IMG/VR virus record: IMGVR_UViG_3300034980_000132
Location: 1-64,000 of that record
Direction: 5' to 3' (one strand)
Length of the DNA: 64,000 nucleotides
Origin: a virus
Positions 1 through 64,000 of this stretch are shown here, piece after piece (positions within the stretch are counted from its first letter, which is position 1; each line of letters begins with the position of its first letter). The translations under genes were made by a program, and so were the position numbers. Below the pieces are notes generated by a model. That model saw only the letters and a program-made list of their open reading frames with translations. It searched no databases and was not told the DNA's origin.

Positions 1-1686
1 AACCAAATAACTAGGAAAGCAATTACTGGGGGTTACGTCACTGCCCTGGGGTTGAAGCCGTACATTCACATGTACCAGCCAGCGTCCTTGATGGCGGCTT
101 CCAGTGAGATCGAGATTAAGTACCTCGTACAGCACTCCCCCCAATTATTAGCTGCTCTTGGAAGGGCGGAATCGAGCATGGTAGGGCTAGAGAAGAAGCT
201 GGGTAAGGTAACCCAGGAGGCTCTCATAGAGGAGATGGAGAACTACAGCGCCATGATGTGGGCCAGGAACCGCAGCTCTGGCCAGCAGATACTCAACCCA
301 AGCGCACGCGGCGCAAGGGTCGCGGCGTTCTACGGACAGAAGACCCAGGGCTGGGTGGAGGCGCGGGCCATGAACGGCATCAAGCTGATGGACCAGGGGG
401 CCATGGTAGTTATTTGGCAGGCCTGCAACAGTAAGGTGGCAGCCCAGGGGTACACGGGGGAAGACGCCAAGCACCGGGCAGCCAGGATGATGGAGCACAT
501 CGTGCATAGGACCCAACCTACTTGGGATCAGCTGTCCCTGTCGGAGGGTCAAAACATGGCGAAGAAGAACGCTCTCGCCAAGATGATGTTGTTCATGTAC
601 TCCACACAGAGGGTTAAGAACTACAACATAGCGTACCGAGCGATAAACGAATTTAGACAATCCGAAAAAGCACCTGAGGACTGGAAGAAGTGCATTAAGA
701 ATGTCGGCGTTCCGATAGTGGCTCAGTCAGCCACCATCCACGCTATCCGTACGCTGTACTGGTCTGCTGGTGCGGCTATCGGGGGCGTACTGCTGTCACT
801 AATGGGTGGGGCTCCCAAGGACGACGACGACAAAGAATCGGTGTTGGAATCTCTACTTGACTGGCAGGCTATAGCCAGCACTATCCTCGGAAACTGGGTG
901 GGAGTAGGTGACGTTATTGACAGCATGTGGGCATGGGGTGTTAGGGAGGGCAAGGGAGAGAAGCGTAACATAATGAGGCGAGGTAAAGAAATTCAAGTAC
1001 TTACGCTAATTAACGAAGCCTCTTCTATGCTGGAGGAATTCGCATCCGCTGCGGCTGACGTAGCCAGGAGAGACCCAAAGGCAGCGGGGGATCACGCCAT
1101 CAAAATGTTAGAGAGTGCCCCGACTGTACTGGGAACCTTGTTAAAGATGCCGCTGGGATGGATTCCCGTACACAAAAGCATGGCCACCGAGAACATGCGG
1201 GGCGGGCTCCTGAAGGACCGAGAGGGCAAGGGCTACAAGATCCCGGCTGTGCGTGACATCTACAAGTACGCCAACCAATACAAGCAAGGCAAGGGAAGCT
1301 CCGACTTGGTGTGGGCGCGAGAGATGCAGCTGATCATCCAGAAGATGGTCGCGAACGAAAGGAGCGAGGCGGACATCAAGAAGTTTGCCCTGCTGTACAC
1401 CCCCGGCGAGAAGCCCAAGATAAACATAGACAAGAGGATAGCCTACTACGCCAGGGAGTTGGGTGCCGAGGTATACAAGCCAGATGAGATACTAAGCTCC
1501 AAGAAACGCAGGAAGGCACGCGAGGTTGTCAAGGAACGTAGGGCCAAGGCCCGAAGGTGGTTATCACACACGAAAACCAGCAGGAACAAGGCCGAGTATG
1601 CCCTAGTTGACTCGTACGTTGAGCCCACGGGCAAGTCCGCAATTAGCGCCAAAAACCGTATGCTAGATTACTGGACCAGGGACTAG
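1..1686 (+). CDS. Giant virion protein, C-terminal part (5' end outside window)
   Basis: The frame is open from base 1, so the start lies outside the window. The first possible initiator inside (TTG at 52) has no reason to be used. About 560 residues are seen: helical, basic and charged, with one hydrophobic stretch at roughly residues 255-270 of the visible part and a Lys/Arg-rich C-terminal tail. This looks like the end of the large polyvalent or ejected internal proteins of podoviruses, but no catalytic motif is visible. Its TAG stop overlaps, in a CTAG, the stop of the convergent gene that follows. It may be the far end of the giant ORF that leaves the right edge, if the genome is circular. 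Direct end-to-end joining of this window would create a stop, so sequence would have to be missing between them. Confidence 0.75.
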   Translation, partial: NQITRKAITGGYVTALGLKPYIHMYQPASLMAASSEIEIKYLVQHSPQLLAALGRAESSMVGLEKKLGKVTQEALIEEMENYSAMMWARNRSSGQQILNPSARGARVAAFYGQKTQGWVEARAMNGIKLMDQGAMVVIWQACNSKVAAQGYTGEDAKHRAARMMEHIVHRTQPTWDQLSLSEGQNMAKKNALAKMMLFMYSTQRVKNYNIAYRAINEFRQSEKAPEDWKKCIKNVGVPIVAQSATIHAIRTLYWSAGAAIGGVLLSLMGGAPKDDDDKESVLESLLDWQAIASTILGNWVGVGDVIDSMWAWGVREGKGEKRNIMRRGKEIQVLTLINEASSMLEEFASAAADVARRDPKAAGDHAIKMLESAPTVLGTLLKMPLGWIPVHKSMATENMRGGLLKDREGKGYKIPAVRDIYKYANQYKQGKGSSDLVWAREMQLIIQKMVANERSEADIKKFALLYTPGEKPKINIDKRIAYYARELGAEVYKPDEILSSKKRRKAREVVKERRAKARRWLSHTKTSRNKAEYALVDSYVEPTGKSAISAKNRMLDYWTRD

Positions 1687-1964
1687 GGCTTTAGGGCGGA
1701 GGCCTGCTCCAGGCAGATTGTGAGGTCCTGCAAGGTGGTGGCGATCTGGGTCAGTCGGTCCAGAGGTAAGGTCATGGTCTGTAAGGAGTTGCGGATCTCG
1801 TCTACGCTACCCACCACGTCCTGCTTGGTGCCGTCCGCCAGACCGACGGTGACCACGCCTGTGTGCGTTGAGTCCTTGGGTACCTGCTGCACCAGCCACG
1901 TTACCTGATCTCCCCGTAGGTGCCAGTTGCTGTTCTGGTACGCCAGCGTTAAATGTAGCCACAT
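1683..1964 (-). CDS. Unknown small protein downstream of ClpP-like gene
   Basis: A 93-residue protein of no family I recognise. The start at 1964 has a strong Shine-Dalgarno (GGAGG) and sits one base after the ClpP-like stop, so it is the last gene of the minus-strand operon 2914-1683. The N-terminal half is polar with beta propensity. The C-terminal half (about residues 50-90) is amphipathic helix ending in Leu/Glu/Ala-rich sequence. A longer reading from 2048 is possible but would overlap the protease gene and lacks an RBS. It could be an adaptor or inhibitor of the neighbouring protease, on position alone. Confidence 0.7.
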   Translation of the reverse strand: MWLHLTLAYQNSNWHLRGDQVTWLVQQVPKDSTHTGVVTVGLADGTKQDVVGSVDEIRNSLQTMTLPLDRLTQIATTLQDLTICLEQASALKP

Positions 1965-1965
1965 G

Positions 1966-2547
1966 TTACTCCCCCTCCTTCTGGTCCCAGATGTGATCCA
2001 CCAAGCCCCACTCCACGGCCTCGGCGGCTGAAAAGTATTTGTCACCAACGGACAGGCAATGCTTGCGCCACTGTCCCGGCGTCTTGTTGGAGTGTTTGCT
2101 CATGAGGTCGAACCAACGGGTGTCCAGGCTGCGATAGTGGTCCAGGTCCGCCTGCGCGGTCTCTATCCTGGAGGCACCGTAGTCTCCTTCTCCCCTGTGG
2201 ATCATCCACTGCGCATTGCCCATGGTCCACCTGTGGCCGAGAGTGCCAGCTGCCACCAGGAGCGGGGCGGCAGACATACACTTCCCGATTGCCACAGTGG
2301 ACACAGGGCACGCAATGCTTTGTAATACGTCGTACAGGGCGAACATATCATACTCGCTACCGCCGAACGAACCCACGAACAGCTCGATGGTTTCCTTGCT
2401 ACGACCTAGCATGTACAAAGCCTTAATGGCGTTGCCTATAGACCCCTCCTCCACGTCACCCAGTAGGTACACGCGGCGGTTGTCTACGTCAACACCGTAC
2501 TCAAACAGCGCCTCCACAGAGTTCCAGTCTTGTTTTCGGGCAGCCAT
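1966..2547 (-). CDS. ClpP-like serine protease (S14 family)
   Basis: A 193-residue ClpP-fold protein, typical length for the family. The nucleophile Ser92 lies in IGKCMSAAP, matching the ClpP GxxxS(M/A)A pattern followed by the Leu/Ala helix, and His117 in WMIHRG matches the ClpP MIHQP site. A downstream Asp supplies the third member. ClpP enzymes cut small or unfolded proteins alone and larger ones with a AAA+ unfoldase. The start at 2547 was chosen over the upstream 2574 because AGGAG sits 6 bases before it and it is coupled to the stop of the MazZ-like gene. Phages often use ClpP-like enzymes as prohead proteases, but this one is far from the capsid genes and on the other strand, so a host-takeover role is also possible. 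Confidence 0.85.
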   Translation of the reverse strand: MAARKQDWNSVEALFEYGVDVDNRRVYLLGDVEEGSIGNAIKALYMLGRSKETIELFVGSFGGSEYDMFALYDVLQSIACPVSTVAIGKCMSAAPLLVAAGTLGHRWTMGNAQWMIHRGEGDYGASRIETAQADLDHYRSLDTRWFDLMSKHSNKTPGQWRKHCLSVGDKYFSAAEAVEWGLVDHIWDQKEGE

Positions 2548-2548
2548 G

Positions 2549-2914
2549 TTAGCTCCTGAAGTCGGGTAGGTCATCCAGCTCGGCGGGCAGCAGTCCGCGG
2601 TTAATCATCTCCTCTGTGTGTATCACCGAGAACACGTTCCAGGCTGCTGCCGACAGGTGGTCCTCGGTGCGGTCCCCCTCCAGGAAATCTTGCAGATGTC
2701 TCATCGCGGAGTCCAGGTAAGAGCACAGGGGCTGGCCCTTCTCCCAGTTGCGGTCGCCGTACTTGACTGCACCGTTCTCCGAGTGCCGGGCCAGTCGGCG
2801 TAGGGCCACAGGGGATATGAGGTCGAACCGACCCTTGCCCTCCCGCTGGTCCCTCACGCTGCCTGAGTCGAACTCTCTCCGCTCTCCGCTGTCTTTGACC
2901 TCTCTGTAATCCAT
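2549..2914 (-). CDS. dATP/dGTP pyrophosphohydrolase-like protein (MazZ/DUF5664 type)
   Basis: A 121-residue protein with the hallmark order of the phage family called dATP/dGTP diphosphohydrolase N-terminal (formerly DUF5664): GKGRFDLI, ALRRLARHSENGAVKYGDRNW, then RHL..FLEGDRTEDHLSAAAWN. The acidic EGD..EDH segment resembles the Mg-binding EExxD arrangement of MazG-like all-alpha NTP pyrophosphatases. In 2-aminoadenine phages the related MazZ makes dGMP or dAMP from the triphosphates. Start at 2914 has GGAGGAG 6 bases upstream. First gene of the minus operon, downstream of the promoter at 2948-2978. General dNTP-pool housecleaning is an equally plausible role. Confidence 0.8.
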   Translation of the reverse strand: MDYREVKDSGERREFDSGSVRDQREGKGRFDLISPVALRRLARHSENGAVKYGDRNWEKGQPLCSYLDSAMRHLQDFLEGDRTEDHLSAAAWNVFSVIHTEEMINRGLLPAELDDLPDFRS

Positions 2915-2947
2915 AGTGCTCCTCCGTGGTGGTTGGTTCATACTCTA

Positions 2948-2978
2948 AGTATAGCAACTTCTCAGGAGACTACTAGGG
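2948..2978 (-). promoter_or_regulatory. Bipartite phage promoter, minus (copy 1)
   Basis: On the minus strand, CCCTAGT (2978-2972), exactly 18 bp, then TATACT (2953-2948) preceded by TGC, an extended -10. It lies 34 bp before the MazZ-like start codon. The same layout recurs at 2998-3030, 11564-11594, 25936-25968 and 30078-30110. The -35 box is not the sigma-70 TTGACA. Confidence 0.7.
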
Positions 2979-2997
2979 AGAATAATTATTATTCTTT

Positions 2998-3030
2998 CCC
3001 ACTAGTGGTATTGCGGTAAAACGCTATACT
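2998..3030 (+). promoter_or_regulatory. Bipartite phage promoter, plus (copy 2)
   Basis: CCCACTAGT (2998-3006), 18 bp, TATACT (3025-3030), followed 42 bp later by the helicase start. It faces away from copy 1 and the two CTAGT boxes form an imperfect dyad at 2972-3006, so one activator or sigma factor could control both directions. A downstream segment (3047-3065) is shared with 30052-30070. Confidence 0.7.
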
Positions 3031-3046
3031 TAATGAAACGCCCAAA

Positions 3047-3065
3047 CAACAATTATGGTACAATG
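3047..3065 (+). repeat. 19-bp motif shared with the packaging operon leader
   Basis: CAACAATTATGGTACAATG here and the same 19 bases with one C-to-T change at 30052-30070. The core TGG-TACAAT or TGG-TATAAT looks like an extended -10 promoter element. Here it lies inside the leader of the SNF2-type gene, 8 bases before its ATG. At 30052 it lies upstream of the bipartite promoter. It could be a second start site or a binding site. Confidence 0.5.
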
Positions 3066-3072
3066 GTGAGCT

Positions 3073-4665
3073 ATGAGCAGCAAAGCATGGATAGACAGTT
3101 CTAAGAGAGCGTACCTCCAGGTGCCGTACGACGTGGGCAAGGTGGCTGCGTACCGACGGTTGCCTGCCGCCAGCTGGAACCGCGGGGACCAGATGTGGTC
3201 GTTCCGCCCCACCCCCGCTGCCTGCCACACGGTGGCGAACATGGCAGACATGGTGTGCTGCGACGGCGTGCGTGACATGGCAGCACAGTGGGAGATGAGT
3301 CACACGGTTGAACCGTTCGAGTACGACACCATCACAGAGCCGTGGGGTCACCAGAATAAAGCGGTGTGGTTCACTGGTAACAAGTACGCGGCGTACTTCG
3401 ATATGGGCATGGGTACAGGCAAGACCAAAGCAGCCATAGATGTGATCGACCACAAGGGCCTCAAGAAGGTTCTGATCCTGTGCCCGAAGTCAGTCATCAG
3501 TGTGTGGCCCAAGCAGTTCGAGGAACACGGCCCGCGGCTGTGCCTGCCCCTCACCATGTCAGGTGGCACCAAAACAAAAGCCAAGAAGTGTGCGGAGTTT
3601 GTGAAGGACCACCCCGACGAATCGCTGGCCATCGTGGTTAACTACGAGAGTGCCCGCACGGGCGACCTCGCCACGTGGATCAAGGAACAAGAGTGGGATG
3701 GGGTGATACTCGATGAGGCCCACCGCACAAAGACACACAACAGCGCGATCAGCAAGTTCTGCTTCGAGCTGTCCCACAAGGCCTCGTTCCGGTTGTGCCT
3801 GTCTGGCACGCCGTTGCCCGCCAACCCCCTGGACATCTTCGCCCAGTTCCGGTTCCTGGACGCTGGCATATTCGGCACGTCGTGGTCCAGGTTCAGAGAC
3901 AAGTACGCTGAGACCAACCCATACTTCAAGAGCCAGATCGTGGGGTTCCGTAACGAGGTAGACCTAAAGAAGAAGATGGCGTACCTCATGCACAGCTGCC
4001 GCAGCGAGGACGTGCTCGACCTGCCAGACGTGATCGACACAGAGATCCCGGTGGTGCTCGACAGCAAGACCAAGAAAATCTACAAGGACTTCCACGAGCA
4101 CATGATCGCGGAGGTCAACGGCGAAGAGGTCACAGCCCTGAACGCCCTGTCCAAGCTGCTCAAGTTGCAGCAGGTGACCGGTGGGTTCTGCATAGACTCT
4201 GACGTCACCAGCCACATCAGCACGGAGAAGGTGGACGTACTCAGGGACCTGCTGGCGGACATGCCCGAGACCGACAAGTCTGTGGTGTTCACTAGGTTCA
4301 AGTACGACATCCGACAGATCCGAGCCCGGTGCGGGCGTGAGGTGTACGAGCTGAGCGGAGACAAGAACGAGCTGGAGGAGTGGAAGGAGGCACCAGAGGG
4401 TGCCGTGCTGGCCACCCAGATACAGGCCGGTAGCATGGGCATCAGCATGGTGGAGGCAGCGACGTGTTTCTTCTACTCCGTAGGATATAGTCTCGGAGAC
4501 TATGAGCAGGCCCGAGCCCGTCTACACAGGCCGGGGCAAGAACGTAACGTAAACTTCTACCACTTGGTCGCAGAGGCCAGCATAGACACCACGGTGTACA
4601 AGGCGCTGAAGTCCAAGAAGGACGTGGTGGAGAGTGTTCTGGAGGAACTAAGAAATGCCAATTGA
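3073..4665 (+). CDS. SNF2-type DEAH-box helicase/translocase (SF2)
   Basis: A 530-residue ATPase. Walker A GMGTGKT is at about 112-118, motif II DEAH at 214-217, motif III SGTP at 244-247, and motif VI QARARLHRPGQ at about 479-489, the SNF2 signature. The first 80 residues form a separate N-terminal domain with an aromatic, Arg-rich strand pattern resembling HARP-like DNA-binding modules. Such proteins translocate on duplex DNA and in phages are placed with replication, fork-remodelling or transcription genes. Start ATG at 3073 has only a weak GGTGAG ahead. It opens the plus-strand replication operon and overlaps the next small gene. Confidence 0.92.
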   Translation: MSSKAWIDSSKRAYLQVPYDVGKVAAYRRLPAASWNRGDQMWSFRPTPAACHTVANMADMVCCDGVRDMAAQWEMSHTVEPFEYDTITEPWGHQNKAVWFTGNKYAAYFDMGMGTGKTKAAIDVIDHKGLKKVLILCPKSVISVWPKQFEEHGPRLCLPLTMSGGTKTKAKKCAEFVKDHPDESLAIVVNYESARTGDLATWIKEQEWDGVILDEAHRTKTHNSAISKFCFELSHKASFRLCLSGTPLPANPLDIFAQFRFLDAGIFGTSWSRFRDKYAETNPYFKSQIVGFRNEVDLKKKMAYLMHSCRSEDVLDLPDVIDTEIPVVLDSKTKKIYKDFHEHMIAEVNGEEVTALNALSKLLKLQQVTGGFCIDSDVTSHISTEKVDVLRDLLADMPETDKSVVFTRFKYDIRQIRARCGREVYELSGDKNELEEWKEAPEGAVLATQIQAGSMGISMVEAATCFFYSVGYSLGDYEQARARLHRPGQERNVNFYHLVAEASIDTTVYKALKSKKDVVESVLEELRNAN

Positions 4666-4831
4666 CCCCAACCACTGTCACTACTGTGGCGAGCCGTTGG
4701 CTCTTAACGCTTGGAACGAAATAGAACATGATTGTGAGGGCGACGGAGAGGGCGACACATTTGATGATCGACTCAGCCTCGGCTTCATGATCCTGGGATT
4801 AGACGGAGATAACATCGATGACACTGAATGA
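4655..4831 (+). CDS. 58-residue zinc-knuckle protein
   Basis: Short gene overlapping the helicase 3' end by 11 bases and the next gene by 14 bases, with GGAGGA 8 bases before its ATG. The N-terminus reads HCHYCGEPL, a single CxxC with flanking His, which could bind zinc with the later Cys31. The remainder is strongly acidic (Asp/Glu/Gly) and ends in a hydrophobic-acidic helix. Function unknown. The double overlap suggests translational coupling within the replication operon. Confidence 0.7.
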   Translation: MPIDPNHCHYCGEPLALNAWNEIEHDCEGDGEGDTFDDRLSLGFMILGLDGDNIDDTE

Positions 4832-5213
4832 AAAACAAAGGCTTGACCGTCTCATCGAGATCCGAGAGACCATCAAGAAGCACGACGAAATGACCAAGGC
4901 CCTACGTCAGGAGCGTGAGGCCATAGAGCTGGAGATTTACAACGAGTGGGAAACAAGCGGGCGTTCGCAGGTTAAGCAAGGTGGCTCCACATTTTACATG
5001 GCCACAGACACCTACGCGAGCTGTCCCGCTGAAAACAGAGAGGCCCTCATCGAGTACGCCCGAGAGTCTGGCGTCGAGCTGGGGACCGTCAACAGTCAGA
5101 AACTGAAGTCTTACATCAAAGAGGTCACAGAGGAAGGAGGAGACCTGGACCCACAACTCGAATCCCTAATTACCACGTTTACAAAGAACCGAATCCGCAT
5201 TAGAAAAGGTTGA
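4818..5213 (+). CDS. Coiled-coil phage protein of the replication operon
   Basis: A 131-residue protein. Residues 1-45 form a heptad-rich charged coiled coil (LDRLIEIRETIKKHDEMTKA and onward). Residues 45-131 form a mixed domain containing TVNSQKLKSYIKE, a pattern common to phage proteins encoded beside recombination or ssDNA-binding genes. Start at 4818 has GGAG 9 bases upstream. It precedes the gene at 5218 by 4 bases. Function unknown; an SSB or recombination accessory is an inference from position. Confidence 0.75.
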   Translation: MTLNEKQRLDRLIEIRETIKKHDEMTKALRQEREAIELEIYNEWETSGRSQVKQGGSTFYMATDTYASCPAENREALIEYARESGVELGTVNSQKLKSYIKEVTEEGGDLDPQLESLITTFTKNRIRIRKG

Positions 5214-5217
5214 TACC

Positions 5218-5973
5218 ATGTCAACAGAATTAGTACCTGTCAACGAATACACTGCTCTCGCTCACTCCAGTCTGGTTGAGGTGTCGGACTACAACTGCGA
5301 GACCCCGTCCTTCGGAGACCTGATCCGAGTCAGCACGCCCACGGGCGGCGGCCAGTTCTGGTCTGTCGGTGAGGACGCCGAGAAGGAGATCACCGGTATC
5401 CTGTGCTTCTACTCACCCAGGGGAATCCTGTGGCCGACCGACGGAGAGGGAAGTGGCAAGGACACCCCGGTGCTGGAGACTCACGACCTCAAGACCGCGT
5501 ACCAGATGTCTGACGACATGGGTGACCTGGACATCAAGGTGATGGACGAGGCACGCATGGAGGACGACGACTCTGGGTACGTCAAGTATGACTGGCAGAA
5601 GCTGGGGTACAACCAGTGGGGTTCTGGCAAGGGCCGTGGTAAGAGGACCCGAGAGCAGCGTATCCTCGGCATCCTTCGTCCCGGCGACGTCATGCCCATC
5701 CTGGTGAACGTGTCCCCTGGCAGCGTCAAGGCCATGAGCAAGTTCATCATCCAGAACTTCAACCAGCAGGGCAAGAGGTTCTTCGAGGGCGTTGTGACCC
5801 TCGGCCTCAAGAAGGCCAAGTCCGCTGGTGGGATCGAGTACTCCCAGATCGCCCCGAGCGTCAACGAGTACCTGGAGGCGGACGCCGCTGAGGTTATCCG
5901 CACCAGCTTCACCGACCCCCTGAAGTCTGAGTTCGACCGTACGATGTTCGAGAATGCCATGCGAACGTCGTAG
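5218..5973 (+). CDS. Conserved phage replication-module protein, possible ssDNA-binding
   Basis: A 251-residue soluble protein with no motif that fixes a function. It is rich in beta segments in the first 110 residues (GDLIRVSTPTGGGQFWSV), has an acidic patch at 108-118, a basic GKGRGKRTREQR loop at about 138-149, then alpha/beta sequence to the end. The size, the acidic and basic loops and the position between a coiled-coil protein and prim-pol recall phage ssDNA-binding or annealing proteins, but no OB-fold signature can be proved by eye. AAAGG precedes the ATG. A strong hairpin follows the stop. Confidence 0.7.
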   Translation: MSTELVPVNEYTALAHSSLVEVSDYNCETPSFGDLIRVSTPTGGGQFWSVGEDAEKEITGILCFYSPRGILWPTDGEGSGKDTPVLETHDLKTAYQMSDDMGDLDIKVMDEARMEDDDSGYVKYDWQKLGYNQWGSGKGRGKRTREQRILGILRPGDVMPILVNVSPGSVKAMSKFIIQNFNQQGKRFFEGVVTLGLKKAKSAGGIEYSQIAPSVNEYLEADAAEVIRTSFTDPLKSEFDRTMFENAMRTS

Positions 5974-5987
5974 TATCCGCCATAACC

Positions 5988-6020
5988 GCATGGGCTGGGG
6001 GCCATACCTCCAGCCCATGC
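5988..6020 (+). terminator. Hairpin between 5218 gene and prim-pol
   Basis: A perfect 11-bp stem (GCATGGGCTGG paired with CCAGCCCATGC) around an 11-base loop, followed by CTTTCTATAA rather than a long T run. It could be a weak intrinsic terminator or an mRNA-processing or stability hairpin that lowers expression of the downstream gene. Confidence 0.6.
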
Positions 6021-6041
6021 CTTTCTATAACGGAGTGTTAG

Positions 6042-7556
6042 ATGCTTAATCACCTGATGTTAGACAAAGTGCTGTCGTTCGCAGCTCGGGGTTGGAAGAT
6101 CCTGCCGGTGTGGGGTCACGACGAAGGCAAGTGCCGCTGCAAGCGAGGGGCCGACTGTCCATCTCCAGGCAAGCACCCAATACAACACGACTGGCCGGGG
6201 CACGCCACCGACAGGGTGGACACCATCCGTTCGTGGTTTGACAAGTACGAGGGGTGCAACTGGGGTGTCAAGCTGGGGGAAGAGTCAGGTGTCATAGACG
6301 TAGAGTTCGATGACGCTGCTGGTCGGGCTGTGGCCGACAAGCTGTTCAAAGATGTTCACACCATGACGTACACGTCCGGTAGGTCGGACCACCGTTTCTT
6401 CAAGTGGCACCCGGACCTACCTCAGCAGGCTGTAATCAAGAAGCACGGGCTAGAGATACGGACAGGCGGTGGCAAGAAAGCTGCCATGAGCATCATACCT
6501 CCGAGCGTACACCCCAGCGGTGTGTCCTACCATGAGGTGCAGGGTTTTGGGGTCGCTGACGTGGGGGTGGTTGACTTGCCTGAGGTGTTCTGGAATCTCA
6601 TCAACAGCAGCGCCGACGACGAGTACGCCGTGGAGGAGGGCGTGGAGCCCAAGGACGAGATAGACGTGGACGCCGAGGTGACTACGGGTAACCGCAATGA
6701 CGAGATGCTGCGGTACGGGTGCTCTATGGCTAAGATGATGCGATCCGTCAGCAGCAGCAAGGAAAAAAAGCTGCTGATGGCATCCATGGCTGGACACAAC
6801 GTCAACAAGTTCAAGCCACCTCTTGACCAGCATGAGCTGGATCTGGTGTTTCAGAGCGTCCTGAAGTACAGCACACAGGACGACGTTGACGCTGCTAGCA
6901 AGAGGGCTGCGTACACTGAGCTGGGGCTGAAGGTAACGGACCAAGGGGAGTGGTTCCCAGGTACATGGCACCTGGACATCATCGAGTCTGACCCGGTCAC
7001 ATACAAGGTATGGGCTCCAGGCCTCAAGGAGGGGTACGTGGAGTTCGACAAGGACACGTTCTTCGACCACAACTCCGTGGCCAAGTACTTCAGTGAGGCA
7101 TCTGGGGGTAAGGTGGTTCTGAATGATGTTCCTACGGTGTTCAGGAATATATGGGAGGGCACCCCTCCCAGCAAGAACAACCCGTCGGGGTACACCGGCG
7201 TGCGGGGGAAGCTACAGCATGCTGCCAAGACGTACACGCCGCCCAAGGAGGAGACCCGGAAGTACCAGATATTGAGGGGCGTGGTAGAGGTGGTGACAGG
7301 CAGGGAGTTCACCGACGACTTCACGGACGAGAGGCAGACAGTGTACGACGTGGACGGCGTGATCTGGTTCAAGTTCTACCCACTTCTCGGCAAGATGCAA
7401 ATGGACGACAAGACCATCTCGAAGAACGAGCTGTCCCGAACCCTCGGTAAGCTGGGGATAAAGAGCAGCCAGCCCTATAGGGAAGGGATAAAATACAATC
7501 GCATGCACAGCATAAACGAGGACGCCATGCAGCGGCTGGTGGATGAGTGTAGTTAG
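6042..7556 (+). CDS. Primase-polymerase (prim-pol, AEP-like)
   Basis: A 504-residue protein. Residues 10-200 match the bifunctional prim-pol domain: GWKILPVWG, a CxC...C cluster (31-39) with PSPGKHP, NWGVKLGEESGVIDVEFD giving the catalytic Asp86/Glu88, and SIIPPSVHPSG (150-160) with the conserved His. Residues 215-300 form a helical PriCT-like linker, and the C-terminal 200 residues look like a winged-helix region. No helicase motifs are fused to it, so it probably works with the separate helicases at 3073 and 7784. GGAG precedes the ATG. Role: priming of phage DNA synthesis. Confidence 0.85.
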   Translation: MLNHLMLDKVLSFAARGWKILPVWGHDEGKCRCKRGADCPSPGKHPIQHDWPGHATDRVDTIRSWFDKYEGCNWGVKLGEESGVIDVEFDDAAGRAVADKLFKDVHTMTYTSGRSDHRFFKWHPDLPQQAVIKKHGLEIRTGGGKKAAMSIIPPSVHPSGVSYHEVQGFGVADVGVVDLPEVFWNLINSSADDEYAVEEGVEPKDEIDVDAEVTTGNRNDEMLRYGCSMAKMMRSVSSSKEKKLLMASMAGHNVNKFKPPLDQHELDLVFQSVLKYSTQDDVDAASKRAAYTELGLKVTDQGEWFPGTWHLDIIESDPVTYKVWAPGLKEGYVEFDKDTFFDHNSVAKYFSEASGGKVVLNDVPTVFRNIWEGTPPSKNNPSGYTGVRGKLQHAAKTYTPPKEETRKYQILRGVVEVVTGREFTDDFTDERQTVYDVDGVIWFKFYPLLGKMQMDDKTISKNELSRTLGKLGIKSSQPYREGIKYNRMHSINEDAMQRLVDECS

Positions 7557-7783
7557 ATCAGTAACTCGTATACTATAGGGCTGAAAACTTTTTCAATTGG
7601 GTCAATCTAGCCGAGTACGTGAGCAAACTAGATATAACCCCTGTGATAGTAACGAGTTACTGCACCGGAGGTAAGTGAGCAAAAAAAGTAAGACTCTCCC
7701 TGTAAGTTGTTGGTACGCCACAAGTTAAGTACTGCTCACTTAGAAAAAAAGTAAGTGAGACTAGGTGAGCAAAGGAGCCAAAC
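7557..7783 (+). repeat. Non-coding repeat cluster, candidate origin or control region
   Basis: 227 bp without a gene, between prim-pol and the UvrD-like helicase. GTGAGCAAA occurs at 7619-7627, 7675-7683 and 7765-7773, with an inverted TGCTCAC at 7733-7739. AAAAAAAGTAAG occurs at 7681-7692 and 7744-7755. AGTAACTCG at 7560-7568 has its inverse CGAGTTACT at 7653-7661. A TATACT box is at 7569-7574. The A/T-rich spacing between iteron-like repeats and the neighbouring primase and helicase genes suggest an origin of replication. Transcriptional control of the helicase is the alternative. Confidence 0.55.
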
Positions 7784-9430
7784 ATGATTATTGAGCGGAT
7801 GATTGGGGGAGCTGGGACAGGTAAGACGACCATGTTGATCAAAAAGCTGAACGAGGAGATCGCCGGTGGCGTGCCTCTCCCGGCCATCGGGTACATCAGT
7901 TTCACCAAGGCGGCACTCGAAGTCATCAAGAGCAGAAGCTCAGCCATCCAGACCAGCGGGGAGTACGACGGTTCCGAAGACAGCACACCCTGGTTCCGCA
8001 CGATCCACTCGGTGTGCTACAGGTGCCTCGAAATCGACAACCCCCGCATGCTAGGTAACACAAGGGCGGACAACGAGTGGGTCGAGAACGCAGTCGGAGA
8101 GCCCGTCAGGTTCAGTGGGTCGTACCAGGAGGGTGGGTCGCTGGTGTACACCGGGAGCACCGACGCTGCTGTGGCCCTCAACCTGTGGGGGTGTGCCCGC
8201 AACACCATGGAAACGCTAGCTGATTGCCACAGGAGACGGCAGCAGAGTGGCCAGGAGATGAGGTCGCTGACGTACATCCAGGAGATCGTGGGGCGGTACG
8301 AAGAGTGCAAGGCTGAGGACGGGAAAATCGACTTCACAGACCTCCTGAGCATGTTCGCGGGGTTTGAGTCGGATCTGAGCCACGGGGCCGTTAGGGTGGA
8401 CGCTGGGGGCCTTGTACCGGACGTGAGGGTGTGGTTCCACGACGAGTGTCAGGATGCCTCAAAGCTGTCCATGGAAGTCTTCAAACGCCTACTGACAGGG
8501 GCAAACGTGGAAAAAGCAGTGATGGCAGGCGACCCTTTCCAGAATATCTACGACTTCAGCGGGTCAGATCACAGAGTATTTACTGGACTTGAGGTAGGTA
8601 AAGAGAGTATAATGCCTAAATCGTTTAGATGTGGTGTAAACATCCTGAGATACGGCGAGAGTGTCTTAACCGGAAGCCCAGGCTATTTCAAACGGGGGAT
8701 CTCCCCGGCTGATCACAAAGGAATCATTACGAATGTCCATACCCTTCAAAGCGCCATCGAGTTCATCGACCCAAGAGAGGACTGGCTCATTCTCGCACGG
8801 ACCAACTCGCTTGTTCGGCGGATTCAGTCAGTGCTCAGCAAAAGCGGACTTGCGTGGAGTGATATACAGGGGCAAGGCCGAAGAGGTAAGCAAAGCCGAA
8901 GGATCGCAACTGCGTGCCTTGCACTACGTCAGCTGTGCGATGGCCGTTCAATTGATGGCAAGGGATGGAGAGCTATCACTCAGTCAGTGATGCCCTGCTG
9001 TCTGGCGGAGGGGACCAAGTCCCGGCACGCCAAGATAGACAGCGTGAAGGACCTTCCGTCGGTGGACGTAGCTGGCATAGGGTTCCTCGGGGCCAACGAC
9101 AAGCTGCTGGGGATGATCAAGAGCACCTACTGGGCCCAGGCTTTTGAGAAGGGCGAGGACAGAGACATGGCTCACTTCGTACGGCGGTGGGGGCCAGAGG
9201 CCGTTCTGCCACTTAGGATACGGGTCGGCACGATCCACTCGGTCAAGGGTGGTGAGGCAGACAACGTCATCCTGCTGGGGACCACCAACAGGATCATAGC
9301 AGAAGCCAGCGAGAGTACGGAGGGCCGCGGAGCAGAGCAGAGACTTGCGTACGTTGGGATAACCAGAGCTAAGAAACAACTGATTACAGTGCAGGAACTG
9401 AGAAAACCTTGTCTTCCGATGTTTGCTTAA
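7784..9430 (+). CDS. UvrD/Rep-like superfamily 1 DNA helicase
   Basis: A 548-residue SF1 helicase. Walker A GGAGTGKTT is at 8-16, motif Ia YISFTKAA at 38-45, motif II DECQD at 220-224, motif III AGDPFQNIYDF at about 248-258, motif V VGTIHSVKGGEAD at about 479-491, and motif VI AYVGITRAKKQ at about 522-532. It is about 100 residues shorter than host UvrD, consistent with compact phage Dda/UvrD-like enzymes. AGGAG lies 6 bases before the ATG. It should unwind duplex DNA during replication or recombination. The iteron-like cluster lies immediately upstream and a T-run terminator immediately downstream. Confidence 0.9.
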   Translation: MIIERMIGGAGTGKTTMLIKKLNEEIAGGVPLPAIGYISFTKAALEVIKSRSSAIQTSGEYDGSEDSTPWFRTIHSVCYRCLEIDNPRMLGNTRADNEWVENAVGEPVRFSGSYQEGGSLVYTGSTDAAVALNLWGCARNTMETLADCHRRRQQSGQEMRSLTYIQEIVGRYEECKAEDGKIDFTDLLSMFAGFESDLSHGAVRVDAGGLVPDVRVWFHDECQDASKLSMEVFKRLLTGANVEKAVMAGDPFQNIYDFSGSDHRVFTGLEVGKESIMPKSFRCGVNILRYGESVLTGSPGYFKRGISPADHKGIITNVHTLQSAIEFIDPREDWLILARTNSLVRRIQSVLSKSGLAWSDIQGQGRRGKQSRRIATACLALRQLCDGRSIDGKGWRAITQSVMPCCLAEGTKSRHAKIDSVKDLPSVDVAGIGFLGANDKLLGMIKSTYWAQAFEKGEDRDMAHFVRRWGPEAVLPLRIRVGTIHSVKGGEADNVILLGTTNRIIAEASESTEGRGAEQRLAYVGITRAKKQLITVQELRKPCLPMFA

Positions 9431-9450
9431 CCTCCTAAATTACGCAGGTT

Positions 9451-9474
9451 GCCCCTGGAGGTCGGGCTTTTTTT
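9451..9474 (+). terminator. Intrinsic terminator after UvrD-like helicase
   Basis: GCCC at 9451-9454 pairs with GGGC at 9464-9467, followed at once by seven T (9468-9474). An alternative longer stem pairs ACCTCC near 9430 with GGAGGT. Confidence 0.7.
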
Positions 9475-9520
9475 GTAACCGGTTTGAATTTAAGTAGCCG
9501 CCCTTATAGGGAAACGTGTT

Positions 9521-9817
9521 ATGGTATGCTCAAATTGTCTGAAGAAGTCCGCTGGGTCCTGGGAAGGGCGATTCTGTACGTTGCAGTGTATGCGGGATTA
9601 CTATCGGCAGACCCTCAACTGGCCCAACTCCCCACCCCACATCAGGTATTTGAAGGATAAAGATTCATTATCTCCCTTGCGCCGAGAGCACGACGACGCT
9701 ATACTGAATGCTGCGGAGACCGACCCAGAACTGGCGGAGGCAGCCGACGCAATCATAGCCGCAAGGTGCGAGGACGTCAAGGCAGCCAGGGACCTACTGG
9801 GGCTAGACGTCGAATGA
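9521..9817 (+). CDS. 98-residue zinc-finger protein
   Basis: The N-terminus has CSNC and FCTLQC, a four-Cys arrangement (residues 3-24) likely to bind one zinc, then a Tyr/Arg-rich stretch and a long acidic helix (about 55-95) rich in Ala, Asp and Glu. A possible promoter (TTGAAT, 16 bp, TATAGG) precedes it. Its stop overlaps the ATG of the VRR-NUC gene by ATGA, so the two are translationally coupled. Function unknown; a DNA- or protein-binding adaptor of the nuclease is a guess from coupling. Confidence 0.7.
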   Translation: MVCSNCLKKSAGSWEGRFCTLQCMRDYYRQTLNWPNSPPHIRYLKDKDSLSPLRREHDDAILNAAETDPELAEAADAIIAARCEDVKAARDLLGLDVE

Positions 9818-10113
9818 AAGAGGCAGACATAGTTAGGAAGATTACCCAGTGGCTCAAGAACAACGAGTTCTGGGCCGTCAAGATGCACGGCGGGCCGTTC
9901 ATGATGATGGGAATCCCCGACGTGCTGGCCATCAAGGACGGCAAGGCCTACTGGTTCGAGGTAAAGACTCCGAGGGGAGTACCGTCCAAGGTGCAGCTTT
10001 ACGTTATGCAGCAGCTCAGGAAGCACGGCTGCGTGGCGGAGGTAGTCCGGTCAGTGTCGGACGTCGTTAAAGTCATGGAGCAACGCCTTGATAAACATCC
10101 AACCAGTGATTAA
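9814..10113 (+). CDS. VRR-NUC domain nuclease
   Basis: A 99-residue minimal VRR-NUC (PD-(D/E)xK) protein: an N-terminal helix (EADIVRKITQWL), GGPFMMMGIPDVLAI with the catalytic Asp, then YWFEVKTPRG supplying the E-x-K pair, and a final QLYVMQQLRKHG helix. Stand-alone phage VRR-NUC proteins act as structure-specific or nicking nucleases and Holliday-junction resolvase-like enzymes. Start 9814 was chosen over the upstream in-frame 9766 because it overlaps the previous stop as ATGA and matches the family length. Confidence 0.85.
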   Translation: MKEADIVRKITQWLKNNEFWAVKMHGGPFMMMGIPDVLAIKDGKAYWFEVKTPRGVPSKVQLYVMQQLRKHGCVAEVVRSVSDVVKVMEQRLDKHPTSD

Positions 10114-10570
10114 GCAGGACCTTGTGGTCCTAGAGCAGATAGAGAAAGCTCTCTTCGGGGAGTCAGGCTGGAGCGTGGACCAGTTCCAGAAGTACGCCGC
10201 GGTGGCGGGCGCAAAGATGTTGGTGGCCCACAATACATTCGGAGACCCAATAGGTCATGTATGCTTCGCTCAAGATGATGCCCACGCCATAGTCACAAAC
10301 TTGGCGGTAGCTCGCTCTCACCAACGAGGGGGCTTCGGGACTAGGCTGATGGAGGAAGTGGTTAAGAGTGTTAGGGCTGTGTCCGATGACGTACTCATAG
10401 AGTTCCTGGTTGCGGAGGACAACCTGGAGTTACTGATGTTCCTGAAGGGTCAAGGCTTTCGATGGGTTCAAACTATAGATGAACCATTTGAGGGCAAAGA
10501 CCTAGACGGCTACCTATTGTTTTGGGAGTTCATTCCCACCAAACGGTTTAGCTTTACAATCGACCATTAG
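10088..10570 (+). CDS. GNAT-family N-acetyltransferase
   Basis: A 160-residue GNAT fold. The acetyl-CoA loop reads LAVARSHQRGGFGTRLMEE (about 72-90), the R/QxxGxG motif A of RimI-type enzymes, followed by EFLVAEDNLELLMFLKGQGF as motif B. It starts with TTG at 10088, with GGAG 6 bases upstream, and overlaps the nuclease 3' end by 26 bases. Phage GNATs can modify host proteins, nucleotides or DNA bases. The substrate cannot be read from sequence. Confidence 0.8.
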   Translation: MINIQPVIKQDLVVLEQIEKALFGESGWSVDQFQKYAAVAGAKMLVAHNTFGDPIGHVCFAQDDAHAIVTNLAVARSHQRGGFGTRLMEEVVKSVRAVSDDVLIEFLVAEDNLELLMFLKGQGFRWVQTIDEPFEGKDLDGYLLFWEFIPTKRFSFTIDH

Positions 10571-10585
10571 TTAAGGATCAAGAAC

Positions 10586-11503
10586 ATGAGGAAAATCTCG
10601 ACACTCGCACTCTTACTGTTGCTCGCCCCTGCCGTAGCCTTTGCCTCACTGGCCGAGGACCTCCAGGACGTGAGCGTCACCATCCGCACATCCCGTGGCC
10701 AAGGATCGGGCGTACTGATCACCAGAGAACTCCGGCTCAACGACGACACAGACGAAACTACTTCAGTGACCATGGTACTGACAGCGGCCCACGTTGTATC
10801 CAGCGCCAAGAGCACCCGGTCGTCCATCGTGGACGGCGAGAAGCGAACGATCACGGAGTTCGAGGAGATCGACGTGGTAAAGGAGCTTCGGCAGGACGGT
10901 CGCCGGGTTGGTGAGATCACCATGGCTGCCACGGTTGTGCGGTACTCCGACGCCCGTGAAGGCGACGACCTCGCGCTGCTGGTCCTCCGCAAGAGGGACT
11001 ACTCGGACTCCAGCGTGACGTTCTTCGCTGAAGATGACATCATCCCGGTGGGCACACACCTGTACCACGTTGGGAGCCTGCTCGGACAGTTCGGCAGTAA
11101 CTCCATGACCGACGGCCTGATGTCTCAGGTCGGTCGTACCCTGTCTGTCGGGAACGGCGCTGGCACCGTGTTTGATCAGGTGAGCTGCATCGCGTGGCCC
11201 GGATCGTCGGGCGGCGGTGTGTTCATTAGCGACCAACACAAAGACGAGAACATGCACGGTCGGTTGGTTGGTTTGCTTGTCAGGGGGGCTGGCAATGGTG
11301 GCGGGGGTTTTGCGTTTATTGTTCCGTCCCGTAGAATTCACACTTGGGCGGCTGCCTCCGACTGTGAGTGGCTGTTAGATCCTTCTATGGACCAGCCTTG
11401 CCTTGATGCTATTTACAAGGCTCCCATGGGTGGCGGGGACGACTCCGCAGGGTATTCAGACGAGGACCTCGAAGCACAGAACTTCATGCTCCTTGGTAAC
11501 TGA
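10586..11503 (+). CDS. Exported trypsin-like serine protease (S1, HtrA-like catalytic domain)
   Basis: A 305-residue protein with a clear Sec signal peptide (Lys/Arg, then a Leu/Ala core, cleavage near AFA at residue 20). The catalytic triad is visible: LTAAHVV with His69, EGDDLALL with Asp127 or 128, and WPGSSGGGVF with Ser208. No PDZ domain follows; the C-terminal 60 residues are acidic and low in structure. AAGGA precedes the ATG. Such a protease would act in the periplasm or outside the cell. For a phage it could help release, remove a receptor or blunt an envelope defence. A strong terminator follows, so it ends the transcript. Confidence 0.88.
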   Translation: MRKISTLALLLLLAPAVAFASLAEDLQDVSVTIRTSRGQGSGVLITRELRLNDDTDETTSVTMVLTAAHVVSSAKSTRSSIVDGEKRTITEFEEIDVVKELRQDGRRVGEITMAATVVRYSDAREGDDLALLVLRKRDYSDSSVTFFAEDDIIPVGTHLYHVGSLLGQFGSNSMTDGLMSQVGRTLSVGNGAGTVFDQVSCIAWPGSSGGGVFISDQHKDENMHGRLVGLLVRGAGNGGGGFAFIVPSRRIHTWAAASDCEWLLDPSMDQPCLDAIYKAPMGGGDDSAGYSDEDLEAQNFMLLGN

Positions 11504-11515
11504 CCCCAATTCTTG

Positions 11516-11557
11516 AGCCCCAGGGACGGTCATGCAACCACCCTGGGGCTTTTTCTA
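11516..11557 (+). terminator. Strong intrinsic terminator
   Basis: Perfect 10-bp stem (AGCCCCAGGG at 11516-11525 with CCCTGGGGCT at 11541-11550) followed by TTTTTCTATTTTT. It ends the operon carrying the exported protease and insulates the bipartite promoter that follows 7 bases later. Confidence 0.9.
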
Positions 11558-11563
11558 TTTTTA

Positions 11564-11594
11564 CCCTAGTAGTATTTCCAGAAATTGGTATACT
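11564..11594 (+). promoter_or_regulatory. Bipartite phage promoter (copy 3)
   Basis: CCCTAGT (11564-11570), 18 bp, TATACT (11589-11594) with TGG before it. It lies between a terminator and the exonuclease gene. With a start point near 11601 the leader to the preferred ATG at 11631 is about 30 bases and contains GGAG. Confidence 0.75.
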
Positions 11595-11630
11595 AAAGGT
11601 ATGAGTCAAACGAACCGCCTGGAGAAACCC

Positions 11631-12389
11631 ATGGCCAAAGTACTATTCTATGACATCGAGACCGCCCCCAACCTCGGATACGTCTGGGGCCAGTGGGAGC
11701 AGAATGTCCTGAGCCACGTCCGAGAGTGGTACGTTCTGTGCTTCAGCTACCGGTGGGAGGGTGACAAGAAGACCACGTCGGTGGCGCTCCCCGACTTCCC
11801 GGCTGCCTACAAGAAAGATCCGGAGAACGACAAGCTAGTGGTACAGAAACTGTGGGACCTGTTCGAGGAGGCCGACGTGATCGTCGCACACAACGGCGAC
11901 CACTTCGACTACCGCAAGGCGAGCGCCCGGTTCATCTACCACGGCATGGGCCCACCGGCCAAGCCGCAGAGCGTGGACACGCTGAAGTGGGCTCGCAAGC
12001 ACTTCATGTTTAACAGCAACAAACTCGGGGACCTGGGTCAGCGCCTGGGGCTCGGGAACAAGGAGGCCACCGGAGGCTTCAAGCTGTGGCAGGGGTGCAT
12101 GCGGGGAGACCCCAAGGCCTGGAAGACCATGATCCGCTACGCCAAGCAGGACGTTACCCTACTACAGAAGGTGTACTACAAGCTGCGACCGTGGTCCACC
12201 AACCACCCGAACCTCAACACCGTGGACGGCACGAAGGACAGCTGCCCGACGTGCGGTTCCAACCAGCTGATTTCCCGTGGGTCATACCGCACAAAGGTCA
12301 GCACGTTCAAGAGGCTCAGCTGCAAGTCATGTGGTGCTTTTTGCCGGAGCCGCAAGTCCGTTTCATCCACCACCAACCTTACAACGTAG
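11631..12389 (+). CDS. DEDD-family 3'-5' exonuclease with C-terminal zinc ribbon
   Basis: A 252-residue RNase H-like exonuclease of the YprB/RNase_H_2 type. ExoI is FYDIETAP (Asp8, Glu10), ExoII is VAHNGDHFDYRK, and ExoIII is MIRYAKQDVTLL (Tyr-x3-Asp), giving the DEDDy set. The last 60 residues carry CPTCGSN and CKSCGAFC, a four-Cys zinc ribbon. Start 11631 was preferred over the in-frame 11601 because GGAG lies 7 bases ahead and because 11601 would sit at the predicted transcription start. Likely role: degrading nucleic acid, proofreading or recombination. Confidence 0.82.
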   Translation: MAKVLFYDIETAPNLGYVWGQWEQNVLSHVREWYVLCFSYRWEGDKKTTSVALPDFPAAYKKDPENDKLVVQKLWDLFEEADVIVAHNGDHFDYRKASARFIYHGMGPPAKPQSVDTLKWARKHFMFNSNKLGDLGQRLGLGNKEATGGFKLWQGCMRGDPKAWKTMIRYAKQDVTLLQKVYYKLRPWSTNHPNLNTVDGTKDSCPTCGSNQLISRGSYRTKVSTFKRLSCKSCGAFCRSRKSVSSTTNLTT

Positions 12390-12439
12390 GAATGAAACTC
12401 GGACGGACCCTGGTACACTACTCTAATTATGAGGCGACC

Positions 12440-13000
12440 ATGGACATACAGACAGACTCCACCCAGATTGAAATGTTTGACGGTAACCGATGGCCGGGAG
12501 AGATGCCGAGCATCGAAGCAGTGGCACACAGCCTAGCCATGACATGCAGGTTCGGAGGACACACCAGAGGGTTCTACAGCGTGGCGGAGCACAGCGTTCT
12601 AGTAAGTGAGGCTATTGAGCGAGACTTCGATGACCCAGGGTTGATATTTTCGGGCCTGATGCACGATGCCGTGGAGGCGGTACTGTGCGACATGCCTAGA
12701 CCCCTTAAGCCAATGTTTGCGTCGTTCGTGGCCATGGAGGCAGAGGTCGAGACCCAGATCATGAACCACTTCGGAGCCAACTGGGATGAAGACACACAAA
12801 AAATCGTTAAGCTGTATGACAGGTCCGCCTGTATGGCAGAAGCCCGCGAGCTTATGCCCTCAGGTGGAGCGGACTATGACATCGCGTCGAACCCGAGCGC
12901 GGTTCGGATCGCCGAAGGAATCACGGTGGGCTGTTTGGAGCCAGGGCGGGCGAAGGAACTATTCCTTAACCGGTACAAGGAGACCAGAGCGAAACTTTGA
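12440..13000 (+). CDS. HD-domain phosphohydrolase (YfbR/DatZ-like)
   Basis: A 186-residue HD protein: FGGHTRGFYSVAEHS (37-52), LMHDAVEAVLCDMPRPLK (74-91) with the HD dyad at 75-76 and the D-x-P-x-P-LK ending usual for phage YfbR-like nucleotidases, and a late Asp in LYDRSACMAEAREL. The family removes phosphate from dNMPs, or triphosphate from dATP as in DatZ of 2-aminoadenine phages. Start 12440 has GAGG ahead and matches the family N-terminus. An in-frame ATG at 12392 is possible. It pairs functionally with the MazZ-like gene at 2549 and the polymerase at 13283. Confidence 0.82.
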   Translation: MDIQTDSTQIEMFDGNRWPGEMPSIEAVAHSLAMTCRFGGHTRGFYSVAEHSVLVSEAIERDFDDPGLIFSGLMHDAVEAVLCDMPRPLKPMFASFVAMEAEVETQIMNHFGANWDEDTQKIVKLYDRSACMAEARELMPSGGADYDIASNPSAVRIAEGITVGCLEPGRAKELFLNRYKETRAKL

Positions 13001-13034
13001 CCCGAATCAATGAACTCTAAAGAAAGGTAAGACT

Positions 13035-13265
13035 GTGAGAAACATTATCGACTTGGTTGCTGGATTGCTGCTGGCTATTATCCCCGAGGGATACGCCACC
13101 AACTTGGTGTCGCTAGCGTCAATCGGCTTTGGTGTCAGCGGGCTGGTCCTGCACTACCTTGGCCAAGGGGGGCTCGACCCCGCCGCGGCTACCGCCCTCA
13201 TCCTGGCTGGACTCGGTGGTCTTGGCCTGCGTAGGGCAGTTGAGAGCAATGGACGAAGACGTTGA
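13035..13265 (+). CDS. 76-residue two-helix membrane protein
   Basis: GTG start with AAAGG upstream. Two hydrophobic helices (about residues 3-17 and 22-42) and a third Ala/Leu/Gly-rich segment (50-66), with a C-terminal Arg-rich tail. The size and topology would fit a holin-like or membrane-anchoring protein, but it sits between nucleotide-metabolism and polymerase genes rather than in a lysis cassette. Function unknown. Confidence 0.65.
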   Translation: MRNIIDLVAGLLLAIIPEGYATNLVSLASIGFGVSGLVLHYLGQGGLDPAAATALILAGLGGLGLRRAVESNGRRR

Positions 13266-13282
13266 CCACTGGAGTACACACC

Positions 13283-15547
13283 ATGCAGTTTCCCCCGATA
13301 AGCCTCAAGGGTAAGGAATACACGTTCACTCTGTGGAACGGTGAGGTACTTCCGGACAAGGTTCTGGCGTTGGATACCGAGACCGAGCTGATCCAAGAGG
13401 GGGTTACACCTCGGTTGGCTTTAGCGGCAGTGCATGGAAGCGCGGGGAGCTGCGTGGTTATTCATCCAGGTGACGTGTTTGACTTCGTGACCGAGCACCA
13501 AGACAGCACGTTTGTGTGCCACAACGCGGTGTTCGACTTCCACGTTATAGCACAGCACCTGGGTCACGGGGACGTAGTTCAATCGGATAGAGCATCGGCC
13601 TGTCGAGCCGAAAGTTGCGGGTTCGAGTCCCGTCGTCCTCGCTCTGTGTGGTGGGACAGGGCCAAGGAGGGCAGAATCCACTGCACCATGCTGTTCAACT
13701 CACTCATCGGGTTAGCCCGCAACGACGAGGACCCTATCAACAAGGGTCTCGGCATGCTGTCATCCAGGTGGTGCGGCGTGGACCTCAATAAGGACGACCC
13801 CTGGAGGCTGCGGTACGGGGAGCTGCTTGGATTAACCGTGGAGGAGTGGGAGGACGTGGACCCGGCAGCCTGGAGGTACGCACTGGCTGACCCCATAGCC
13901 ACGCTTATGCTGTACCAAGAGCAGGTCAAGGCAGCCAGCCGGATGGGACGCCGAGGGTTCGATGGATACCAGTTACCCAAGGCCGTAGAGCGGTTCGGGC
14001 TGCTGACGGTGGGCTTGCAAACGCAGGGTGCCATAGCCCTTGATGCGGTTAGCCGTAGGGGCGTGAGCATTGACTCTGAGTACGCCGAGCAGGTAAAGGA
14101 GGACATAGCTTCATTGGTGGCTGGCGAGGCGAGGTCCATGGAGGAGATGCTGGGCACCGAGGCCTTCCACCGAAACGCGGCTGGAGCCCTGAGCCTCACA
14201 CCCGCTGGTGCCCCACGCCGCAACGCCAAGCTGATCAAGGGCAGGCTGGCACACATAGCCGAGCACACTAGCCCACCCATCATACCGCCGATCAACAAGG
14301 ACGGGCTGGTCACCGATTCAGTGAAGTACTGGCAGGAGTACACCGACGCTGACCCGTTCGTGGAGACGTACGTCAACTTCATGTCGCAGACTAAACTGCT
14401 GCAATTCTTTAAGGCACTCAAGACCGACAGGATCTACCCGAGGTACCGACCGATGGTACGAACGGGACGCACCAGTTGCAGCAAGCCCAACCTACAGCAG
14501 CTGCCGCGGGACAGCAGGTTCCGAGAGATGATACTGCCGTCACCTGGGTGCTTGCTGTTGCAGGTGGACTACAGTGTGCTTGAGCTTCGGACGCTGGCAC
14601 AGGTGTGCATATCCAGGTTCGGGGAGAGTCGCATGGCTGAGCTGTTCAGAGAGGGCAAGGACCTTCACAGGTACACCGCAGCCACCATGTTAGGACTGAC
14701 CATGGGGGACTTCGGTCTGTTGGACAAGGGCGTGCAGAAAGAGCACAGGCAGCGGGCCAAGGCCCTGAACTTCGGCGTACCGGGTGGCCTGGGTGCCAAG
14801 AGCCTGTCGGAGTACGCCAAGACAGCGTTCGGGGTGACCATCGACCAGGACGACGCCAAGAAGCTACGCAACCAGCTGATCTACGGCACCTACCCTGAGC
14901 TTGGTCGGTACCTCAAGGGTGACAGCTGGGACAACCTAGCCGACAACCTGCACTGTTCGGTCGAAGAGGTGAACGAGAACCTGAGGGACTGGGACGCATG
15001 GATGGACGCTAACCGGATCGTGGCTGGCCAACCTGCCAACCGCAAGGACAAGCCGTACCACCCAGCCGAGAGGGATCGTCTGTGGAAGGCGCTGTCCAAG
15101 ATGAACGACAACCCACAGCTGATCGACATACTGTCGCAGCGGCAGACCGGCATGCACGCCCTGCGTAAGATATTCTTCGGTCACACCCGCACGTTGACGG
15201 GTCGAATACGTGGGCACGTCAGCTACACCCGCCAGAAGAACAGCCCGTTCCAGGGGCTGGCAGCCGACGGCAACAAGCTGGCTCTGTTCAACCTAGTGCA
15301 TGCAGGGTACGACGTTTGCGGGTTCGTGCATGACGAGGCCCTCATCAACATCCCCGAGGACTGCGACCTGACCGCAGCGGTAGAGGATGTCCAGCGGATC
15401 ATGCGAGAGTCCATGGAGGTGTTCACACCAGACGTCCCCATCGAGACATCCGGCCTGCTGGCTGACCGCTGGTACAAAGACGTAGACGCTAACGAGTACG
15501 ACGACCAAGGCAACATAATTCCATTCTCCAAGGGAGTGCTGACATGA
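13283..15547 (+). CDS. Family A DNA polymerase with 3'-5' exonuclease domain
   Basis: A 754-residue PolA-type enzyme. Exonuclease motifs: LALDTETE (Asp31, Glu33), HNAVFDF (81-85) and RYALADP (Tyr-x3-Asp). Polymerase motif A QVDYSVLELR (about 428), motif B RAKALNFGVPGG (about 490-500), motif C VHDE (about 682). All catalytic residues are present. The ATG at 13283 has GGAG 8 bases ahead; an upstream TTG at 13262 lacks support. Residues 96-120, between ExoII and the WWDRAKEGRIH strand, are encoded by an intact tRNA-Asp gene (13568-13641). Removing 75 bases would leave a family-like join, so this is an in-frame insertion. The stop overlaps the subtilase ATG. Confidence 0.92.
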   Translation: MQFPPISLKGKEYTFTLWNGEVLPDKVLALDTETELIQEGVTPRLALAAVHGSAGSCVVIHPGDVFDFVTEHQDSTFVCHNAVFDFHVIAQHLGHGDVVQSDRASACRAESCGFESRRPRSVWWDRAKEGRIHCTMLFNSLIGLARNDEDPINKGLGMLSSRWCGVDLNKDDPWRLRYGELLGLTVEEWEDVDPAAWRYALADPIATLMLYQEQVKAASRMGRRGFDGYQLPKAVERFGLLTVGLQTQGAIALDAVSRRGVSIDSEYAEQVKEDIASLVAGEARSMEEMLGTEAFHRNAAGALSLTPAGAPRRNAKLIKGRLAHIAEHTSPPIIPPINKDGLVTDSVKYWQEYTDADPFVETYVNFMSQTKLLQFFKALKTDRIYPRYRPMVRTGRTSCSKPNLQQLPRDSRFREMILPSPGCLLLQVDYSVLELRTLAQVCISRFGESRMAELFREGKDLHRYTAATMLGLTMGDFGLLDKGVQKEHRQRAKALNFGVPGGLGAKSLSEYAKTAFGVTIDQDDAKKLRNQLIYGTYPELGRYLKGDSWDNLADNLHCSVEEVNENLRDWDAWMDANRIVAGQPANRKDKPYHPAERDRLWKALSKMNDNPQLIDILSQRQTGMHALRKIFFGHTRTLTGRIRGHVSYTRQKNSPFQGLAADGNKLALFNLVHAGYDVCGFVHDEALINIPEDCDLTAAVEDVQRIMRESMEVFTPDVPIETSGLLADRWYKDVDANEYDDQGNIIPFSKGVLT
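13568..13641 (+). tRNA. tRNA-Asp (GTC anticodon) embedded in the DNA polymerase gene
   Basis: 74 bases folding as a complete cloverleaf. The acceptor GGGGACG (13568-13574) pairs with CGTCCTC (13634-13640), with one G-T pair and discriminator G13641. The D stem GTTC pairs with GAGC. The anticodon stem TCGGC pairs with GCCGA around loop CTGTCGA, anticodon GTC at 13602-13604. The T stem GCGGG pairs with CCCGT around TTCGAGT. No CCA is encoded. It lies on the coding strand and begins exactly on a polymerase codon boundary, with no stop codon in the polymerase frame. Confidence 0.9.
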
Positions 15548-16593
15548 GCGATTTCCAGCTGCCACCCATCACGATCCACGAACGACACGCTGCGGGTGTG
15601 CTCAGCCAAGCCGACCCGTACTGGACGTCAGACTACGGCATCCGGGAGGTACACGAGAAAGGTGTCACCGGACAGAACGTGAGGGTGGGAATCATAGACA
15701 CAGGGATTGACGAACTACACTCTAAGCAGGACGGACAGCTGCACCACGCCATGGTCAAGGCTAAGGACTTCACCAACTCACGGCACGGTTACTGGGACAC
15801 ACACGGACATGGCACACACGTCGCCGGTGTCGTGGCCGCACAGAACCACAGCATCGCCAACGGGGTCGGCCTGTACATAGCCAAGGGGCTAGGGGACGAC
15901 GGGTCAGGCTCCAACTACTCCATCGCCAACGCCATAAACTGGCTGGTGGACGAAGAGGTGGACGTCATCAACATGAGCCTGGGGTCCAGCCGACGGAGCC
16001 GGATCATAGGCGAGGCTATCGAGCGGGCGGCACTAAAGGGCATCATCACCTTGGCAGCTGCGGGCAACGACTCCGGAGTCATAGGCTGGCCAGCCATGGA
16101 GAACTCAGCGTTCAGCGTGGGTGCCATCAACAAAAACAAGGACCTCGCTGGGTTCTCGAACTTCGGCCCCAACCTGGACGGCGTGAGCCCTGGTGTACGG
16201 ATACGAAGCCTGTACTCCAATGGAGGGTACGCGGTACTGAGCGGCACCAGCATGGCCACCCCGTGGATGACAGGGATGGTGGCACTACGCATCGAAGCGG
16301 AACGCCAAGCTGAGGTACAGATTGTGGACACGGTCCACGCGCTACGGTCACACCTACAGGTAACCGCGGAGGACCTGGGTCCTGCGGGCCGCGACCCCAG
16401 GTATGGGTACGGAGTCCCAGACACTAACCGATTTCTGCACACAGAAGAACACTCGGAGGAAATACCCGATGAAGACAAAGACGAGAACCGGCAGAGTGTT
16501 GACCTCATGGGCTTCAGTTTTGCTAGCCCTCCTGACGTGGGGCACGATCTGTCAGTCAAGCTCCCGCGGGGCAACTCCCTGGGAGGCAGTTGA
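15544..16593 (+). CDS. Subtilisin-like serine protease (S8)
   Basis: A 349-residue subtilase with the full triad: VGIIDTGID (Asp52), HGHGTHVAG (His89) and LSGTSMATP (Ser236), plus AAAGND for the oxyanion Asn. There is no signal peptide and no long propeptide (only about 45 residues before the Asp motif), so it may act in the cytoplasm or in the virion. The start overlaps the polymerase stop (ATGA). Its last 125 bases also encode the N-terminus of the next gene in another frame; the terminal 40 residues are acidic and low in structure, consistent with overprinting. Confidence 0.9.
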   Translation: MSDFQLPPITIHERHAAGVLSQADPYWTSDYGIREVHEKGVTGQNVRVGIIDTGIDELHSKQDGQLHHAMVKAKDFTNSRHGYWDTHGHGTHVAGVVAAQNHSIANGVGLYIAKGLGDDGSGSNYSIANAINWLVDEEVDVINMSLGSSRRSRIIGEAIERAALKGIITLAAAGNDSGVIGWPAMENSAFSVGAINKNKDLAGFSNFGPNLDGVSPGVRIRSLYSNGGYAVLSGTSMATPWMTGMVALRIEAERQAEVQIVDTVHALRSHLQVTAEDLGPAGRDPRYGYGVPDTNRFLHTEEHSEEIPDEDKDENRQSVDLMGFSFASPPDVGHDLSVKLPRGNSLGGS

Positions 16594-18196
16594 CCAAGCG
16601 TTAGCTGACCTCGGAGCCACGGACCCTGCCACCACCCGGTGGGTATGGGTCAAGAGCCCCGACATCGTACCGGATCTTAGGGTGGCCATCAACTTCGGTG
16701 CCAACCGCGGGGTCACGCTGACCGACGTCATCATGGTGGACGAGCAGCTGGCTCGGGTGGACTTCCTCAGGCTGGCCGACAACGAGAACGACGTGCGGGA
16801 CCTGCTGGATGCGTGGGAGTTACTCGTCAACGACGAACCGTACTTCTTATCGAACGACGTGGTCACCGAGGAGACCAAGGTCAAGGTGCCAGTGGAACCG
16901 TACACCGCACGCGACGGTGAGGAGTACGACTTCCGGTGGGAGCGTACCACCAAGACCCTTCGACCCTTCGGCCCGCACGTCAACGAGCAGGCAGTTGAGC
17001 TGCAAGCACAGACTGGTTCGGCGGTCCCCATTGTGGAGGCCCGCTTCCTGATTCACCACTTACTAGCTAACGAAGGCGGAGGACTGTACTATGAATTCCA
17101 AGGGATCAAAGAGTCTAATAACGAGAAACAAGATGATCTTACTTTTTTTCTTGCTTCTTACGGCCTCGATCTTAGCGTTGTCGAACTACTTAGGTCCGAT
17201 CAGAAATGGGCCACTCTTAGATCAGGAATCACCGGCAGGCCGCGTGCCGTACTCATCGTACCGCATCTCCGGTCCCGCCCTACGGTAAACCAGGGGAACG
17301 TGTACATCACCCTCGACTCATTCTACGGTGACAAGGCAGCCGAGCTGCACCCCATACTCAACCTTGTGGAGTCCAGGTACCGAGCCATCGAGCTGATCGC
17401 TGAGGAACCGTCGGGGCTCCTTCGGTTCGCACTGTTCGGTGGCAACGCTGACGAGAACGGGGACCTACTGGAGGCCAACGAGCAGCACAAGCTACAGCGG
17501 TCTGCTCCCAGGTTCGTGGTCACCGACACCACCGTACCGCCGCCACACCCCGCTATCCTTGAGCCAGCCATCAGCTGCATCAGGTGCCACGCTACCGGCG
17601 AGGGCTGGCGTGAGCTAGACGACACCTACTCTGTCACCCGGCTGCTACGGTCCAGGGTGGACGTGTTTGGGGACCAGGACGACGGGTTCCCAGACTTCGA
17701 GACCATCAACCGGGTCGCTGGCCTGTACACCGGGGACTTCGACAAGCTGCTGGACCGTGCCCGTGAGGACCTCGGTGGCTCGATGGCCATGCTGCACCCC
17801 AAGCCCATACTACTGGGAGACGGAACGCCCGTGCCCGTGGAGTCCGGTTCCATACTAGACGGTGACGCCACCAGCCAAGCGTGGGATTCCGTGGGTCAGG
17901 CCCACCGGGAGTACTGGTACGCCATGGTGGACATCCCAGAGATAGCCGCCGACATGGGGTATGTGGCCAAGGATGACCTGGAGGCCAGGGGTTTCCTAAT
18001 CTCCAACCTCCGGCCCCTGCCCCCAGATCAGTTTGGAATCCGGCCAGAGGACCCAAGAATTGCTGCAATTTTAGACGGGACCCCTATAAACAGGCTGGAT
18101 TACGAGGCTGTGTTCCTGGACGTGGCACACCGGATACGGTATAATGTGGGATTAGGCATGGTATCCACCGAAGAGGTGACCGACCCCCCACAATGA
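16469..18196 (+). CDS. Exported monoheme c-type cytochrome-like protein
   Basis: A 575-residue protein starting MKTKTRTGR, with a Sec signal peptide (hydrophobic WASVLLALLTW core). One heme-binding CIRCH motif is at residues 370-374, followed by about 200 residues; PPP and Pro-rich stretches flank the heme site. The rest is a large domain of unknown fold. The start at 16469 was chosen because GGAGGA lies 8 bases upstream and the signal peptide begins there; an in-frame ATG at 16403 would add a polar extension. The c-type heme is attached outside the cytoplasm by host Ccm/Ccs machinery. It overlaps the subtilase and is co-directional with the next cytochrome. Electron carrier, decoy or sensor are all possible. 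Confidence 0.75.
   Translation: MKTKTRTGRVLTSWASVLLALLTWGTICQSSSRGATPWEAVDQALADLGATDPATTRWVWVKSPDIVPDLRVAINFGANRGVTLTDVIMVDEQLARVDFLRLADNENDVRDLLDAWELLVNDEPYFLSNDVVTEETKVKVPVEPYTARDGEEYDFRWERTTKTLRPFGPHVNEQAVELQAQTGSAVPIVEARFLIHHLLANEGGGLYYEFQGIKESNNEKQDDLTFFLASYGLDLSVVELLRSDQKWATLRSGITGRPRAVLIVPHLRSRPTVNQGNVYITLDSFYGDKAAELHPILNLVESRYRAIELIAEEPSGLLRFALFGGNADENGDLLEANEQHKLQRSAPRFVVTDTTVPPPHPAILEPAISCIRCHATGEGWRELDDTYSVTRLLRSRVDVFGDQDDGFPDFETINRVAGLYTGDFDKLLDRAREDLGGSMAMLHPKPILLGDGTPVPVESGSILDGDATSQAWDSVGQAHREYWYAMVDIPEIAADMGYVAKDDLEARGFLISNLRPLPPDQFGIRPEDPRIAAILDGTPINRLDYEAVFLDVAHRIRYNVGLGMVSTEEVTDPPQ
17091..17288 (+). CDS. Possible overprinted signal-anchor peptide inside the cytochrome gene
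   Basis: A 65-residue ORF in another frame within the 16469 gene. It has GGAGGA 7 bases before its ATG. Its N-terminus is basic (SKGSKSLITRNK), followed by a strongly hydrophobic run (MILLFFLLLTASILAL), then a polar Pro-rich tail. In this stretch the cytochrome frame loses its usual G/C-ending codons, which suggests selection on the second frame. It could encode a small membrane peptide, in the manner of nested spanin genes, or be chance. Confidence 0.35.
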   Translation: MNSKGSKSLITRNKMILLFFLLLTASILALSNYLGPIRNGPLLDQESPAGRVPYSSYRISGPALR

Positions 18197-18210
18197 CCAA
18201 GAGGTGCGAC

Positions 18211-19146
18211 ATGATCAAGTGGCTACAGTATCTGTGTTTTGTTGGTTTCTTCCTCTTTTTTACCAGTGGTGCAACAGCTGGGCCCGTTTCAAATGCCGGT
18301 TACGAGCTGGGTCCCGACGGGCTGTGGTACCGCGGTGGTATCGGGTACGAGCGTTACTTGAGCACAGCGGTGGACGAGTTTGGCGAAGAGTACGCCGCGT
18401 GGCGTTACCGTGGAGTCGCTGAGTCTATCACCGCTAACACACCGGACTGGCGTGCCAAGCTGCTGGAGATTGTCGAGCGAGACCGGCTGGAGGCCGCACG
18501 CATCGAGCGAGAGCAGGCAGAGGCCACAGCTTTCCAGCGAGCCCTTGAGCTACTGCAACCGCAGGCCTACTCCGACGGGTACGGCCAGGGGCAGGGCGGT
18601 TACGGTCTCGGAGGGTACGGTGACGGAGGTTACGGCGGGTACGTCCCCAACGCTGACCAGGGCACAACGGTGTTTGGGTACAGCGGCAACAGCTACTCGA
18701 TGATCGCTCAGCTGTACGACCGCAACGTGCCACTGGTGCTGGCGCACTCACTGGCCGCTGCACAATCGCGTAGCGACAAGCTGTCGTCCAAGCTGGCAGA
18801 CAAGCAGTCTAGTCTGCTGGACAACTACGCCGAGATACTCAGGATTATTGCGGGAGATGCCCCGGCCACGGACCCGGTACCTGAGCAGCCTCCACGGCAG
18901 ACACCCCAGGACGACCAGCTCACCGCCCTGGAGGTAATCAGCAGCAGGTGTGCCGAGTGCCACAACGCTGCCAAGAGATCCGGCAAGGGTTCGGATCTGT
19001 TCCCCGACGGGCTAGACTTGACCAAGTGGGCGGACTACACGCTAGACGAGCGTGCGTTCGTTAGAGACGTTGTTGACTCGGGGCGTATGCCACCGGGCCA
19101 TGATCCCCTCACCGAGGCCGAAAGACTGGCCTTCCACTTACCATAA
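18211..19146 (+). CDS. Exported c-type cytochrome (CAECH ... MPPG)
   Basis: A 311-residue protein with a signal peptide (KWLQYLCFVGFFLFFTSGATAG). Residues about 116-150 are Gly/Tyr-rich (repeats of GGYG). The C-terminal 70 residues form a classical small cytochrome c domain: ISSRCAECHNA with heme motif Cys247-Cys250-His251 and GRMPPG with the likely axial Met293, then LTEAERLAFHL. Planctomycete cytochrome domains look the same. The ATG at 18211 has AGAGGTG ahead; an ATG at 18193 overlaps the previous stop but lacks an RBS. It is co-transcribed with the larger cytochrome-like protein and may be its redox partner. Confidence 0.82.
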   Translation: MIKWLQYLCFVGFFLFFTSGATAGPVSNAGYELGPDGLWYRGGIGYERYLSTAVDEFGEEYAAWRYRGVAESITANTPDWRAKLLEIVERDRLEAARIEREQAEATAFQRALELLQPQAYSDGYGQGQGGYGLGGYGDGGYGGYVPNADQGTTVFGYSGNSYSMIAQLYDRNVPLVLAHSLAAAQSRSDKLSSKLADKQSSLLDNYAEILRIIAGDAPATDPVPEQPPRQTPQDDQLTALEVISSRCAECHNAAKRSGKGSDLFPDGLDLTKWADYTLDERAFVRDVVDSGRMPPGHDPLTEAERLAFHLP

Positions 19147-19156
19147 GGTACAGAAC

Positions 19157-19528
19157 ATGAAGTACATCGTGACCTCCCTCGTACTGTTTGTGGCGCTGTT
19201 GTTTGCCGACTCGGCACACGCCACCAATTTCTTTCGCGGCAACCGAGGATTCAACCGCGGCTTCAACGTACAGCTCGGGCTGTTCGGCTTCCAGAACCGA
19301 CAGCGGTTCCAGTCGTTCGTCAACCGCAACGGCGACATCGTGACCGTCAACCAGTTTGGAAACGTGGTAGACATCCAACGAAGGTTCAACCGGTTTGACA
19401 GGTTCAACAATTTCAATCGGTTCAACAACTTCAACCGAAACTTCAACAACAACCGATTCAACCGTTTCAACAACTTCAATCGTGGACGGTTCATCAGAAT
19501 TAACGGAGTGTTAGTACGCATCCGATGA
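19157..19528 (+). CDS. Exported Asn/Phe/Arg-repeat protein
   Basis: A 123-residue protein with a Sec signal peptide (cleavage near SAHA, residue 22). The mature part is extremely biased: many copies of short units such as FNRFNNFNR (about residues 75-115), and almost no acidic residues. AAGG lies upstream. It follows the second cytochrome by 10 bases and its stop overlaps the next ATG. The basic, aromatic repeats could bind polyanions, cell-wall polymer or heme proteins. No homologous family recognised. Confidence 0.75.
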   Translation: MKYIVTSLVLFVALLFADSAHATNFFRGNRGFNRGFNVQLGLFGFQNRQRFQSFVNRNGDIVTVNQFGNVVDIQRRFNRFDRFNNFNRFNNFNRNFNNNRFNRFNNFNRGRFIRINGVLVRIR

Positions 19529-19800
19529 ACAAACCTAGACCGTCAACCTACTATGACGCGGCCCTCAAAATGACCGAAGGTGGGTGCCCAGCCGCTGTGG
19601 TTGAGCACGCCACCGGGATGTCATGGGCCAAACTGGTCAGCCGGTTCCCCGACGCACGACGTGACGAGGGATACCCTAGCATCCCCAACAAACTCTACTG
19701 CGGTCGCTGCCGCTGTCACGTCAACCGGGTGCCGTGTGTCAAGTGCGACATGGTTAATGGGAACGGCTTTGATCGCCTTGAGATCCCAGCGGGGTCCTAA
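19525..19800 (+). CDS. 91-residue zinc-binding protein
   Basis: Starts in an ATGA overlap with the previous gene. The N-terminal 45 residues look like a helix-turn-helix (YDAALKMTEGGCPAAVVEHA). The C-terminus has CGRCRCHVNRVPCVKC, five Cys and a His suited to one or two zinc ions. Last gene of the plus-strand polymerase/cytochrome operon. Its 3' end overlaps, tail to tail, the minus-strand gene 19754-20032 by 47 bases. Possibly a small DNA-binding regulator. Confidence 0.7.
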   Translation: MNKPRPSTYYDAALKMTEGGCPAAVVEHATGMSWAKLVSRFPDARRDEGYPSIPNKLYCGRCRCHVNRVPCVKCDMVNGNGFDRLEIPAGS

Positions 19801-20032
19801 GCTCGTCGGCCACCTGCTTGGTGAACATCGACGCGAACCGTGCCCTCGGCCTCCCTGCGTTGGGCTTTTTTCTCCGCAGCATCTTGCGGTTCACCAGCTC
19901 CACGTCCGTGGCCTTGCCGGATCTTATCAGCCTGCGTGCCGACTCATAGCAGGCCCGGCACAGCCCGCGGTGCTTCTCCTGCTTGGTGCATCCCCTGATC
20001 ATGCAGTTGAGTTTCTTATTTTTTCTTGGCAT
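19754..20032 (-). CDS. 92-residue zinc-knuckle protein
   Basis: Starts MPRKNKKLNC and carries CMIRGCTKQEKHRGLCRACYE (residues 10-30): four Cys and a His in the pattern of small phage or planctomycete zinc proteins. A basic helix follows (ARRLIRSG, RKMLRRKKP). GGAGG lies 8 bases upstream. Last gene of the minus-strand operon. DNA or RNA binding is likely from the basic charge; function unknown. Confidence 0.72.
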   Translation of the reverse strand: MPRKNKKLNCMIRGCTKQEKHRGLCRACYESARRLIRSGKATDVELVNRKMLRRKKPNAGRPRARFASMFTKQVADELRTPLGSQGDQSRSH

Positions 20033-20135
20033 TCTTGACCCTCCTTTTTATCTTGAAGATGCGAGTCCAGCCCTCCTTGTACTTTTTTGGGTTCGACCTG
20101 TTACGGTCTCCCTTTCCGTTCTGTATCTCAGACAT
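20016..20135 (-). CDS. 39-residue GKGDRNR mini-protein
   Basis: A very short basic protein beginning MSEIQNGKGDRNRSNPKKY and continuing with EGWTRIFK and a Lys/Arg tail. The GKGDxxR...Y..GW..IF pattern recurs in many tiny phage proteins of unknown role, which supports this as a real gene. The ATG overlaps the end of the saccharopine-dehydrogenase-like gene by 8 bases, and its 3' end holds the RBS of the next gene. Confidence 0.7.
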   Translation of the reverse strand: MSEIQNGKGDRNRSNPKKYKEGWTRIFKIKRRVKNAKKK

Positions 20136-21234
20136 CGCTGGTCCCCCTGTTGAATTCTACGCCGAACCTGTTGCCCAGGAACTCCGGCAGGTGCATGTAT
20201 TCCTGCTTCATGAACCCCCGCCCCGGCAGCTTGCCAGTGACGTGCAGGTCCAGGGCAGTACACACACCAGCCGCGGTGGTTACTTGGATGGCACTCCACT
20301 CGGTGCCCTCCAGGATCACGGAGTGCAGGGTCCTGGAGAAACTACGCTGCACATACTGATTGTTCAACCACCCCGTGGCGGTCACAAACACCACCACCAC
20401 GTCCTGCGTGGTGACAGGCACGGACTCCTCCAGGATCGCCTTTAGCAGGACCCTCTTCTCCCTGAGCCGAAGGTCGTTGATCAGGAACGACGCAAGGTCG
20501 CGGTGACCAGGGAACCTTATCGTCTTGTAGTTCAGCTCCCGCACGGCACCGTCCAGTGAGTCGCACAACGTCCCCAGGCCACCCGACGTGTTAAAGGCTT
20601 CGTACTCAACACCCTCCAGGCTGAACCTTTCCAGGCCTTCCAGGGGCAGCACATGGCTGTACACTCCGGCGTGTATGGCCTCGCACGGGTTGCAGTACTC
20701 ATTGATCAACCCGTCGGTGGACCACGTTAGGTTGTACTTCAGTGCGTTACACGGGTACTGAGGCAGGGCACCCACCCGCATGTGCAGGGTGTCCACCGTG
20801 TCGAACTCATTGACTAGGTGTCTGGCTGCCACCGCTATAAACCCTGGGGCCAGCCCGCACTGAGGCATCAGGATCTGCCCCACGTTGGCGTCCTTCGCTA
20901 TGTCCTGCACGATCTTGGTGGTGTCGTTGTCCTCGGTCAGGTCGAAGTAATTGAGCCCAGACTTGACGGCACATTCCGCAATCAGTGGATTGAAGTGGTA
21001 CGTCAGTGCTGAGATCACGCTGTCTCTACCTCTCATGTCGTACATCAGCTGTGACTCGTCGGTCACGTCTATCTGGATTGCCTCGACGTTGGCGAGCCCT
21101 TGCAGGCGTGCCAGAGCCTTCACGTTGTTGTCACCCACCAGCACGTCGTAATCCCCCGTGGACTCCAGCATGGTGGCTATCATCCGACCAACGTGACCAG
21201 CTCCCAGCAGCAGTACTCGGTGCTTGTTACTCAT
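20128..21234 (-). CDS. Saccharopine dehydrogenase/LysDH-like oxidoreductase
   Basis: A 368-residue enzyme. N-terminal Rossmann fold: VLLLGAGHVGRMIA (7-20) as the GxGxxG dinucleotide site and DVLVGDNN for the second strand. The middle has PQCGLAPGF (about 124-132), a hallmark of the saccharopine dehydrogenase/LYS9/L-lysine dehydrogenase family. The family reduces or oxidises amino-acid imines with NAD(P); some members are carboxynorspermidine synthases. GGAGGAAC lies before the ATG. It is a metabolic gene inside a phage operon and may serve lysine or polyamine metabolism, for example making polyamines for DNA packing. The exact substrate is uncertain. Confidence 0.82.
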   Translation of the reverse strand: MSNKHRVLLLGAGHVGRMIATMLESTGDYDVLVGDNNVKALARLQGLANVEAIQIDVTDESQLMYDMRGRDSVISALTYHFNPLIAECAVKSGLNYFDLTEDNDTTKIVQDIAKDANVGQILMPQCGLAPGFIAVAARHLVNEFDTVDTLHMRVGALPQYPCNALKYNLTWSTDGLINEYCNPCEAIHAGVYSHVLPLEGLERFSLEGVEYEAFNTSGGLGTLCDSLDGAVRELNYKTIRFPGHRDLASFLINDLRLREKRVLLKAILEESVPVTTQDVVVVFVTATGWLNNQYVQRSFSRTLHSVILEGTEWSAIQVTTAAGVCTALDLHVTGKLPGRGFMKQEYMHLPEFLGNRFGVEFNRGTSDV

Positions 21235-21505
21235 TTTGTTCCTCCTTAGTAGTTACGGACCTCATGATTAGTTCGATAGGTGTGTGGTCTCTCAGCCAGT
21301 GGACGGGTACTTCGCTACCGTTTAGGGGTCCGTTCCCGGAGTCCACCCCCGTGCCCACACCGGTAGATCCGATGTAGCTGTACCCGCACAGATTGCACGC
21401 TAGGCTGTGTATCTCGTACAACAGGGGTTCCTCCATCAGACCCAGGTCATACGCCATCTGGGCGTGCTCCAGTGCTCGGTCTACCGTGGACTTGGTTATC
21501 GTCAT
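21227..21505 (-). CDS. 92-residue protein with CxxC motif
   Basis: The start at 21505 overlaps the recombinase stop (ATGA) and the 3' end overlaps the next gene by 8 bases, so it is embedded in the operon. Residues 1-25 form a helix (MTITKSTVDRALEHAQMAY). ACNLCGYSYIG and a Gly-rich loop follow, ending with HWLRDHTPIELI. Possibly a small zinc protein. Function unknown. Confidence 0.65.
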   Translation of the reverse strand: MTITKSTVDRALEHAQMAYDLGLMEEPLLYEIHSLACNLCGYSYIGSTGVGTGVDSGNGPLNGSEVPVHWLRDHTPIELIMRSVTTKEEQNE

Positions 21506-22185
21506 ACCTTGTCGGCCTCCCTTTGCAATACCCTGTCGATGGTTCGCTTTCGCCACAGTCTCCCTCGGCACAGGGTCCCCTGTTCGTTGAGGAACGTGCG
21601 TATGCCCCCCGCTGTGAGCCTGCGGGACAGCCGCACGATGTCCTGCACGATCACCTGCTCTTCCTTGCGTGGCACCAGCTGACCCTCCACGTTGGCGTAA
21701 CCGTACGGCGGTTTCTTGCTCACCGCCTGCCCGTTCGACTGTCGGTACCGCAGGCTCTTGCGGGTACGGTCGGCGGTTTGTGCTGCCTCGAATTCGTCGA
21801 TTGACAACAGCACACTGAGCACCAGCCTGCCGGTCGGGCTGCTGCTGTCCAGGCCCACGCCGTCGTTGTCCACGATGTGTACGGCTGTCCCCTCGGCGTT
21901 CCAGGCACTGAACCAGTGCAACCCGTCCGCCGCGTTTCGGAACAGCCTAGACAGAGACAGGCACACCAGCCCGCCGTTGTCTCGGGCCAGCCCGATCAGC
22001 TTGCTACCCTCGGGCCTTGCGGACAGCGGTGTCTTTCGGGCCGACGTATGCGGTTCCTCTAGCACCACCCCCGGCTTCAGACCCTTGGCCTCACAGTACG
22101 CCTCGCACCTCTTGCGTTGCAGCTCCAGTGTTAGCCCGTCGCTTTGGGTTGGTGAGTATCGAAGATAGATTGGTACGCCTGTCAT
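21502..22185 (-). CDS. Small serine recombinase (resolvase/invertase family)
   Basis: A 227-residue serine recombinase. YLRYSPTQS (7-15) holds Arg9 and catalytic Ser11; ARPEGSKLI and LSLSRLFRNAAD (Arg80, Arg83) complete the active site; a long E helix SIDEFEAAQTADRTRKSLR follows. The final 60 residues form a short helix-turn-helix recombinase domain, so it is a resolvase or IS607-size enzyme rather than a large phage integrase. AGGAGG precedes the ATG. It may resolve genome multimers, invert a segment or integrate. No obvious cross-over repeats were found near it. Confidence 0.88.
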   Translation of the reverse strand: MTGVPIYLRYSPTQSDGLTLELQRKRCEAYCEAKGLKPGVVLEEPHTSARKTPLSARPEGSKLIGLARDNGGLVCLSLSRLFRNAADGLHWFSAWNAEGTAVHIVDNDGVGLDSSSPTGRLVLSVLLSIDEFEAAQTADRTRKSLRYRQSNGQAVSKKPPYGYANVEGQLVPRKEEQVIVQDIVRLSRRLTAGGIRTFLNEQGTLCRGRLWRKRTIDRVLQREADKV

Positions 22186-22200
22186 GTTGTCCTCCTGTGG

Positions 22201-22407
22201 TTACTCGCCCCTGGCACCCTGCTTGACCAGACTCTTGATGTCCTCCGGCACTTCGTGCGACACAATCATGGCCGACAGGCCTAGTGCGTGCAGGTCCTGC
22301 CCAGCCTTGTGCCCCTGGTCAATTGGGTACGTCAACCTGGGGAGATCGACTACCAGGGACCCTTCGATGATACGGACGACCGGGATTTCATTTCTTGTCA
22401 TGCTCAT
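22201..22407 (-). CDS. 68-residue protein
   Basis: An ATGA overlap with the preceding gene and GAGGA 7 bases before the ATG. Mixed alpha/beta sequence: an N-terminal strand (IPVVRIIEGSLVVDL), then HALGLSAMIVSHEVPEDIKSL. The pattern resembles a small alpha/beta fragment without catalytic residues. It sits directly upstream of the recombinase gene, separated by 15 bases. Function unknown. Confidence 0.65.
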   Translation of the reverse strand: MSMTRNEIPVVRIIEGSLVVDLPRLTYPIDQGHKAGQDLHALGLSAMIVSHEVPEDIKSLVKQGARGE

Positions 22408-22757
22408 GATACTTTCCTCGCTATCAGGTCAAGGTTATGGTGGTCAGTTAGCCAATGGTCGGCAGCCTGCTGGTGCAGGCCGAACATCCTGCCGCACAGG
22501 GTACACATCACCCGCATGCGTGAGTCGCACAGTAGTGTGTACCAGGGGTTCCTGGTGTGCTGGCACAGGCCCAGCTCTTTGGCTTCCTCGAAACGGTCGA
22601 GTGCGGCCATCCAACGAGCCCTCGGTCCCATGACAGGAGAGTAGGAAATGGCCTCGTCCCAGTCTGAACGCTCCAGGGCGTCCAGCACACCGTCCTTCCG
22701 ATCCTTCGGATGCGGCCACTTTCCCTTGCGACGGGGGTAGTCACCTAGTTTTTTCAT
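22404..22757 (-). CDS. 117-residue protein with C2H2-like zinc finger
   Basis: Begins MKKLGDYPRRKGKWPHP in an ATGA overlap with the VWA gene. The C-terminal third has CTLCGRMF...HWLTDHH, spaced like a C2H2 finger (two Cys 3 apart, His pair about 15 residues later). The middle is helical and acidic/aromatic. Coupled translation with the VWA protein suggests a shared task, perhaps nucleic-acid or partner recognition. Confidence 0.65.
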   Translation of the reverse strand: MKKLGDYPRRKGKWPHPKDRKDGVLDALERSDWDEAISYSPVMGPRARWMAALDRFEEAKELGLCQHTRNPWYTLLCDSRMRVMCTLCGRMFGLHQQAADHWLTDHHNLDLIARKVS

Positions 22758-23977
22758 GTGTTTTCCCTCATGTCTATCACCCTCCCGAACGGTGCGTTGG
22801 TGCTCCCGTCCGACAACCACAGCACGGGGTACGTCGGTTTCTTGGTGGGGAACTCAGTGTACAGGTCGGTGAAGCACACCAGGAACTCCAGCCCGCCCGG
22901 CATGTGCTTGTCCAGCCAACCGAAAACGCACTGGTGCGACGTCCCGCCACCACCGTGCGGCTCCATCTTCAGCGGCCCGTCCATGGGGGACCAGTGCTGC
23001 ACCCTGGTCACCCTGGTGTCGTGGTACAGGATGGTCACCTGTGCGTTTGGCCATGCCTCCATGATCGACTGCACCTGCCCGCAGAACTTCTTGAGCAGGT
23101 CCCTGTTGATGGAGCCAGAGCAGTCCACCGCGATCACGCAATCCTTAATCTCTTCGCTGTACAGCCCAGGCAGGTACGTCCCGCTCCATGCGTGCCGCCG
23201 GTCGAACCGCTGCCAGCTGTACTCACCGCTGCCCACCGCTGCCACCGTGAAGTCCGCCAGCTCTTCCTGCCAGCTTACGTCGTTGCGTGGTAGGATGTCC
23301 TCTAGCAGCAGGTCCAGGTCCCCACCAGCGGCACCACGACCGACCGCGTGAGCTGCCATGGCTGCCTCTGTGGACCAGTCCACCGGGTCGGCACTAGCAC
23401 CTACCACCTCGGCCTCGCCGTCCTCGCCACCTGCTCCAGCACCAGCACCACCAGACTGCGGGTCACCGTCCTGAGGCTCGGCCTCGAAGGTCCCCCACAT
23501 CATCTCGTCGGGCTCGGGTATGGGGCAGTCGTCCACCAGCATGTTGTAGTACTCGTATGTGGTGAGACCTACCGGGAACTTCTCGAAGGGCTCCACGCCC
23601 GGCATCAATAGCCCGCTGGGAAACTCGAACCCCAGCTTCGACAGCTCGTAGTTAATGTGCAGGTCCCCCGCCACGTTCCACAGGAACGGCCTGCGGTTAC
23701 CGATGTGCTTTACATGCCCCCGCACGCAGTGCCAGACCTCGTGAGCCAGCACACCACGCAGCTGTGCGTCTGTGAGCGTAGCCATGAAGTCTGGGTCGAA
23801 CCGTATCCACCGCCCGTTGGTACAGGCCGTACCGCACGGCGTGATCTGAATGCCGAGCTTCATCACCAGAGCCCCAAAGAAACGGGTGTTGATGTCGTCA
23901 ATCACCAGGAACTGGGTGCGGGCTCGGGTAATGCGGTCCATCGGCGTGATGGTCATGCGTTCGGTCGCCGTCTTCAT
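22754..23977 (-). CDS. VWA domain protein with HExxH metallopeptidase-like domain (DUF2201 type)
   Basis: A 407-residue two-domain protein. Residues 65-110 contain LRGVLAHEVWHCVRGH, an HExxH zinc site (His79, Glu80, His83). Residues 160-225 are a Gly/Ala/acid-rich linker. Residues 278-400 form a von Willebrand A domain with the MIDAS motif DCSGS (285-289) and a Thr/Asp-bearing GGGGTSH loop. This order is that of DUF2201 proteins, which partner MoxR-type ATPases. The MoxR gene lies two genes upstream in the same operon. Such pairs act as chaperone or remodelling machines, for example in metal-enzyme assembly or stress defence; the phage role is unknown. Confidence 0.85.
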   Translation of the reverse strand: MKTATERMTITPMDRITRARTQFLVIDDINTRFFGALVMKLGIQITPCGTACTNGRWIRFDPDFMATLTDAQLRGVLAHEVWHCVRGHVKHIGNRRPFLWNVAGDLHINYELSKLGFEFPSGLLMPGVEPFEKFPVGLTTYEYYNMLVDDCPIPEPDEMMWGTFEAEPQDGDPQSGGAGAGAGGEDGEAEVVGASADPVDWSTEAAMAAHAVGRGAAGGDLDLLLEDILPRNDVSWQEELADFTVAAVGSGEYSWQRFDRRHAWSGTYLPGLYSEEIKDCVIAVDCSGSINRDLLKKFCGQVQSIMEAWPNAQVTILYHDTRVTRVQHWSPMDGPLKMEPHGGGGTSHQCVFGWLDKHMPGGLEFLVCFTDLYTEFPTKKPTYPVLWLSDGSTNAPFGRVIDMRENT

Positions 23978-24783
23978 GCCGACACCCCCACTGCGAGTGC
24001 TAGGAACATCTCGTGGTTCTCCAGCTTGGTGATCGAGTCACTGAGCCCTTCGAGTGCGTCGTTGAGTACCGGCTGGTACAGTGCCAGCTGCTTACGCATG
24101 GCCGTGATACGCTCCATGCGGTTCGACAGAGCCCGGTCACCCATGTCAGGGTCCCCCAGGTCCTCTGTGATGGCGTTCACCTCCGCCAGCACCTGACGTT
24201 CGAGTGCGTCACGGACAGCCGTCACGGACTCGCTGGTGACCCTCACCTCGGCCTCAGCGACCTGTGTGTGACCAGCCTGACGAAACACATCGCGGATCTT
24301 GCCAAACTCTTCGAGCTTGTCCACCGGGATGAAGTAAACCGCACCACGGTCACGCAGGGAGATCCCGCCCATGTGTGCGATCACCTTAACGAACGCAGCG
24401 GACATCTGGCTGCCTGTCAGCCACCCGTATTCGTCCTGGTACTGAGACTCCAGCTCAGTCGCCAGCTCCCAGTCGTTGGGCCAGCACTCGATTCTACCGT
24501 CAGGCCTGATCGCTGCGGACAGCACCCTGTGGTACTGATTCCCGTGCTCACTGGTCCCGACTCCCTCACGAACAACCTCTACACCGTCGAGTGTAGGCCG
24601 AACCAGATCCCGTGGGTAGTTGGCCTCCAGCACAAACTTCAGCAGGGCCTCCGGCGTGCGGTGGTTGGGTGTCAGCCACCCGTACCCTAGGTCCGACAGC
24701 ATAGGCTGCAACGTGGTCCTGAGAGTGCGTCCACCGGTGGACCACACAACTGCACCACCTACGTCGATGTGATTGTTAGACAT
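23974..24783 (-). CDS. Partner protein of the MoxR/VWA pair
   Basis: A 269-residue protein starting MSNNHIDVGGAVVW, with AAGGGAG upstream. It is encoded between, and coupled to, the AAA+ and VWA genes. Residues 1-160 are mixed alpha/beta with Trp-rich patches (ECWPNDWELATEL), and residues 165-260 form a long helical coiled-coil region (VRDALERQVLAEVNAITED). I do not recognise the family with certainty. The conserved position suggests a structural bridge or substrate adaptor. Confidence 0.72.
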   Translation of the reverse strand: MSNNHIDVGGAVVWSTGGRTLRTTLQPMLSDLGYGWLTPNHRTPEALLKFVLEANYPRDLVRPTLDGVEVVREGVGTSEHGNQYHRVLSAAIRPDGRIECWPNDWELATELESQYQDEYGWLTGSQMSAAFVKVIAHMGGISLRDRGAVYFIPVDKLEEFGKIRDVFRQAGHTQVAEAEVRVTSESVTAVRDALERQVLAEVNAITEDLGDPDMGDRALSNRMERITAMRKQLALYQPVLNDALEGLSDSITKLENHEMFLALAVGVSA

Positions 24784-24807
24784 AAAAAAGCTCCCTTTCA
24801 AACGGAA

Positions 24808-25887
24808 TTAGTTAGACAAAACGAACTTGGAATTCTCTCGGGACCACTCAAGCACCTCTGGGTCTGTGGTCATGATCTTGGCGACCGTCATCTTGTCGGT
24901 GCTCTGCATGAGGTCACGGAAAAACGTGATCGAGGGCTCAGTCTTCATCCTGCTAGCCAGTCGGCAGCAGTCTGCCACCCTGCCACCGTCGTTGTCCATG
25001 TGTGCCGCTCGGCTCTTGGACAACAGGGTCATCGCATAAGCGTACTGCAAGCTGGGCTCCTCCGGTGGCAGCACCCCGTCCATTCGAGCTAGGTCAGCGT
25101 CAACGTCAGGCAGCCTGTCGTAGTACTTAAGGTAGGCCACGAAGTCCAGTGCCACGCCAGCACCGATGCAACCACCGAGTACCTCCTGGTACAGGTCCTC
25201 GGACAGCCCCGAGTCGAGGATGTCCCCCGCGAAATCCCAGGTCCTGGGGCAGGCGTACGGGTGGCCGTCAGCCTGCTGCTCGTCGGTCGGGTCGAACGTG
25301 TTGAGGTGGTCTGGCCGATTCTTTATGTACCCACGAACCCGGTCGGACACCTTGCCGTTGGACCACTCCAACCAATCGTCGGGGTTGCACTCAAGTGTCA
25401 CGCTTGTCACGAACCGACTCACCAGCGGGCTGATGAGCTTCTGTGCTCCAGCCCTGTCGTGTGTGCGGTTACCCGCCCCGATCTTACGGGCACCTGCTGG
25501 CAACGTGTACTGCCCCAGCTTGCCGTCCAGCAGCAGCTGCAACGCAGCACCCTGGACCATCGCGGGAGCCTGTGACAGCTCATCGAAGAACACCACCCCC
25601 TGCCAGTCAGGGTCGTGAGGCAGCAGGTCAGTGATCGCCCGAGCCATGCGTGCGGTGCTCTTGCCGGGCTCCCCGTCGTACACCGGGAAGGGCAGGCCCC
25701 CCAGGTCCACGGCGTCGAGCTGCCCGAGCCTGATGTCGGCAACATCTAGCCCGGCAGCCTTGGCACGGTCCTGTATAATCTGGCTCTTGCCCACGCCGGG
25801 CTGGGCCTTGACGTACATGGCCTTGGTCCTCAATTTCGGGTCGCTCAAGAACTGATCGACCAGTGAGGCAAACTGTGGCGTACGCAT
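24808..25887 (-). CDS. MoxR-type AAA+ ATPase
   Basis: A 359-residue AAA+ protein: Walker A AQPGVGKSQ (28-36), Walker B VVFFDELSQA (98-107; Asp102, Glu103), sensor-1-like GAGNRTHDRAG (about 138) and a helical lid. These are the features of MoxR/dynein-related ATPases that operate with VWA proteins. AGGAG lies before the ATG. It is the first gene of the operon controlled by the bipartite promoter at 25936-25968. Likely role: ATP-driven remodelling of a target bound by the VWA partner. Confidence 0.87.
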   Translation of the reverse strand: MRTPQFASLVDQFLSDPKLRTKAMYVKAQPGVGKSQIIQDRAKAAGLDVADIRLGQLDAVDLGGLPFPVYDGEPGKSTARMARAITDLLPHDPDWQGVVFFDELSQAPAMVQGAALQLLLDGKLGQYTLPAGARKIGAGNRTHDRAGAQKLISPLVSRFVTSVTLECNPDDWLEWSNGKVSDRVRGYIKNRPDHLNTFDPTDEQQADGHPYACPRTWDFAGDILDSGLSEDLYQEVLGGCIGAGVALDFVAYLKYYDRLPDVDADLARMDGVLPPEEPSLQYAYAMTLLSKSRAAHMDNDGGRVADCCRLASRMKTEPSITFFRDLMQSTDKMTVAKIMTTDPEVLEWSRENSKFVLSN

Positions 25888-25935
25888 GTGTTGGGGCTCC
25901 TATCGAGTGTGGTTGTGTGCGGGCTTCTATGTATT

Positions 25936-25968
25936 AGTATAGCATCCTACGCACAGGCGACTAGTGGG
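25936..25968 (-). promoter_or_regulatory. Bipartite phage promoter, minus (copy 4)
   Basis: On the minus strand, CCCACTAGT (25968-25960), 18 bp, TATACT (25941-25936) with TGC before it. It shares TTTCCCACTAGT with copy 2. It overlaps the 3' end of the upstream small gene and gives a leader of about 45 bases to the MoxR gene. Confidence 0.75.
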
Positions 25969-26215
25969 AAAAAAGTAAATTAAACTGGTGCCTCTGCACG
26001 GGCTCTCCCACGGTGACGTACTCCATCGCCGCGTGCATCAGCTCCCAGTCGTAATAGCTGTCGGCCTCACGGGGCTCGATGAACGCAGTACCCGACGTGG
26101 TGAGCCCCAGGTCAATCCGGCCATGTCTGGCAGTGTCGAGGACATACCGGGTGCATTGGTCGGCCTCAGTGCGTACGTCAGTAATCTCGAATCCGTAGTT
26201 CTTACGTTTAGTCAT
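25961..26215 (-). CDS. 84-residue hypothetical protein
   Basis: Starts MTKRKNYGFEITDVRTE with AAGGAG 8 bases ahead. The ATG overlaps the tail of the upstream membrane-protein gene by 8 bases. Alpha/beta sequence with an aromatic central part (DSYYDWELMHAAMEYV). No family recognised. Part of the run of small accessory genes. Confidence 0.65.
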   Translation of the reverse strand: MTKRKNYGFEITDVRTEADQCTRYVLDTARHGRIDLGLTTSGTAFIEPREADSYYDWELMHAAMEYVTVGEPVQRHQFNLLFSH

Positions 26216-26408
26216 CTTTCATTCTCCTTATTGTTGCAGCGATTTCCATCGCCAGCGACCCGACAAGGATCGCCAGCATTCCCCCATACATCACCAGCGT
26301 TTCGATTGTCAGATTCATCAGCAACCCCTTTGTGTTAGAGTGTAATCCGTGACCCGTCCAAGCAATCATGCCGCAATAACCGATCAAGGCCTTGAATTTG
26401 TTTGCCAT
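26208..26408 (-). CDS. Small membrane protein with possible second start
   Basis: A 66-residue protein starting MANKFKALIGYCG. The C-terminal half holds one clear membrane helix (TLVMYGGMLAILVGSLAMEI) followed by a charged tail. An in-frame internal ATG (giving MNLTIETLV) has AAGGGG 6 bases ahead, better than the RBS of the first start, so a 36-residue short form may also be made. Dual starts occur in holins, but nothing else here marks a lysis gene. Confidence 0.6.
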   Translation of the reverse strand: MANKFKALIGYCGMIAWTGHGLHSNTKGLLMNLTIETLVMYGGMLAILVGSLAMEIAATIRRMKDD

Positions 26409-26412
26409 GTGG

Positions 26413-26562
26413 TCACCCGTCCTCTGGATAAACGTCGAAGTCAACCACAGCCACCAGTTTCTCACCTCGGTCGCTGTCAGCAAGGAATTCCGACCTTGCC
26501 TGTTCTGGGTTGTCTGCCTCGTATATGTACGTCGTGGTTTCCTCAATAATGTACTTCGGCAT
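26413..26562 (-). CDS. 49-residue acidic hypothetical protein
   Basis: Starts MPKYIIEETTTYIYEADNPE, with AAAGGA 7 bases before the ATG. Continues LADSDRGEKLVAVVDFDVYP. The EAD-x-PEQA and EKLVAV-x-DFDVYP patterns are frequent in tiny phage proteins. A stop codon and the next start are 4 bases apart on each side. Function unknown. Confidence 0.65.
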   Translation of the reverse strand: MPKYIIEETTTYIYEADNPEQARSEFLADSDRGEKLVAVVDFDVYPEDG

Positions 26563-26563
26563 G

Positions 26564-26962
26564 CTATCGTCCTTTCTTGCGGTGTGGCCGCAGTGCTGCG
26601 TCTTTGGCCCTAGCCCGTGCCAGAGCCCGTGATTCTTTCTTGCGGAGCCCTGGGCGGGCTCCTGTGCGGTCGTGACGGCGGCACGCAGCCTGTGCCTGTG
26701 CCAGTGTGCCGTGTACCGCGATCAGTCTAGTGTCAGTGCCGTAGTGGACCGTCAGTGCGTAGTACTGGTCAGCGTGCCACGGCTTGGTGTGACCTACCAC
26801 GTTCCCATCTGAGTCCTTGGTAGGACGAACGCGAGCACCCGTGCCCAACGTGCATTGGCTGCACGTCACGCGGTAGTACCCGTCGTCGGACTCCCAGTGG
26901 GTGCGTATGAAGTCAGCACCGGGCTCGGCGTCGTCTTCGTACGGTTCGTTCCATTCGATCAT
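26564..26962 (-). CDS. 132-residue hypothetical protein
   Basis: Starts in an ATGA overlap with the previous gene. The N-terminal half is acidic and aromatic (MIEWNEPYEDDAEPGADFIR) with CSQC at about 34-37. The middle is beta-rich (YYALTVHYGTDTRLIAVHG), and the C-terminal 35 residues are very basic (RKKESRALARARAK), suggesting nucleic-acid binding. Not recognised. Confidence 0.65.
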   Translation of the reverse strand: MIEWNEPYEDDAEPGADFIRTHWESDDGYYRVTCSQCTLGTGARVRPTKDSDGNVVGHTKPWHADQYYALTVHYGTDTRLIAVHGTLAQAQAACRRHDRTGARPGLRKKESRALARARAKDAALRPHRKKGR

Positions 26963-27222
26963 TTGATGAACGCCTTATCGAAAGCTGCGAGCATTGGGTG
27001 AACCTCGGGCGGCGAGCAGTACTTACATTTGCACGCGGCCACCGACGACATCAGCTTGTCACAATGCGTGAACGAACGGCCAGCCACGACGTGGTCACCG
27101 CTGGGGACGACGTACCCTGGTCGCAGCAGCACGACCACGCCCTGGTCATTGCAACGCATGTCCTGGACCTGTTCGACCCGTTCGTCCTCACGCAATGATG
27201 CGTGGATTTTACTAATTGGCAT
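26959..27222 (-). CDS. 87-residue hypothetical protein with CxCxxC
   Basis: AGGAG precedes the ATG. Beta-rich N-terminus (VVVLLRPGYVVPSGDHV), then SFTHCDKL and ACKCKYCSPP (about 64-73), four Cys with one His that could hold zinc. Coupled to the following gene by ATGA. Not recognised. Confidence 0.65.
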   Translation of the reverse strand: MPISKIHASLREDERVEQVQDMRCNDQGVVVLLRPGYVVPSGDHVVAGRSFTHCDKLMSSVAACKCKYCSPPEVHPMLAAFDKAFIK

Positions 27223-27231
27223 GGTGTTCTC

Positions 27232-27381
27232 CTATTCAGGGGTTGCGTAGGTAACGTCCAATGCGAACGAGAAAGACTCGCATTCGATTTCATGGTCGGC
27301 CAGCAGCTCGGCTACCAGCTCGGTAAGGTATTTGGTGGCATCCTGGTCGAAATAGCCAAAGCTGATAGAGTCATGATCCAT
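27232..27381 (-). CDS. 49-residue acidic hypothetical protein
   Basis: Starts MDHDSISFGYFDQD with CAGGAG 6 bases ahead. The rest is helical then beta-like (TELVAELLADHEIECESF, ALDVTYATPE). Its stop is followed in nine bases by the next ATG with its own GGAG. Acidic, possibly a decoy or inhibitor, but with no motif to support that. Confidence 0.6.
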   Translation of the reverse strand: MDHDSISFGYFDQDATKYLTELVAELLADHEIECESFSFALDVTYATPE

Positions 27382-27418
27382 GATGTTCTCCTGTTCAAGA
27401 GGTCGAAACTAAACTCAA

Positions 27419-27466
27419 AGGGCTGGCAGGGAGTCGAACCCTGCACGCTGCCGCCGGGACAGCCCT
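27419..27466 (-). other. 48-nt tRNA-like element lacking D and anticodon arms
   Basis: On the minus strand a perfect 7-bp acceptor-type stem (AGGGCTG with CAGCCCT) encloses a canonical T arm (GCAGGG, loop TTCGACT, CCCTGC) directly joined to the 3' strand. Only about 14 bases replace the D and anticodon arms. It lies in the gap between two small genes. It may be a degenerate tRNA, a tRNA mimic, an attachment-site remnant or a processing signal. Confidence 0.5.
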
Positions 27467-27470
27467 AGCA

Positions 27471-27722
27471 TCACCCGTCAAACGCTGCATAACGCTCCAG
27501 GACGTGCTCCAGGTCGGCGTGTACCGCACGGTACTGTTCCACCCCTCTGAACCACTTGCGTGGCGTCTTACGGCCGTCTGGGTGCATCCCTGCCAAGTAC
27601 CCAGAGAACCGCACCTGACCGGCCACCGGCGGTACGATGGTCATCTCGATGATCCACGGAAAGTGGTCCCCTCGGCTGTGATCCTGCACGTTCGAGCTGG
27701 CTTCGGCTTGCATACTCATCAT
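27471..27722 (-). CDS. 83-residue hypothetical protein
   Basis: The start at 27722 has AGGAG 8 bases upstream; the much longer open frame to 27974 is overlapped by other small genes and is rejected. Sequence: polar N-terminus, a beta hairpin (FPWIIEMTIVPPVAGQVRF), GMHPDGRKTPRKWFRG, then an acidic helix (HADLEHVLERYA). Not recognised. Confidence 0.6.
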   Translation of the reverse strand: MMSMQAEASSNVQDHSRGDHFPWIIEMTIVPPVAGQVRFSGYLAGMHPDGRKTPRKWFRGVEQYRAVHADLEHVLERYAAFDG

Positions 27723-27742
27723 AATCTCAACTCCTAAAAGGG

Positions 27743-27838
27743 TTACCGCGACAGGAAATAGTAGAACAAAGCAAACGCGATGCCCATTGGCAACGCTGCA
27801 CTCAAGAGAGAGTAAATCAGCAGACCAACTCTTCGCAA
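27743..27838 (-). CDS. Possible 31-residue membrane peptide
   Basis: TTG start overlapping the end of the preceding zinc-protein gene. The peptide begins MRRVGLLIYSLLSAALPMG and continues IAFALFYYFLSR: a basic N-terminus, one complete membrane helix and a basic end. No good RBS, but translational coupling is possible. It fills an otherwise empty gap. It may be chance. Confidence 0.4.
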   Translation of the reverse strand: MRRVGLLIYSLLSAALPMGIAFALFYYFLSR

Positions 27839-27990
27839 TTCGCACAAGGCTCGGTTGTGCTGATTTCGTGACAGCCATTCCATCCAGCGTAGGATTGGTC
27901 GGTGTGTTCACGGTGACAGTAGTCGCTGCAAAACACGATGTGATCCACCACGTCGCCGTGGCCGTCTTCGACAAAATGAAGGTGTGCCAT
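27817..27990 (-). CDS. 57-residue zinc-binding protein
   Basis: Starts MAHLHFVEDGHGDVVD with GGAG 6 bases ahead. CSDYCHREH and CANCEELVC supply several Cys and His for a treble-clef-like zinc site, a frequent layout in phage and planctomycete mini-proteins. It is the first gene after the sigma-70-like promoter at 28034-28062. Confidence 0.7.
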   Translation of the reverse strand: MAHLHFVEDGHGDVVDHIVFCSDYCHREHTDQSYAGWNGCHEISTTEPCANCEELVC

Positions 27991-28033
27991 GATTGTCTCC
28001 AGGGTTGAGTGTTGAATCTCCCGCACTTAAACC

Positions 28034-28062
28034 ATTGTATACAAGCACCATTTGAAAGTCAA
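28034..28062 (-). promoter_or_regulatory. Sigma-70-like promoter, minus
   Basis: On the minus strand, TTGACT (28062-28057), 17 bp, TACAAT (28039-28034). Close to consensus and directed at the 27990 gene. It resembles the promoter at 29512-29539 in box and flank. Confidence 0.75.
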
Positions 28063-28076
28063 GCGATTGGACAAAA

Positions 28077-28481
28077 TTATTTTCCCGTCGGCATGTAGGC
28101 GAAAATGTACGCCCGCTCGTACCCTGGTTCGGTGTCCTTTACCAGCTGGACGGCCTTGGCGTGCGTTACCGGGTCGCCGTGGCTATCGACGAACGAATCG
28201 TACTTGTAAGGGTTGTAGCTGATCTTCTCCCAGCAATCCGACGACAGAGGGTAGTACCTCGCTCTCGACTCACCGATTCCCTCGGTCCCACGCACGAACG
28301 CATGAACATTCTTCTTCTGTTCCCGCAACACCTTGGCCCGGCCAGCAGGCTGAACGGCGAACGTGACGTCGTGCAGTGTCTTATGGCTAACGTGCTCGAC
28401 AACCTTGCCCTTGTGGTCGCCCTCCAGTGCTCGGATGCTGAAAACGTGCTTGTGCAGGTTCCAGTAGCTTTCGACTCGCAT
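28077..28481 (-). CDS. 134-residue conserved phage protein
   Basis: Starts MRVESYWNLHKHVFSIRALE, with GGAG 7 bases ahead. It continues with beta-rich repeats (KGKVVEHVSHKTLHDVTFAV, QPAGRAKVLREQKKNVHAFV). This N-terminal pattern is familiar from small phage proteins of unknown function. The C-terminus is aromatic (ISYNPYKYDSFV). It may act on host processes; the fold looks like a small beta barrel. Confidence 0.72.
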   Translation of the reverse strand: MRVESYWNLHKHVFSIRALEGDHKGKVVEHVSHKTLHDVTFAVQPAGRAKVLREQKKNVHAFVRGTEGIGESRARYYPLSSDCWEKISYNPYKYDSFVDSHGDPVTHAKAVQLVKDTEPGYERAYIFAYMPTGK

Positions 28482-28497
28482 GATGGTGCTCCGTTGA

Positions 28498-28550
28498 GGG
28501 TTTCAGTGGCTTCCAGGTCCAGGCCCCGCGAGGCCCGGTGCTGGAGGTCA
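28498..28550 (-). repeat. Intercistronic hairpin repeat, copy A
   Basis: 53 bases identical, except one, to 29142-29194. On the minus strand it begins with the TGA stop of the upstream gene, carries a GC-rich GGCC-type hairpin (CCGGGCCTCGCGGGGCCTGG) and leads into the next RBS. It looks like a movable spacer unit. Confidence 0.8.
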
Positions 28551-28841
28551 GCTGTTGTTTTTGTGCCAGAGACTGCCGTACACCTGATCTGCCAGCGTGG
28601 ACTCGACCAGCTCGACCATTTCCTTGGACGAATCCGCCCAAAAGTCTGCCACGATTGACTCAACGTGCCGAGGAATGTCATCCTCATCATCACACCCATT
28701 GTCCCACACGATGTCGGTGGACGGCTGTATGCACCACATTTCGACCGCCTCGATGACGCAGGAATCGTCAGTTTTTAGCAGTGCTGTGTAATGCGGCAGG
28801 TAATCGGCTAGCGTTTTCGCTTCGCTTTGGGACAGGTACAT
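28548..28841 (-). CDS. 97-residue acidic hypothetical protein
   Basis: Starts MYLSQSEAKTLADYLPHY with GGAG 6 bases ahead. Very acidic throughout (CDDEDDIP, ADSSKEMVELVE). Amphipathic helices with Trp-rich positions. Flanked by repeat spacers on both sides. Strong acidity is common in phage anti-host proteins and DNA mimics, but no homolog is recognised. Confidence 0.65.
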   Translation of the reverse strand: MYLSQSEAKTLADYLPHYTALLKTDDSCVIEAVEMWCIQPSTDIVWDNGCDDEDDIPRHVESIVADFWADSSKEMVELVESTLADQVYGSLWHKNNS

Positions 28842-28845
28842 GATT

Positions 28846-28915
28846 TTCTCCAGGGTTTCCAGGGTTTCAGGTGGCATCCGATGCCCGCAACCTTGGCTGC
28901 GGGGGTCAGAGGTCA
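28846..28915 (-). repeat. Intercistronic spacer, variant copy B
   Basis: Shares TTCTCCAGGGTTTCCAGGG and TGGCATCC with copy C, but the hairpin core is different (CCCGCA pairing with TGCGGG). The outer parts are conserved while the stem-loop is replaced, which supports selection for a hairpin rather than for its exact sequence. Confidence 0.65.
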
Positions 28916-28922
28916 GCCGGTG

Positions 28923-29120
28923 TCAATCTTCCAAGACCTGGAACCTACCTCGGCGGAGGTACTTTCTGGCCTGGATCTTGAAGCGATTGCTCGGCAGGTC
29001 GTCGGAGTCCATGCGGTCCTGCTTTTCTTGCCGTACAACTGCCACGTCGTGATCGCTGAACTCGTCGCCGAACACGCCGTCGCCGTCGTAATCTTGCATC
29101 AGGACGAAGAGGGTTTTCAT
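28923..29120 (-). CDS. 65-residue acidic/basic hypothetical protein
   Basis: Starts MKTLFVLMQDYDGDGVFGDE, with GGAG 7 bases ahead. The DYDGDGVFGDEFSDHD segment recalls an EF-hand-like acidic loop. The second half is basic (RFKIQARKYLRRGRFQV). Flanked by repeat spacers. Function unknown. Confidence 0.62.
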   Translation of the reverse strand: MKTLFVLMQDYDGDGVFGDEFSDHDVAVVRQEKQDRMDSDDLPSNRFKIQARKYLRRGRFQVLED

Positions 29121-29141
29121 GATATTTCTCCAGGGTTTCCA

Positions 29142-29194
29142 GGGTTTCAGTGGCATCCAGGTCCAGGCCCCGCGAGGCCCGGTGCTGGAGGTCA
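29142..29194 (-). repeat. Intercistronic hairpin repeat, copy C
   Basis: 52 of 53 bases identical to copy A at 28498-28550. It again begins at the TGA of the upstream small gene and leads into the GGAG of the next one. Confidence 0.8.
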
Positions 29195-29464
29195 ACCGTT
29201 GAGCAATTCAAGGGCCTGTCGAATCCGAAACGCCGCTTCATGGTGTCCCTGCTGGTTTATCCGGCCTTCCAGCATCTTGATGGCGGCTACCTCGCCAAAA
29301 TTCTCAAGGGCCAGCCGGAACATCCGCTTGTGGTTGACGGCCTGCCGGACTTCCCGCTGCGTGGTTGTCGTGTTGGTCATTTTTGAGTCTCCCTCGTTGA
29401 ACGTGAAACCAAGGTCTGCGAATGCTGCGTCCATGTCTGCGTTGGGGATGCTGTTGGTCGCCAT
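29192..29464 (-). CDS. 90-residue hypothetical protein
   Basis: Starts MATNSIPNADMDAAFADLGF, with GGAG 6 bases ahead. Low-complexity Thr stretch (TNTTTTQRE), then a helical, basic C-terminal half (NHKRMFRLALENFGEVAAIK). It is the first gene of the minus-strand small-gene operon, 48 bases from the promoter at 29512-29539. Function unknown. Confidence 0.65.
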   Translation of the reverse strand: MATNSIPNADMDAAFADLGFTFNEGDSKMTNTTTTQREVRQAVNHKRMFRLALENFGEVAAIKMLEGRINQQGHHEAAFRIRQALELLNG

Positions 29465-29511
29465 CGTTGTCTCCGTTGTTTGTGTCGTGCCGTGGTTCTC
29501 TCACCACACCA

Positions 29512-29539
29512 ATGATACGCATCGGCCAAAGTAAGTCAA
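29512..29539 (-). promoter_or_regulatory. Sigma-70-like promoter, minus
   Basis: On the minus strand, TTGACT (29539-29534), 16 bp, TATCAT (29517-29512), with a leader of about 45 bases to the 29464 gene. A second, weaker candidate with an extended -10 TGCTAAAAT is at 29574-29566. A host-type promoter suggests early expression. Confidence 0.72.
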
Positions 29540-30077
29540 GCTCTTGAAGCCATTATTCCATAATTATTTTAGCACTTGTTTTCAAGGGTCAAACGCTGAT
29601 TTGTGCCGCCAGTCTTCAGATTTATTCTGGTCAATCGAGTGGAGTTCAGACATTTCACCTCTGGGGATTGCGTGGTTCATTGGTTCGATGGTCAGTTTGT
29701 GCCGTGTTTTATAGGGTTAGTTGGATCAGTTGTACTTGGTTCAGTGGTTCGTTGAGTCGTTGGCTGCCGACCATAACCGTGGCCGTGGCCCGTTCACCCC
29801 TTGTTTTATAGGCTCAATCGCCCCCGATGCACCCACCTACCCTGGCAATCCCCTGATGCAGGGGGTCCGCTGACCCATGGTGTGGGATGGGCGTGCTGTA
29901 AGTGCTGTCTCTCGCCCGCCTGCGTCGATGGCCGGGCTGCTGCTGCTGTCTCATTGTGAGAATCGAATCGCGGTTTCAGGGGGGACCACGTTCCAATTTT
30001 GAGACCCGACCCCAGGGTCTCGCGCGGGGGGGAATATAGGTAACCCCCTACCAACAATTATGGTATAATGCGATTAT
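29540..30077. other. Non-coding divergent region before the packaging operon
   Basis: About 540 bases with no convincing gene. It holds TGGTTC-type direct repeats (around 29675-29760), two copies of GTTTTATAGG (near 29706 and 29803), a 6-bp hairpin CCCCTG-ATG-CAGGGG near 29852, and a perfect 7-bp hairpin GAGACCC...GGGTCTC at 30001-30021. It shifts from AT-rich to GC-rich. Its place just before the terminase genes makes a packaging or replication site possible. Confidence 0.5.
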
Positions 30078-30110
30078 CCCCCTACCGGTACCTCTATATA
30101 ACGGTATACT
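30078..30110 (+). promoter_or_regulatory. Bipartite phage promoter (copy 5, diverged)
   Basis: CCCCCTACC (30078-30086), 18 bp, TATACT (30105-30110). The box differs from CCCTAGT at two positions, but GGTA...AACG before TATACT also matches copy 2. The motif shared with 3047-3065 lies just upstream at 30052-30070. It drives the packaging and structural operon. Confidence 0.6.
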
Positions 30111-30155
30111 GTATATATGGCACGCAACTGGACACCACAGACCAAAAGGGACCTA

Positions 30156-30389
30156 ATGGCCAAAAGGCTCAACGGTAACCTGTGTACCCTATGCGGGGAC
30201 CCGCAGGACCGAAGGGGCCTTAAGTACTGTGAGTCGTGTTCCCACAAGAAGTCCACGCGCGACAAGAAGGTAAGGGCCCAAAGGATCGCTGACAAGTTGT
30301 GTACCACGTGTGGGAAGAAGCGACCGTTACACGGGTACAAGACATGCACCACATGCCAGGGCCTATGGCCCAAGGAGCACACATGCTGA
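30156..30389 (+). CDS. 77-residue protein with repeated zinc knuckles
   Basis: Starts MAKRLNGNLCTLCGDPQ. Three pairs of Cys follow: CTLC with CESC, and CTTC with CTTC, in a basic background (HKKSTRDKKVRAQR). The start at 30156 was preferred to the in-frame 30117 because AGGGA lies 5 bases ahead and 30117 would sit on the predicted transcription start. First gene of the packaging operon. It likely binds DNA or RNA, for example in packaging or late regulation. Confidence 0.7.
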   Translation: MAKRLNGNLCTLCGDPQDRRGLKYCESCSHKKSTRDKKVRAQRIADKLCTTCGKKRPLHGYKTCTTCQGLWPKEHTC

Positions 30390-30925
30390 AGGACACACTG
30401 TTCGTGACGTCCATTGGTGGAAACGAGGTCAAGTACATACTCGACACAGAGAGCCCTTGCCACGGCGTGGTGTACGGGAAAGCGAGCCTGATACTCAAGC
30501 ACACCATGGAGAAGGACACCATAAAGGTCACAGACAAGAAGACCGTCCTCAGCTGGAGGAGGGACGCCACAGGAACGGTAGAGCTGTTCTGGGGGTCTGG
30601 GGCCCGGTACGACCAACACACGCCCGTGCGCCTCTCTACCCCGTCAGACGCCGCAGAGCTGGTGAGCCTGATAGACGCCATATACACTGCCAGCGCCCAG
30701 TACGGGCCCCTGGAGTCAGACATCGAGAAGTTGCTGGAGTCCATCGGTGACAAGCTCAAAAAGGACCCCTGGGGCTCAAAGACCACAGAGGACCCAGAGG
30801 TGTACAAGGACTGGACGCCTCAGGACGACGTAGACGAGCAGAGGCAGGAGGCCGACGCCGAAGAGGAGTACGACGAGGACTACGACGACGACGACGAGGA
30901 GGACGAAGATTATGGGACTTATTAG
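30383..30925 (+). CDS. 180-residue protein with long acidic tail
   Basis: The ATG at 30383 has AGGAG 5 bases ahead and overlaps the previous stop. Residues 1-130 are beta-rich then helical (LVSLIDAIYTA, ESDIEKLLESIGDKL). Residues 140-180 are almost only Asp, Glu and Tyr. The acidic tail could mimic DNA or bind a basic partner. Upstream of the terminase genes. Not recognised. Confidence 0.7.
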   Translation: MLKDTLFVTSIGGNEVKYILDTESPCHGVVYGKASLILKHTMEKDTIKVTDKKTVLSWRRDATGTVELFWGSGARYDQHTPVRLSTPSDAAELVSLIDAIYTASAQYGPLESDIEKLLESIGDKLKKDPWGSKTTEDPEVYKDWTPQDDVDEQRQEADAEEEYDEDYDDDDEEDEDYGTY

Positions 30926-31079
30926 AACTATAGTGACTTACACAGCTCCCCCCAGCGCCGGGCTGGCGGCTTTCACGGGGATGGTGGCAGCTCTGCACGG
31001 TGACGTGAACCTCATGGTCGTGTGCGGTGTGCTGGCAGTGTCGCTCCTGGCGCTAGACATGTGGCTGGGGCGGTCATGA
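30912..31079 (+). CDS. 55-residue two-helix membrane protein
   Basis: Starts MGLIRTIVTYTAPPSAG, with GAGG about 9 bases ahead, overlapping the previous gene. Two hydrophobic segments (SAGLAAFTGMVAAL and VNLMVVCGVLAVSLLAL) separated by HGD, and a short basic end. The ATGA at its end couples it to the next gene. A holin or membrane-anchoring role is possible. Confidence 0.65.
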   Translation: MGLIRTIVTYTAPPSAGLAAFTGMVAALHGDVNLMVVCGVLAVSLLALDMWLGRS

Positions 31080-31435
31080 GCAAAACCCCTGAGATCGAGG
31101 ACGTACACTACACCACCTCTGGTGACACCCACTATTTCTCGGCAATCACGTTCGTGGACCCAGCAGAGATGATGGTGAGCCAGATCGGTGGGGTGGACGC
31201 ACTGGAGGACAAGTTCCGCAGGCTGGAGCTTCAGTGCCTGCTGCACGCCTCCAGGAAGCTCCCTGGGGTCGCCGCCTTTTCGGTGAAGTTCGAGAGGTTC
31301 CGCAAGGCGAGGGACACTGACTCACGGGACCAATTAACCGTTGACATGACGTACATCAGAACCAGCCAGTTCTACGACAAGGGAGACAAGTGTGACAACT
31401 ATAAGCGAGGGACAGGCGCACCTGTTCGAGACTGA
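31076..31435 (+). CDS. 119-residue hypothetical protein
   Basis: Start 31076 overlaps the previous stop (ATGA); the upstream in-frame start at 31022 lies inside the membrane protein. Mixed alpha/beta with a His/Tyr-rich start (EDVHYTTSGDTHYFSAITFV) and a basic middle. Its 3' end overlaps the next gene by 44 bases. Not recognised. Confidence 0.65.
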   Translation: MSKTPEIEDVHYTTSGDTHYFSAITFVDPAEMMVSQIGGVDALEDKFRRLELQCLLHASRKLPGVAAFSVKFERFRKARDTDSRDQLTVDMTYIRTSQFYDKGDKCDNYKRGTGAPVRD

Positions 31436-32162
31436 CAAGTACGACCTGAGGACTGACGCCAAACACGTGATCGCCCGTAGGCTGGCCAAGGGGAACAAGA
31501 CCGACGAGTTCTCAAGGGTCAAGAAGGAGATTCGGGCCCAGCTGAAGGACCTGTACGGAGAGGCCCCAGGGAAGGACGACATCTTCTACGGGGCAGCCCG
31601 GCAGTTCTCGGAGGCGTACCCAGACGAGGGTGAAGCCCCAGACGTGGAGGAGATCGCCAAGAGGAAGCCCGTGCCGCCCCGGTCGATGGACGAGATCGAC
31701 GTGGGGGGCATGGACCTAGACAACGTGGACGTGGTGGCGGACGCCAGTTGGGTGTACAGTCACTTGTACGCCAAGGACGTCAACAAGGACACGGCACCCA
31801 GCCCAGGGGCGTGGGGCCTGTTGCAGTGGGCCAAAACCCACGAGAAGGAGTTCTTTAGCGGGGTTTTCCTCAAGGTGGTCAAACCCGTGGAGGTGGAAGA
31901 CGACGTTGCCGTTAAGGCGGAACTAAAGTCTGCCGACAAGCGTCTAAGGCTCGTCAAGCAAATGTTGGCCGAATCGCGGTCAGAGGTACTAGACCTATTA
32001 AACCAGGAGGTGGAAGATGACCAAGAAGCAACAGATGACGGTGTGGACCCCCGAGGGCCTGATGACACTGACTCAGGCGTCGAAGAGGTCGGGGCTGCCG
32101 GAGCACGTGATCGAGAACCGGGTGAACGCGGGTTGGAGGGACACGGCGATACTGGCACCTAG
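31392..32162 (+). CDS. 256-residue protein before the terminase, possible small terminase
   Basis: GTG start with GGGAG 6 bases ahead. Residues 1-90 are basic helices (HVIARRLAKGNK, RVKKEIRAQLKDLY); residues 90-210 are helical and acidic, ending in a coiled segment (RLRLVKQMLAESRSEVLDLL). The last 49 residues are Asp/Glu/Gly-rich and overlap the HTH gene 32017-32199. The position and helical make-up would suit a small terminase subunit, but no helix-turn-helix is clear here, so the assignment is tentative. Confidence 0.6.
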   Translation: MTTISEGQAHLFETDKYDLRTDAKHVIARRLAKGNKTDEFSRVKKEIRAQLKDLYGEAPGKDDIFYGAARQFSEAYPDEGEAPDVEEIAKRKPVPPRSMDEIDVGGMDLDNVDVVADASWVYSHLYAKDVNKDTAPSPGAWGLLQWAKTHEKEFFSGVFLKVVKPVEVEDDVAVKAELKSADKRLRLVKQMLAESRSEVLDLLNQEVEDDQEATDDGVDPRGPDDTDSGVEEVGAAGARDREPGERGLEGHGDTGT

Positions 32163-32199
32163 GGGGTGCCTGAATGAGGAGGACGCTCCGTGTCGGTGA
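32017..32199 (+). CDS. 60-residue helix-turn-helix protein overlapping its neighbours
   Basis: Starts MTKKQQMTVWTPEGLMTLTQ, with a very strong AGGAGG 6 bases ahead. TLTQASKRSGLPEHVIENRVNAGW reads as a compact helix-turn-helix. Nearly all of it overlaps the 3' end of the 31392 gene in another frame, and its last 10 bases overlap the terminase GTG. It is a candidate small terminase or DNA-recognition protein. Confidence 0.65.
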   Translation: MTKKQQMTVWTPEGLMTLTQASKRSGLPEHVIENRVNAGWRDTAILAPRGCLNEEDAPCR

Positions 32200-34055
32200 G
32201 GTACCCAGTTGAGAAGAACTTCCACGCCAACCTGTGGCTAAGGCAGAAGCTGATACGGGAGGCTGCCGGTGACGTGCAGCTCCAGCAGGACCTCATGGAC
32301 ATCTGCCGTGAGGACATCCACTTCTTCTTTCATCACTTCGTGACTCTGTACGAGCCCCGCAACGAGATGAAGGAGCTGCCTTTCATTGTGTGGCCTCACC
32401 AAGTCGAGGTCATCGACGCCATGCAGCAGGCGATACGAGAGGGAGAAGATTTCGGCCTGGAGAAATCCCGCGGCGAGGGTGCGTCGTGGATGAGCATCCT
32501 GGTGTTCTTTCACTCGTGGCTGTTCTCTGAGGATCAGGTGAAGTTCACCATCGTGACCAGGAACGAGGAGACCGTTGACGCCAGGGACGACATGGACGCA
32601 CTGATGCCGAAGCTGGACTTCGTGCTCGACCGACTCCCTGGGTGGATGGCACCTCCCTTCACGCGGTCCCACTCTAAGCACTCTCTGCTTAACCACAACA
32701 CCAAGAGCACGATCATCGGGTACTCCACAACCGGGGACGTGGCGTCTGGTGGACGTGCCACCGCCATGCTCCTTGACGAGCTGTCCAAGTTCCCACGCGG
32801 ACAGGACTACGAGGCGATGGCGAGCACACAGCACGTCACCAACAGCAGGTTCCTGGTGAGCACGTACAAGGGAAACAGCGGTGCGTTCTTCGAGGCCATG
32901 AACGGCGACAGCTCCATGATCCGTAAAACGCTCACGTGGGAGGACAACCCCACCCGCAACAGGGGCCTGTACACCGTGGAGGGCGGGCAGCTGGTGGAGA
33001 ACGACCCCAGCAACCCCCTACCGGACGGTTACAGAGAGAGGGCCAAGGACCTACTCCCCAGGCTGGCCAACCGCGGGTACCAGATCGGTGACAAGGTCAG
33101 GAGCCCGTGGTACGACAAGCAGTGCCTGAGGGTGGGTGCCACCCCCTCGAACATCGCTGAAGAGCTTGACAGGGACCCCACGAGGGCCGGATCGAGCTAT
33201 TTCGACCCAGAGATGATGGATCGGCTGTTGAGGGACTGCGTGAACCCCATGCACGAGGGAGACTTCATATACTCCCAAACAGACGGCCAAACCACACCAT
33301 CACGGTTCAAACAGCGAAAAGGAGGCGCTTTCCGCCTCTGGGGGCCCCTTTTGACCAACGGGGCACTTGACCCAGACACCGACTATGTTATAGGGGTGGA
33401 CATCGCGGCGGGGGGCGGTGGGGTGCAGGCCTCCAACAGCGCCCTGTGTGTGGCTTCCATAAAGACCCGCCAGAAGGTGGCGGCGTTCGCAAGCCCTGCC
33501 ATGATGCCTCATGAGTTCGCCCGGCTGTGCTACTACGTCGGCCACTGGCTCAAGGGGCACAGCGGGCCCGCACTGATCATACATGAGTCCAACGGACCCA
33601 CGGGTGCCCAGTTCGGTCGCACCATACTGGAGATGGGTTACCCCAACCTGTACCGCCGGAAGGACGAGACCAAGATGTACGGTAAGACCCAGGCTAAGGT
33701 GGGGCTCCACAACCAGGGGGAGACCAGGGGGCTGCTGTACGGGGGTTACGGAGACGCTCTGTCACGAGGGGACTTCGTGAACCTGGACCGGCAGTGCCTT
33801 GGAGAGCTGAAGTTCTACCAGCACGCCCCAGGAGGGGGGATCGTGCATGTGTCTGAGGCCAACACCAAGGACCCCAGCGGTGCCAGCCACAACCACGGTG
33901 ACCGAGCGACATCTGCGGCCCTGGCCAACTGGGGCCTGAAGTCGTACCCTGAGAACAAGAAAAAAGTCAAAGTAACGTCGGAGGTCCCCGTGGGGAGCTT
34001 TCAGTGGAGGAGGGACGAGGCCAAGAACGCCAAAAAGGAGAAAACTTACTGGTAA
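32190..34055 (+). CDS. terL: Terminase large subunit
   Basis: A 621-residue packaging ATPase and nuclease. ATPase: a Walker A variant EKSRGEGAS (91-99), Walker B TAMLLDELSKF (191-201; Asp196, Glu197) and a Ser/Thr motif in SRFLVSTYKGN. Nuclease: YVIGVDIAAGGG (about 398-409, first acidic residue), LIIHESNGPTG (about 470-480) and NHGDRATSAALA (about 567-578, last Asp). It drives DNA into the prohead and cuts concatemers. GTG start at 32190 with GAGGAGG 7 bases ahead. It anchors the identification of the region as a tailed phage. Confidence 0.92.
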   Translation: MSVRYPVEKNFHANLWLRQKLIREAAGDVQLQQDLMDICREDIHFFFHHFVTLYEPRNEMKELPFIVWPHQVEVIDAMQQAIREGEDFGLEKSRGEGASWMSILVFFHSWLFSEDQVKFTIVTRNEETVDARDDMDALMPKLDFVLDRLPGWMAPPFTRSHSKHSLLNHNTKSTIIGYSTTGDVASGGRATAMLLDELSKFPRGQDYEAMASTQHVTNSRFLVSTYKGNSGAFFEAMNGDSSMIRKTLTWEDNPTRNRGLYTVEGGQLVENDPSNPLPDGYRERAKDLLPRLANRGYQIGDKVRSPWYDKQCLRVGATPSNIAEELDRDPTRAGSSYFDPEMMDRLLRDCVNPMHEGDFIYSQTDGQTTPSRFKQRKGGAFRLWGPLLTNGALDPDTDYVIGVDIAAGGGGVQASNSALCVASIKTRQKVAAFASPAMMPHEFARLCYYVGHWLKGHSGPALIIHESNGPTGAQFGRTILEMGYPNLYRRKDETKMYGKTQAKVGLHNQGETRGLLYGGYGDALSRGDFVNLDRQCLGELKFYQHAPGGGIVHVSEANTKDPSGASHNHGDRATSAALANWGLKSYPENKKKVKVTSEVPVGSFQWRRDEAKNAKKEKTYW

Positions 34056-34080
34056 TAGGAGGATTACCGCTAAAAAGTAC

Positions 34081-34109
34081 TTGTGGTGAAGATTGAATTC
34101 TGCTAAAAT
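34081..34109 (+). promoter_or_regulatory. Candidate promoter before structural genes
   Basis: TTGTGG (34081-34086), 17 bp, TAAAAT (34104-34109) with TGC before it. The extended -10 TGCTAAAAT is the same as one at 29566-29574 on the other strand. It lies between the terminase and the first structural gene. Confidence 0.55.
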
Positions 34110-34156
34110 GGCAAACTGACGTCAAGACTTCTCTCACTAACCCACAGGGCACTATT

Positions 34157-34336
34157 ATGTACCACAAATCCAGCGGACGCGGAAACGGAAACGGAAACGT
34201 AGACTCTAAGATGAAAGCCCTCGCTCGCGGCGTGGCCTCGTCTCAGGGAGGCACCCACGGCAGTAGCGAATCTTTTGATAAGAACCGTGGCTCTGATAAG
34301 GGTGGATCTAATGCCCCCAACAAGAAGAATGGCTGA
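34157..34336 (+). CDS. 59-residue Gly/Asn/Ser/Lys-rich protein
   Basis: Starts MYHKSSGRGNGNGNVDSKMK. Low complexity, basic, with Gly-Asn repeats and KNRGSDKGGSNAPNKKNG at the end. AGGG lies ahead of the ATG. It is likely unstructured and may bind DNA or be a small virion component. A hairpin terminator follows. Confidence 0.65.
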   Translation: MYHKSSGRGNGNGNVDSKMKALARGVASSQGGTHGSSESFDKNRGSDKGGSNAPNKKNG

Positions 34337-34359
34337 GTCCGTCTTCTTGTTGACGTGAT

Positions 34360-34380
34360 GGGGCCTCGCGGCCCCTTTCT
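34360..34380 (+). terminator. Hairpin terminator/attenuator
   Basis: GGGGCC (34360-34365), loop TCGC, GGCCCC (34370-34375), then TTTCT. It lies between the small basic protein and the portal gene and may reduce downstream transcription. Confidence 0.7.
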
Positions 34381-34407
34381 CTACCCTTATTCTACGGGCG
34401 CTTGAGC

Positions 34408-36162
34408 ATGGTTGATCTTTCAGAAAAGAAATTGGCTCGCCTCCGAAAGGCGATGACGTTTTCTAGCAAGAAGCTACAGCCATTCCGCCGGGCACGGTTT
34501 GATGCCTACAAGCAGTTTGTGGGAGCTAACTACTCTGACGACGGTGCATCCCAGAAGATGCCTGTCAACATGCTGGAGTTAGCGACTAGCATCTACCTGC
34601 GGCAGCTCGCATCGGCTAACCCTCGTGTCAATCTTACGACGCGGGACAAGTCGCTGCGGCCTACGGCAATGAAGCTCGAAGCCGCCCTCAATCACCTAAT
34701 CGAGGAGGTGAACCTCGGTGATAGCCTACAGCGTGTTGTGCAAGACGCGCTGTTTTCTGTTGGCATCATGAAGGTGGGATTGGAGGTGAGGGACGTAGAG
34801 GGTGAGTTGGGGATCACTCACGATGCAGGACAACCTTTTGCTGATCCTGTCAGCTTGGACGATTGGGTCCATGACATGACAGCCACAACGTGGAACCACG
34901 TCACTTTTTGTGGCAACCGTTACCGGGTCCCCACTGACTGGCTCAGAGAGCAACAGGACCTCGGGGTAAGCCCCGACAAGATCAAGCCCACCGACAAGAC
35001 GTCGGCAGCCGCCGATGGCGGAAGCGACAGCAAGGGCATTGACTCTATATCTCTAGGGAGCAACGCCAGCGTCGAGGAGTTCGAGGAACACACCGACCTG
35101 TGGGACATCTGGCTCCCCCGCGACAACGTAATCGTTACCCTCCTGAAGGACAGTGAGGGACCTCCGGTGTTCGTCAAGGAGTGGAACGGACCCGAGCGCG
35201 GACCATTCCATTTGTTCGGGTTCACAGACGTCCCCGGCAACACCATGCCACTGTCGCCCGTGTCGGCGTGGGTGGACCTAAACGATCTAGCCAACCGCCT
35301 GTGGCGTAAGCTGGGCCGTCAGTCAGAGCGACAGAAGACAGTGCTGGGCGTGCAGGGTCACGCGCAGGCGGACGGACAGAGAATCATTGAGGCCTCCGAC
35401 GGAGAGGCCATCTCAACCGAGAACCCCGACGGGGTTCGCGAATACCGTTTTGGAGGGCCCGACAACAATGTCCACGGATTTAGTCTCAACGTGCTTGATC
35501 GTCTCGGTTATCACATGGGCGGTCTCGATGTCCTTGGTGGGTTGGCTCCGGCCTCAGGGACGGTGGGGCAAGATAAAATGCTCAAAGAATCGTCCTCTAC
35601 ACGAATGCAGTCCATGCAAGAACAAGTGACCCGGTTCGCCGAGAAGGTGGTGCAGGACATCGCTTTGTACTTGTACGAAGACCCGTTGATAGAGCTGCCT
35701 CTGAGCAAGTACATCCCAGAGGCAGACTTCACGTACGACTTCACGTGGACGCCAGAGCAGCGAGAGGGAGACTTCCTTAACTACAACATAAAGATCGACC
35801 CCTTCAGCATGAAGGCGCAGTCGCCTTCCGAGAAGCTGTCACAGCTAACGGACCTGCTGATGAACATTGTGTTGCCGGGTCAGCAGATGTTCGTTGAGCA
35901 GGGTGGACGGATCGACCTGCAAGAGTACATTAAGATGGTAGCGAAGTACTCCAACCTGCCGGAGATCGAGTCCATCGTTGTGTTCGACGACGAGCCGATT
36001 GAGCGGGGAGGCGGTCCCCCCGCCAGCGATCCTAACGGAGGGACGTACGAGCACGTGTCCACTGGGTCATCACAGACACCCGGAAGCCAGAGGGCGGCGA
36101 CATCACAAGACCTCATGAGCAACACACAGCCCCCGTCGCAACCTAACACCCAGCAGCAATGA
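34408..36162 (+). CDS. Portal protein
   Basis: A 584-residue protein with features of podovirus-type portals: N-terminal amphipathic helices, SIYLRQLASANPRV (about 68), the wing region with WVDLNDLANRLWRKLGRQSERQK (about 294-317, the clip/stem helix), DVLGGLAPASGTVGQDKML and a helical crown rich in Gln at the end (last 50 residues Pro/Gln/Ser). It forms the dodecameric vertex through which DNA passes. The ATG at 34408 was chosen over the TTG two codons earlier. Position after the terminase and before the scaffold supports the call. Confidence 0.85.
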   Translation: MVDLSEKKLARLRKAMTFSSKKLQPFRRARFDAYKQFVGANYSDDGASQKMPVNMLELATSIYLRQLASANPRVNLTTRDKSLRPTAMKLEAALNHLIEEVNLGDSLQRVVQDALFSVGIMKVGLEVRDVEGELGITHDAGQPFADPVSLDDWVHDMTATTWNHVTFCGNRYRVPTDWLREQQDLGVSPDKIKPTDKTSAAADGGSDSKGIDSISLGSNASVEEFEEHTDLWDIWLPRDNVIVTLLKDSEGPPVFVKEWNGPERGPFHLFGFTDVPGNTMPLSPVSAWVDLNDLANRLWRKLGRQSERQKTVLGVQGHAQADGQRIIEASDGEAISTENPDGVREYRFGGPDNNVHGFSLNVLDRLGYHMGGLDVLGGLAPASGTVGQDKMLKESSSTRMQSMQEQVTRFAEKVVQDIALYLYEDPLIELPLSKYIPEADFTYDFTWTPEQREGDFLNYNIKIDPFSMKAQSPSEKLSQLTDLLMNIVLPGQQMFVEQGGRIDLQEYIKMVAKYSNLPEIESIVVFDDEPIERGGGPPASDPNGGTYEHVSTGSSQTPGSQRAATSQDLMSNTQPPSQPNTQQQ

Positions 36163-36178
36163 CCAAGGGAGACTAACC

Positions 36179-36559
36179 GTGGCCAAGTACCTTTACCGAG
36201 ACGACGACGATAATCTGGTGGAGATCGAGAGGACCCTGGAAGAGATCCTGGAGAATCCGCACTACGCCAGCAAGGACGGCAAGGACCTACAGAGGGACGT
36301 CACGGCGGAGCTGGACAGGGACGGAAAGTCGGCGAGTATGAGCCAGCCTCGCAAGGGAATCCCCAAGTGGCCGATCTACTCGGACGCCGCGGGGATCAAC
36401 CCCGCCCAAGCTAAGCAGGCACACGACCACTTGGCGATGCACGGAGTGAAGACTGACTACACGAGCACCGGAGAAGCGATCTTCCGGTCACGCGGCCACC
36501 GCAAGGCCCACCTGAAGGCCATGGGGCTGGTTGACCGCAACGGCGGATACGGAGACTGA
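36179..36559 (+). CDS. 126-residue protein between portal and scaffold
   Basis: GTG start following the portal by 16 bases. Charged N-terminus (YRDDDDNLVEIERTLEEIL), then GKSASMSQPRKGIPKWPI and AKQAHDHLAMHGVKTDYT, ending with a basic helix. Proteins with this MSQPRKG...A...H..HG pattern are commonly found before the scaffold in related phages. No known activity. Confidence 0.7.
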   Translation: MAKYLYRDDDDNLVEIERTLEEILENPHYASKDGKDLQRDVTAELDRDGKSASMSQPRKGIPKWPIYSDAAGINPAQAKQAHDHLAMHGVKTDYTSTGEAIFRSRGHRKAHLKAMGLVDRNGGYGD

Positions 36560-36593
36560 CCAAGAGACTAAACTCGACCAAAGGACCAACACA

Positions 36594-37541
36594 ATGTCTG
36601 ACGAACAACTCAATGATGAAATCCCGGAAGAAGGCGTAGAAGAGCCCGGTCTGTTTGATTACACAGACGAGAGCGAGAGCACAACCGACGCTGGCGAGCA
36701 GTACCGCCGAGGCGACTCCGACTCCTCGTCCGACGACGACTACGACGGCCCATTTAGCCAGGACCTCAGGACGCTGGCGAAGAGCTACGACATGTCGGAC
36801 GACGACCTTAGCCAGTTCGATACTCCCGACCAGCTTCGTGCGGCGATGACCTTGATGGACAAGGCCTACACGTCGAACTCGGAAGATATTCATCCAGATG
36901 ACGTAGAAGTAACGTATACTGACGATACTCCGAGGAAGAAGTTGTTCGAGCACTCGGACCTGGGGATCGACGAGAACGCATTTGAGCCAGAGGCTGTTAC
37001 CCTGTTTCAGAAGCTGCAAGACCGGGACAACGCTAGGGTCGATCAGCTGAACCAGATGGCTGAAGACCTTGAGAACATGAAGGGTATCCACGTAGACCAC
37101 GCTGAACGTCAGCAGATGGAACAGACGATGAGGTTCCAGCAGGACATGGACGCCTTCTTCCAGAGCCTGGAGGGTTTTGAGGATGTGTTCGGCGTGGAGA
37201 ACATAGCCGACGTTCCCGGCGGAAGCCCAAAGTACAACAACCGGATGGAGCTGGTTCGAGAGATGGACGCACTGGTTGTGTCTGACCGGCACATGGGCAG
37301 GAGCTTCTCTGTGGCCGAGATCCAGCAGAGGGCCCTGAGGCTGCTGCACGGCGACCGCATGCAAGAGGGCGCGCGGGCGGAGATCCGCAGTCAGGTGAAC
37401 AAGCGACGAGGGACAGCCAGACCCACGAACCGACAAGGCGACGGTCTGTCAGGCGAGGAAAGAGCACGCAAGAAGTTGAACGATAAGTACCGAGAATTGG
37501 GATTTGACCTTACACCAGTAAGAGACTCCAGCGACTTCTAG
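36594..37541 (+). CDS. Scaffolding-like protein
   Basis: A 315-residue acidic protein starting MSDEQLNDEIPEEG. The first 80 residues are Asp/Glu/Ser-rich and disordered, the middle is a long coiled coil (LFQKLQDRDNARVDQLNQMA), and the C-terminal 50 residues are basic (NKRRGTARPTNRQG). An acidic N-terminus, coiled-coil core and basic tail are typical of capsid scaffolds, which bind coat protein through the basic end. Position just before the coat gene supports it. Sequence alone does not prove it. Confidence 0.72.
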   Translation: MSDEQLNDEIPEEGVEEPGLFDYTDESESTTDAGEQYRRGDSDSSSDDDYDGPFSQDLRTLAKSYDMSDDDLSQFDTPDQLRAAMTLMDKAYTSNSEDIHPDDVEVTYTDDTPRKKLFEHSDLGIDENAFEPEAVTLFQKLQDRDNARVDQLNQMAEDLENMKGIHVDHAERQQMEQTMRFQQDMDAFFQSLEGFEDVFGVENIADVPGGSPKYNNRMELVREMDALVVSDRHMGRSFSVAEIQQRALRLLHGDRMQEGARAEIRSQVNKRRGTARPTNRQGDGLSGEERARKKLNDKYRELGFDLTPVRDSSDF

Positions 37542-37550
37542 GTAAGTTCG

Positions 37551-37820
37551 GTGACAGCCACCATCAAGTGCGATGCGTGCGGAGATGTGAAGCCACGGGT
37601 CCAATTTGACGGGGACGACCAACTAATAGACGAAGGAAATTTGTTCTGTAGCGCGGCGTGCGCTAAGAACTATAGGCGAGCATCCTTCGGGATGCCGCAT
37701 AAAGACACTGGGCTAAAAAGATGCGCTCAGTGTAATACGGTTAAAAGATGGTCGGCGTTCAGGAAGCTAGAACCAGAGTGCCGACAGTGCCGGGCGAAAC
37801 GAGAGACAAAGTCCTCGTAG
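37551..37820 (+). CDS. 89-residue zinc-finger protein in the head operon
   Basis: GTG start with TAGG upstream. Eight Cys in pairs: CDACG, FCSAACAKNY, CAQCNT and CRQC, on a basic background. Two zinc sites are likely. It lies between the scaffold and the major capsid genes, where a regulator is unusual. It may be a DNA- or RNA-binding protein or a small virion component. Confidence 0.72.
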   Translation: MTATIKCDACGDVKPRVQFDGDDQLIDEGNLFCSAACAKNYRRASFGMPHKDTGLKRCAQCNTVKRWSAFRKLEPECRQCRAKRETKSS

Positions 37821-37832
37821 TGCCCAAGAGTT

Positions 37833-37860
37833 TCCGTACCCCCTCGGCTTCGCGGGGGTA
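37833..37860 (+). terminator. Hairpin before the major capsid gene
   Basis: Perfect 9-bp stem CGTACCCCC / GGGGGTACG around a 10-base loop, without a T run. Likely an mRNA stability or processing structure that protects the capsid transcript. Confidence 0.65.
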
Positions 37861-37934
37861 CGAGCGCTGACGAGACACAGTCCGTCAGTTAGAAGCAGTA
37901 CAACACCTTAGGCCTATACGAAAAGGAACGTATC

Positions 37935-38969
37935 ATGGCTCAACTTTCTGCCAAAGACATTGGGGATCTCGTATCGACCACTCTCGACGAGTTGGGTCGC
38001 CTGCGCTTTTCCCAAATTGCTCAGACGTTACAAGACTACGAAGTGTTCTCGCACTGGTTCAAGCGCGACAAGGTCGCCTTTGACAGCGGGATTGGTATCA
38101 AACGTACCCTCATGACGAAGCTCGGTTCGGGCGAAGCCGCTCACGTTGGCCTCACCGACACGGACAACGTCAACATTCAGGACGTCCTTGAGACGTTGGA
38201 GATTCCGTGGCGGCACGCTCAGACGAAGTGGGCGTTCATCTACCAGGAAACCCTCATGAATCGCGGCGAAGCCTTGATTCTCAACGTCGTAAAGCCCCGT
38301 CGCGCCAGCGCCATGATCAACTTGGTCGAGGAGCTGGAGAACAAGGCATGGGCGTCTCCCTCGACAACCAACAAGACCGAACCTTACGGAATTCCGTACT
38401 GGGTCGTGTCTAGTGCCACCACTGGTTTCAACGGCACGGTGCCTGGAAGTCACACCACGGTTGGTGGAATCAACCCGACGACAACGCCTAACTGGAAGAA
38501 CTACACAGTACGGTACGTCACAGTTGACAAGCCTGACCTCGTAAAGAAGTTGCGTACTGCACACCGCAAGACCGGCTTCAAGAGTCCCATCAACATCGAG
38601 GAGTACCGCACCACAAAGGGTCAGCGTTACCGCCTGTACACCGACGAGGCCACCTTGGTTGCGTTGGAAGACATCGGTGAAGCGCAGAACGACAACTTGG
38701 GTCGGGACCTCGCGAGCATGGACGGCACGCTTGTCTTCCGTGGTCACCCGATCATCTGGGTGCCCAAGCTCGACGCCGAGACGAATGGACCGATCTATGG
38801 TATCGACCATAGCACGTTCTACCCGGTATGCCTCGAAGGCGATTACTTGCGCGAATCGGACGCCAAACCGGCCCCGAATCAGCACAACGTCTATCAGGTG
38901 TTTGTTGACTTGACGTACAACTACTTGTGCGTTGACCGTCGTCGCAACTTCCTGGCAACGACTGCGTAA
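37935..38969 (+). CDS. Major capsid protein
   Basis: A 344-residue protein. The N-terminal helix region (DLVSTTLDELGRLRFSQIA), then WRHAQTKWAFIYQE, ELENKAWASPS and NIEEYRTTKGQRYRLYTDEA fit P22/HK97-fold coat proteins of podoviruses in size and order. The codon use is the most uniform of the window, as expected for a highly expressed gene. AAGGA lies 7 bases ahead of the ATG, and hairpins flank it on both sides. It should form the icosahedral shell with the scaffold upstream. Confidence 0.85.
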   Translation: MAQLSAKDIGDLVSTTLDELGRLRFSQIAQTLQDYEVFSHWFKRDKVAFDSGIGIKRTLMTKLGSGEAAHVGLTDTDNVNIQDVLETLEIPWRHAQTKWAFIYQETLMNRGEALILNVVKPRRASAMINLVEELENKAWASPSTTNKTEPYGIPYWVVSSATTGFNGTVPGSHTTVGGINPTTTPNWKNYTVRYVTVDKPDLVKKLRTAHRKTGFKSPINIEEYRTTKGQRYRLYTDEATLVALEDIGEAQNDNLGRDLASMDGTLVFRGHPIIWVPKLDAETNGPIYGIDHSTFYPVCLEGDYLRESDAKPAPNQHNVYQVFVDLTYNYLCVDRRRNFLATTA

Positions 38970-38984
38970 GTTTTTTAAGTTCCT

Positions 38985-39157
38985 CAGGGCCCTTTCCATA
39001 GGGGCCCTGGGGGGCCTTTGATTCACACCCCAAAAAAGAATGTGTCCGGGGGCGGGCGCACCCAGCCGAAAGGCGAAACGCAGGGCGGGGGTCCTGTTAA
39101 CCCCACTGGCTGACGTCGGCCAGAAACTAGAACCCATGGGGGCATGGGCTCATTTTT
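38985..39157 (+). terminator. Two hairpins after the capsid gene, second is a terminator
   Basis: The first stem CAGGGCCC / GGGCCCTG is at 38985-39009, without T run. The second, CCCATG-GGGG-CATGGG at 39133-39148, is followed by CTCATTTTT, a probable intrinsic terminator. Between them lies about 120 bases of GC-rich sequence with no gene. Confidence 0.65.
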
Positions 39158-39177
39158 CTGTTTAAGGATTTAGTTCT

Positions 39178-39972
39178 ATGACTAATGTAACTCAGTACAA
39201 AGACCCCACGGACACAACCCGTGGACCGAGCCCCATCATCTGGGCAGACTGCCCGTGGTCGGAAATTGCAAACCAAGAAGGTCAAGGTCAAGGCGGGTAT
39301 AGTTTTTGGGATGATTTCGTCAATGTGCCGAAACGCCTCACCAATGTCGCAGACACAGCCGTGCAGAACGGCCCGTACCATCAGTTCCTTAGCGATGGTT
39401 CTCGAATCATCCCTTCAGCCGAGGCGGGTGGTGCTGTCTTCCTTGACAGCTCTGCTTCAAATGAGGCCGCGGTTATGAAGCTAGGTGGGGGGGCGTTTAA
39501 CCTCGCTACCGCCTCCAAGAAGTTGTGGTTTGAAGCGCGAGTCAAGTTTGGCACAATCGCTAACGACCAAAACGGCGTGTTCCTTGGACTGTACGAGAAC
39601 GTTGACATGACCGCCACTGTCCCCCTCACGGCCACCGGGACGTTGGCACCCGAAGTCGCTGTTGGCTTCTACAAGTTTGAAGAAGACGGTGATGGCCTTG
39701 ATCTTGTCCACTGTGATGGCACAACCGCCACCACCCTGAAGGCTGACGCGACTACTTTGGTGGCGGACACCTACTACAAACTTGGGATGGTGTTTGAGAG
39801 CGACACGATCACCTTCTATAAAGATGGTACGGCATACTCTGATACACTTTCGGTCGGTGCTACCGAGTACCCAGACGCTGCCACGGTCAACCCGGTCATT
39901 GCGATCCTTGGAGAGGCCACTGAGGCCACAGGAGTCACACTTGACTGGTGGAGAGTAGCTCAATTGGGCTAA
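39178..39972 (+). CDS. Probable capsid decoration protein (LamG/concanavalin-like)
   Basis: A 264-residue protein with AAGGA ahead of the ATG. Residues 95-260 are a series of beta strands with the pattern of jelly-roll lectin-like domains: LWFEARVKFGT, GVFLGLYEN, DTYYKLGMVFESDTITFYKDG, then VNPVIAIL and VTLDWWRVAQ. Such domains decorate capsids or tails and may bind sugars. Position right after the coat gene favours a head decoration protein. A strong terminator follows. Confidence 0.72.
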   Translation: MTNVTQYKDPTDTTRGPSPIIWADCPWSEIANQEGQGQGGYSFWDDFVNVPKRLTNVADTAVQNGPYHQFLSDGSRIIPSAEAGGAVFLDSSASNEAAVMKLGGGAFNLATASKKLWFEARVKFGTIANDQNGVFLGLYENVDMTATVPLTATGTLAPEVAVGFYKFEEDGDGLDLVHCDGTTATTLKADATTLVADTYYKLGMVFESDTITFYKDGTAYSDTLSVGATEYPDAATVNPVIAILGEATEATGVTLDWWRVAQLG

Positions 39973-40009
39973 TTTTGTTAGTCTCCCTCTTGGTCGAAGC
40001 TCGTTCCAG

Positions 40010-40044
40010 GCCCAGGCATCGTCTGGCGTCTGGGCGGGCTTTTT
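40010..40044 (+). terminator. Intrinsic terminator
   Basis: GCCCAG (40010-40015) pairs with CTGGGC (40030-40035), followed by GGGCTTTTT. It separates the capsid/decoration unit from the connector genes. Confidence 0.75.
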
Positions 40045-40075
40045 CCAGGGGGTTTTTCCTGACCAGGAGAATCAC

Positions 40076-40501
40076 ATGAAGATAGATGTACCAATGGAGT
40101 ACCGCAGGCTGATGACCACGGCGTGCGGCCTGGACGCAGACTTTGACGCACTGCCCGAGGAAGTTGAGGCGGAGTTTTGGTCGTTCAAGAAGGTGTACGA
40201 CCGCATCGCTTCGATGCAACCCATCGGGCCTGAGATGTTGGCCATGATAGTTAAGAGTAGCGGGTACGCCGCCGCCAACAAAGAGATGTACAAGGAAGTG
40301 CCACCAACCGCGGCTGAGCTGTTCGCAGACGGTAAGCTGCACCACGGAGACCGAATCACGGTGCAGTGGAGAGACAACGAGGACCCCGTGGAAGCGGAGT
40401 TCCTGAAGATGACCGGAGACAAGAAAGAAGTGGTGGCCATCCTAGACGGGGATGAGTCACAGGAAGAACGCCGAATTCACATCTCACGGGTAACATGCTA
40501 A
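40076..40501 (+). CDS. 141-residue virion-region protein
   Basis: Starts MKIDVPMEYRRLMTTACGLD with AGGAG 6 bases ahead. Helical N-terminal 70 residues with acidic patches, then a beta-rich C-terminal half (GDRITVQWRDNEDPVEAEFL, VVAILDGDESQEERRIHISR) that may be a small SH3-like barrel. Next gene starts directly after its stop. It may be a head-completion protein. Confidence 0.65.
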   Translation: MKIDVPMEYRRLMTTACGLDADFDALPEEVEAEFWSFKKVYDRIASMQPIGPEMLAMIVKSSGYAAANKEMYKEVPPTAAELFADGKLHHGDRITVQWRDNEDPVEAEFLKMTGDKKEVVAILDGDESQEERRIHISRVTC

Positions 40502-41524
40502 ATGCCAAATGACACACTAGCGTTTAAGTACTCCACGCTGCGGTCCCGAGTCGGGTACCACCTTGGTTACACTCGTACCGCCGCTAACTGGACCGACGAC
40601 GAAAAAGCGGACATCGACGACTGTATACAGTCTGGCCTTGCCCAGTTCTATCACCCGCCACCGGTGCAGGGTGAGAGGGTTTCGTATGAGTGGTCGTTCA
40701 TCAAGCCTACCACCACCACGTCGGTGTGGGGCGCTCTGGAGTACACGGCGTCTGGGGACCCCGACGGTGGGCAGGTCATCACGGCAACGGGAACTGACCC
40801 CCTGCTGTATGACACCATGGCCGGGAAGACCATCACGTTCGCGACAAGCGCTAACACCTACACCATCGACACGGTGGACACGGCCAACAGGCTGTTCTAC
40901 ACCACCACTGCGATGTCTGGCGAAACCAGCGGCGACACCTTCACGGTGGCGTCTGACGGAGACTACTTACTTCCGGCCAACCACGGGGGTTTCGTTGGAG
41001 ACCTGCACTTTGACCAGGGCGACAACGCGGCGTACTCCATAACCCTCACCACCGTCAACCGAATCCTGGCCCAGAGACAGCAGAACATAGGTCAGGCAAC
41101 GCCCACATCCCGGCCACTGATGGCCGCGGAGCGCCCTAACAGCCAAGCCGACGGGGATCAGACCGCTCAGCGATCTACCCTGATGGTTTGGCCCGAGCCA
41201 AGCGGTGTGTACACGATGCACCACCAGATCCACATCCTGCCAGTGCCTCTTGAGGACGACAGCTTCCCGCTGGGGTCGCAGGTACACGCCGAGTGCCTGC
41301 TGGCCAGCTGCCTGGGTATAGCAGAACAGAGGATGGAGGACACCGTGGGGTTACACTCGCAGGCCTTTATGCGGCTACTGAAGGCCGCGGTTGACCAGGA
41401 CAGACGAACACGCATGCCCCAGACCTTAGGGTTCAACCAGGACCGGTCTGACGGGGCGGGATCACTGAGCAGGCGGTTCCACGAACCGGCGACGTACAAC
41501 TCTACCGAGTACTTTGGACCATAA
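40502..41524 (+). CDS. Head-to-tail connector / tail tube adaptor
   Basis: A 340-residue protein. The N-terminal helices (FKYSTLRSRVGYHLGYTR, DDCIQSGLAQFYHPP) and C-terminal helices (LASCLGIAEQRMEDTVGLHSQ, AFMRLLKAAVDQDRRTRMPQ) fit the adaptor fold of T7 gp11-like or P22 gp4-like proteins that dock on the portal. Between them is an inserted beta domain (about residues 83-165) resembling repeats in the nozzle protein at 44970. Its partner is probably the 44970 gene product. Confidence 0.72.
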   Translation: MPNDTLAFKYSTLRSRVGYHLGYTRTAANWTDDEKADIDDCIQSGLAQFYHPPPVQGERVSYEWSFIKPTTTTSVWGALEYTASGDPDGGQVITATGTDPLLYDTMAGKTITFATSANTYTIDTVDTANRLFYTTTAMSGETSGDTFTVASDGDYLLPANHGGFVGDLHFDQGDNAAYSITLTTVNRILAQRQQNIGQATPTSRPLMAAERPNSQADGDQTAQRSTLMVWPEPSGVYTMHHQIHILPVPLEDDSFPLGSQVHAECLLASCLGIAEQRMEDTVGLHSQAFMRLLKAAVDQDRRTRMPQTLGFNQDRSDGAGSLSRRFHEPATYNSTEYFGP

Positions 41525-41542
41525 CAAACCAGGAGCCAACAA

Positions 41543-42064
41543 ATGGCGAGAACATACCAAGGTGACTGGCGCAAGGCCAGGACCACCGACAGCACAGATA
41601 CGGCTTTGGGCGATAAGATTCCGACCACCACCAAGCCTGCCACCGATGGCGTGGTTGACCTTCTGGACACAGACTTGGGTGAATCGTCTGGCACCTTCGT
41701 TCCCAGTCTCATGCAGGTCATGCCGTACTGCGCCAATGCTGCCGACGAGAAGTTTGACATGAGGGTGTGGGGATGGAGCCGGTACGACTCGGATGGCACG
41801 CGGTACTGGATTCCCATCATGATCGCTGAGTTCAACGTCACCGCTGGAAACATCGCTGCTGGGTTCGACGCCGACGCCTTCATGCCCGACACCATCGTGC
41901 TAGCTGACGGTGACGCGGACACACTGGTGGTCAGCACGGCAGGGGACGTTAGCGCGTATGCCGTTGTGGACCTGATGGGTAGCGAGCTAGTTGAGTTTGT
42001 TTTTGACAACACCACCGGGGCGACCTCCCTCAACAACAACTGCCTGTACAAGTTTGTGAATTGA
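41543..42064 (+). CDS. 173-residue virion structural protein
   Basis: AGGAG 7 bases ahead of the ATG. Beta-rich throughout (FDMRVWGWSRYDSDGTRYW, IMIAEFNVTAG, DTLVVSTAGDVSAYAVVDLM), acidic, without Cys clusters. The pattern resembles small trimeric decoration or tail proteins. Its 3' end overlaps the possible TTG start of the next gene by 4 bases. Confidence 0.65.
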   Translation: MARTYQGDWRKARTTDSTDTALGDKIPTTTKPATDGVVDLLDTDLGESSGTFVPSLMQVMPYCANAADEKFDMRVWGWSRYDSDGTRYWIPIMIAEFNVTAGNIAAGFDADAFMPDTIVLADGDADTLVVSTAGDVSAYAVVDLMGSELVEFVFDNTTGATSLNNNCLYKFVN

Positions 42065-42072
42065 GGACAACC

Positions 42073-42513
42073 GTGGCAAAAATCGAAGCACACATCGCAC
42101 TACAGTTAAGGGGCGAACTTGGTTTGCGCAAAGCAAACGATGTCTTGCTGGTTAAGCTACCCGGATCGCCGTGGTCAGACACTGAGCAAACTGAGTGCAG
42201 GATAGTGGAAATGGACTCTTACGATTACTCTCCACCAGTTTCAACAACAATCGTAGCGTTGCACGATGAAATGGTAGCCGAACGAGATGCTGGCGAACCG
42301 TTCCCGGTTAGATCGCATCCGTTTGCTGTGATGTCCAGTCCAGATGAGAACGGTCATTCGGAAATGGTTGAACGGTCAACCGTGCAGTTAGACTTAAACG
42401 ATCTGGACTCTACCGAACGCTCCGACACGCTGAACGGAGAAAAGAAAACCGACATCCTGAGAGCGACTGCGGCGGTGAAACTTAAAGCGGACTTGCGGGG
42501 GACACCCCGATGA
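42073..42513 (+). CDS. 146-residue tail-region protein
   Basis: GTG start at 42073 with GAGGA 5 bases ahead; a TTG at 42061 is less likely. N-terminus KIEAHIALQLRGELGLRKAN, middle beta-rich, C-terminal half charged (ENGHSEMVERSTVQLDLNDL). It ends in an ATGA overlap with the spike gene, so it may be a chaperone or adaptor of the spike. Confidence 0.65.
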   Translation: MAKIEAHIALQLRGELGLRKANDVLLVKLPGSPWSDTEQTECRIVEMDSYDYSPPVSTTIVALHDEMVAERDAGEPFPVRSHPFAVMSSPDENGHSEMVERSTVQLDLNDLDSTERSDTLNGEKKTDILRATAAVKLKADLRGTPR

Positions 42514-43553
42514 CGGTTCAGATAAAAACAATCAAAGCGTCTGGCGGCGATTACACGACGCTGCAAGCGTTTGAGGACGCGGCGGCAATCTCATCGACTA
42601 ATGCCGACCCGTGGCACGCTGAGTGTTACAGCGGGTCGGATTTGGATGGGTTCTCCAAAGGGGCGTGGGCCGAGGAACCGTCGTCCGAAGGTGGGCGAAT
42701 AAAAATTTACGCTGCACCAGGACACGAGCACGACGGTTCCTGGTCAACGTCGAGCGGTGCGTATAGCTCAATAACAGGCGGCTGGAACATCAACAGCTAC
42801 GGACAACAACTCGATTATTTTACGTTCGAGGGAATTCTTTTCCTCAACTCCAAAAACAGTACAGGCACCGTATTGGTTAGCGGCGGCGGCGGCGGAATGA
42901 AACTGGAACTCAAGCGATGTTGGTTTTACAAAACCCATGTGACGGTCACCGGTCAAAATATGTATATTCAGACCAATTCATCTTCTGATGCGTCAGATGT
43001 TCTTGTTGAAAATTGCATAATCCGTAGAGGCACTGTTGGGCTTTATATATCTACCCTTTCCAGTTCGCCAAATTTTGTCGGCACTGTTCGTAATTGCATA
43101 TTTTATGGTTGCACTGTTAGAGGAATCCAAACCGGATTCACAGGTTCCGTCAACAACACATTTACTCTGCAAAACACAATTTGCGGTGAAAATCCCACGC
43201 ATGATTTTTTCGTTGCTAACGTCGACACTCTTGTGATTCAAAACAACATTTCAACCGACGCTACCGCTGATGACGACGGAGGAACGGGCCACCAAATCAA
43301 TGTTGATGAAGCAGACATTTGGGTTGACGCACCCAACGGGGACTTCCGGCTGGTCCACGGAAGCAAAGCAAAAGACAAGGGCGTTGCAATCGCGGGAGTC
43401 GTTACAGACATAACCGGCGTGCGGCGACCACAGGGTGGGTACCATGACTGCGGAGCGTATGAAGCAAAGCGAGTAGGCGGCGGTCGGATGCGGTCCTACA
43501 ACAGACGTAAAGGACGCTTGCGGGTTAGGGACGTTCGGGCCAGAAGGGGCTAG
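42510..43553 (+). CDS. Right-handed beta-helix tail spike (possible depolymerase)
   Basis: A 347-residue protein starting MTVQIKTIKASGGDYTTLQA, the DYTTLQAA start typical of pectate-lyase-like beta helices. Residues 90-260 are stacked rungs with Asn/Ser/Thr turns: VLVENCIIRRGTVGLYI, VGTVRNCIFYGCTVRG, NTFTLQNTICGEN, LVIQNNIST. The C-terminus is basic (RRKGRLRVRDVRARRG). No Asp-pair catalytic site is evident by eye. It likely binds or cleaves host surface polysaccharide. The central part is markedly A/T-richer than its neighbours. Confidence 0.8.
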   Translation: MTVQIKTIKASGGDYTTLQAFEDAAAISSTNADPWHAECYSGSDLDGFSKGAWAEEPSSEGGRIKIYAAPGHEHDGSWSTSSGAYSSITGGWNINSYGQQLDYFTFEGILFLNSKNSTGTVLVSGGGGGMKLELKRCWFYKTHVTVTGQNMYIQTNSSSDASDVLVENCIIRRGTVGLYISTLSSSPNFVGTVRNCIFYGCTVRGIQTGFTGSVNNTFTLQNTICGENPTHDFFVANVDTLVIQNNISTDATADDDGGTGHQINVDEADIWVDAPNGDFRLVHGSKAKDKGVAIAGVVTDITGVRRPQGGYHDCGAYEAKRVGGGRMRSYNRRKGRLRVRDVRARRG

Positions 43554-43555
43554 AC

Positions 43556-43828
43556 ATGACCGAAGCACTGATAGCCCTCATCGGCGTACTGTCTACCCTT
43601 CTGATTGGGTTTGTTGGTGCGGTCATCAAGATGATGCGAGCACGCGGTCCCGTGCAGGAGGCCAACCCGCACCCGGACCACTACAAGTCGGGGGACATGT
43701 CTACGTCGTACTGGGAGCTTAGGTTTGAGAGACTTGGAGACAAGATGGAGATGGTCGGAGACAGGCTAGACACGATCATACACATCCTTGAGAGGAACGA
43801 CGGTTACCAAAGACGAGACCGAGACTAG
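43556..43828 (+). CDS. 90-residue membrane protein, possible holin or spanin component
   Basis: AAGGGG 6 bases before the ATG. One N-terminal membrane helix (IALIGVLSTLLIGFVGAVIKMM) and a soluble C-terminal part with a coiled-coil region (WELRFERLGDKMEMVGDRLDT). An N-terminal anchor plus coiled coil is shared by class III holins and inner-membrane spanins. No endolysin is next to it, so the assignment stays open. Confidence 0.6.
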   Translation: MTEALIALIGVLSTLLIGFVGAVIKMMRARGPVQEANPHPDHYKSGDMSTSYWELRFERLGDKMEMVGDRLDTIIHILERNDGYQRRDRD

Positions 43829-43839
43829 AGGGGAAGACC

Positions 43840-44028
43840 ATGTCATACGAAGAAAGCCTAGAGAGACTGCTTACCGACAACGAGGCCAAAAGAATAAGTG
43901 GCCAGAAGAGGGGAGTCAAGACCGACAGGGGTTGGGTGAGGGAGATGGACGACATCAACGGGTGGGCGGACATTGAGGCCAAGAAAAAAAAGAGGGATGA
44001 CAAGAAGAAGAGAAACAAAGACAAGTAA
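43840..44028 (+). CDS. 62-residue Lys-rich hypothetical protein
   Basis: Starts MSYEESLERLLTDNEAKRIS, after GAGGGG. The C-terminal 15 residues are almost entirely Lys, Arg and Asp (AKKKKRDDKKKRNKDK). Likely disordered and nucleic-acid or membrane-surface binding. Followed by about 75 non-coding bases ending in a CCCTTTTT stretch. Function unknown. Confidence 0.6.
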   Translation: MSYEESLERLLTDNEAKRISGQKRGVKTDRGWVREMDDINGWADIEAKKKKRDDKKKRNKDK

Positions 44029-44105
44029 ACTCCTCCTGGCGAGTACGACTATAGGTGTCGGGGCACTCCGCCTGTCAGGGCAACCCTTTTTGTGAGGACG
44101 ATGAT

Positions 44106-44489
44106 ATGAATAATAGAGGAGTAGTTAGATTGCTGGAGTTTGGTGGTGCTGGTGGGACGTTCTTTTCCAACACCCCCCTTGCGGCACAGGAGAGCGTGAC
44201 TGCTGCTGGAGCGGCCAGCATCACCACGTATTACACTGCCTGGACTACAACCGGCGCTGATGCCCTGACCTTGGCGAACGGAGCCCAAAAGGGTCAGCTG
44301 AAAAAGATTCAGCTAATCGTTGACGGAGGATCGGATGGAACCTTAACCCCAACAACCCTGACGGGCGGCACCACGATTACGTTCGCAGACGCCGGGGACT
44401 ACGTTATTTTGGCGTGGGACGCATCCAGCTGGGTGCCCATTGAGCTTGGCAATGCCGCTGACGGTGCCACCGCACCTGTCTTAGCCTAA
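44106..44489 (+). CDS. 127-residue virion structural protein
   Basis: Start at 44106 with GAGG 6 bases ahead; the in-frame start at 44055 has no RBS. A Gly/Thr/Ala-rich beta protein (TTYYTAWTTTGADALTLANG, LIVDGGSDGTLTPTTLTGG) with the look of a trimeric head decoration or tail fiber fragment. It pairs with the next gene of similar composition, 10 bases downstream. Confidence 0.65.
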   Translation: MNNRGVVRLLEFGGAGGTFFSNTPLAAQESVTAAGAASITTYYTAWTTTGADALTLANGAQKGQLKKIQLIVDGGSDGTLTPTTLTGGTTITFADAGDYVILAWDASSWVPIELGNAADGATAPVLA

Positions 44490-44499
44490 GGATTTAACC

Positions 44500-44970
44500 A
44501 TGACCTCCACGATCACAGCAGCTACCTTAACCGTGACGATCACCGAAGAGGTATCCCTCAACGGCAAGGATCAGGGTGCTAAGAACACCTACACCATCGC
44601 CAGCGTGAAGGAAATCTCCAACCGGATTGTGACCATTCCCAGCGGCTCCGAGGTGATAGTCGTGGCCATGGGTACTGCTGTGGCCGCGGGTCAGTACGTC
44701 GAGGGCACAACCAAGTACATTCGACTAACTAACAAGGACGACGCCAACCACATCACGCTGGTGTTCCGGAACGAGAACAGCGACGAGTTCGCGGTCAAGC
44801 TGGACGCAGGGCAGACGTTCATTTACAACGGAGACAACACGGGCGGTGTGGTTGACACCATGGACGCCGCAGCCACAGCGTTGTCCGTTTCCTTCGGGGA
44901 CCTAGTTGACATCACCGCACAGGCAAACACCGCAGCGTGCGACCTGGAAATCTTTGTAGCAGGAACCTAA
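44500..44970 (+). CDS. 156-residue virion structural protein
   Basis: AAGGA ahead of the ATG. Entirely beta-rich (TLTVTITEEVSLNGKDQG, GSEVIVVAMGTAVAAGQYVE, ITLVFRNENSDEFAVKLDAG). The GTKYIRLTNKDDANHITL segment recalls small phage capsid or tail proteins with a beta-sandwich. Its stop overlaps the ATG of the nozzle gene (TAATG). Confidence 0.68.
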   Translation: MTSTITAATLTVTITEEVSLNGKDQGAKNTYTIASVKEISNRIVTIPSGSEVIVVAMGTAVAAGQYVEGTTKYIRLTNKDDANHITLVFRNENSDEFAVKLDAGQTFIYNGDNTGGVVDTMDAAATALSVSFGDLVDITAQANTAACDLEIFVAGT

Positions 44971-47096
44971 TGCCTCAACGTAAGTACATCAACATGCAAC
45001 CGCCGATGGGCGGGCTAAGTGAGAAGGCTGGCTACCAGCAGCAGAGCCCCTTCACGACGCCCGACTGCTCCAACGTGTGGCCCTACGACTCCGTAGACGG
45101 CAGGGATAGGATTGGGTCCCGACCTGGGATCAAGTTCAGCGCCACCGACATGGGCAACGGCGTCAACATGCTGACGTCGCTGACGTACATCGACGCAAAC
45201 AACGTCATGAAAGAGGTTCTGGTGGCGGCAGAGAACGGAGCGCTGTTCACCAGCCCTGACGGGAACACGTTCACCGAGGTGGCCACCGGGTCTAGCTTGG
45301 CTGTACACACCACCAACGAGCTGATGGCCGTGGGAAGAGGTGGGAAGCTGTACATCGCAGACTGGGAGTTACCTGCGGCTCAAGGCACCAACGGGACACT
45401 CACCGCCAACGGCTTGACGTTTGACGCCCTTACCGGCTACTCAGACTGGACCGCCACGCTAGACAACAGCGTTACTCTAAACGCAAACGACTACGTGGTT
45501 GCCATCGACTCTACGGGAACCGGGGCGGACGCCCACATAGGGATATACGAGATAGCGTCCTTCTCTAGCTCGAACATTACTCTAGCGACCGGTCGGCCCG
45601 CGTCCACGGAGGCCGAAGAGGCCATCACCTTCAGGGTGCTTAGGGCACCAAAGGTGTACGACCCGGTTGCGGACACATTGGTTCTCATGACAACCAGCAC
45701 AAACGGTGCAGACTACACCGCATCGCCCGCCGCCTCAGGATCAGACGGAACACTGGACAGCGCAGGGACCGCGTTCGACTCCGCCACCTACTCGAACTGG
45801 ACCTCATCCCCCACGACAGCGCTGGACGACACTACCCACGTTCTTATTATAGACAACGTGGGAGCGGACGGTGACGCCGTCATCGGGCTTTACGACATAG
45901 CCACGGTGGCGTCAGGTAACTTAACACTAAGCTCGGCGGCCAACCGCGGTGGGTCTGCTTCCACCGGCATAAAGTTCCGAGTCCAACCAAAGGTATACAC
46001 AAGCGTACCGTGCGGTCACCCAATCATAGCACTGTACAGGGACAGAATCTTTTTCTCGGGTGGTGCAGACGCTCCACACAACTGGCACGCATCTCGCTCT
46101 GGAGACCCCTTGGAATGGGACGTGGGTAGGAACGACCCCCTGAGGGCGCTGAGCGGACAGGGAAACAACGCAGGAGCTCTTGGTACTCCCGTACGTGCGC
46201 TCGTGCCTCATGCCGATCAATGCTTGTTGATTGGATGCGTAGATTCACTCTGGATAATGAGGGGCGACCCGGCGTTCGGGGGAACCATAGAAAACCTCAG
46301 TTACGAAATAGGTATGGTTGACAAGAACGCTTGGGCCCAGACGCCAGACAACGCGACGGTGTTTCTGTCCAACGACGGAGTGTACGTGTGTCCCACGGGG
46401 TGTGGGGCACGGTCTGTTAACTTATACAGCCGGGACGTTGCTCCTGAGAAGCTACTCAACACACCAGCCAGCAGCCGGGTGTTCATGTCGTATGACATGA
46501 GGTACCGAGGAGTCGTTATGTGGGTGGTGACCAACGGAGGGCAAACGTCGGGTACAGCCGGTTACCTCATCAGCTGGTCAGGTGACAACAAGGGGCTGTG
46601 GCCCATGACTCTGTCTGTGGCGGCCCACGAGCCATTGAGCATTGCTACGTTCTCACCAAGCGGTGGAAGCGCGTCGGGAAGCCACGGTAACGTGTTCTGG
46701 GGAACGACCCTGGGTAAGGTGGCACACTTCAGTGCTGACGTGTCACAGGACGACGCTACCGACATCACCAGCTACTGCACACTCGGGCCAGTGGACCTCG
46801 GGGGTAAAGTTGGGTCGGCTAAGGTGTGTGAGATCCAGGGAATCACCGACTCTAGCTCTGGAGACGTTGACTGGGAGCTACTGGTGGGAAACACGTTTGA
46901 AGAGTGTGTGTCGGACACCGCTAGGTTCACAGGATCGTGGAACAAGGCAGGACGCAACCGCACATCTCGTCCTAGAGAGAGGGGCAGCGTGGCGGCGGTG
47001 AAGGTTAAGAACGGAGCCAGCAACGAGGAGTGGGCGCTGGAGGGCGTAGTGCTGGGCATTGAGCCGGGTGGAAGAGTGCGGGAGAGCCACACGTAA
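44970..47096 (+). CDS. Tail nozzle / tail tubular protein (gp12-like beta propeller)
   Basis: A 708-residue protein with repeated four-strand blades: a GGLSEKAGYQQQSPFTTPDCSN start (the PPMGGLS... opening of podovirus nozzle proteins), GKLYIADW, HPIIALYRDRIFFSGG..PHNWHASR, VRALVPHADQCLLIGC and GTTLGKVAHFSADV. Size and content fit T7 gp12-like nozzles, which close the tail tube. Two inserted domains at about residues 139-210 and 257-328 are copies of each other. The start at 44970 overlaps the previous stop and has AGGA ahead. Confidence 0.78.
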   Translation: MPQRKYINMQPPMGGLSEKAGYQQQSPFTTPDCSNVWPYDSVDGRDRIGSRPGIKFSATDMGNGVNMLTSLTYIDANNVMKEVLVAAENGALFTSPDGNTFTEVATGSSLAVHTTNELMAVGRGGKLYIADWELPAAQGTNGTLTANGLTFDALTGYSDWTATLDNSVTLNANDYVVAIDSTGTGADAHIGIYEIASFSSSNITLATGRPASTEAEEAITFRVLRAPKVYDPVADTLVLMTTSTNGADYTASPAASGSDGTLDSAGTAFDSATYSNWTSSPTTALDDTTHVLIIDNVGADGDAVIGLYDIATVASGNLTLSSAANRGGSASTGIKFRVQPKVYTSVPCGHPIIALYRDRIFFSGGADAPHNWHASRSGDPLEWDVGRNDPLRALSGQGNNAGALGTPVRALVPHADQCLLIGCVDSLWIMRGDPAFGGTIENLSYEIGMVDKNAWAQTPDNATVFLSNDGVYVCPTGCGARSVNLYSRDVAPEKLLNTPASSRVFMSYDMRYRGVVMWVVTNGGQTSGTAGYLISWSGDNKGLWPMTLSVAAHEPLSIATFSPSGGSASGSHGNVFWGTTLGKVAHFSADVSQDDATDITSYCTLGPVDLGGKVGSAKVCEIQGITDSSSGDVDWELLVGNTFEECVSDTARFTGSWNKAGRNRTSRPRERGSVAAVKVKNGASNEEWALEGVVLGIEPGGRVRESHT

Positions 47097-47770
47097 TGGG
47101 TACATCATTTCCATCAGATAAGTTTCCAGGTAACAAGGCCTTTTCGGCTTTGCCTTGTCCTAAGGTTGGGTGGTCCGACCCACCGCCTCTGGATTATTAC
47201 GGTAACCCTATTCCTCCTCCAGAGGTAGACATGGGGCCGCAGTGGCAGCAGCAGATGGCCGAGATGCAGGATGCCATCTTCAACATAAACCACGGGCCTG
47301 TACAGAACAACGACGGGCCTGGGGAGCAAGAGGACATAGACTTCCCGTGGTTCATAAACGTAGGCAACGACATTGAACCCGTGTTGCCCGTGGACATCGT
47401 CACCTTTGCGGCGGCTGGCGACGATCTGACGGTGGCTCTCACAAAGAACGATGACCCTGACGTACGGGCCGTTGGCAACCAACACACTGTAACGTACACA
47501 ATCGCAGACACTGTTTTAAGCTCTTTCATAATCAAAGATGATGATAATGACGCTCAGACAGTCAACGATGGCGAGTTCATAAAGTTCATTGGGAAAACCG
47601 TAGAGTTGAAAAGAGCGATAACCACCGACCTAGCCGAAGCTGGCGGCAACCACACACTTACTATCGGGCTCGACTTGACCGAGTTGCCCGGCTATGACAA
47701 CAGTAAAACACAGGTCATAGGGCATGAGGGGTCTGATCCTCCTACATGGTTAGACACGGAGGCGTGCTAA
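47096..47770 (+). CDS. 224-residue tail-region structural protein
   Basis: Starts in a TAATG overlap with the nozzle gene. The N-terminal 60 residues are Pro/Gly-rich (SDPPPLDYYGNPIPPPEVDM), followed by a coil region, and a beta-rich C-terminal 130 residues (DDLTVALTKNDDPDVRAVGN, AITTDLAEAGGNHTLTIGLD). The layout resembles a fiber shaft anchored by a short N-terminal peptide. Next gene starts directly after its stop. Confidence 0.68.
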   Translation: MGTSFPSDKFPGNKAFSALPCPKVGWSDPPPLDYYGNPIPPPEVDMGPQWQQQMAEMQDAIFNINHGPVQNNDGPGEQEDIDFPWFINVGNDIEPVLPVDIVTFAAAGDDLTVALTKNDDPDVRAVGNQHTVTYTIADTVLSSFIIKDDDNDAQTVNDGEFIKFIGKTVELKRAITTDLAEAGGNHTLTIGLDLTELPGYDNSKTQVIGHEGSDPPTWLDTEAC

Positions 47771-48271
47771 ATGGCAATTCACATTAAGGCCAATGGAAAA
47801 TTATGCGCGGACGCATTGACCGGAAACATCAAAATACACTCAGACAATTGCTGTGCCCATGACTGTCCTGATTTTTGCACGGATGGTTGGCCTACAAGTT
47901 GGACGGTAGTAATTGACGGGTATACCGATAGGGATTGCGGTGGTGGTGAAAATTGTAGGGATCTTGACGGAACTTATGTCGTGAATGACAGTTATTCAAC
48001 AGATTCTTCTGAATGTAGAACCGCAGAAACCATTGATCTTGTGTGCAATTACAATAATGTGTTCGTGTACATCAATAAGCCAGGGTCGGACTATATATTG
48101 AACGTCGATATGGGTGGTGCTCCCACCCTTGAAATCTGGCGGAATAACTTGGGGACAACAAAACCTGATTGCAGAACTTTTGATGGAGTAGTCTGCACGC
48201 TTGTTACTTATACTGGAAGTTGTAGTCTGGCTTCGGGAAGCACCACGGCTACGGTCACGGCGTACGAATGA
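47771..48271 (+). CDS. Cys-rich 166-residue tail-region protein
   Basis: GAGG ahead of the ATG. At least 14 Cys (NCCAHDCPDFC, DCGGGENC, ECRTAE, VCNY, DCRTFDGVVC, CSLA), many more than in neighbours, and beta-rich with Asn/Thr/Gly. The number and pairing suggest disulfide bonds in an extracellular protein, such as a receptor-binding tip. The gene is A/T-rich with unusual codons. Not recognised. Confidence 0.68.
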   Translation: MAIHIKANGKLCADALTGNIKIHSDNCCAHDCPDFCTDGWPTSWTVVIDGYTDRDCGGGENCRDLDGTYVVNDSYSTDSSECRTAETIDLVCNYNNVFVYINKPGSDYILNVDMGGAPTLEIWRNNLGTTKPDCRTFDGVVCTLVTYTGSCSLASGSTTATVTAYE

Positions 48272-48591
48272 AATGCAATTTTGAGTGGGTATCTGATTCT
48301 GATAAGCGAGAGGGGTGGGGTGTATATAGGTGCAAGAATGGATGTAGGAACCAAAGTATCCACAGCCCCCACCCAGCGAAAGACATACATGCAGGGTGTG
48401 GAGACCCTGAGACCGCCAGAGGCCCTTGCGTACACCTCGGCAAGGCGACCAAAGACACCATAAAATGCACGACATGCAACGGCAACGTCAGAATAAGGCT
48501 GTTCGAGTGCGAATTACACAAGAGATGTTCAATTAAAAAACCCGTGGGTTTCCAGTGCTGCTGGAACTGCCCCGATCACGAGGAGAAATAG
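48268..48591 (+). CDS. 107-residue Cys-rich zinc-like protein (planctomycete-type domain)
   Basis: ATGA overlap with the previous gene. The second half reads CVHLGKATKDTIKCTTCNGN, then VRIRLFECELHKRCSI and CCWNCPDHEE. This C..H.G...CxxC.g..R...F.C..H..C...CxxC order is common in planctomycete proteins, often beside glycosyltransferase domains, and supports a planctomycete host or gene origin. Ten or more Cys/His can bind zinc. Role in the phage unknown. Confidence 0.7.
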   Translation: MKCNFEWVSDSDKREGWGVYRCKNGCRNQSIHSPHPAKDIHAGCGDPETARGPCVHLGKATKDTIKCTTCNGNVRIRLFECELHKRCSIKKPVGFQCCWNCPDHEEK

Positions 48592-48593
48592 TT

Positions 48594-49775
48594 ATGGCAT
48601 CAAGATTCAAAGTTGTTCCGCACAGAAGAGGTGGTCGCGGTGTTCCGCATGTAAAAGGTTTTGGCGTTGGCACCAGCGCGGCGTCGGCGAAAGTTGTTCC
48701 GCACAGAAGAGGTGGTCCGACCGGGCCGTATCCGCGTTTGCGCCCCCTTAAACTTCCACATTCGGGAATGGTGGGGGCATTCGGTGGCACCGGAATTCCT
48801 GACCAGTACGGCCGATCGCAAGATTCACAGATTTGGGGAATAGGAGACCCAGTCTACTCAGACCTTCGTCCTGATGGGAGTCGGCTGAATCTCCAACAGC
48901 AAGAAGCCATCCGGCGCCAGAGGCTTGGGTTACAGCAAATACCCTTTCCTCCGAGCATTCCTGGTGGCGGACAGCAGGGCTGGCAGAATAGTCAGACTGG
49001 ACAGGGGGGCTCCCTCAGTCAACGTATGGGGCCGTTGGGCCATGCGTACGGTGGGGGCTACGGAGGGTCAGTTGGACACCAGCAAGCAGCTGCCGCGGCC
49101 TACCAGCCACAGCAATTCGCTGGCCCTAACGCAGCCGCGAAACAGCAGGCCGCTCAAGCTGCTTGGCAGCAGCAGCAGCAGGCTGCTCAACAACCCATGC
49201 CGGGCGTAGCCCCAGAAGGCGCAGGCGGCGGCGGCACTGACCAGTACACAGGTTACTGGGGTGACACAATCCGGGAGATGGACGCCAACCCTAACCGCAA
49301 GTGGAGAATGAAGGGTTCAAAAGATTTTCTGACGCGGGAAGACCTGATAGCGAAGGCTCAGGCAAACCCGAACGCTAAGCTCAGGGCAGGCTACGATTCC
49401 TACGGTAAAATAGGTAAAAGGAGCAACCGACCCGCAGGGCATGAGAATCGTGTAGGCGGGAGCGGTCGCTCCCAGTACGACGGCAGTGCCGGACCGGGTC
49501 GTGTGGCCGCTGGCGGAAATTACTGGGCTAGAAAACACGCGCAGATGAAAGCAAACCCCAGGATGAAGGTATACCAAGGCTCTGGCACCAAAGGGCACCA
49601 GTACACTCTGGATGAGGTGGCACAGCTAGCCAAGGATAAACCGAACGTGAGGGCGACAGGAAGAAGCAGGAAAAAAAAGAGTGACGGCACGTGGGGGGAG
49701 TGGAAGACCAAGGATCAACATAGAGCTGACAAACGTCAACGGAATGTGGCGCGAGGCGGAAGAATATACGGCTAA
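48594..49775 (+). CDS. 393-residue Gln/Gly-rich virion-region protein
   Basis: The ATG at 48594 has GAGGAG 8 bases ahead. The N-terminus has two copies of KVVPHRRGG separated by 18 residues. Residues 100-215 are Gln/Ala/Gly-rich and disordered. The C-terminal half holds two copies of a 45-residue domain (GYWGDTIREMDANPNRKWRM and YWARKHAQMKANPRMKVYQG). The tail is basic (RSRKKKSDGTWGEWK). It may be an internal virion protein that leaves with the DNA, the class of large disordered basic proteins in podoviruses. Confidence 0.65.
   Translation: MASRFKVVPHRRGGRGVPHVKGFGVGTSAASAKVVPHRRGGPTGPYPRLRPLKLPHSGMVGAFGGTGIPDQYGRSQDSQIWGIGDPVYSDLRPDGSRLNLQQQEAIRRQRLGLQQIPFPPSIPGGGQQGWQNSQTGQGGSLSQRMGPLGHAYGGGYGGSVGHQQAAAAAYQPQQFAGPNAAAKQQAAQAAWQQQQQAAQQPMPGVAPEGAGGGGTDQYTGYWGDTIREMDANPNRKWRMKGSKDFLTREDLIAKAQANPNAKLRAGYDSYGKIGKRSNRPAGHENRVGGSGRSQYDGSAGPGRVAAGGNYWARKHAQMKANPRMKVYQGSGTKGHQYTLDEVAQLAKDKPNVRATGRSRKKKSDGTWGEWKTKDQHRADKRQRNVARGGRIYG
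48609..48717 (+). repeat. Exact 28-bp direct repeat in coding sequence
   Basis: The 28 bases at 48609-48636 are repeated exactly at 48690-48717, encoding KVVPHRRGG in frame both times. Identity at synonymous positions shows a recent duplication or conversion. Confidence 0.85.
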
Positions 49776-49817
49776 GGTAGTTAAAAACAATAAAATAACA
49801 GCACACGGGAGAATATC

Positions 49818-50570
49818 ATGGCATGGCGCGGCAGCACACCTCCGAAGAAAAAGAAGAAGAAAAAGAAGAAGGCCCCTACGTTCAAGAAAGGGTCTGAAGG
49901 GTCATGGCAAGATCCCCTTCTTTCGAGCCAGACTAAAGGCATGAGCATGGAGGACCAGTACAACGCAGCTCAGGACTGGGCCAACTTACAGAATGCGGAG
50001 CGAGCGAAGCACATTGGCCGGGGGTACGATGAAATGCTTAGGCATTCTGAGCGCCGGTTCGCGGGTGCAGATGCAGCGATACAAGAACGCGGCGTACACA
50101 TGCAGGGTTCCGCACAGCAGAAAATGATGACCGCTGGTTTGGCAGGTTCCACCGCTGGGCTGGCCAGCCAGGGCCTTGCGTCACGGGAGACAGCGTTCGC
50201 TCGGAACAACCTCACGAAACATCGGGAGGACGCCCGGCAAGGCGTTGACATGCGTCGTCTAAAGTTCTTGGAGGACATCGAACAGCAGGGTCCGAACCTA
50301 CAGAACATGGCTCTGCTGGCGCAGATGTCTGGGCAGTACGGCGGCGGCGGCGGCGGCCAGAAGAGACACCCGTACGGATGGGAGCAGGTACCATCTAGCC
50401 AGCCGGGTCACTTACGCCGATGGAACGGGAAAAGCTGGGAGTACGGTAGGCAAGACATAAAGGTAGGCAAGTCTGGGTTCGGAGGAATGGGCGGGATGCA
50501 GTTGGACAACAAAGCACTAACCAAACTTCCCGTGATACTCATGCAGGGACAAAACTGGAGGTCCGGTTAA
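49818..50570 (+). CDS. 250-residue virion-region protein with poly-Lys N-terminus
   Basis: GGGAGA 6 bases ahead of the ATG. Starts MAWRGSTPP, followed by nine Lys in a row, then helical sequence with Ala/Gln/Met (MEDQYNAAQDWANLQNAERA, AGLAGSTAGLASQGLAS). A GGGGGG linker is near 178 and a beta/aromatic C-terminus follows. The poly-Lys run could bind packaged DNA. It is likely an internal or ejected protein. Coupled closely to the next gene. Confidence 0.65.
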   Translation: MAWRGSTPPKKKKKKKKKAPTFKKGSEGSWQDPLLSSQTKGMSMEDQYNAAQDWANLQNAERAKHIGRGYDEMLRHSERRFAGADAAIQERGVHMQGSAQQKMMTAGLAGSTAGLASQGLASRETAFARNNLTKHREDARQGVDMRRLKFLEDIEQQGPNLQNMALLAQMSGQYGGGGGGQKRHPYGWEQVPSSQPGHLRRWNGKSWEYGRQDIKVGKSGFGGMGGMQLDNKALTKLPVILMQGQNWRSG

Positions 50571-51341
50571 ATGGCTGGATACCCACCATGGACTCCATTG
50601 CCATCCGGTAACCGCCGCGACATCGAGTTGGAGCAGCTTAAAATTCAGGATTACCTCTTCGAGCGCGAGAGGTTGGATATGCCTAGCATTGAGAAAGGCA
50701 AGAAGATGGGCCAAAAGCCCATGACTGGTCGAGCAAGATACGCTCCAATGTCACGGGGCATCGGCCTCCAAAGCATGCTCTGGAAAATTGCGGGGGAATG
50801 GTTGAGCAGGCGCGGTCCAGGGGCTGTCCCCGAAGTCTCGGATGCGCGGAAACTCCATGAAAAACGCTACGGCGAACGGAGATATATGTATGATCCGTTT
50901 GAATATGTTGACCGAACGAGTCGTGCTTTCGGGGAATGGTATAGCGGACAGCACGGAGGCGGCGGCGGCCCGCCAATCGCCAGCACCCGAGGGGGCGTAC
51001 ACCTACCTGGGGCACACTTGAGGGCATACAGTCGCTCCACCACAGCAGCTGACCGAAGAAGAGAAAGTGAAGGTCGTTATTGGAATCAGCAGACAGGTCA
51101 ATGGGAACACGCGGAACCGATGGGTCGTAGACCGTCGGATTCGTTTTACGCGGCTCACGGAATGCAGACGGGTCCTCGCGCACAGGAGCTGCGTAAGGAA
51201 CGTGAACAGATCGCCGATGCCCTGGCCGACGAAGAAAGACGGAAACAACACGAGCGTAACATGAGGTATCTAGCGGTCGGTAACGAAACACGACCCTGGC
51301 TGAGGCGCGAGGCGTATCTAGCGCAAGGCAACTACCCATAG
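50571..51341 (+). CDS. 256-residue virion-region protein
   Basis: Starts MAGYPPWTPLPSGNRRD directly after the preceding stop, with GGAGG 9 bases ahead. Basic and aromatic (EKRYGERRYMYDPFEYVDRT), with Gly-rich and Pro-rich stretches and a charged C-terminal helix (RKEREQIADALADEERRKQH). The opening MAGY..PW is repeated in the next gene. Probably another internal virion protein. Confidence 0.63.
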   Translation: MAGYPPWTPLPSGNRRDIELEQLKIQDYLFERERLDMPSIEKGKKMGQKPMTGRARYAPMSRGIGLQSMLWKIAGEWLSRRGPGAVPEVSDARKLHEKRYGERRYMYDPFEYVDRTSRAFGEWYSGQHGGGGGPPIASTRGGVHLPGAHLRAYSRSTTAADRRRESEGRYWNQQTGQWEHAEPMGRRPSDSFYAAHGMQTGPRAQELRKEREQIADALADEERRKQHERNMRYLAVGNETRPWLRREAYLAQGNYP

Positions 51342-51396
51342 GGTTTTGCTGTTGTCGGTTAGCTGCATAATAACACACGTGAGGAGTAACAATTAA

Positions 51397-52989
51397 ATGG
51401 CTGGATACCAGACACCATGGAACCAAACGGCAGCGTACCGCGCTGCTATGAACACAGGGCCGCAGTTTAACCCTCTGCATCCCAACGAGACATATCAAGA
51501 AAGGTTTCTGCGTGAACGGAAGGAGGCGCGGGATGCCCGGAAGGCTGAGTACGACGCGAACCAGAGAGATTTCCTAAACGCTACTTACGAGAACCAGAGT
51601 TCGTTTGATCAGTGGAAGGCGGGCAGGGACATGCAACGGGTGTGGGGCCCGGAGGGTGGTCAGACGAGGCGTGTTCCTGCTTATACGTCTAGTAATTTGG
51701 GAGGGAAGTGGGGCGGTCCCAGACTAATCGGTCATCGCGATGTCCGCCAGCGGGACGTGTCTCAGGGAGACCCCGCAACCGGAGGTTACGGTGGACAGGG
51801 ACCCGGAGGATTCAACGAATGGTCTGCGAACAGGGACGACTACAGGAAAGCCCTGGCGGACGGCGAATTCGATAACATGTCCCCCTCACAGCGGGAAGAG
51901 GCCCGCATGGACATGAGTACCTTCAGAGAAGAGCAAGCCGCGGAACGGTATAAGAAGCAGCAGGAGATGATTGCCGCTAAGGAAAAACAGCTGAGAGAGG
52001 CTGCCGAGGATAAGGAGAATAAGGAGATAGGTGCCGACCCGAATGTGTACGACGGTCCCGACTGGGACAAAGATCGGCAGGCTGCGTCCGATCTCGACAA
52101 GGACGACACCCGGTTTACCCAAGAGCAGTTCATGCACGAGGACAGGTGGAACGAGGAAGACCGGCTGGCGGAGCAGCGAGACCCCAGATTCCCGTTTTCC
52201 GGCATGTACGACGAAGAAAAATTGGCTCAAGGGCGGAAGGACCTGATTAACCAGGAGAAAAACACGTACGACAGCTTCTTGCAGCGGGGAAGCAACAAAG
52301 AGGTCCGAGAAAGGCAAGCCCGAGATAGGGGTATCAACGAGGCAATCGACGATTGGACGGAATACGACAATCGGCAGGTAAGGCAGCCAGTGGACGAAGG
52401 TGTGGCTGCCGACATCGCGGCTGACTCCTCCGACAATTTTTTGCTGGATTACGAGGGCGACTGGCAGAAGCTGGGCCCCGCCCACCAAGCGACACGGAAC
52501 CGAGGGGTAGAGGATGATAGCTATGATCCTCCTGACTCCGGTGGGCACGACTCTGAGGAGCAAAGAACTGGGAAGTTTAGGGGCCCCCAGCGCCAACTGG
52601 CGGACCCGCAGGCCCCAGCCACTGGCCTAGTGGGAGCGGCGGAGTGGAAGAAGGAGGCAGACAGGGTCCACAGAGAGAAAATTGGTACTGCTACCGATAA
52701 GGTGACAGCAGCAGGTGAAGCGGGGCATCTGGCTCCCGCCGAGGTGGCGAGTCTTATCTCTCAGATACGGTCTGGAAGACCTTCTGCTGTCAAGGATGCA
52801 ATGTGGAGGCTACATGAGATGGGCGTCAGAGGAGGTTGGATTGACCCAATACTGCATGAAGACAGCCTACAACGTCGGCCCGGTCCCATGTCGTACGGCA
52901 ACTCCCCGTTTGGCGGCTATGGGGATCGCGGACATGGAGAGGGCCCCGCGACCCCAGTTATACCGGGCCATGGGCGGTACGGTGCGTGA
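51397..52989 (+). CDS. 530-residue charged virion-region protein
   Basis: GAGGAG about 10 bases ahead of the ATG. Starts MAGYQTPWNQTAAYRAAMN. A long charged helical region (residues 20-60 and 170-310), with Asp/Arg-rich coiled segments such as EEQAAERYKKQQEMIAAKEK. The last 60 residues are Gly/Pro/Arg-rich. No enzyme motif. Size, charge and position before the two largest ORFs suggest an ejected internal protein. Confidence 0.65.
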   Translation: MAGYQTPWNQTAAYRAAMNTGPQFNPLHPNETYQERFLRERKEARDARKAEYDANQRDFLNATYENQSSFDQWKAGRDMQRVWGPEGGQTRRVPAYTSSNLGGKWGGPRLIGHRDVRQRDVSQGDPATGGYGGQGPGGFNEWSANRDDYRKALADGEFDNMSPSQREEARMDMSTFREEQAAERYKKQQEMIAAKEKQLREAAEDKENKEIGADPNVYDGPDWDKDRQAASDLDKDDTRFTQEQFMHEDRWNEEDRLAEQRDPRFPFSGMYDEEKLAQGRKDLINQEKNTYDSFLQRGSNKEVRERQARDRGINEAIDDWTEYDNRQVRQPVDEGVAADIAADSSDNFLLDYEGDWQKLGPAHQATRNRGVEDDSYDPPDSGGHDSEEQRTGKFRGPQRQLADPQAPATGLVGAAEWKKEADRVHREKIGTATDKVTAAGEAGHLAPAEVASLISQIRSGRPSAVKDAMWRLHEMGVRGGWIDPILHEDSLQRRPGPMSYGNSPFGGYGDRGHGEGPATPVIPGHGRYGA

Positions 52990-53044
52990 CCCCATCGACA
53001 CCGAGGTAGCGGTTGATACACAAGTAAGATAACCGGAGATCAAA

Positions 53045-55114
53045 ATGCCAATCAAGTTTACTAACGAACCAGCCATGGGCGACATGTACGGTGCGTACGC
53101 TGCTGCTGGGCGGGGTAAGGCTCTGGAGAAGCGCAGGCAAGAGGCCATACAGCAGCAGCAGTTCGCTGCGCAGATGGCTCAAAAAGAGCGTATGCAGATT
53201 CGCCAGATGCAGTTCGAGGGCGAGAAGGCGCAATTCAATCAGCGCAACCGGTTCCAGGAACTGATGTACGGGGCGAACCCGGAGCTACTGATTCGCAAAG
53301 ACGTTTTCGATTTCAGACAAAAGTTGGCCGCTGACAAGGCTGACGCTGAGAGGTTAGAGGCAGACAGGATCAGGGGATTAGATCAGGGCCACGACCTAAA
53401 AAGGGACAGATTAAACGACGAAAGAGAGTTCAAGCAGGAGGACATGGAGCATGATCGAGGCCGTGCGGAAGGCCAACTAGACGAATCAATGGCGAGGAAC
53501 GATGAGCTGAGGACCAGGAGTGAACGCTACAACTACCCCCATGATGTTACCAGAGAGCTTGATAAACTAGACAGGAGCATAGCTGACGCGAGGAACCCGA
53601 ACGGTTCGCTCAAAGACGTTGACGAGAACGCTCGTAACAGGCGCTTGGCGGACCTGTACGACATGCAGAATGGAATAATGGAGGGTGCAAACACCGAAAG
53701 GAACATGAAACCGCCGGAGTTTGGGCAAGATCGCATCATCAATGACCCACTGACCGGAGATCCCGTCGGAGTTAGAAGGTGGCAGGGTAGGGACCCAGAT
53801 ACGGGTGAGGGTATTTATGGTGACATTGAGGACTTACCGTCCTCCGGCCCGCCGCAGGCAGAACCCATGAAGCCCAACGAGAGGGCTGCTCGGATCAACG
53901 AAGCTGCGGACAGCATACTCGCAGATGCCATAAGAGTGCGGGCAGCCAATAAGCCCCGATTCCAGGACGAAAACGAAGCTCATACTCCTCAGCACCGGCA
54001 AGCAGCCACTAGTGCTTGGGAGTTGAAATACCCAGAAATGACTTACGCGGAAGCCAGGGAAAAGGCCACGGAAATGATTGACGGCGAGGTACAAGCTGAA
54101 CGGGAAAGAAGCGACAAGGCGTACGCCGACCAGCAAGCGGGAGAAGACGACAGGGCAAACAATTACAAGCACGCTACGAAATACAAAAGCATAATGAAGA
54201 AGGTGTTGTCGGATTGGTACAACAGCGTACATGGGCGCGGGTTTGAGGAGAACGAGGGTAACGCAGAAGCCAGAGAGATTGTAGCTGGGTTGCCTCGTGA
54301 CCTACACCCTGGAAGCATGACCGATGAGCAGGCTGAGGAGTACATGGACGCAGATGAGTACCCAGTGCTACATGCAGCGATCATGGAACGAGAAGGGCTG
54401 GGTGAGGAAACTAGGAAGTGGCGCGCAGAAGCAGAAGCAGCCGAAGCAGAGGCAGCAGAAGGAGGAGAAGAGGCAGCAGAAGGAGGAGAAGAGGGCGGAG
54501 CACCAGCGGAAGCAGAAGGAGAACCAGCAGTAGAAGAAGACACGCCCGTGGAACCGCCAATAGCTGATCCGTACACTGGCCTAGAGGGGTGGGATGACGA
54601 AGCAGCCGGAGCGGCAGAGAGGGACCCTGGGTTGGATGCTGGCGGAATGCCCATAGTACCACCGGAAACCCTCGGCGGGTCAGTAGACGCCAGACTGGAT
54701 GCCTCGGAGCGGAATGCTAGGAATTTCGCGGATGCCACTGCGGAGGGGGAGGATCTGGCCCCGCCCACCCATGAGAAGCTATCGAAGCCCCTCGTCCAGG
54801 CGGGCGAACCATGGATGAACCCTCATACTCCTGGTAAAGAATACACGGGCGATTGGCCAGCCTTTAGGATAAATAGTGGTCGTGCCCTGGGCCCAGACGC
54901 ATCGCAAGAATCTATCGACGCTATGTTGAGTTATCAAAGAATCCTCGCGGAGCTTCCACGGGTGTTCGACGAAAAGAGCGGCGTGTATCATTCCGACTGG
55001 GAGGAGCTGACGCCGGGGCAGAGGGCTCGCCTAGCAGAATACCAGTTGATAATGACGAGCGAGGGAACTATGGTGACCCCTCCCCCTAGCGGTCCAGACC
55101 CGTTGGCGTACTGA
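53045..55114 (+). CDS. 689-residue coiled-coil internal virion protein
   Basis: GGAG ahead of the ATG. The first 180 residues are almost pure charged coiled coil (KALEKRRQEAIQQQQFAAQM), residues 270-440 are further helices, and residues 460-520 are an Ala/Glu/Gly repeat tract (AEAEAAEGGEE, repeated). The C-terminus is globular and aromatic. It resembles the elongated core proteins of podovirus heads that pass through the tail. It is encoded next to the giant ORF at 55171. Confidence 0.68.
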   Translation: MPIKFTNEPAMGDMYGAYAAAGRGKALEKRRQEAIQQQQFAAQMAQKERMQIRQMQFEGEKAQFNQRNRFQELMYGANPELLIRKDVFDFRQKLAADKADAERLEADRIRGLDQGHDLKRDRLNDEREFKQEDMEHDRGRAEGQLDESMARNDELRTRSERYNYPHDVTRELDKLDRSIADARNPNGSLKDVDENARNRRLADLYDMQNGIMEGANTERNMKPPEFGQDRIINDPLTGDPVGVRRWQGRDPDTGEGIYGDIEDLPSSGPPQAEPMKPNERAARINEAADSILADAIRVRAANKPRFQDENEAHTPQHRQAATSAWELKYPEMTYAEAREKATEMIDGEVQAERERSDKAYADQQAGEDDRANNYKHATKYKSIMKKVLSDWYNSVHGRGFEENEGNAEAREIVAGLPRDLHPGSMTDEQAEEYMDADEYPVLHAAIMEREGLGEETRKWRAEAEAAEAEAAEGGEEAAEGGEEGGAPAEAEGEPAVEEDTPVEPPIADPYTGLEGWDDEAAGAAERDPGLDAGGMPIVPPETLGGSVDARLDASERNARNFADATAEGEDLAPPTHEKLSKPLVQAGEPWMNPHTPGKEYTGDWPAFRINSGRALGPDASQESIDAMLSYQRILAELPRVFDEKSGVYHSDWEELTPGQRARLAEYQLIMTSEGTMVTPPPSGPDPLAY

Positions 55115-55170
55115 GAGACTACTCCAGTTATACCACAAGCTAATCCCAGATACTAATCGGGACCAAGAAA

Positions 55171-58100
55171 ATGACAATTCCATCCCAACACAACATCCCA
55201 GACTTCACTAAACCCCCGGCCCTCCCGCTACCTCCTGGCGTCGATCAGACGATAGCCAACGCCCCTCCGCTATCCATTAAGCCCCCTGTGGCAGACGCTG
55301 TGCCCCCGCCACCAGTGTCAGACGACCCCATCGAACCCGCTGAAGCTCCGCAGGAGTCAGGTGGTAGGGGTGTGTTTGGCTCCATAGCACGAGCCGTAGC
55401 TCTCGCCATACCGGACCCCGACGCCGGGACGGCCTCTCCACCTCCCTCTGGTGACCCCGACGAAGCGGCTATGATTGCAGCCGGGCGTCTTCCCCCCGAC
55501 CTCTCTGACTTCGATGTCCGTTCGGGGGTGCTTGACAGTGAAGCTGCTAAAGCAGCGGACGAGGCTGAGCAGTCCTCTATGGAGTTTTTCACCGCTCCGG
55601 ACCCGTACGTCAGGAACCAGAGTGACCTGGATAAAATTCCTGTAGGGGGGAAGTACTACGACCAGTTCGGCGCGATACAGGAAAAAGGCAAGGAGACTCA
55701 TGATATAGAGGACATCCTCCCTCCCTTACACTGGGACGGTTCCGGTCGCCCGTTGCAGGACGTGGACCGTGATCAGCTTAGGAGAGATGGACTGACGGAG
55801 GAGCAAATAGAAGATGAAAGCTGGAGGTGGTACAAGAAGCGGATAGAACAGCAGATTGCAGACCGCGAAAAGGGGATGGCTGGCATAACCAGCCAGATAA
55901 GTCGTATAGCGGGTGACTTCACCAACAGACAGTCGCTTATGATGACGCCAGAAGACGAAAGAGCGCGACACCTCTCTCGTGGACGAAACTGGCTGGGGTA
56001 CGCGGGCCAGATACTAGAGGGGGTCTTCCAATACTTTCATGAAAACATGCACGTTGGTGGGGGTCTGGACCAGGGTATGCTCCACGAACGCGAGGGCGAT
56101 CCGGCAATGGGGTCCTACGCTGCGAAACGCAAGCGCCGTGCGGAGATTCGGGAATCCCAAGGCCTACAGTGGAGCCCCGATCTTAACAGGTGGACCACAG
56201 CCACCGGGGTCCCAGTGGTGTACGATGGGGCGGAGCAGAAGTACGTCACAGAAGATCCGTTTAAGACCTACCCAAAAAGCTGGAGAGACGTGGACCCGTT
56301 GCAAATAGACCCGGCCACCGGCCAGCAGATTGAGATAACGGGTGACTTGGAAGAGATAACAGGTAGCCCCTTCGACTCCACGAAGTTTATGGGCGGGCTG
56401 TGGGGCAGAGAGCCATTTGACGTGGCGGGCGCTAGGACTGCTGCCGAGTACGCCCGCAACAAGGGGCTGCTGGTACCCGAGGTGTTCCAGGACCTCGAAG
56501 TCTCTCGGATCGTGCACCAGCTAAGAGTAAACCCCAGCTCGGTCTCGCTAGAGGACCAACAGTACGTCGGTAATCGGCTAGCTACCATAGTGTACGACAG
56601 CGAAAAGGGCGCTTTCTACATGGGAGGGGACATACTCACCGGCATGCCCATGTTCATGCTGGAGTTCTTGTTAACGAAGGGTGCGGCCTCAAAGGGACGT
56701 TCCATAGGCCTGAGGATTGCTAGGACTCGGATGGCCCAGTCAATCCGTAATTCAGTGACTGCCATTCGGCGGGCGACCCCTGGTTTGTCTCTGAGAGCCT
56801 CTCGCACTAAAGCCATAGCTAGGGCCACAGTGCTTAAGGAGGGGGGCGAGGAATTCGTGGAGGAAGGCCTCTTTAGGGGGCTGGGGCTGGGCAAAAGGGA
56901 CGCGGTTTATGCGTTCGATCAGATGTCGGACGTAGGGAAAGCCTACACCCTTATGGAGCACGTGGCCATACAGTCCTCGGGAGCCCTGGGCCTGATGGTT
57001 GGTGTCGGAGGGATGACGATGCTGAACCCTCGACTGCTGGCCACGTCGATGGGACAACACATGGGTGAGCATTACGGTGCTGTCACCGACGAGGACGGAG
57101 ACTGGCGTGTGTATCTCGGCAAGGAGTCCAACCTTACCCTTGGAGGCTTTACGAAGGCTGTGGGTGCCACCTACATCGAATTACTGAGCGAGATGGTGGG
57201 TGGCGGTATAACGCTGGGCGTTGCTAACCTCAAGAGAATGGGGAACAGCGCTAGGAAAGCGCAGGCTAGGATGTGGGTCAAAGAAACCATGGAAACGGTG
57301 GGGCAGGGAAGGATAGGCGTCAGGGCTATGAACATAGGGATGAGCGGTAAGGCTATCAAGTCTTTCGTGACAAACCCAAAGTTGGGGTGGCAGGGTCTCT
57401 CGGATCACGTAGACGACCTCGTGAGGCGGGAAATTACGGAGTTCGTGGACGCGGCGACGGGGAGGGGATTACCCTGGAAGAAATACGCTGCATCAATTGG
57501 TTACAACGGACCCTTTAACGAATGGCTAGAAGAGCGGTTTAATGACTTCGCTAGTAAGGTCACGGGAATAGAAGACACGTTCGGTAACATACAAGACCTC
57601 ACCACGTTCTTCCATGACAAGGGAGACTGGGACCAAGGTAAAAAGCAGCTGTTCGCTGAGATGATGGCGTTCTTCGGAGTACCCACGGCTGGTATAGCGT
57701 TTAACATGGCCTTGCATTACCCTAAAGTAGCGGCGAGGGTTGTGAAAAACAAGTGGATGAGTAGGAAAGACGCAGAAGATATGGGAGCGGGCCGCTTAAG
57801 TAAGGGAGAGCGGGCTGAGTTGGCGCGGATGATTGCGGATCTGAGCAAAGACGAGCATGAAATAAACGAACAGCGCGGTATAGACAGGGACGCAGCTGAG
57901 CTTGAGGCAGCCGATGAATTAGATCCCCCGACTCGTCCTTTCGAGACGCAGGAAGAAACGGACGCCCTGTTCCCCGAGACTAACGCTAGGGATGACGCTG
58001 GTGTCAAGAAAGCAGACGAGGACTGGGAGGGTCTCAAGTTAAGCATCTCGGGTGGCAAAAGGGAGAAGAGGAAGAACAAAGAAACAGGCGAGATGGAGGA

Positions 58101-61100
58101 GGAAACCGACGATCAGTACTACGGCAGGTTGCGTAGAGAGCGGGCAGGCTCTGTCTTGGCGTACACGAGGGCATACGAAAGACACCTACGGAATGTGTAC
58201 CCGTGGCTGTCTGAGTTAAATCAAGCACATCTGGTGAAGCAGTACGAGGAACGACTGGCAGAGCTGGGTGGTCACAACGTCGAGGTAGCCAAAGAGGACG
58301 CAGGCGGGGAGACGACGAACGAAACCACGTGGAACGAAGCCTTGGCGCAGGCCGACGTAGACCAACGGGCGGCTGACAAATTAGCAGCCAAGGAATTGGC
58401 GGCTGATAAAGCTGAGGCGGTTGCCAAGGCGCAGGCGGATCGTGCAGCTGCTTTGAAGAAGGAGAAAGAGGAAGGCCTACCCCCGCTTCCTGACCAGGAC
58501 AACTCCGTTTCCGGCGCTCCCATCAATGAAAATGCAGAGGCAGAGGAAACTCAGGACAGGTTGGATGAGGTAAACAGGGCAGAAGCCGCCGTGGAGGCCG
58601 AGCACAGGGCAGAACAGGCTGCCAAGGAAGCGGAGTTGTTGAGGAAGAAGGAAGATCCGAGCAAGGTTGCTGAAGCAGGAGCGGCAGGACGTAGAGACGC
58701 CAACGACGACAGCTTAGGAATAGACCATAAGCATACTATAGTGGAGACTCTGCGAGGACGGCACAAGGTAGAGGCTGCCGCGGCGTACATTAACGGGTGG
58801 AATGCTGCAACCAGTGAGAGGCTGGCCGGTCAGAGGGAATCAGCGCGCCAGACACCAGCGGAGGCACCAGCAGAGGCACCAGCAGAGGCACCAGCGGAGG
58901 CACCAGCGGCCACAGACACCCCCGCACAGGCACCAGTAGCACCGCAGGCACCAGTAGCACCACAGGCACCAGCAGAGGCACCAGCGGCCACAGACACCCC
59001 CGCACAGACACCAGCGGACCGGACGCCCGCAGACCCCGGTCCAGTAGACCTCGGTGTCTCCGAATCAGACGGTTCGGTTGAAGAAGACGCCGAGGGTTTC
59101 GGAGAGGGCCCCGCACAAACACCGGAGGGCTTTATCCCGGTTCCAAAGGAGGGTGAAGCCTCGGCAGAAGAGCGCGCAGATGCCGACGGGTACAACGTCG
59201 GGTATGCGTCTTCCACTAACCAGCCGTACCCACAGAAGACTACGGATGAGCAGCTTAAAGACAAAGGCGTTAGGTCTGCGTTCGTAGACGGATTGGAGCG
59301 AGGGGCAGAGGACGGGAAGCAAGAAAACGTACGGCAGCAACGAGCAGAGTGGGAGGCCAATACAGAGTTGTTCTACGAGGGTCAACCGGAAGAGTTGCGA
59401 AACGCCCGCCCCACCGATCTACATCCAAAGATCGTGCGCCTGCTTGGTGGAGCCACGATGGTTCGTGAGCACAGCAGCTCGGAGAAAAAGGTAGAGGAAG
59501 CCATAAAGAGACTCACGGGTGCGCGTCACGTTATATTCTACGAGTCCGACGGAACGACCCCAGGGGTGTACATCCAACAAACGGGGGTGGTGTACATTCG
59601 GAGGGGAGGCGGGATGTTCTGGTCGTTGCGGCTAGCGGGCAACAGGTTGTCAAATAGGATGCGGGCTGTCATCTTCCACGAGGCCCTACACTCCATGGAG
59701 TTGGAGCGGCCTAGAACGTACGAGAAGATATACAACCTACTCAGTAGAATGTTGAAACCCGGAGACCCAAAGGGTAGGACCGTCCTGATAGCCCTGGCTG
59801 ACGAATACGTAGCACGTACTCTCGGTCATGTGCGAAGAGTGGAAGGGGAAATTGCAGACAAAAAGGGAGAGATTGCGATTGCCCGGCATATTGGTAAAAA
59901 AGAGGAGGTAATACAGGAATTGAGGGATGAGCTGCTTGACCTCGAAGCAGAACACAAAGAAGCTAAGGCGCAGAACAAAATCCTCGAAGACTCAAAAAAA
60001 GAGACTCTTGACCCTAACCGGAAAGCAGGTATAATCACCTTGTACGAGAGCGAGGGAATGGCCTCGTGGATGGAAAAGAACATGCCGAAGAAGGGTCGGA
60101 TAGAGGACCTTGGTCTGGCCAACGAGTTTGAGCTTAGTATTAGGGGAATCCTTAGGGAGATAGCGCGGGCAGTGAAGGAGGTCGTGTACCGATTCAGGAT
60201 GATGCGGGACCCCGAACTGCGGGCAGTTCTGGACGAGGTTTGGGAGTACTGGGACAACATGAGTAGGCCCGGTGTACTGGAGCATCAGGGTGGTGTGTCT
60301 AGGGAGGGTAAGGGTAACCTGAACTACGCCACAACAGCGGACGTGGACGCCGCAAGAGAAGCTAGAGAAGATAGAAAAAGAAAAAGAGCAAAAGACAGAG
60401 CAGCAAAAGACAGAGCAGCAAAAGACAGAGCAGCCAAAGAAGAGTACCCCGGAGAGCTTAGCCCGCGCAGAGCCTTGGACCGCATCCCCGGTGATCCGTA
60501 CCTACACCCTGGGGTCTACGACGCACGGGACGCACTGGAGCTTCTGGAAAGGGACGGTTACCTGGACTTCGGCCAGAAGGCACTGGCTAAAGACCTAGCC
60601 AAAGTCCTGAAGGACCAACTTCGCCATAGACCGGGTACGTACTATGACTCGAAGGATAAACTGGTAAACAATCTGGACGACCTCACTTTAGAGATTCTGG
60701 AGGATTACCCCGATACAGTTCCAGCTGCGAACAGGAACTACGCGGGTCTGTACTACCCCGGAGAAAACCGCGCAGAGGTAATACTGTCGCAGGTAAAGGA
60801 CCGGCTCCCACAGATACTTCTGCATGAGCTGTCGCACGCAGCGACGTACCTCATGATACGCGCGGACCATGCGTACAACATGGACGGGGCCGGTGGTCTG
60901 GCTCGCATGCCAATAAGGGTGGCGGAGCAGTACATCCGTCTGCGACAAATACTGGAGTACCTCAGGGACAACATACCAGAAGGCGTGATGGAGAAACGTG
61001 GTTGGAAGTGGGCGGAGGAAACGTACGGCTTACAAAATGTGTCCGAGATGCTGGCTGAGGGTTACACCAACGAGGTGTTCCAGGCGTGGATTAAGCAGCA

Positions 61101-64000
61101 CGTGGTCCCTGGCGACTCCGCGTTCAAGGAACTACGCGACAAGTCCCTTTGGTCCACTTTCGTTGACATCATCAAGAAGCTCCTCCGCATCTCTGGGGCA
61201 CCCGCGGGCAACGCTCTGGAGGAGATACTTGAGATCGGCGCTGGCGTGATGGAAGCTCAAACCGACCCGAGAAACTTTGGCCGTCGCCGGGCCTCCGTGG
61301 CTCGTACGGCTGACTACCACAAACAGCTTGGTCGCACCTCGACGGAGTTTGAGGAAGGGTACTACAAGGTAGAGGGCTCTCAAACGACTCGGACGACCGA
61401 CGGGGCACCCCTTGTGCTTCGCAAGCCAGCGCTGCGTAACCACCCGCTGGCAGCTTTCGTGCCCAGCCGGGAGGCACACACAGGACACTCAGGCGAGAGC
61501 GGAATACAGCAACACAGCGCTGGCGCTCAGCACCCTTGGGTGGTTGTGATCGAGGGTGGCAAGAACGGCAGCGGGCACATCTACGGTAAGCACCCCGACG
61601 GCAGCCAGACCGCGCACCAGGAATACGGCCCCGGTCGGGCGTTCATGGAGGCTCACGAAGCCACAGAAGCCGACATCAGCGTACACCACCTGGGTGCCCC
61701 TATGGTTCCCCTGGACAGTGTTCCCGTGAAGGGTACCACGGTGTACCGGCAGATCAACGGTGAGATGGTTCCGGTGAACGTAGAGCGAGTGGGTGGAAGG
61801 ACCGGCAAGATCGTGGTGGCCAAAAACATCCACACAGGCGAGACTTATCAGGCCCACTACCGAAACTACCACGAGCGTCCGGGCTTGCGGGAGAACAGGG
61901 CCGAGATTAACCCGCGTTACGCTGTAGGTCAGTCCAAGCCCATCGACGAGTTCAGGGGCATACACACCATCCGAGGTATGTTCTCACGGATCGTGGGTCC
62001 ACACCGACTCATCCGGTATGTGTTCGACCCAGATACCCGTGACATGTTGATCGGTGACGCCAACGACGTGATGCACGACGCCCTTCGCAAGTACATGCCA
62101 GTGCAGGCCAACAGGAAAAAGTGGATCAATGGAGACGGTTGGCTAGACAACAAGGGTCGAATTAACCTCAAAGACAACACCATGACCGTTCTTGGCGGGG
62201 TAAGCACAGCGGTAAAGACACAGAACGAGTTGCACAAGTTCCTTGAAGAGCACGGGATCAAAAAGGTAATGGCCAAGGGGCACTGGCGTTACGATGAAGA
62301 CGAGGGCGAGCTGACCCCACTGCGAGCCCTGGGGCCGGAGTCGGGTGACGGGATCTTAACAAAGACCCTGGCTAACATCCGTAAGTCCGCCGAGGCACTG
62401 GTGGGTGAGCTAAAGAACAACGGAGGTTTCACGTTCGACCCGAGAACGGGCGGGCTGGTGACCAGTGGTTTCGCGGTGTCTCCGTACGACGACCAAGAGC
62501 GAATCCCCAGCATGGTTGAGACTTTCGAGAAGAAGCACATCAACAAGTACGCCAAGGAAGCAGGCGACCTGCTAAACGAGGGAGGACACTTCCTGGGCGG
62601 ATGGAACGAAGAAGGACGTGGTTACCTGGACGTTGTTAAAGTGTACGCAACCATCGACGAGGCCATGGAGGTCGCTGCTAATAGCAACCAGCTAGCTATT
62701 CACGACCTCACCACTCACGAAGACCACCGCACGGTTAACTGGCACGACGACAGAGGCCTGGGTGACGCCATAACAAGGGAGCTGCGGGACAAGGACCACG
62801 ACTCGCTGATAGGTGCCACGTCTTACCTTGACGGGACCGTCGGGCTGCCGTCGGTGCGTCAGGTACTGAGTGGCATACTCATGATGCCGTACGGAATGGT
62901 GGAGCGTAAGTTGAAGGTACTGATGGACGCCACCGAAGAGAGCCCCACTGGTGAGCAGATCACAGAGGCCACCGGCATGGGCGCGACCGTGATGATGGGC
63001 AAGCCCACGGAATGGAAGACGTTCCTCATGCGGTACCGAATGGACAGGGTCGAGATGGGCAACGCTTACTACGCGGCGTTCGAGGACGACGAGAGTATGG
63101 TCGAAAGGATGTTTCGTCTGGAGGGCCTTACTCCGGGGCAACTGGACAGTGAGTACCGAGCGGTTATGGGTCCGTTCCACTCTAAAGGCCTGGAGTACCT
63201 GAAGAGGGACAGCAGCGGAAACTGGAGTCAGGTTGTGGATAAGTGGTTCCCTGTCGGTAAAGGCGGAAGGAAAAAGGGACAGCCTGTCACAAGGCACGAG
63301 GACTTCCCCCGCACCAAGACGGGCGAGGCTGCCAAGAACGCTAAGCCCATTCGGGAGGTTATAGTTGAGAAGATGCTCAACGAGAAAGTCTCAAACAACG
63401 AGAAGGTGGCAGCGATAGAGTGGGCACGGCAGGTGGAACGTCTGTCGTCACACGAAAGCAGACCAGAGGTCTCTAAGCGCACTGGAAGCACGCGGGTGGC
63501 CGTTCCCAGTATGGATGAGATGCGGAGGATGGCTTCGGCGGCAGTAGAAGAGTTCGGAAACATGGCCGACTGGTACGAGGAGTTCTCAGACTTCATCGTT
63601 GAAGAGTTCGGTGAGGAGAACCTGTTCGAGTGGTCGGTGATAATGGGTATCACGTCTGCCCAGAACCCGGTTAAGAACAACATGTCTAACGCTATCCGCG
63701 TGATGACACTGGCTCGGAAGTACCAGATATTCACGCTCACAAGGGGACAGTGGATAGAAAGAATAAAGAACGACCCTGAGTCTACGGGTGCCAACGGTAA
63801 GGTGGCCACCACCGACGATCAGCAGGGACAGATATACGACTTCTACATGTCTGGGGAGTACGTCGGTGGTTTGAAGGTGAGCACGTTCATGCGTACGTTC
63901 ACCGACAGGTACACCGGTCGTTGGCAGCCCTGGGGTGTTATGGACGTACACATGTCCAGGTTCTACGGCCTGAACTACGACTCGTGGGTGGTCCCCAAGA
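55171..64000 (+). CDS. Giant polyvalent virion protein with two HExxH motifs (3' end outside window)
   Basis: An uninterrupted frame of 2943 codons that leaves the window. Residues 1-115 are Pro-rich. Residues 480-840 are helical with hydrophobic segments (TGMPMFMLEFLL, SSGALGLMVGVGGMTML). Residues 1228-1290 are Pro/Ala/Glu repeats. HEALH at 1503-1507 and HELSH at 1885-1889, the latter followed by a helix with a possible third zinc ligand (SEMLAEG), look like two metallopeptidase sites. AKDRA repeats are near 1740. Residues 2420-2510 resemble a domain (SGFAVS, FLGGWN) frequent in large polyvalent phage proteins. It probably enters the host with the DNA. The start has no strong RBS. Confidence 0.85.
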   Translation, partial: MTIPSQHNIPDFTKPPALPLPPGVDQTIANAPPLSIKPPVADAVPPPPVSDDPIEPAEAPQESGGRGVFGSIARAVALAIPDPDAGTASPPPSGDPDEAAMIAAGRLPPDLSDFDVRSGVLDSEAAKAADEAEQSSMEFFTAPDPYVRNQSDLDKIPVGGKYYDQFGAIQEKGKETHDIEDILPPLHWDGSGRPLQDVDRDQLRRDGLTEEQIEDESWRWYKKRIEQQIADREKGMAGITSQISRIAGDFTNRQSLMMTPEDERARHLSRGRNWLGYAGQILEGVFQYFHENMHVGGGLDQGMLHEREGDPAMGSYAAKRKRRAEIRESQGLQWSPDLNRWTTATGVPVVYDGAEQKYVTEDPFKTYPKSWRDVDPLQIDPATGQQIEITGDLEEITGSPFDSTKFMGGLWGREPFDVAGARTAAEYARNKGLLVPEVFQDLEVSRIVHQLRVNPSSVSLEDQQYVGNRLATIVYDSEKGAFYMGGDILTGMPMFMLEFLLTKGAASKGRSIGLRIARTRMAQSIRNSVTAIRRATPGLSLRASRTKAIARATVLKEGGEEFVEEGLFRGLGLGKRDAVYAFDQMSDVGKAYTLMEHVAIQSSGALGLMVGVGGMTMLNPRLLATSMGQHMGEHYGAVTDEDGDWRVYLGKESNLTLGGFTKAVGATYIELLSEMVGGGITLGVANLKRMGNSARKAQARMWVKETMETVGQGRIGVRAMNIGMSGKAIKSFVTNPKLGWQGLSDHVDDLVRREITEFVDAATGRGLPWKKYAASIGYNGPFNEWLEERFNDFASKVTGIEDTFGNIQDLTTFFHDKGDWDQGKKQLFAEMMAFFGVPTAGIAFNMALHYPKVAARVVKNKWMSRKDAEDMGAGRLSKGERAELARMIADLSKDEHEINEQRGIDRDAAELEAADELDPPTRPFETQEETDALFPETNARDDAGVKKADEDWEGLKLSISGGKREKRKNKETGEMEEETDDQYYGRLRRERAGSVLAYTRAYERHLRNVYPWLSELNQAHLVKQYEERLAELGGHNVEVAKEDAGGETTNETTWNEALAQADVDQRAADKLAAKELAADKAEAVAKAQADRAAALKKEKEEGLPPLPDQDNSVSGAPINENAEAEETQDRLDEVNRAEAAVEAEHRAEQAAKEAELLRKKEDPSKVAEAGAAGRRDANDDSLGIDHKHTIVETLRGRHKVEAAAAYINGWNAATSERLAGQRESARQTPAEAPAEAPAEAPAEAPAATDTPAQAPVAPQAPVAPQAPAEAPAATDTPAQTPADRTPADPGPVDLGVSESDGSVEEDAEGFGEGPAQTPEGFIPVPKEGEASAEERADADGYNVGYASSTNQPYPQKTTDEQLKDKGVRSAFVDGLERGAEDGKQENVRQQRAEWEANTELFYEGQPEELRNARPTDLHPKIVRLLGGATMVREHSSSEKKVEEAIKRLTGARHVIFYESDGTTPGVYIQQTGVVYIRRGGGMFWSLRLAGNRLSNRMRAVIFHEALHSMELERPRTYEKIYNLLSRMLKPGDPKGRTVLIALADEYVARTLGHVRRVEGEIADKKGEIAIARHIGKKEEVIQELRDELLDLEAEHKEAKAQNKILEDSKKETLDPNRKAGIITLYESEGMASWMEKNMPKKGRIEDLGLANEFELSIRGILREIARAVKEVVYRFRMMRDPELRAVLDEVWEYWDNMSRPGVLEHQGGVSREGKGNLNYATTADVDAAREAREDRKRKRAKDRAAKDRAAKDRAAKEEYPGELSPRRALDRIPGDPYLHPGVYDARDALELLERDGYLDFGQKALAKDLAKVLKDQLRHRPGTYYDSKDKLVNNLDDLTLEILEDYPDTVPAANRNYAGLYYPGENRAEVILSQVKDRLPQILLHELSHAATYLMIRADHAYNMDGAGGLARMPIRVAEQYIRLRQILEYLRDNIPEGVMEKRGWKWAEETYGLQNVSEMLAEGYTNEVFQAWIKQHVVPGDSAFKELRDKSLWSTFVDIIKKLLRISGAPAGNALEEILEIGAGVMEAQTDPRNFGRRRASVARTADYHKQLGRTSTEFEEGYYKVEGSQTTRTTDGAPLVLRKPALRNHPLAAFVPSREAHTGHSGESGIQQHSAGAQHPWVVVIEGGKNGSGHIYGKHPDGSQTAHQEYGPGRAFMEAHEATEADISVHHLGAPMVPLDSVPVKGTTVYRQINGEMVPVNVERVGGRTGKIVVAKNIHTGETYQAHYRNYHERPGLRENRAEINPRYAVGQSKPIDEFRGIHTIRGMFSRIVGPHRLIRYVFDPDTRDMLIGDANDVMHDALRKYMPVQANRKKWINGDGWLDNKGRINLKDNTMTVLGGVSTAVKTQNELHKFLEEHGIKKVMAKGHWRYDEDEGELTPLRALGPESGDGILTKTLANIRKSAEALVGELKNNGGFTFDPRTGGLVTSGFAVSPYDDQERIPSMVETFEKKHINKYAKEAGDLLNEGGHFLGGWNEEGRGYLDVVKVYATIDEAMEVAANSNQLAIHDLTTHEDHRTVNWHDDRGLGDAITRELRDKDHDSLIGATSYLDGTVGLPSVRQVLSGILMMPYGMVERKLKVLMDATEESPTGEQITEATGMGATVMMGKPTEWKTFLMRYRMDRVEMGNAYYAAFEDDESMVERMFRLEGLTPGQLDSEYRAVMGPFHSKGLEYLKRDSSGNWSQVVDKWFPVGKGGRKKGQPVTRHEDFPRTKTGEAAKNAKPIREVIVEKMLNEKVSNNEKVAAIEWARQVERLSSHESRPEVSKRTGSTRVAVPSMDEMRRMASAAVEEFGNMADWYEEFSDFIVEEFGEENLFEWSVIMGITSAQNPVKNNMSNAIRVMTLARKYQIFTLTRGQWIERIKNDPESTGANGKVATTDDQQGQIYDFYMSGEYVGGLKVSTFMRTFTDRYTGRWQPWGVMDVHMSRFYGLNYDSWVVPK
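58852..59030 (+). repeat. Pro/Ala/Glu-coding tandem repeats in the giant gene
   Basis: Tandem GAGGCACCAGC-type units encode (APAE)n and APVAPQ. A segment including GCACCAGCGGCCACAGACAC is present twice. It forms a flexible linker between helical and peptidase-like regions. Confidence 0.75.
60388..60436 (+). repeat. AKDRA-coding 15-bp tandem repeat in the giant gene
   Basis: Three consecutive 15-base units (GCAAAAGACAGAGCA) encode AKDRA repeats directly after an Arg/Lys-rich stretch and before the second HExxH domain. Purine-rich with few synonymous changes, so copy number may vary between relatives. Confidence 0.75.

Follow-up and report, generated by a model that had tools for sequence, protein, structure and literature searches.

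A putative host-envelope cassette of exported heme-motif proteins in phages and prophages of Planctomycetota

The analyzed DNA (the window) comprises positions 1 to 64,000 of a 66,976-base IMG/VR virus record (IMGVR_UViG_3300034980_000132), which carries terminase, portal-like (head-tail/portal-like) and major head genes. Downstream of the DNA polymerase A gene, four genes form one colinear series on the plus strand: an S8 subtilase (P1, 15544 to 16593; PF00082, E = 9.6e-47, catalytic Asp, His and Ser motifs present), two proteins with a single CxxCH motif each (P2, 16469 to 18196, and P3, starting at 18211 and ending at 19146) and a small Asn/Phe/Arg-rich protein (P4, 19157 to 19528). The start of P2 is preceded by GGAGGAA, and the gene overlaps the end of the subtilase gene by 125 bases. 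Export-type N termini were found in P2, P3, and P4 and no signal peptide in P1, as judged from a rough test of hydrophobicity and cleavage site, not from SignalP. The motif CxxCH occurs in just 4 of the 199 frames of at least 100 amino acids in the window. The preliminary description of a phage operon with two exported single-CxxCH proteins and a small exported protein was confirmed, with the genes as placed. Upstream of the series, the same phage encodes an exported trypsin-like protease (10586 to 11503), for which no homolog was found in the other loci carrying these genes. Within the DNA polymerase frame (13262 to 15547), ARAGORN called a tRNA-Asp (gtc) at 13568 to 13642 that is read through in frame; the call reflects a tRNA gene inserted or embedded there, or chance.

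The heme-attachment motif of P2, CIRCH, spans residues 370 to 374 (17576 to 17590, plus strand). P2 has cysteines at residues 28, 370, and 373, the heme pair being the sole ones beyond the signal region, and a CxxCH arose by chance in 15 of 100,000 shuffles of the protein. No match to P2, to a cytochrome or otherwise, was obtained in Pfam and other profile libraries. Single-sequence searches (viral contigs, phages, and plasmids, and a P2 fragment against genomes) returned nothing, a method that the profiles showed to be too insensitive, and the best planctomycete match obtained in this way (L204) was due to chance. The profile of a bacterial chromosomal diheme family placed P2 at the top of 702 sequences, all others being decoys. 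With hhalign, this family aligned to residues 157 to 553 of P2 alone (probability 95.9, E = 5.4e-9), and the family alignment (A1) matched that of P2 and its viral relatives (A6) with E = 2.8e-36. A leave-one-out viral HMM built without the window recovered P2 with E = 4.1e-93. By these comparisons, P2 is a diverged member of the unnamed diheme family. The two are colinear over about 400 columns and have in common the CxxCH as well as positions of conserved Tyr, Ser-Gly-Val-type, Arg, and Glu residues, whereas NGISCMxCH of the family (signature NG[IL]SCMxCH) is replaced by AISCIRCH in P2. C370, C373, and H374 are invariant in the viral alignment A6 and in the chromosomal family.

Among the residues capable of binding iron, only the CxxCH histidine is invariant in the P2 alignment, and no distal His or Met is conserved. 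Tyr207 is kept in every sequence that has a residue in that column, and the corresponding Tyr does not vary among 24 chromosomal members. The heme site of P2 would accordingly be a candidate for an open or labile one. The predicted model of P2 (mean pLDDT 63, pTM 0.65) gave no significant match in a fold search against the PDB.

P3 consists of a Gly/Tyr-rich region, a helical middle domain with the motif QGxTVxGY, and a C-terminal PSCyt1-like heme domain. Its CAECH motif (residues 247 to 251; 18949 to 18963, plus strand) is invariant in the P3 alignment A7, its cysteines are at residues 9, 247, and 250, with only the heme pair beyond the signal region, and 27 of 100,000 shuffles of P3 produced a CxxCH. 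The downstream MPPG that had been pointed out earlier was located at residues 293 to 296 (19087 to 19098, plus strand) and includes the candidate distal ligand Met293; Met is retained in 7 of 8 viral relatives, and in the P3-like protein of virus L235, KCPP replaces RMP. The match of P3 to PF13442 (CBB3 cytochrome) was subthreshold (E = 3e-4; 21.4 bits, with the cut-off at 27). P3 itself had no match to PF07635 (PSCyt1), and its relatives from L234 (26.8 bits) and L239 (25 bits) exceeded the curated cut-off of 22. In both P3 and PSCyt1, the CxxCH is followed by MP; P3 differs from the Pfam domain in being shortened at the C-terminal helix and in its long N-terminal region with the QGxTVxGY domain. 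A profile made without the window had the P3 middle domain as its top match in the window (E = 0.005). Single-sequence searches of viral contigs and phages, again too insensitive, found nothing for P3. Its predicted model (pLDDT 70, pTM 0.33) contains a helical domain, and the best Foldseek match, cd1 nitrite reductase, had an E value of 2.1, so no PDB match was significant. The evidence is weakly favorable to a cytochrome fold around the CxxCH of P3, which looks like a His/Met electron-transfer heme domain. The original proposal of exported phage redox proteins is partly supported: the exported heme-motif operon stands, comparison with cytochrome c families yielded the subthreshold PF13442 match for P3, and P2 was not matched to any classical cytochrome c.

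Members of the chromosomal family were gathered by a scan for the motif NGxSCMxCH, so that the collection reflects one DNA pattern and a phylogenetically uneven sample. The loci belong to Planctomycetota, Poribacteria, Verrucomicrobiota, Alphaproteobacteria, and Myxococcota. No Pfam model covers the family, no solved relative was detected from sequence, and the NCBIfam matches were stray ones. In each of the 76 members whose upstream sequence was long enough, a second CxxCH domain, of PSCyt1 type, is fused at the N terminus; the multiheme proteins L144 and L172, which the pattern also picked up, are outside this count. This domain is absent from P2, and a homologous one is encoded by the next gene, P3: its C terminus aligned with the fused N-terminal heme domains with E = 2.3e-7, and with E = 3.3e-10 when viral relatives were included. 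Both heme motifs thus reside in one chain in the bacterial family and in two adjacent genes in the phage, and P2 together with P3 corresponds, as judged by homology, to the chromosomal diheme protein carried as two genes. Chromosomal diheme genes adjoin exported caspase-domain proteases in 27 of the 106 sampled loci and S8 proteases in 10, nearly all of the latter in Hyphomicrobiales; others have OmpA-like or unnamed exported partners. In many planctomycete loci (within L083 to L187), the diheme gene is followed by an unnamed exported-type gene without a Pfam match, represented by the L123 neighbor, and all 26 matches to this gene lie on the strand of the diheme gene.

Relatives uncovered by alignment-led scans reside in L222, L228, and ten other loci. 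Nine distinct viruses have a P2-like gene followed, on the same strand, by a P3-like gene: the window, L228, L234, L235, L236, L238, L239, L240, and L266. The largest of the eight further viruses is the 595-kb uncultured phage LR756511.1 (L266). Identity to P2 by alignment is 28 to 34% in the viral P2-like proteins and 17% in L228, whose P2-like protein also retains an N-terminal domain that contains the variant motif CTGSCH. In L236 and L240, other genes separate the P2-like from the P3-like gene. The phrog_2 terminase large subunit was identified in the window's record, G359, G360, G364, and G365 to G367 and was not found in G358 and G361 to G363; G358, which contains L228, encodes RecT-like and exonuclease VIII genes. 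In L228, an amidase-like gene lies immediately 3', and the stretch 5' of the P2-like gene (7333 to 8903) contains a YceI-like gene and a gene for an exported protein in which SCISCH precedes a barrel-like region. The P2-like protein of L235 (5159 to 7000) has a twin-arginine-type start (NRRSFLITG), which would be odd if heme is added after export.

A homolog of P1 is located immediately 5' of the P2-like gene in one other virus (L234) and in eight planctomycete loci (L264, L278, L281, L282, L284, L286, L287, and L288), the subtilases of L234 and L264 having been located by tblastn. Because of this recurrent position, the upstream S8 subtilase belongs, on the evidence of gene order, to the cassette. 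In L236, a subtilase lies about 7 kb downstream, and none is present in the examined flanks of L235, L239, L240, and L266. P1 gave only partial matches of at most 26 bits to IetS in PADLOC, and 14.5 bits against a cut-off of 900 for NCBIfam IteS. The likeness to the IetS subtilase of IetAS is the S8 domain; IetAS has an ATPase partner, whereas the neighbors of P1 are the DNA polymerase and P2. P4 was unnamed in every library searched. Small exported genes occupy the P4 position in viruses L235, L236, L239, L240, and L266 and in prophages L280 and L284, and the L266 protein also has an FNRF...VRIR ending; the likeness of P4 to these counterparts is weak and of low complexity. A single P4 search match was weak and interrupted by stops and was rejected. 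At 79 viral loci that carry a related polymerase, the examined flanks contained neither P1 to P4 nor other exported CxxCH frames, so the cassette does not track the polymerase.

Within one planctomycete class, 17 of 338 genomes gave hits to the viral profile at E = 1e-25 or better, compared to none of 284 Myxococcota genomes. Terminase and portal genes lie beside the P2-like gene in 8 of 12 planctomycete loci (L264, L280, L281, L282, L284, L285, L286, and L287). In L278 and L288, the sequence ends near the P2-like gene, and L279 and L283, in which no terminase was matched, may lie on the chromosome or in a different type of prophage. P3-like genes with a CxxCH and a later MP were present in L279, L280, L283, L284, L285, and L286, and none was seen in prophages L264, L281, L282, and L287. 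Given the relatives of the cassette in planctomycete loci, the host of the window phage is probably a member of Planctomycetota. In a tree of 45 sequences, made by a quick method without bootstrap, 18 sequences from viruses and planctomycete loci were separated from the 27 others by a branch with SH-aLRT 100; L228 was omitted from this tree because of its long branch in an earlier one. The Poribacteria prophage L222 (IMGVR_UViG_2740892559_000001) falls on the side of the 27, nested with Poribacteria, and on that placement is a separate, recent gain. There, a fused diheme-LRR protein of 1426 amino acids is encoded between tape-measure-like and tail-like genes. The search of related phages for the same operon, suggested at the outset, thus revealed P2-like and P3-like genes in eight further viruses and in prophages. 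Judged from gene content and tree position, the cassette is conserved among many unrelated planctomycete phages and prophages and is dedicated to such elements, which is more important than the initial idea of exported redox proteins.

P1 to P4 may form a cassette that planctomycete phages carry as cargo destined for the host envelope. This reading draws on the homology of P2, the fused chromosomal domains, the nine viruses, the linkage to terminase and portal, the tree branch, the subtilase, the ligand conservation, and the protease neighbors. The identity of the proteins and of the cassette is highly probable, the proposed function is tentative, and both taken together are about evenly balanced between right and wrong. 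P2 and P3 would be the two heme modules of the bacterial diheme family, each on a gene of its own; the host would export both, and its maturation proteins would attach the heme outside the cytoplasm. P3 would act as a His/Met electron-transfer module, and P2 would bind a heme whose distal site is open or labile and perform ligand sensing or the redox step. P4 would be their partner in the envelope. The subtilase would be a partner inherited together with them that works in the cytoplasm or once the cell has lysed. The net effect may be an altered envelope of the infected or lysogenized cell. We infer heme loading, all function and also the joint working of P2 and P3, the last from the fusion in the chromosomal family. 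Because P2 to P4 are exported and P1 lacks a signal peptide, a direct contact between protease and cytochromes would be left unexplained. Also counting against this reading are the two structure models, of low to middling confidence and with no significant PDB match, the viruses with no subtilase in the examined flanks, and the four prophages in which no P3-like gene was seen.

Alternatively, P2 and P3 could be energy auxiliary genes that enter electron transport in the host envelope and sustain respiration during replication. Export, the CxxCH motifs, the PSCyt1-like His/Met domain of P3, and the position downstream of the DNA polymerase in the window are compatible with such a role, and phage contigs with SoxD, a c-type cytochrome, offer a precedent (Kieft et al. 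2021, PMC8190135). SoxD is likewise a c-type cytochrome on a phage genome; it is the sulfur-oxidation partner of SoxC, whereas P2 and P3 are of a different family, and no sox gene was recognized here. No other respiratory gene was recognized near the cassette, and neither P2 nor P3 showed homology to a known respiratory component in Pfam, NCBIfam, and PDB. Moreover, the P2 heme has no conserved distal ligand, the chromosomal relatives adjoin proteases and not respiratory genes, and prophage copies adjoin packaging genes, which makes the auxiliary role unlikely, though it is the best of the alternatives. The chromosomal protease neighbors and the viral subtilase favor sensing or regulated proteolysis over respiration, with the reservation that the sample is uneven and P1 lacks a signal peptide. 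Host control or exclusion via redox or ligand sensing would therefore be more likely than bulk respiration. In its most specific form, which is possible but somewhat unlikely, the protease and split-diheme module would let planctomycete phages and prophages sense or control the host envelope, e.g., for the exclusion of rival phages, and would be derived from or parallel to bacterial loci in which an exported diheme protein is joined by caspase-like or subtilisin-like proteases.

The split proteins could instead be decoys that mimic and jam a caspase- or subtilase-linked diheme system of the host. The exported caspase-like proteases beside chromosomal homologs and the split, strongly diverged state of the phage copies would fit. 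Nevertheless, the chromosomal loci are not known as defense systems, none of the PADLOC models covers P2, P3, or the chromosomal diheme protein, and the cassette supplies its own protease, so this counter-defense is improbable. It is more improbable still that the CxxCH motifs are not heme sites and that P2 to P4 are exported for a structural or lysis-related role; P2 lacks a cytochrome fold match and L228 has an amidase-like gene immediately 3', but the C, C, and H are invariant in viral and chromosomal relatives and P3 relatives exceed the PSCyt1 cut-off. Assembled host DNA or contamination, conceivable since related genes are known on bacterial chromosomes, was excluded for practical purposes by the phage genes in the record, the colinearity of the genes with DNA polymerase in one series, the recurrence of their order in independent viral contigs and next to prophage terminases, and the separate branch of mobile-element copies, and the block is genuinely phage, as initially assumed.

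The locus exposes a heme-protein family without a Pfam name or characterization, one lineage of which is dedicated to phages and prophages, and ties diheme proteins to proteases on chromosomes and in viruses. It would provide a compact, testable cassette for phage action on the envelope of Planctomycetota, the phages of which are little studied. The earlier remark that phage-encoded exported cytochrome-like proteins are rarely reported was supported. Cytochromes are absent from the main text of a paper on huge phages (PMC7162821), and no published report of the diheme family or of the cassette was found in a search that covered few subscription papers and preprints.

Shortly past the cassette, a saccharopine-dehydrogenase-like gene is encoded on the minus strand (20128 to 21234). 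Farther on, at 22754 to 25887 on the minus strand, a DUF2201 metallopeptidase/VWA-like gene adjoins a MoxR-like AAA gene, a pair reminiscent of vWA-MoxR conflict systems (PMC7159879).
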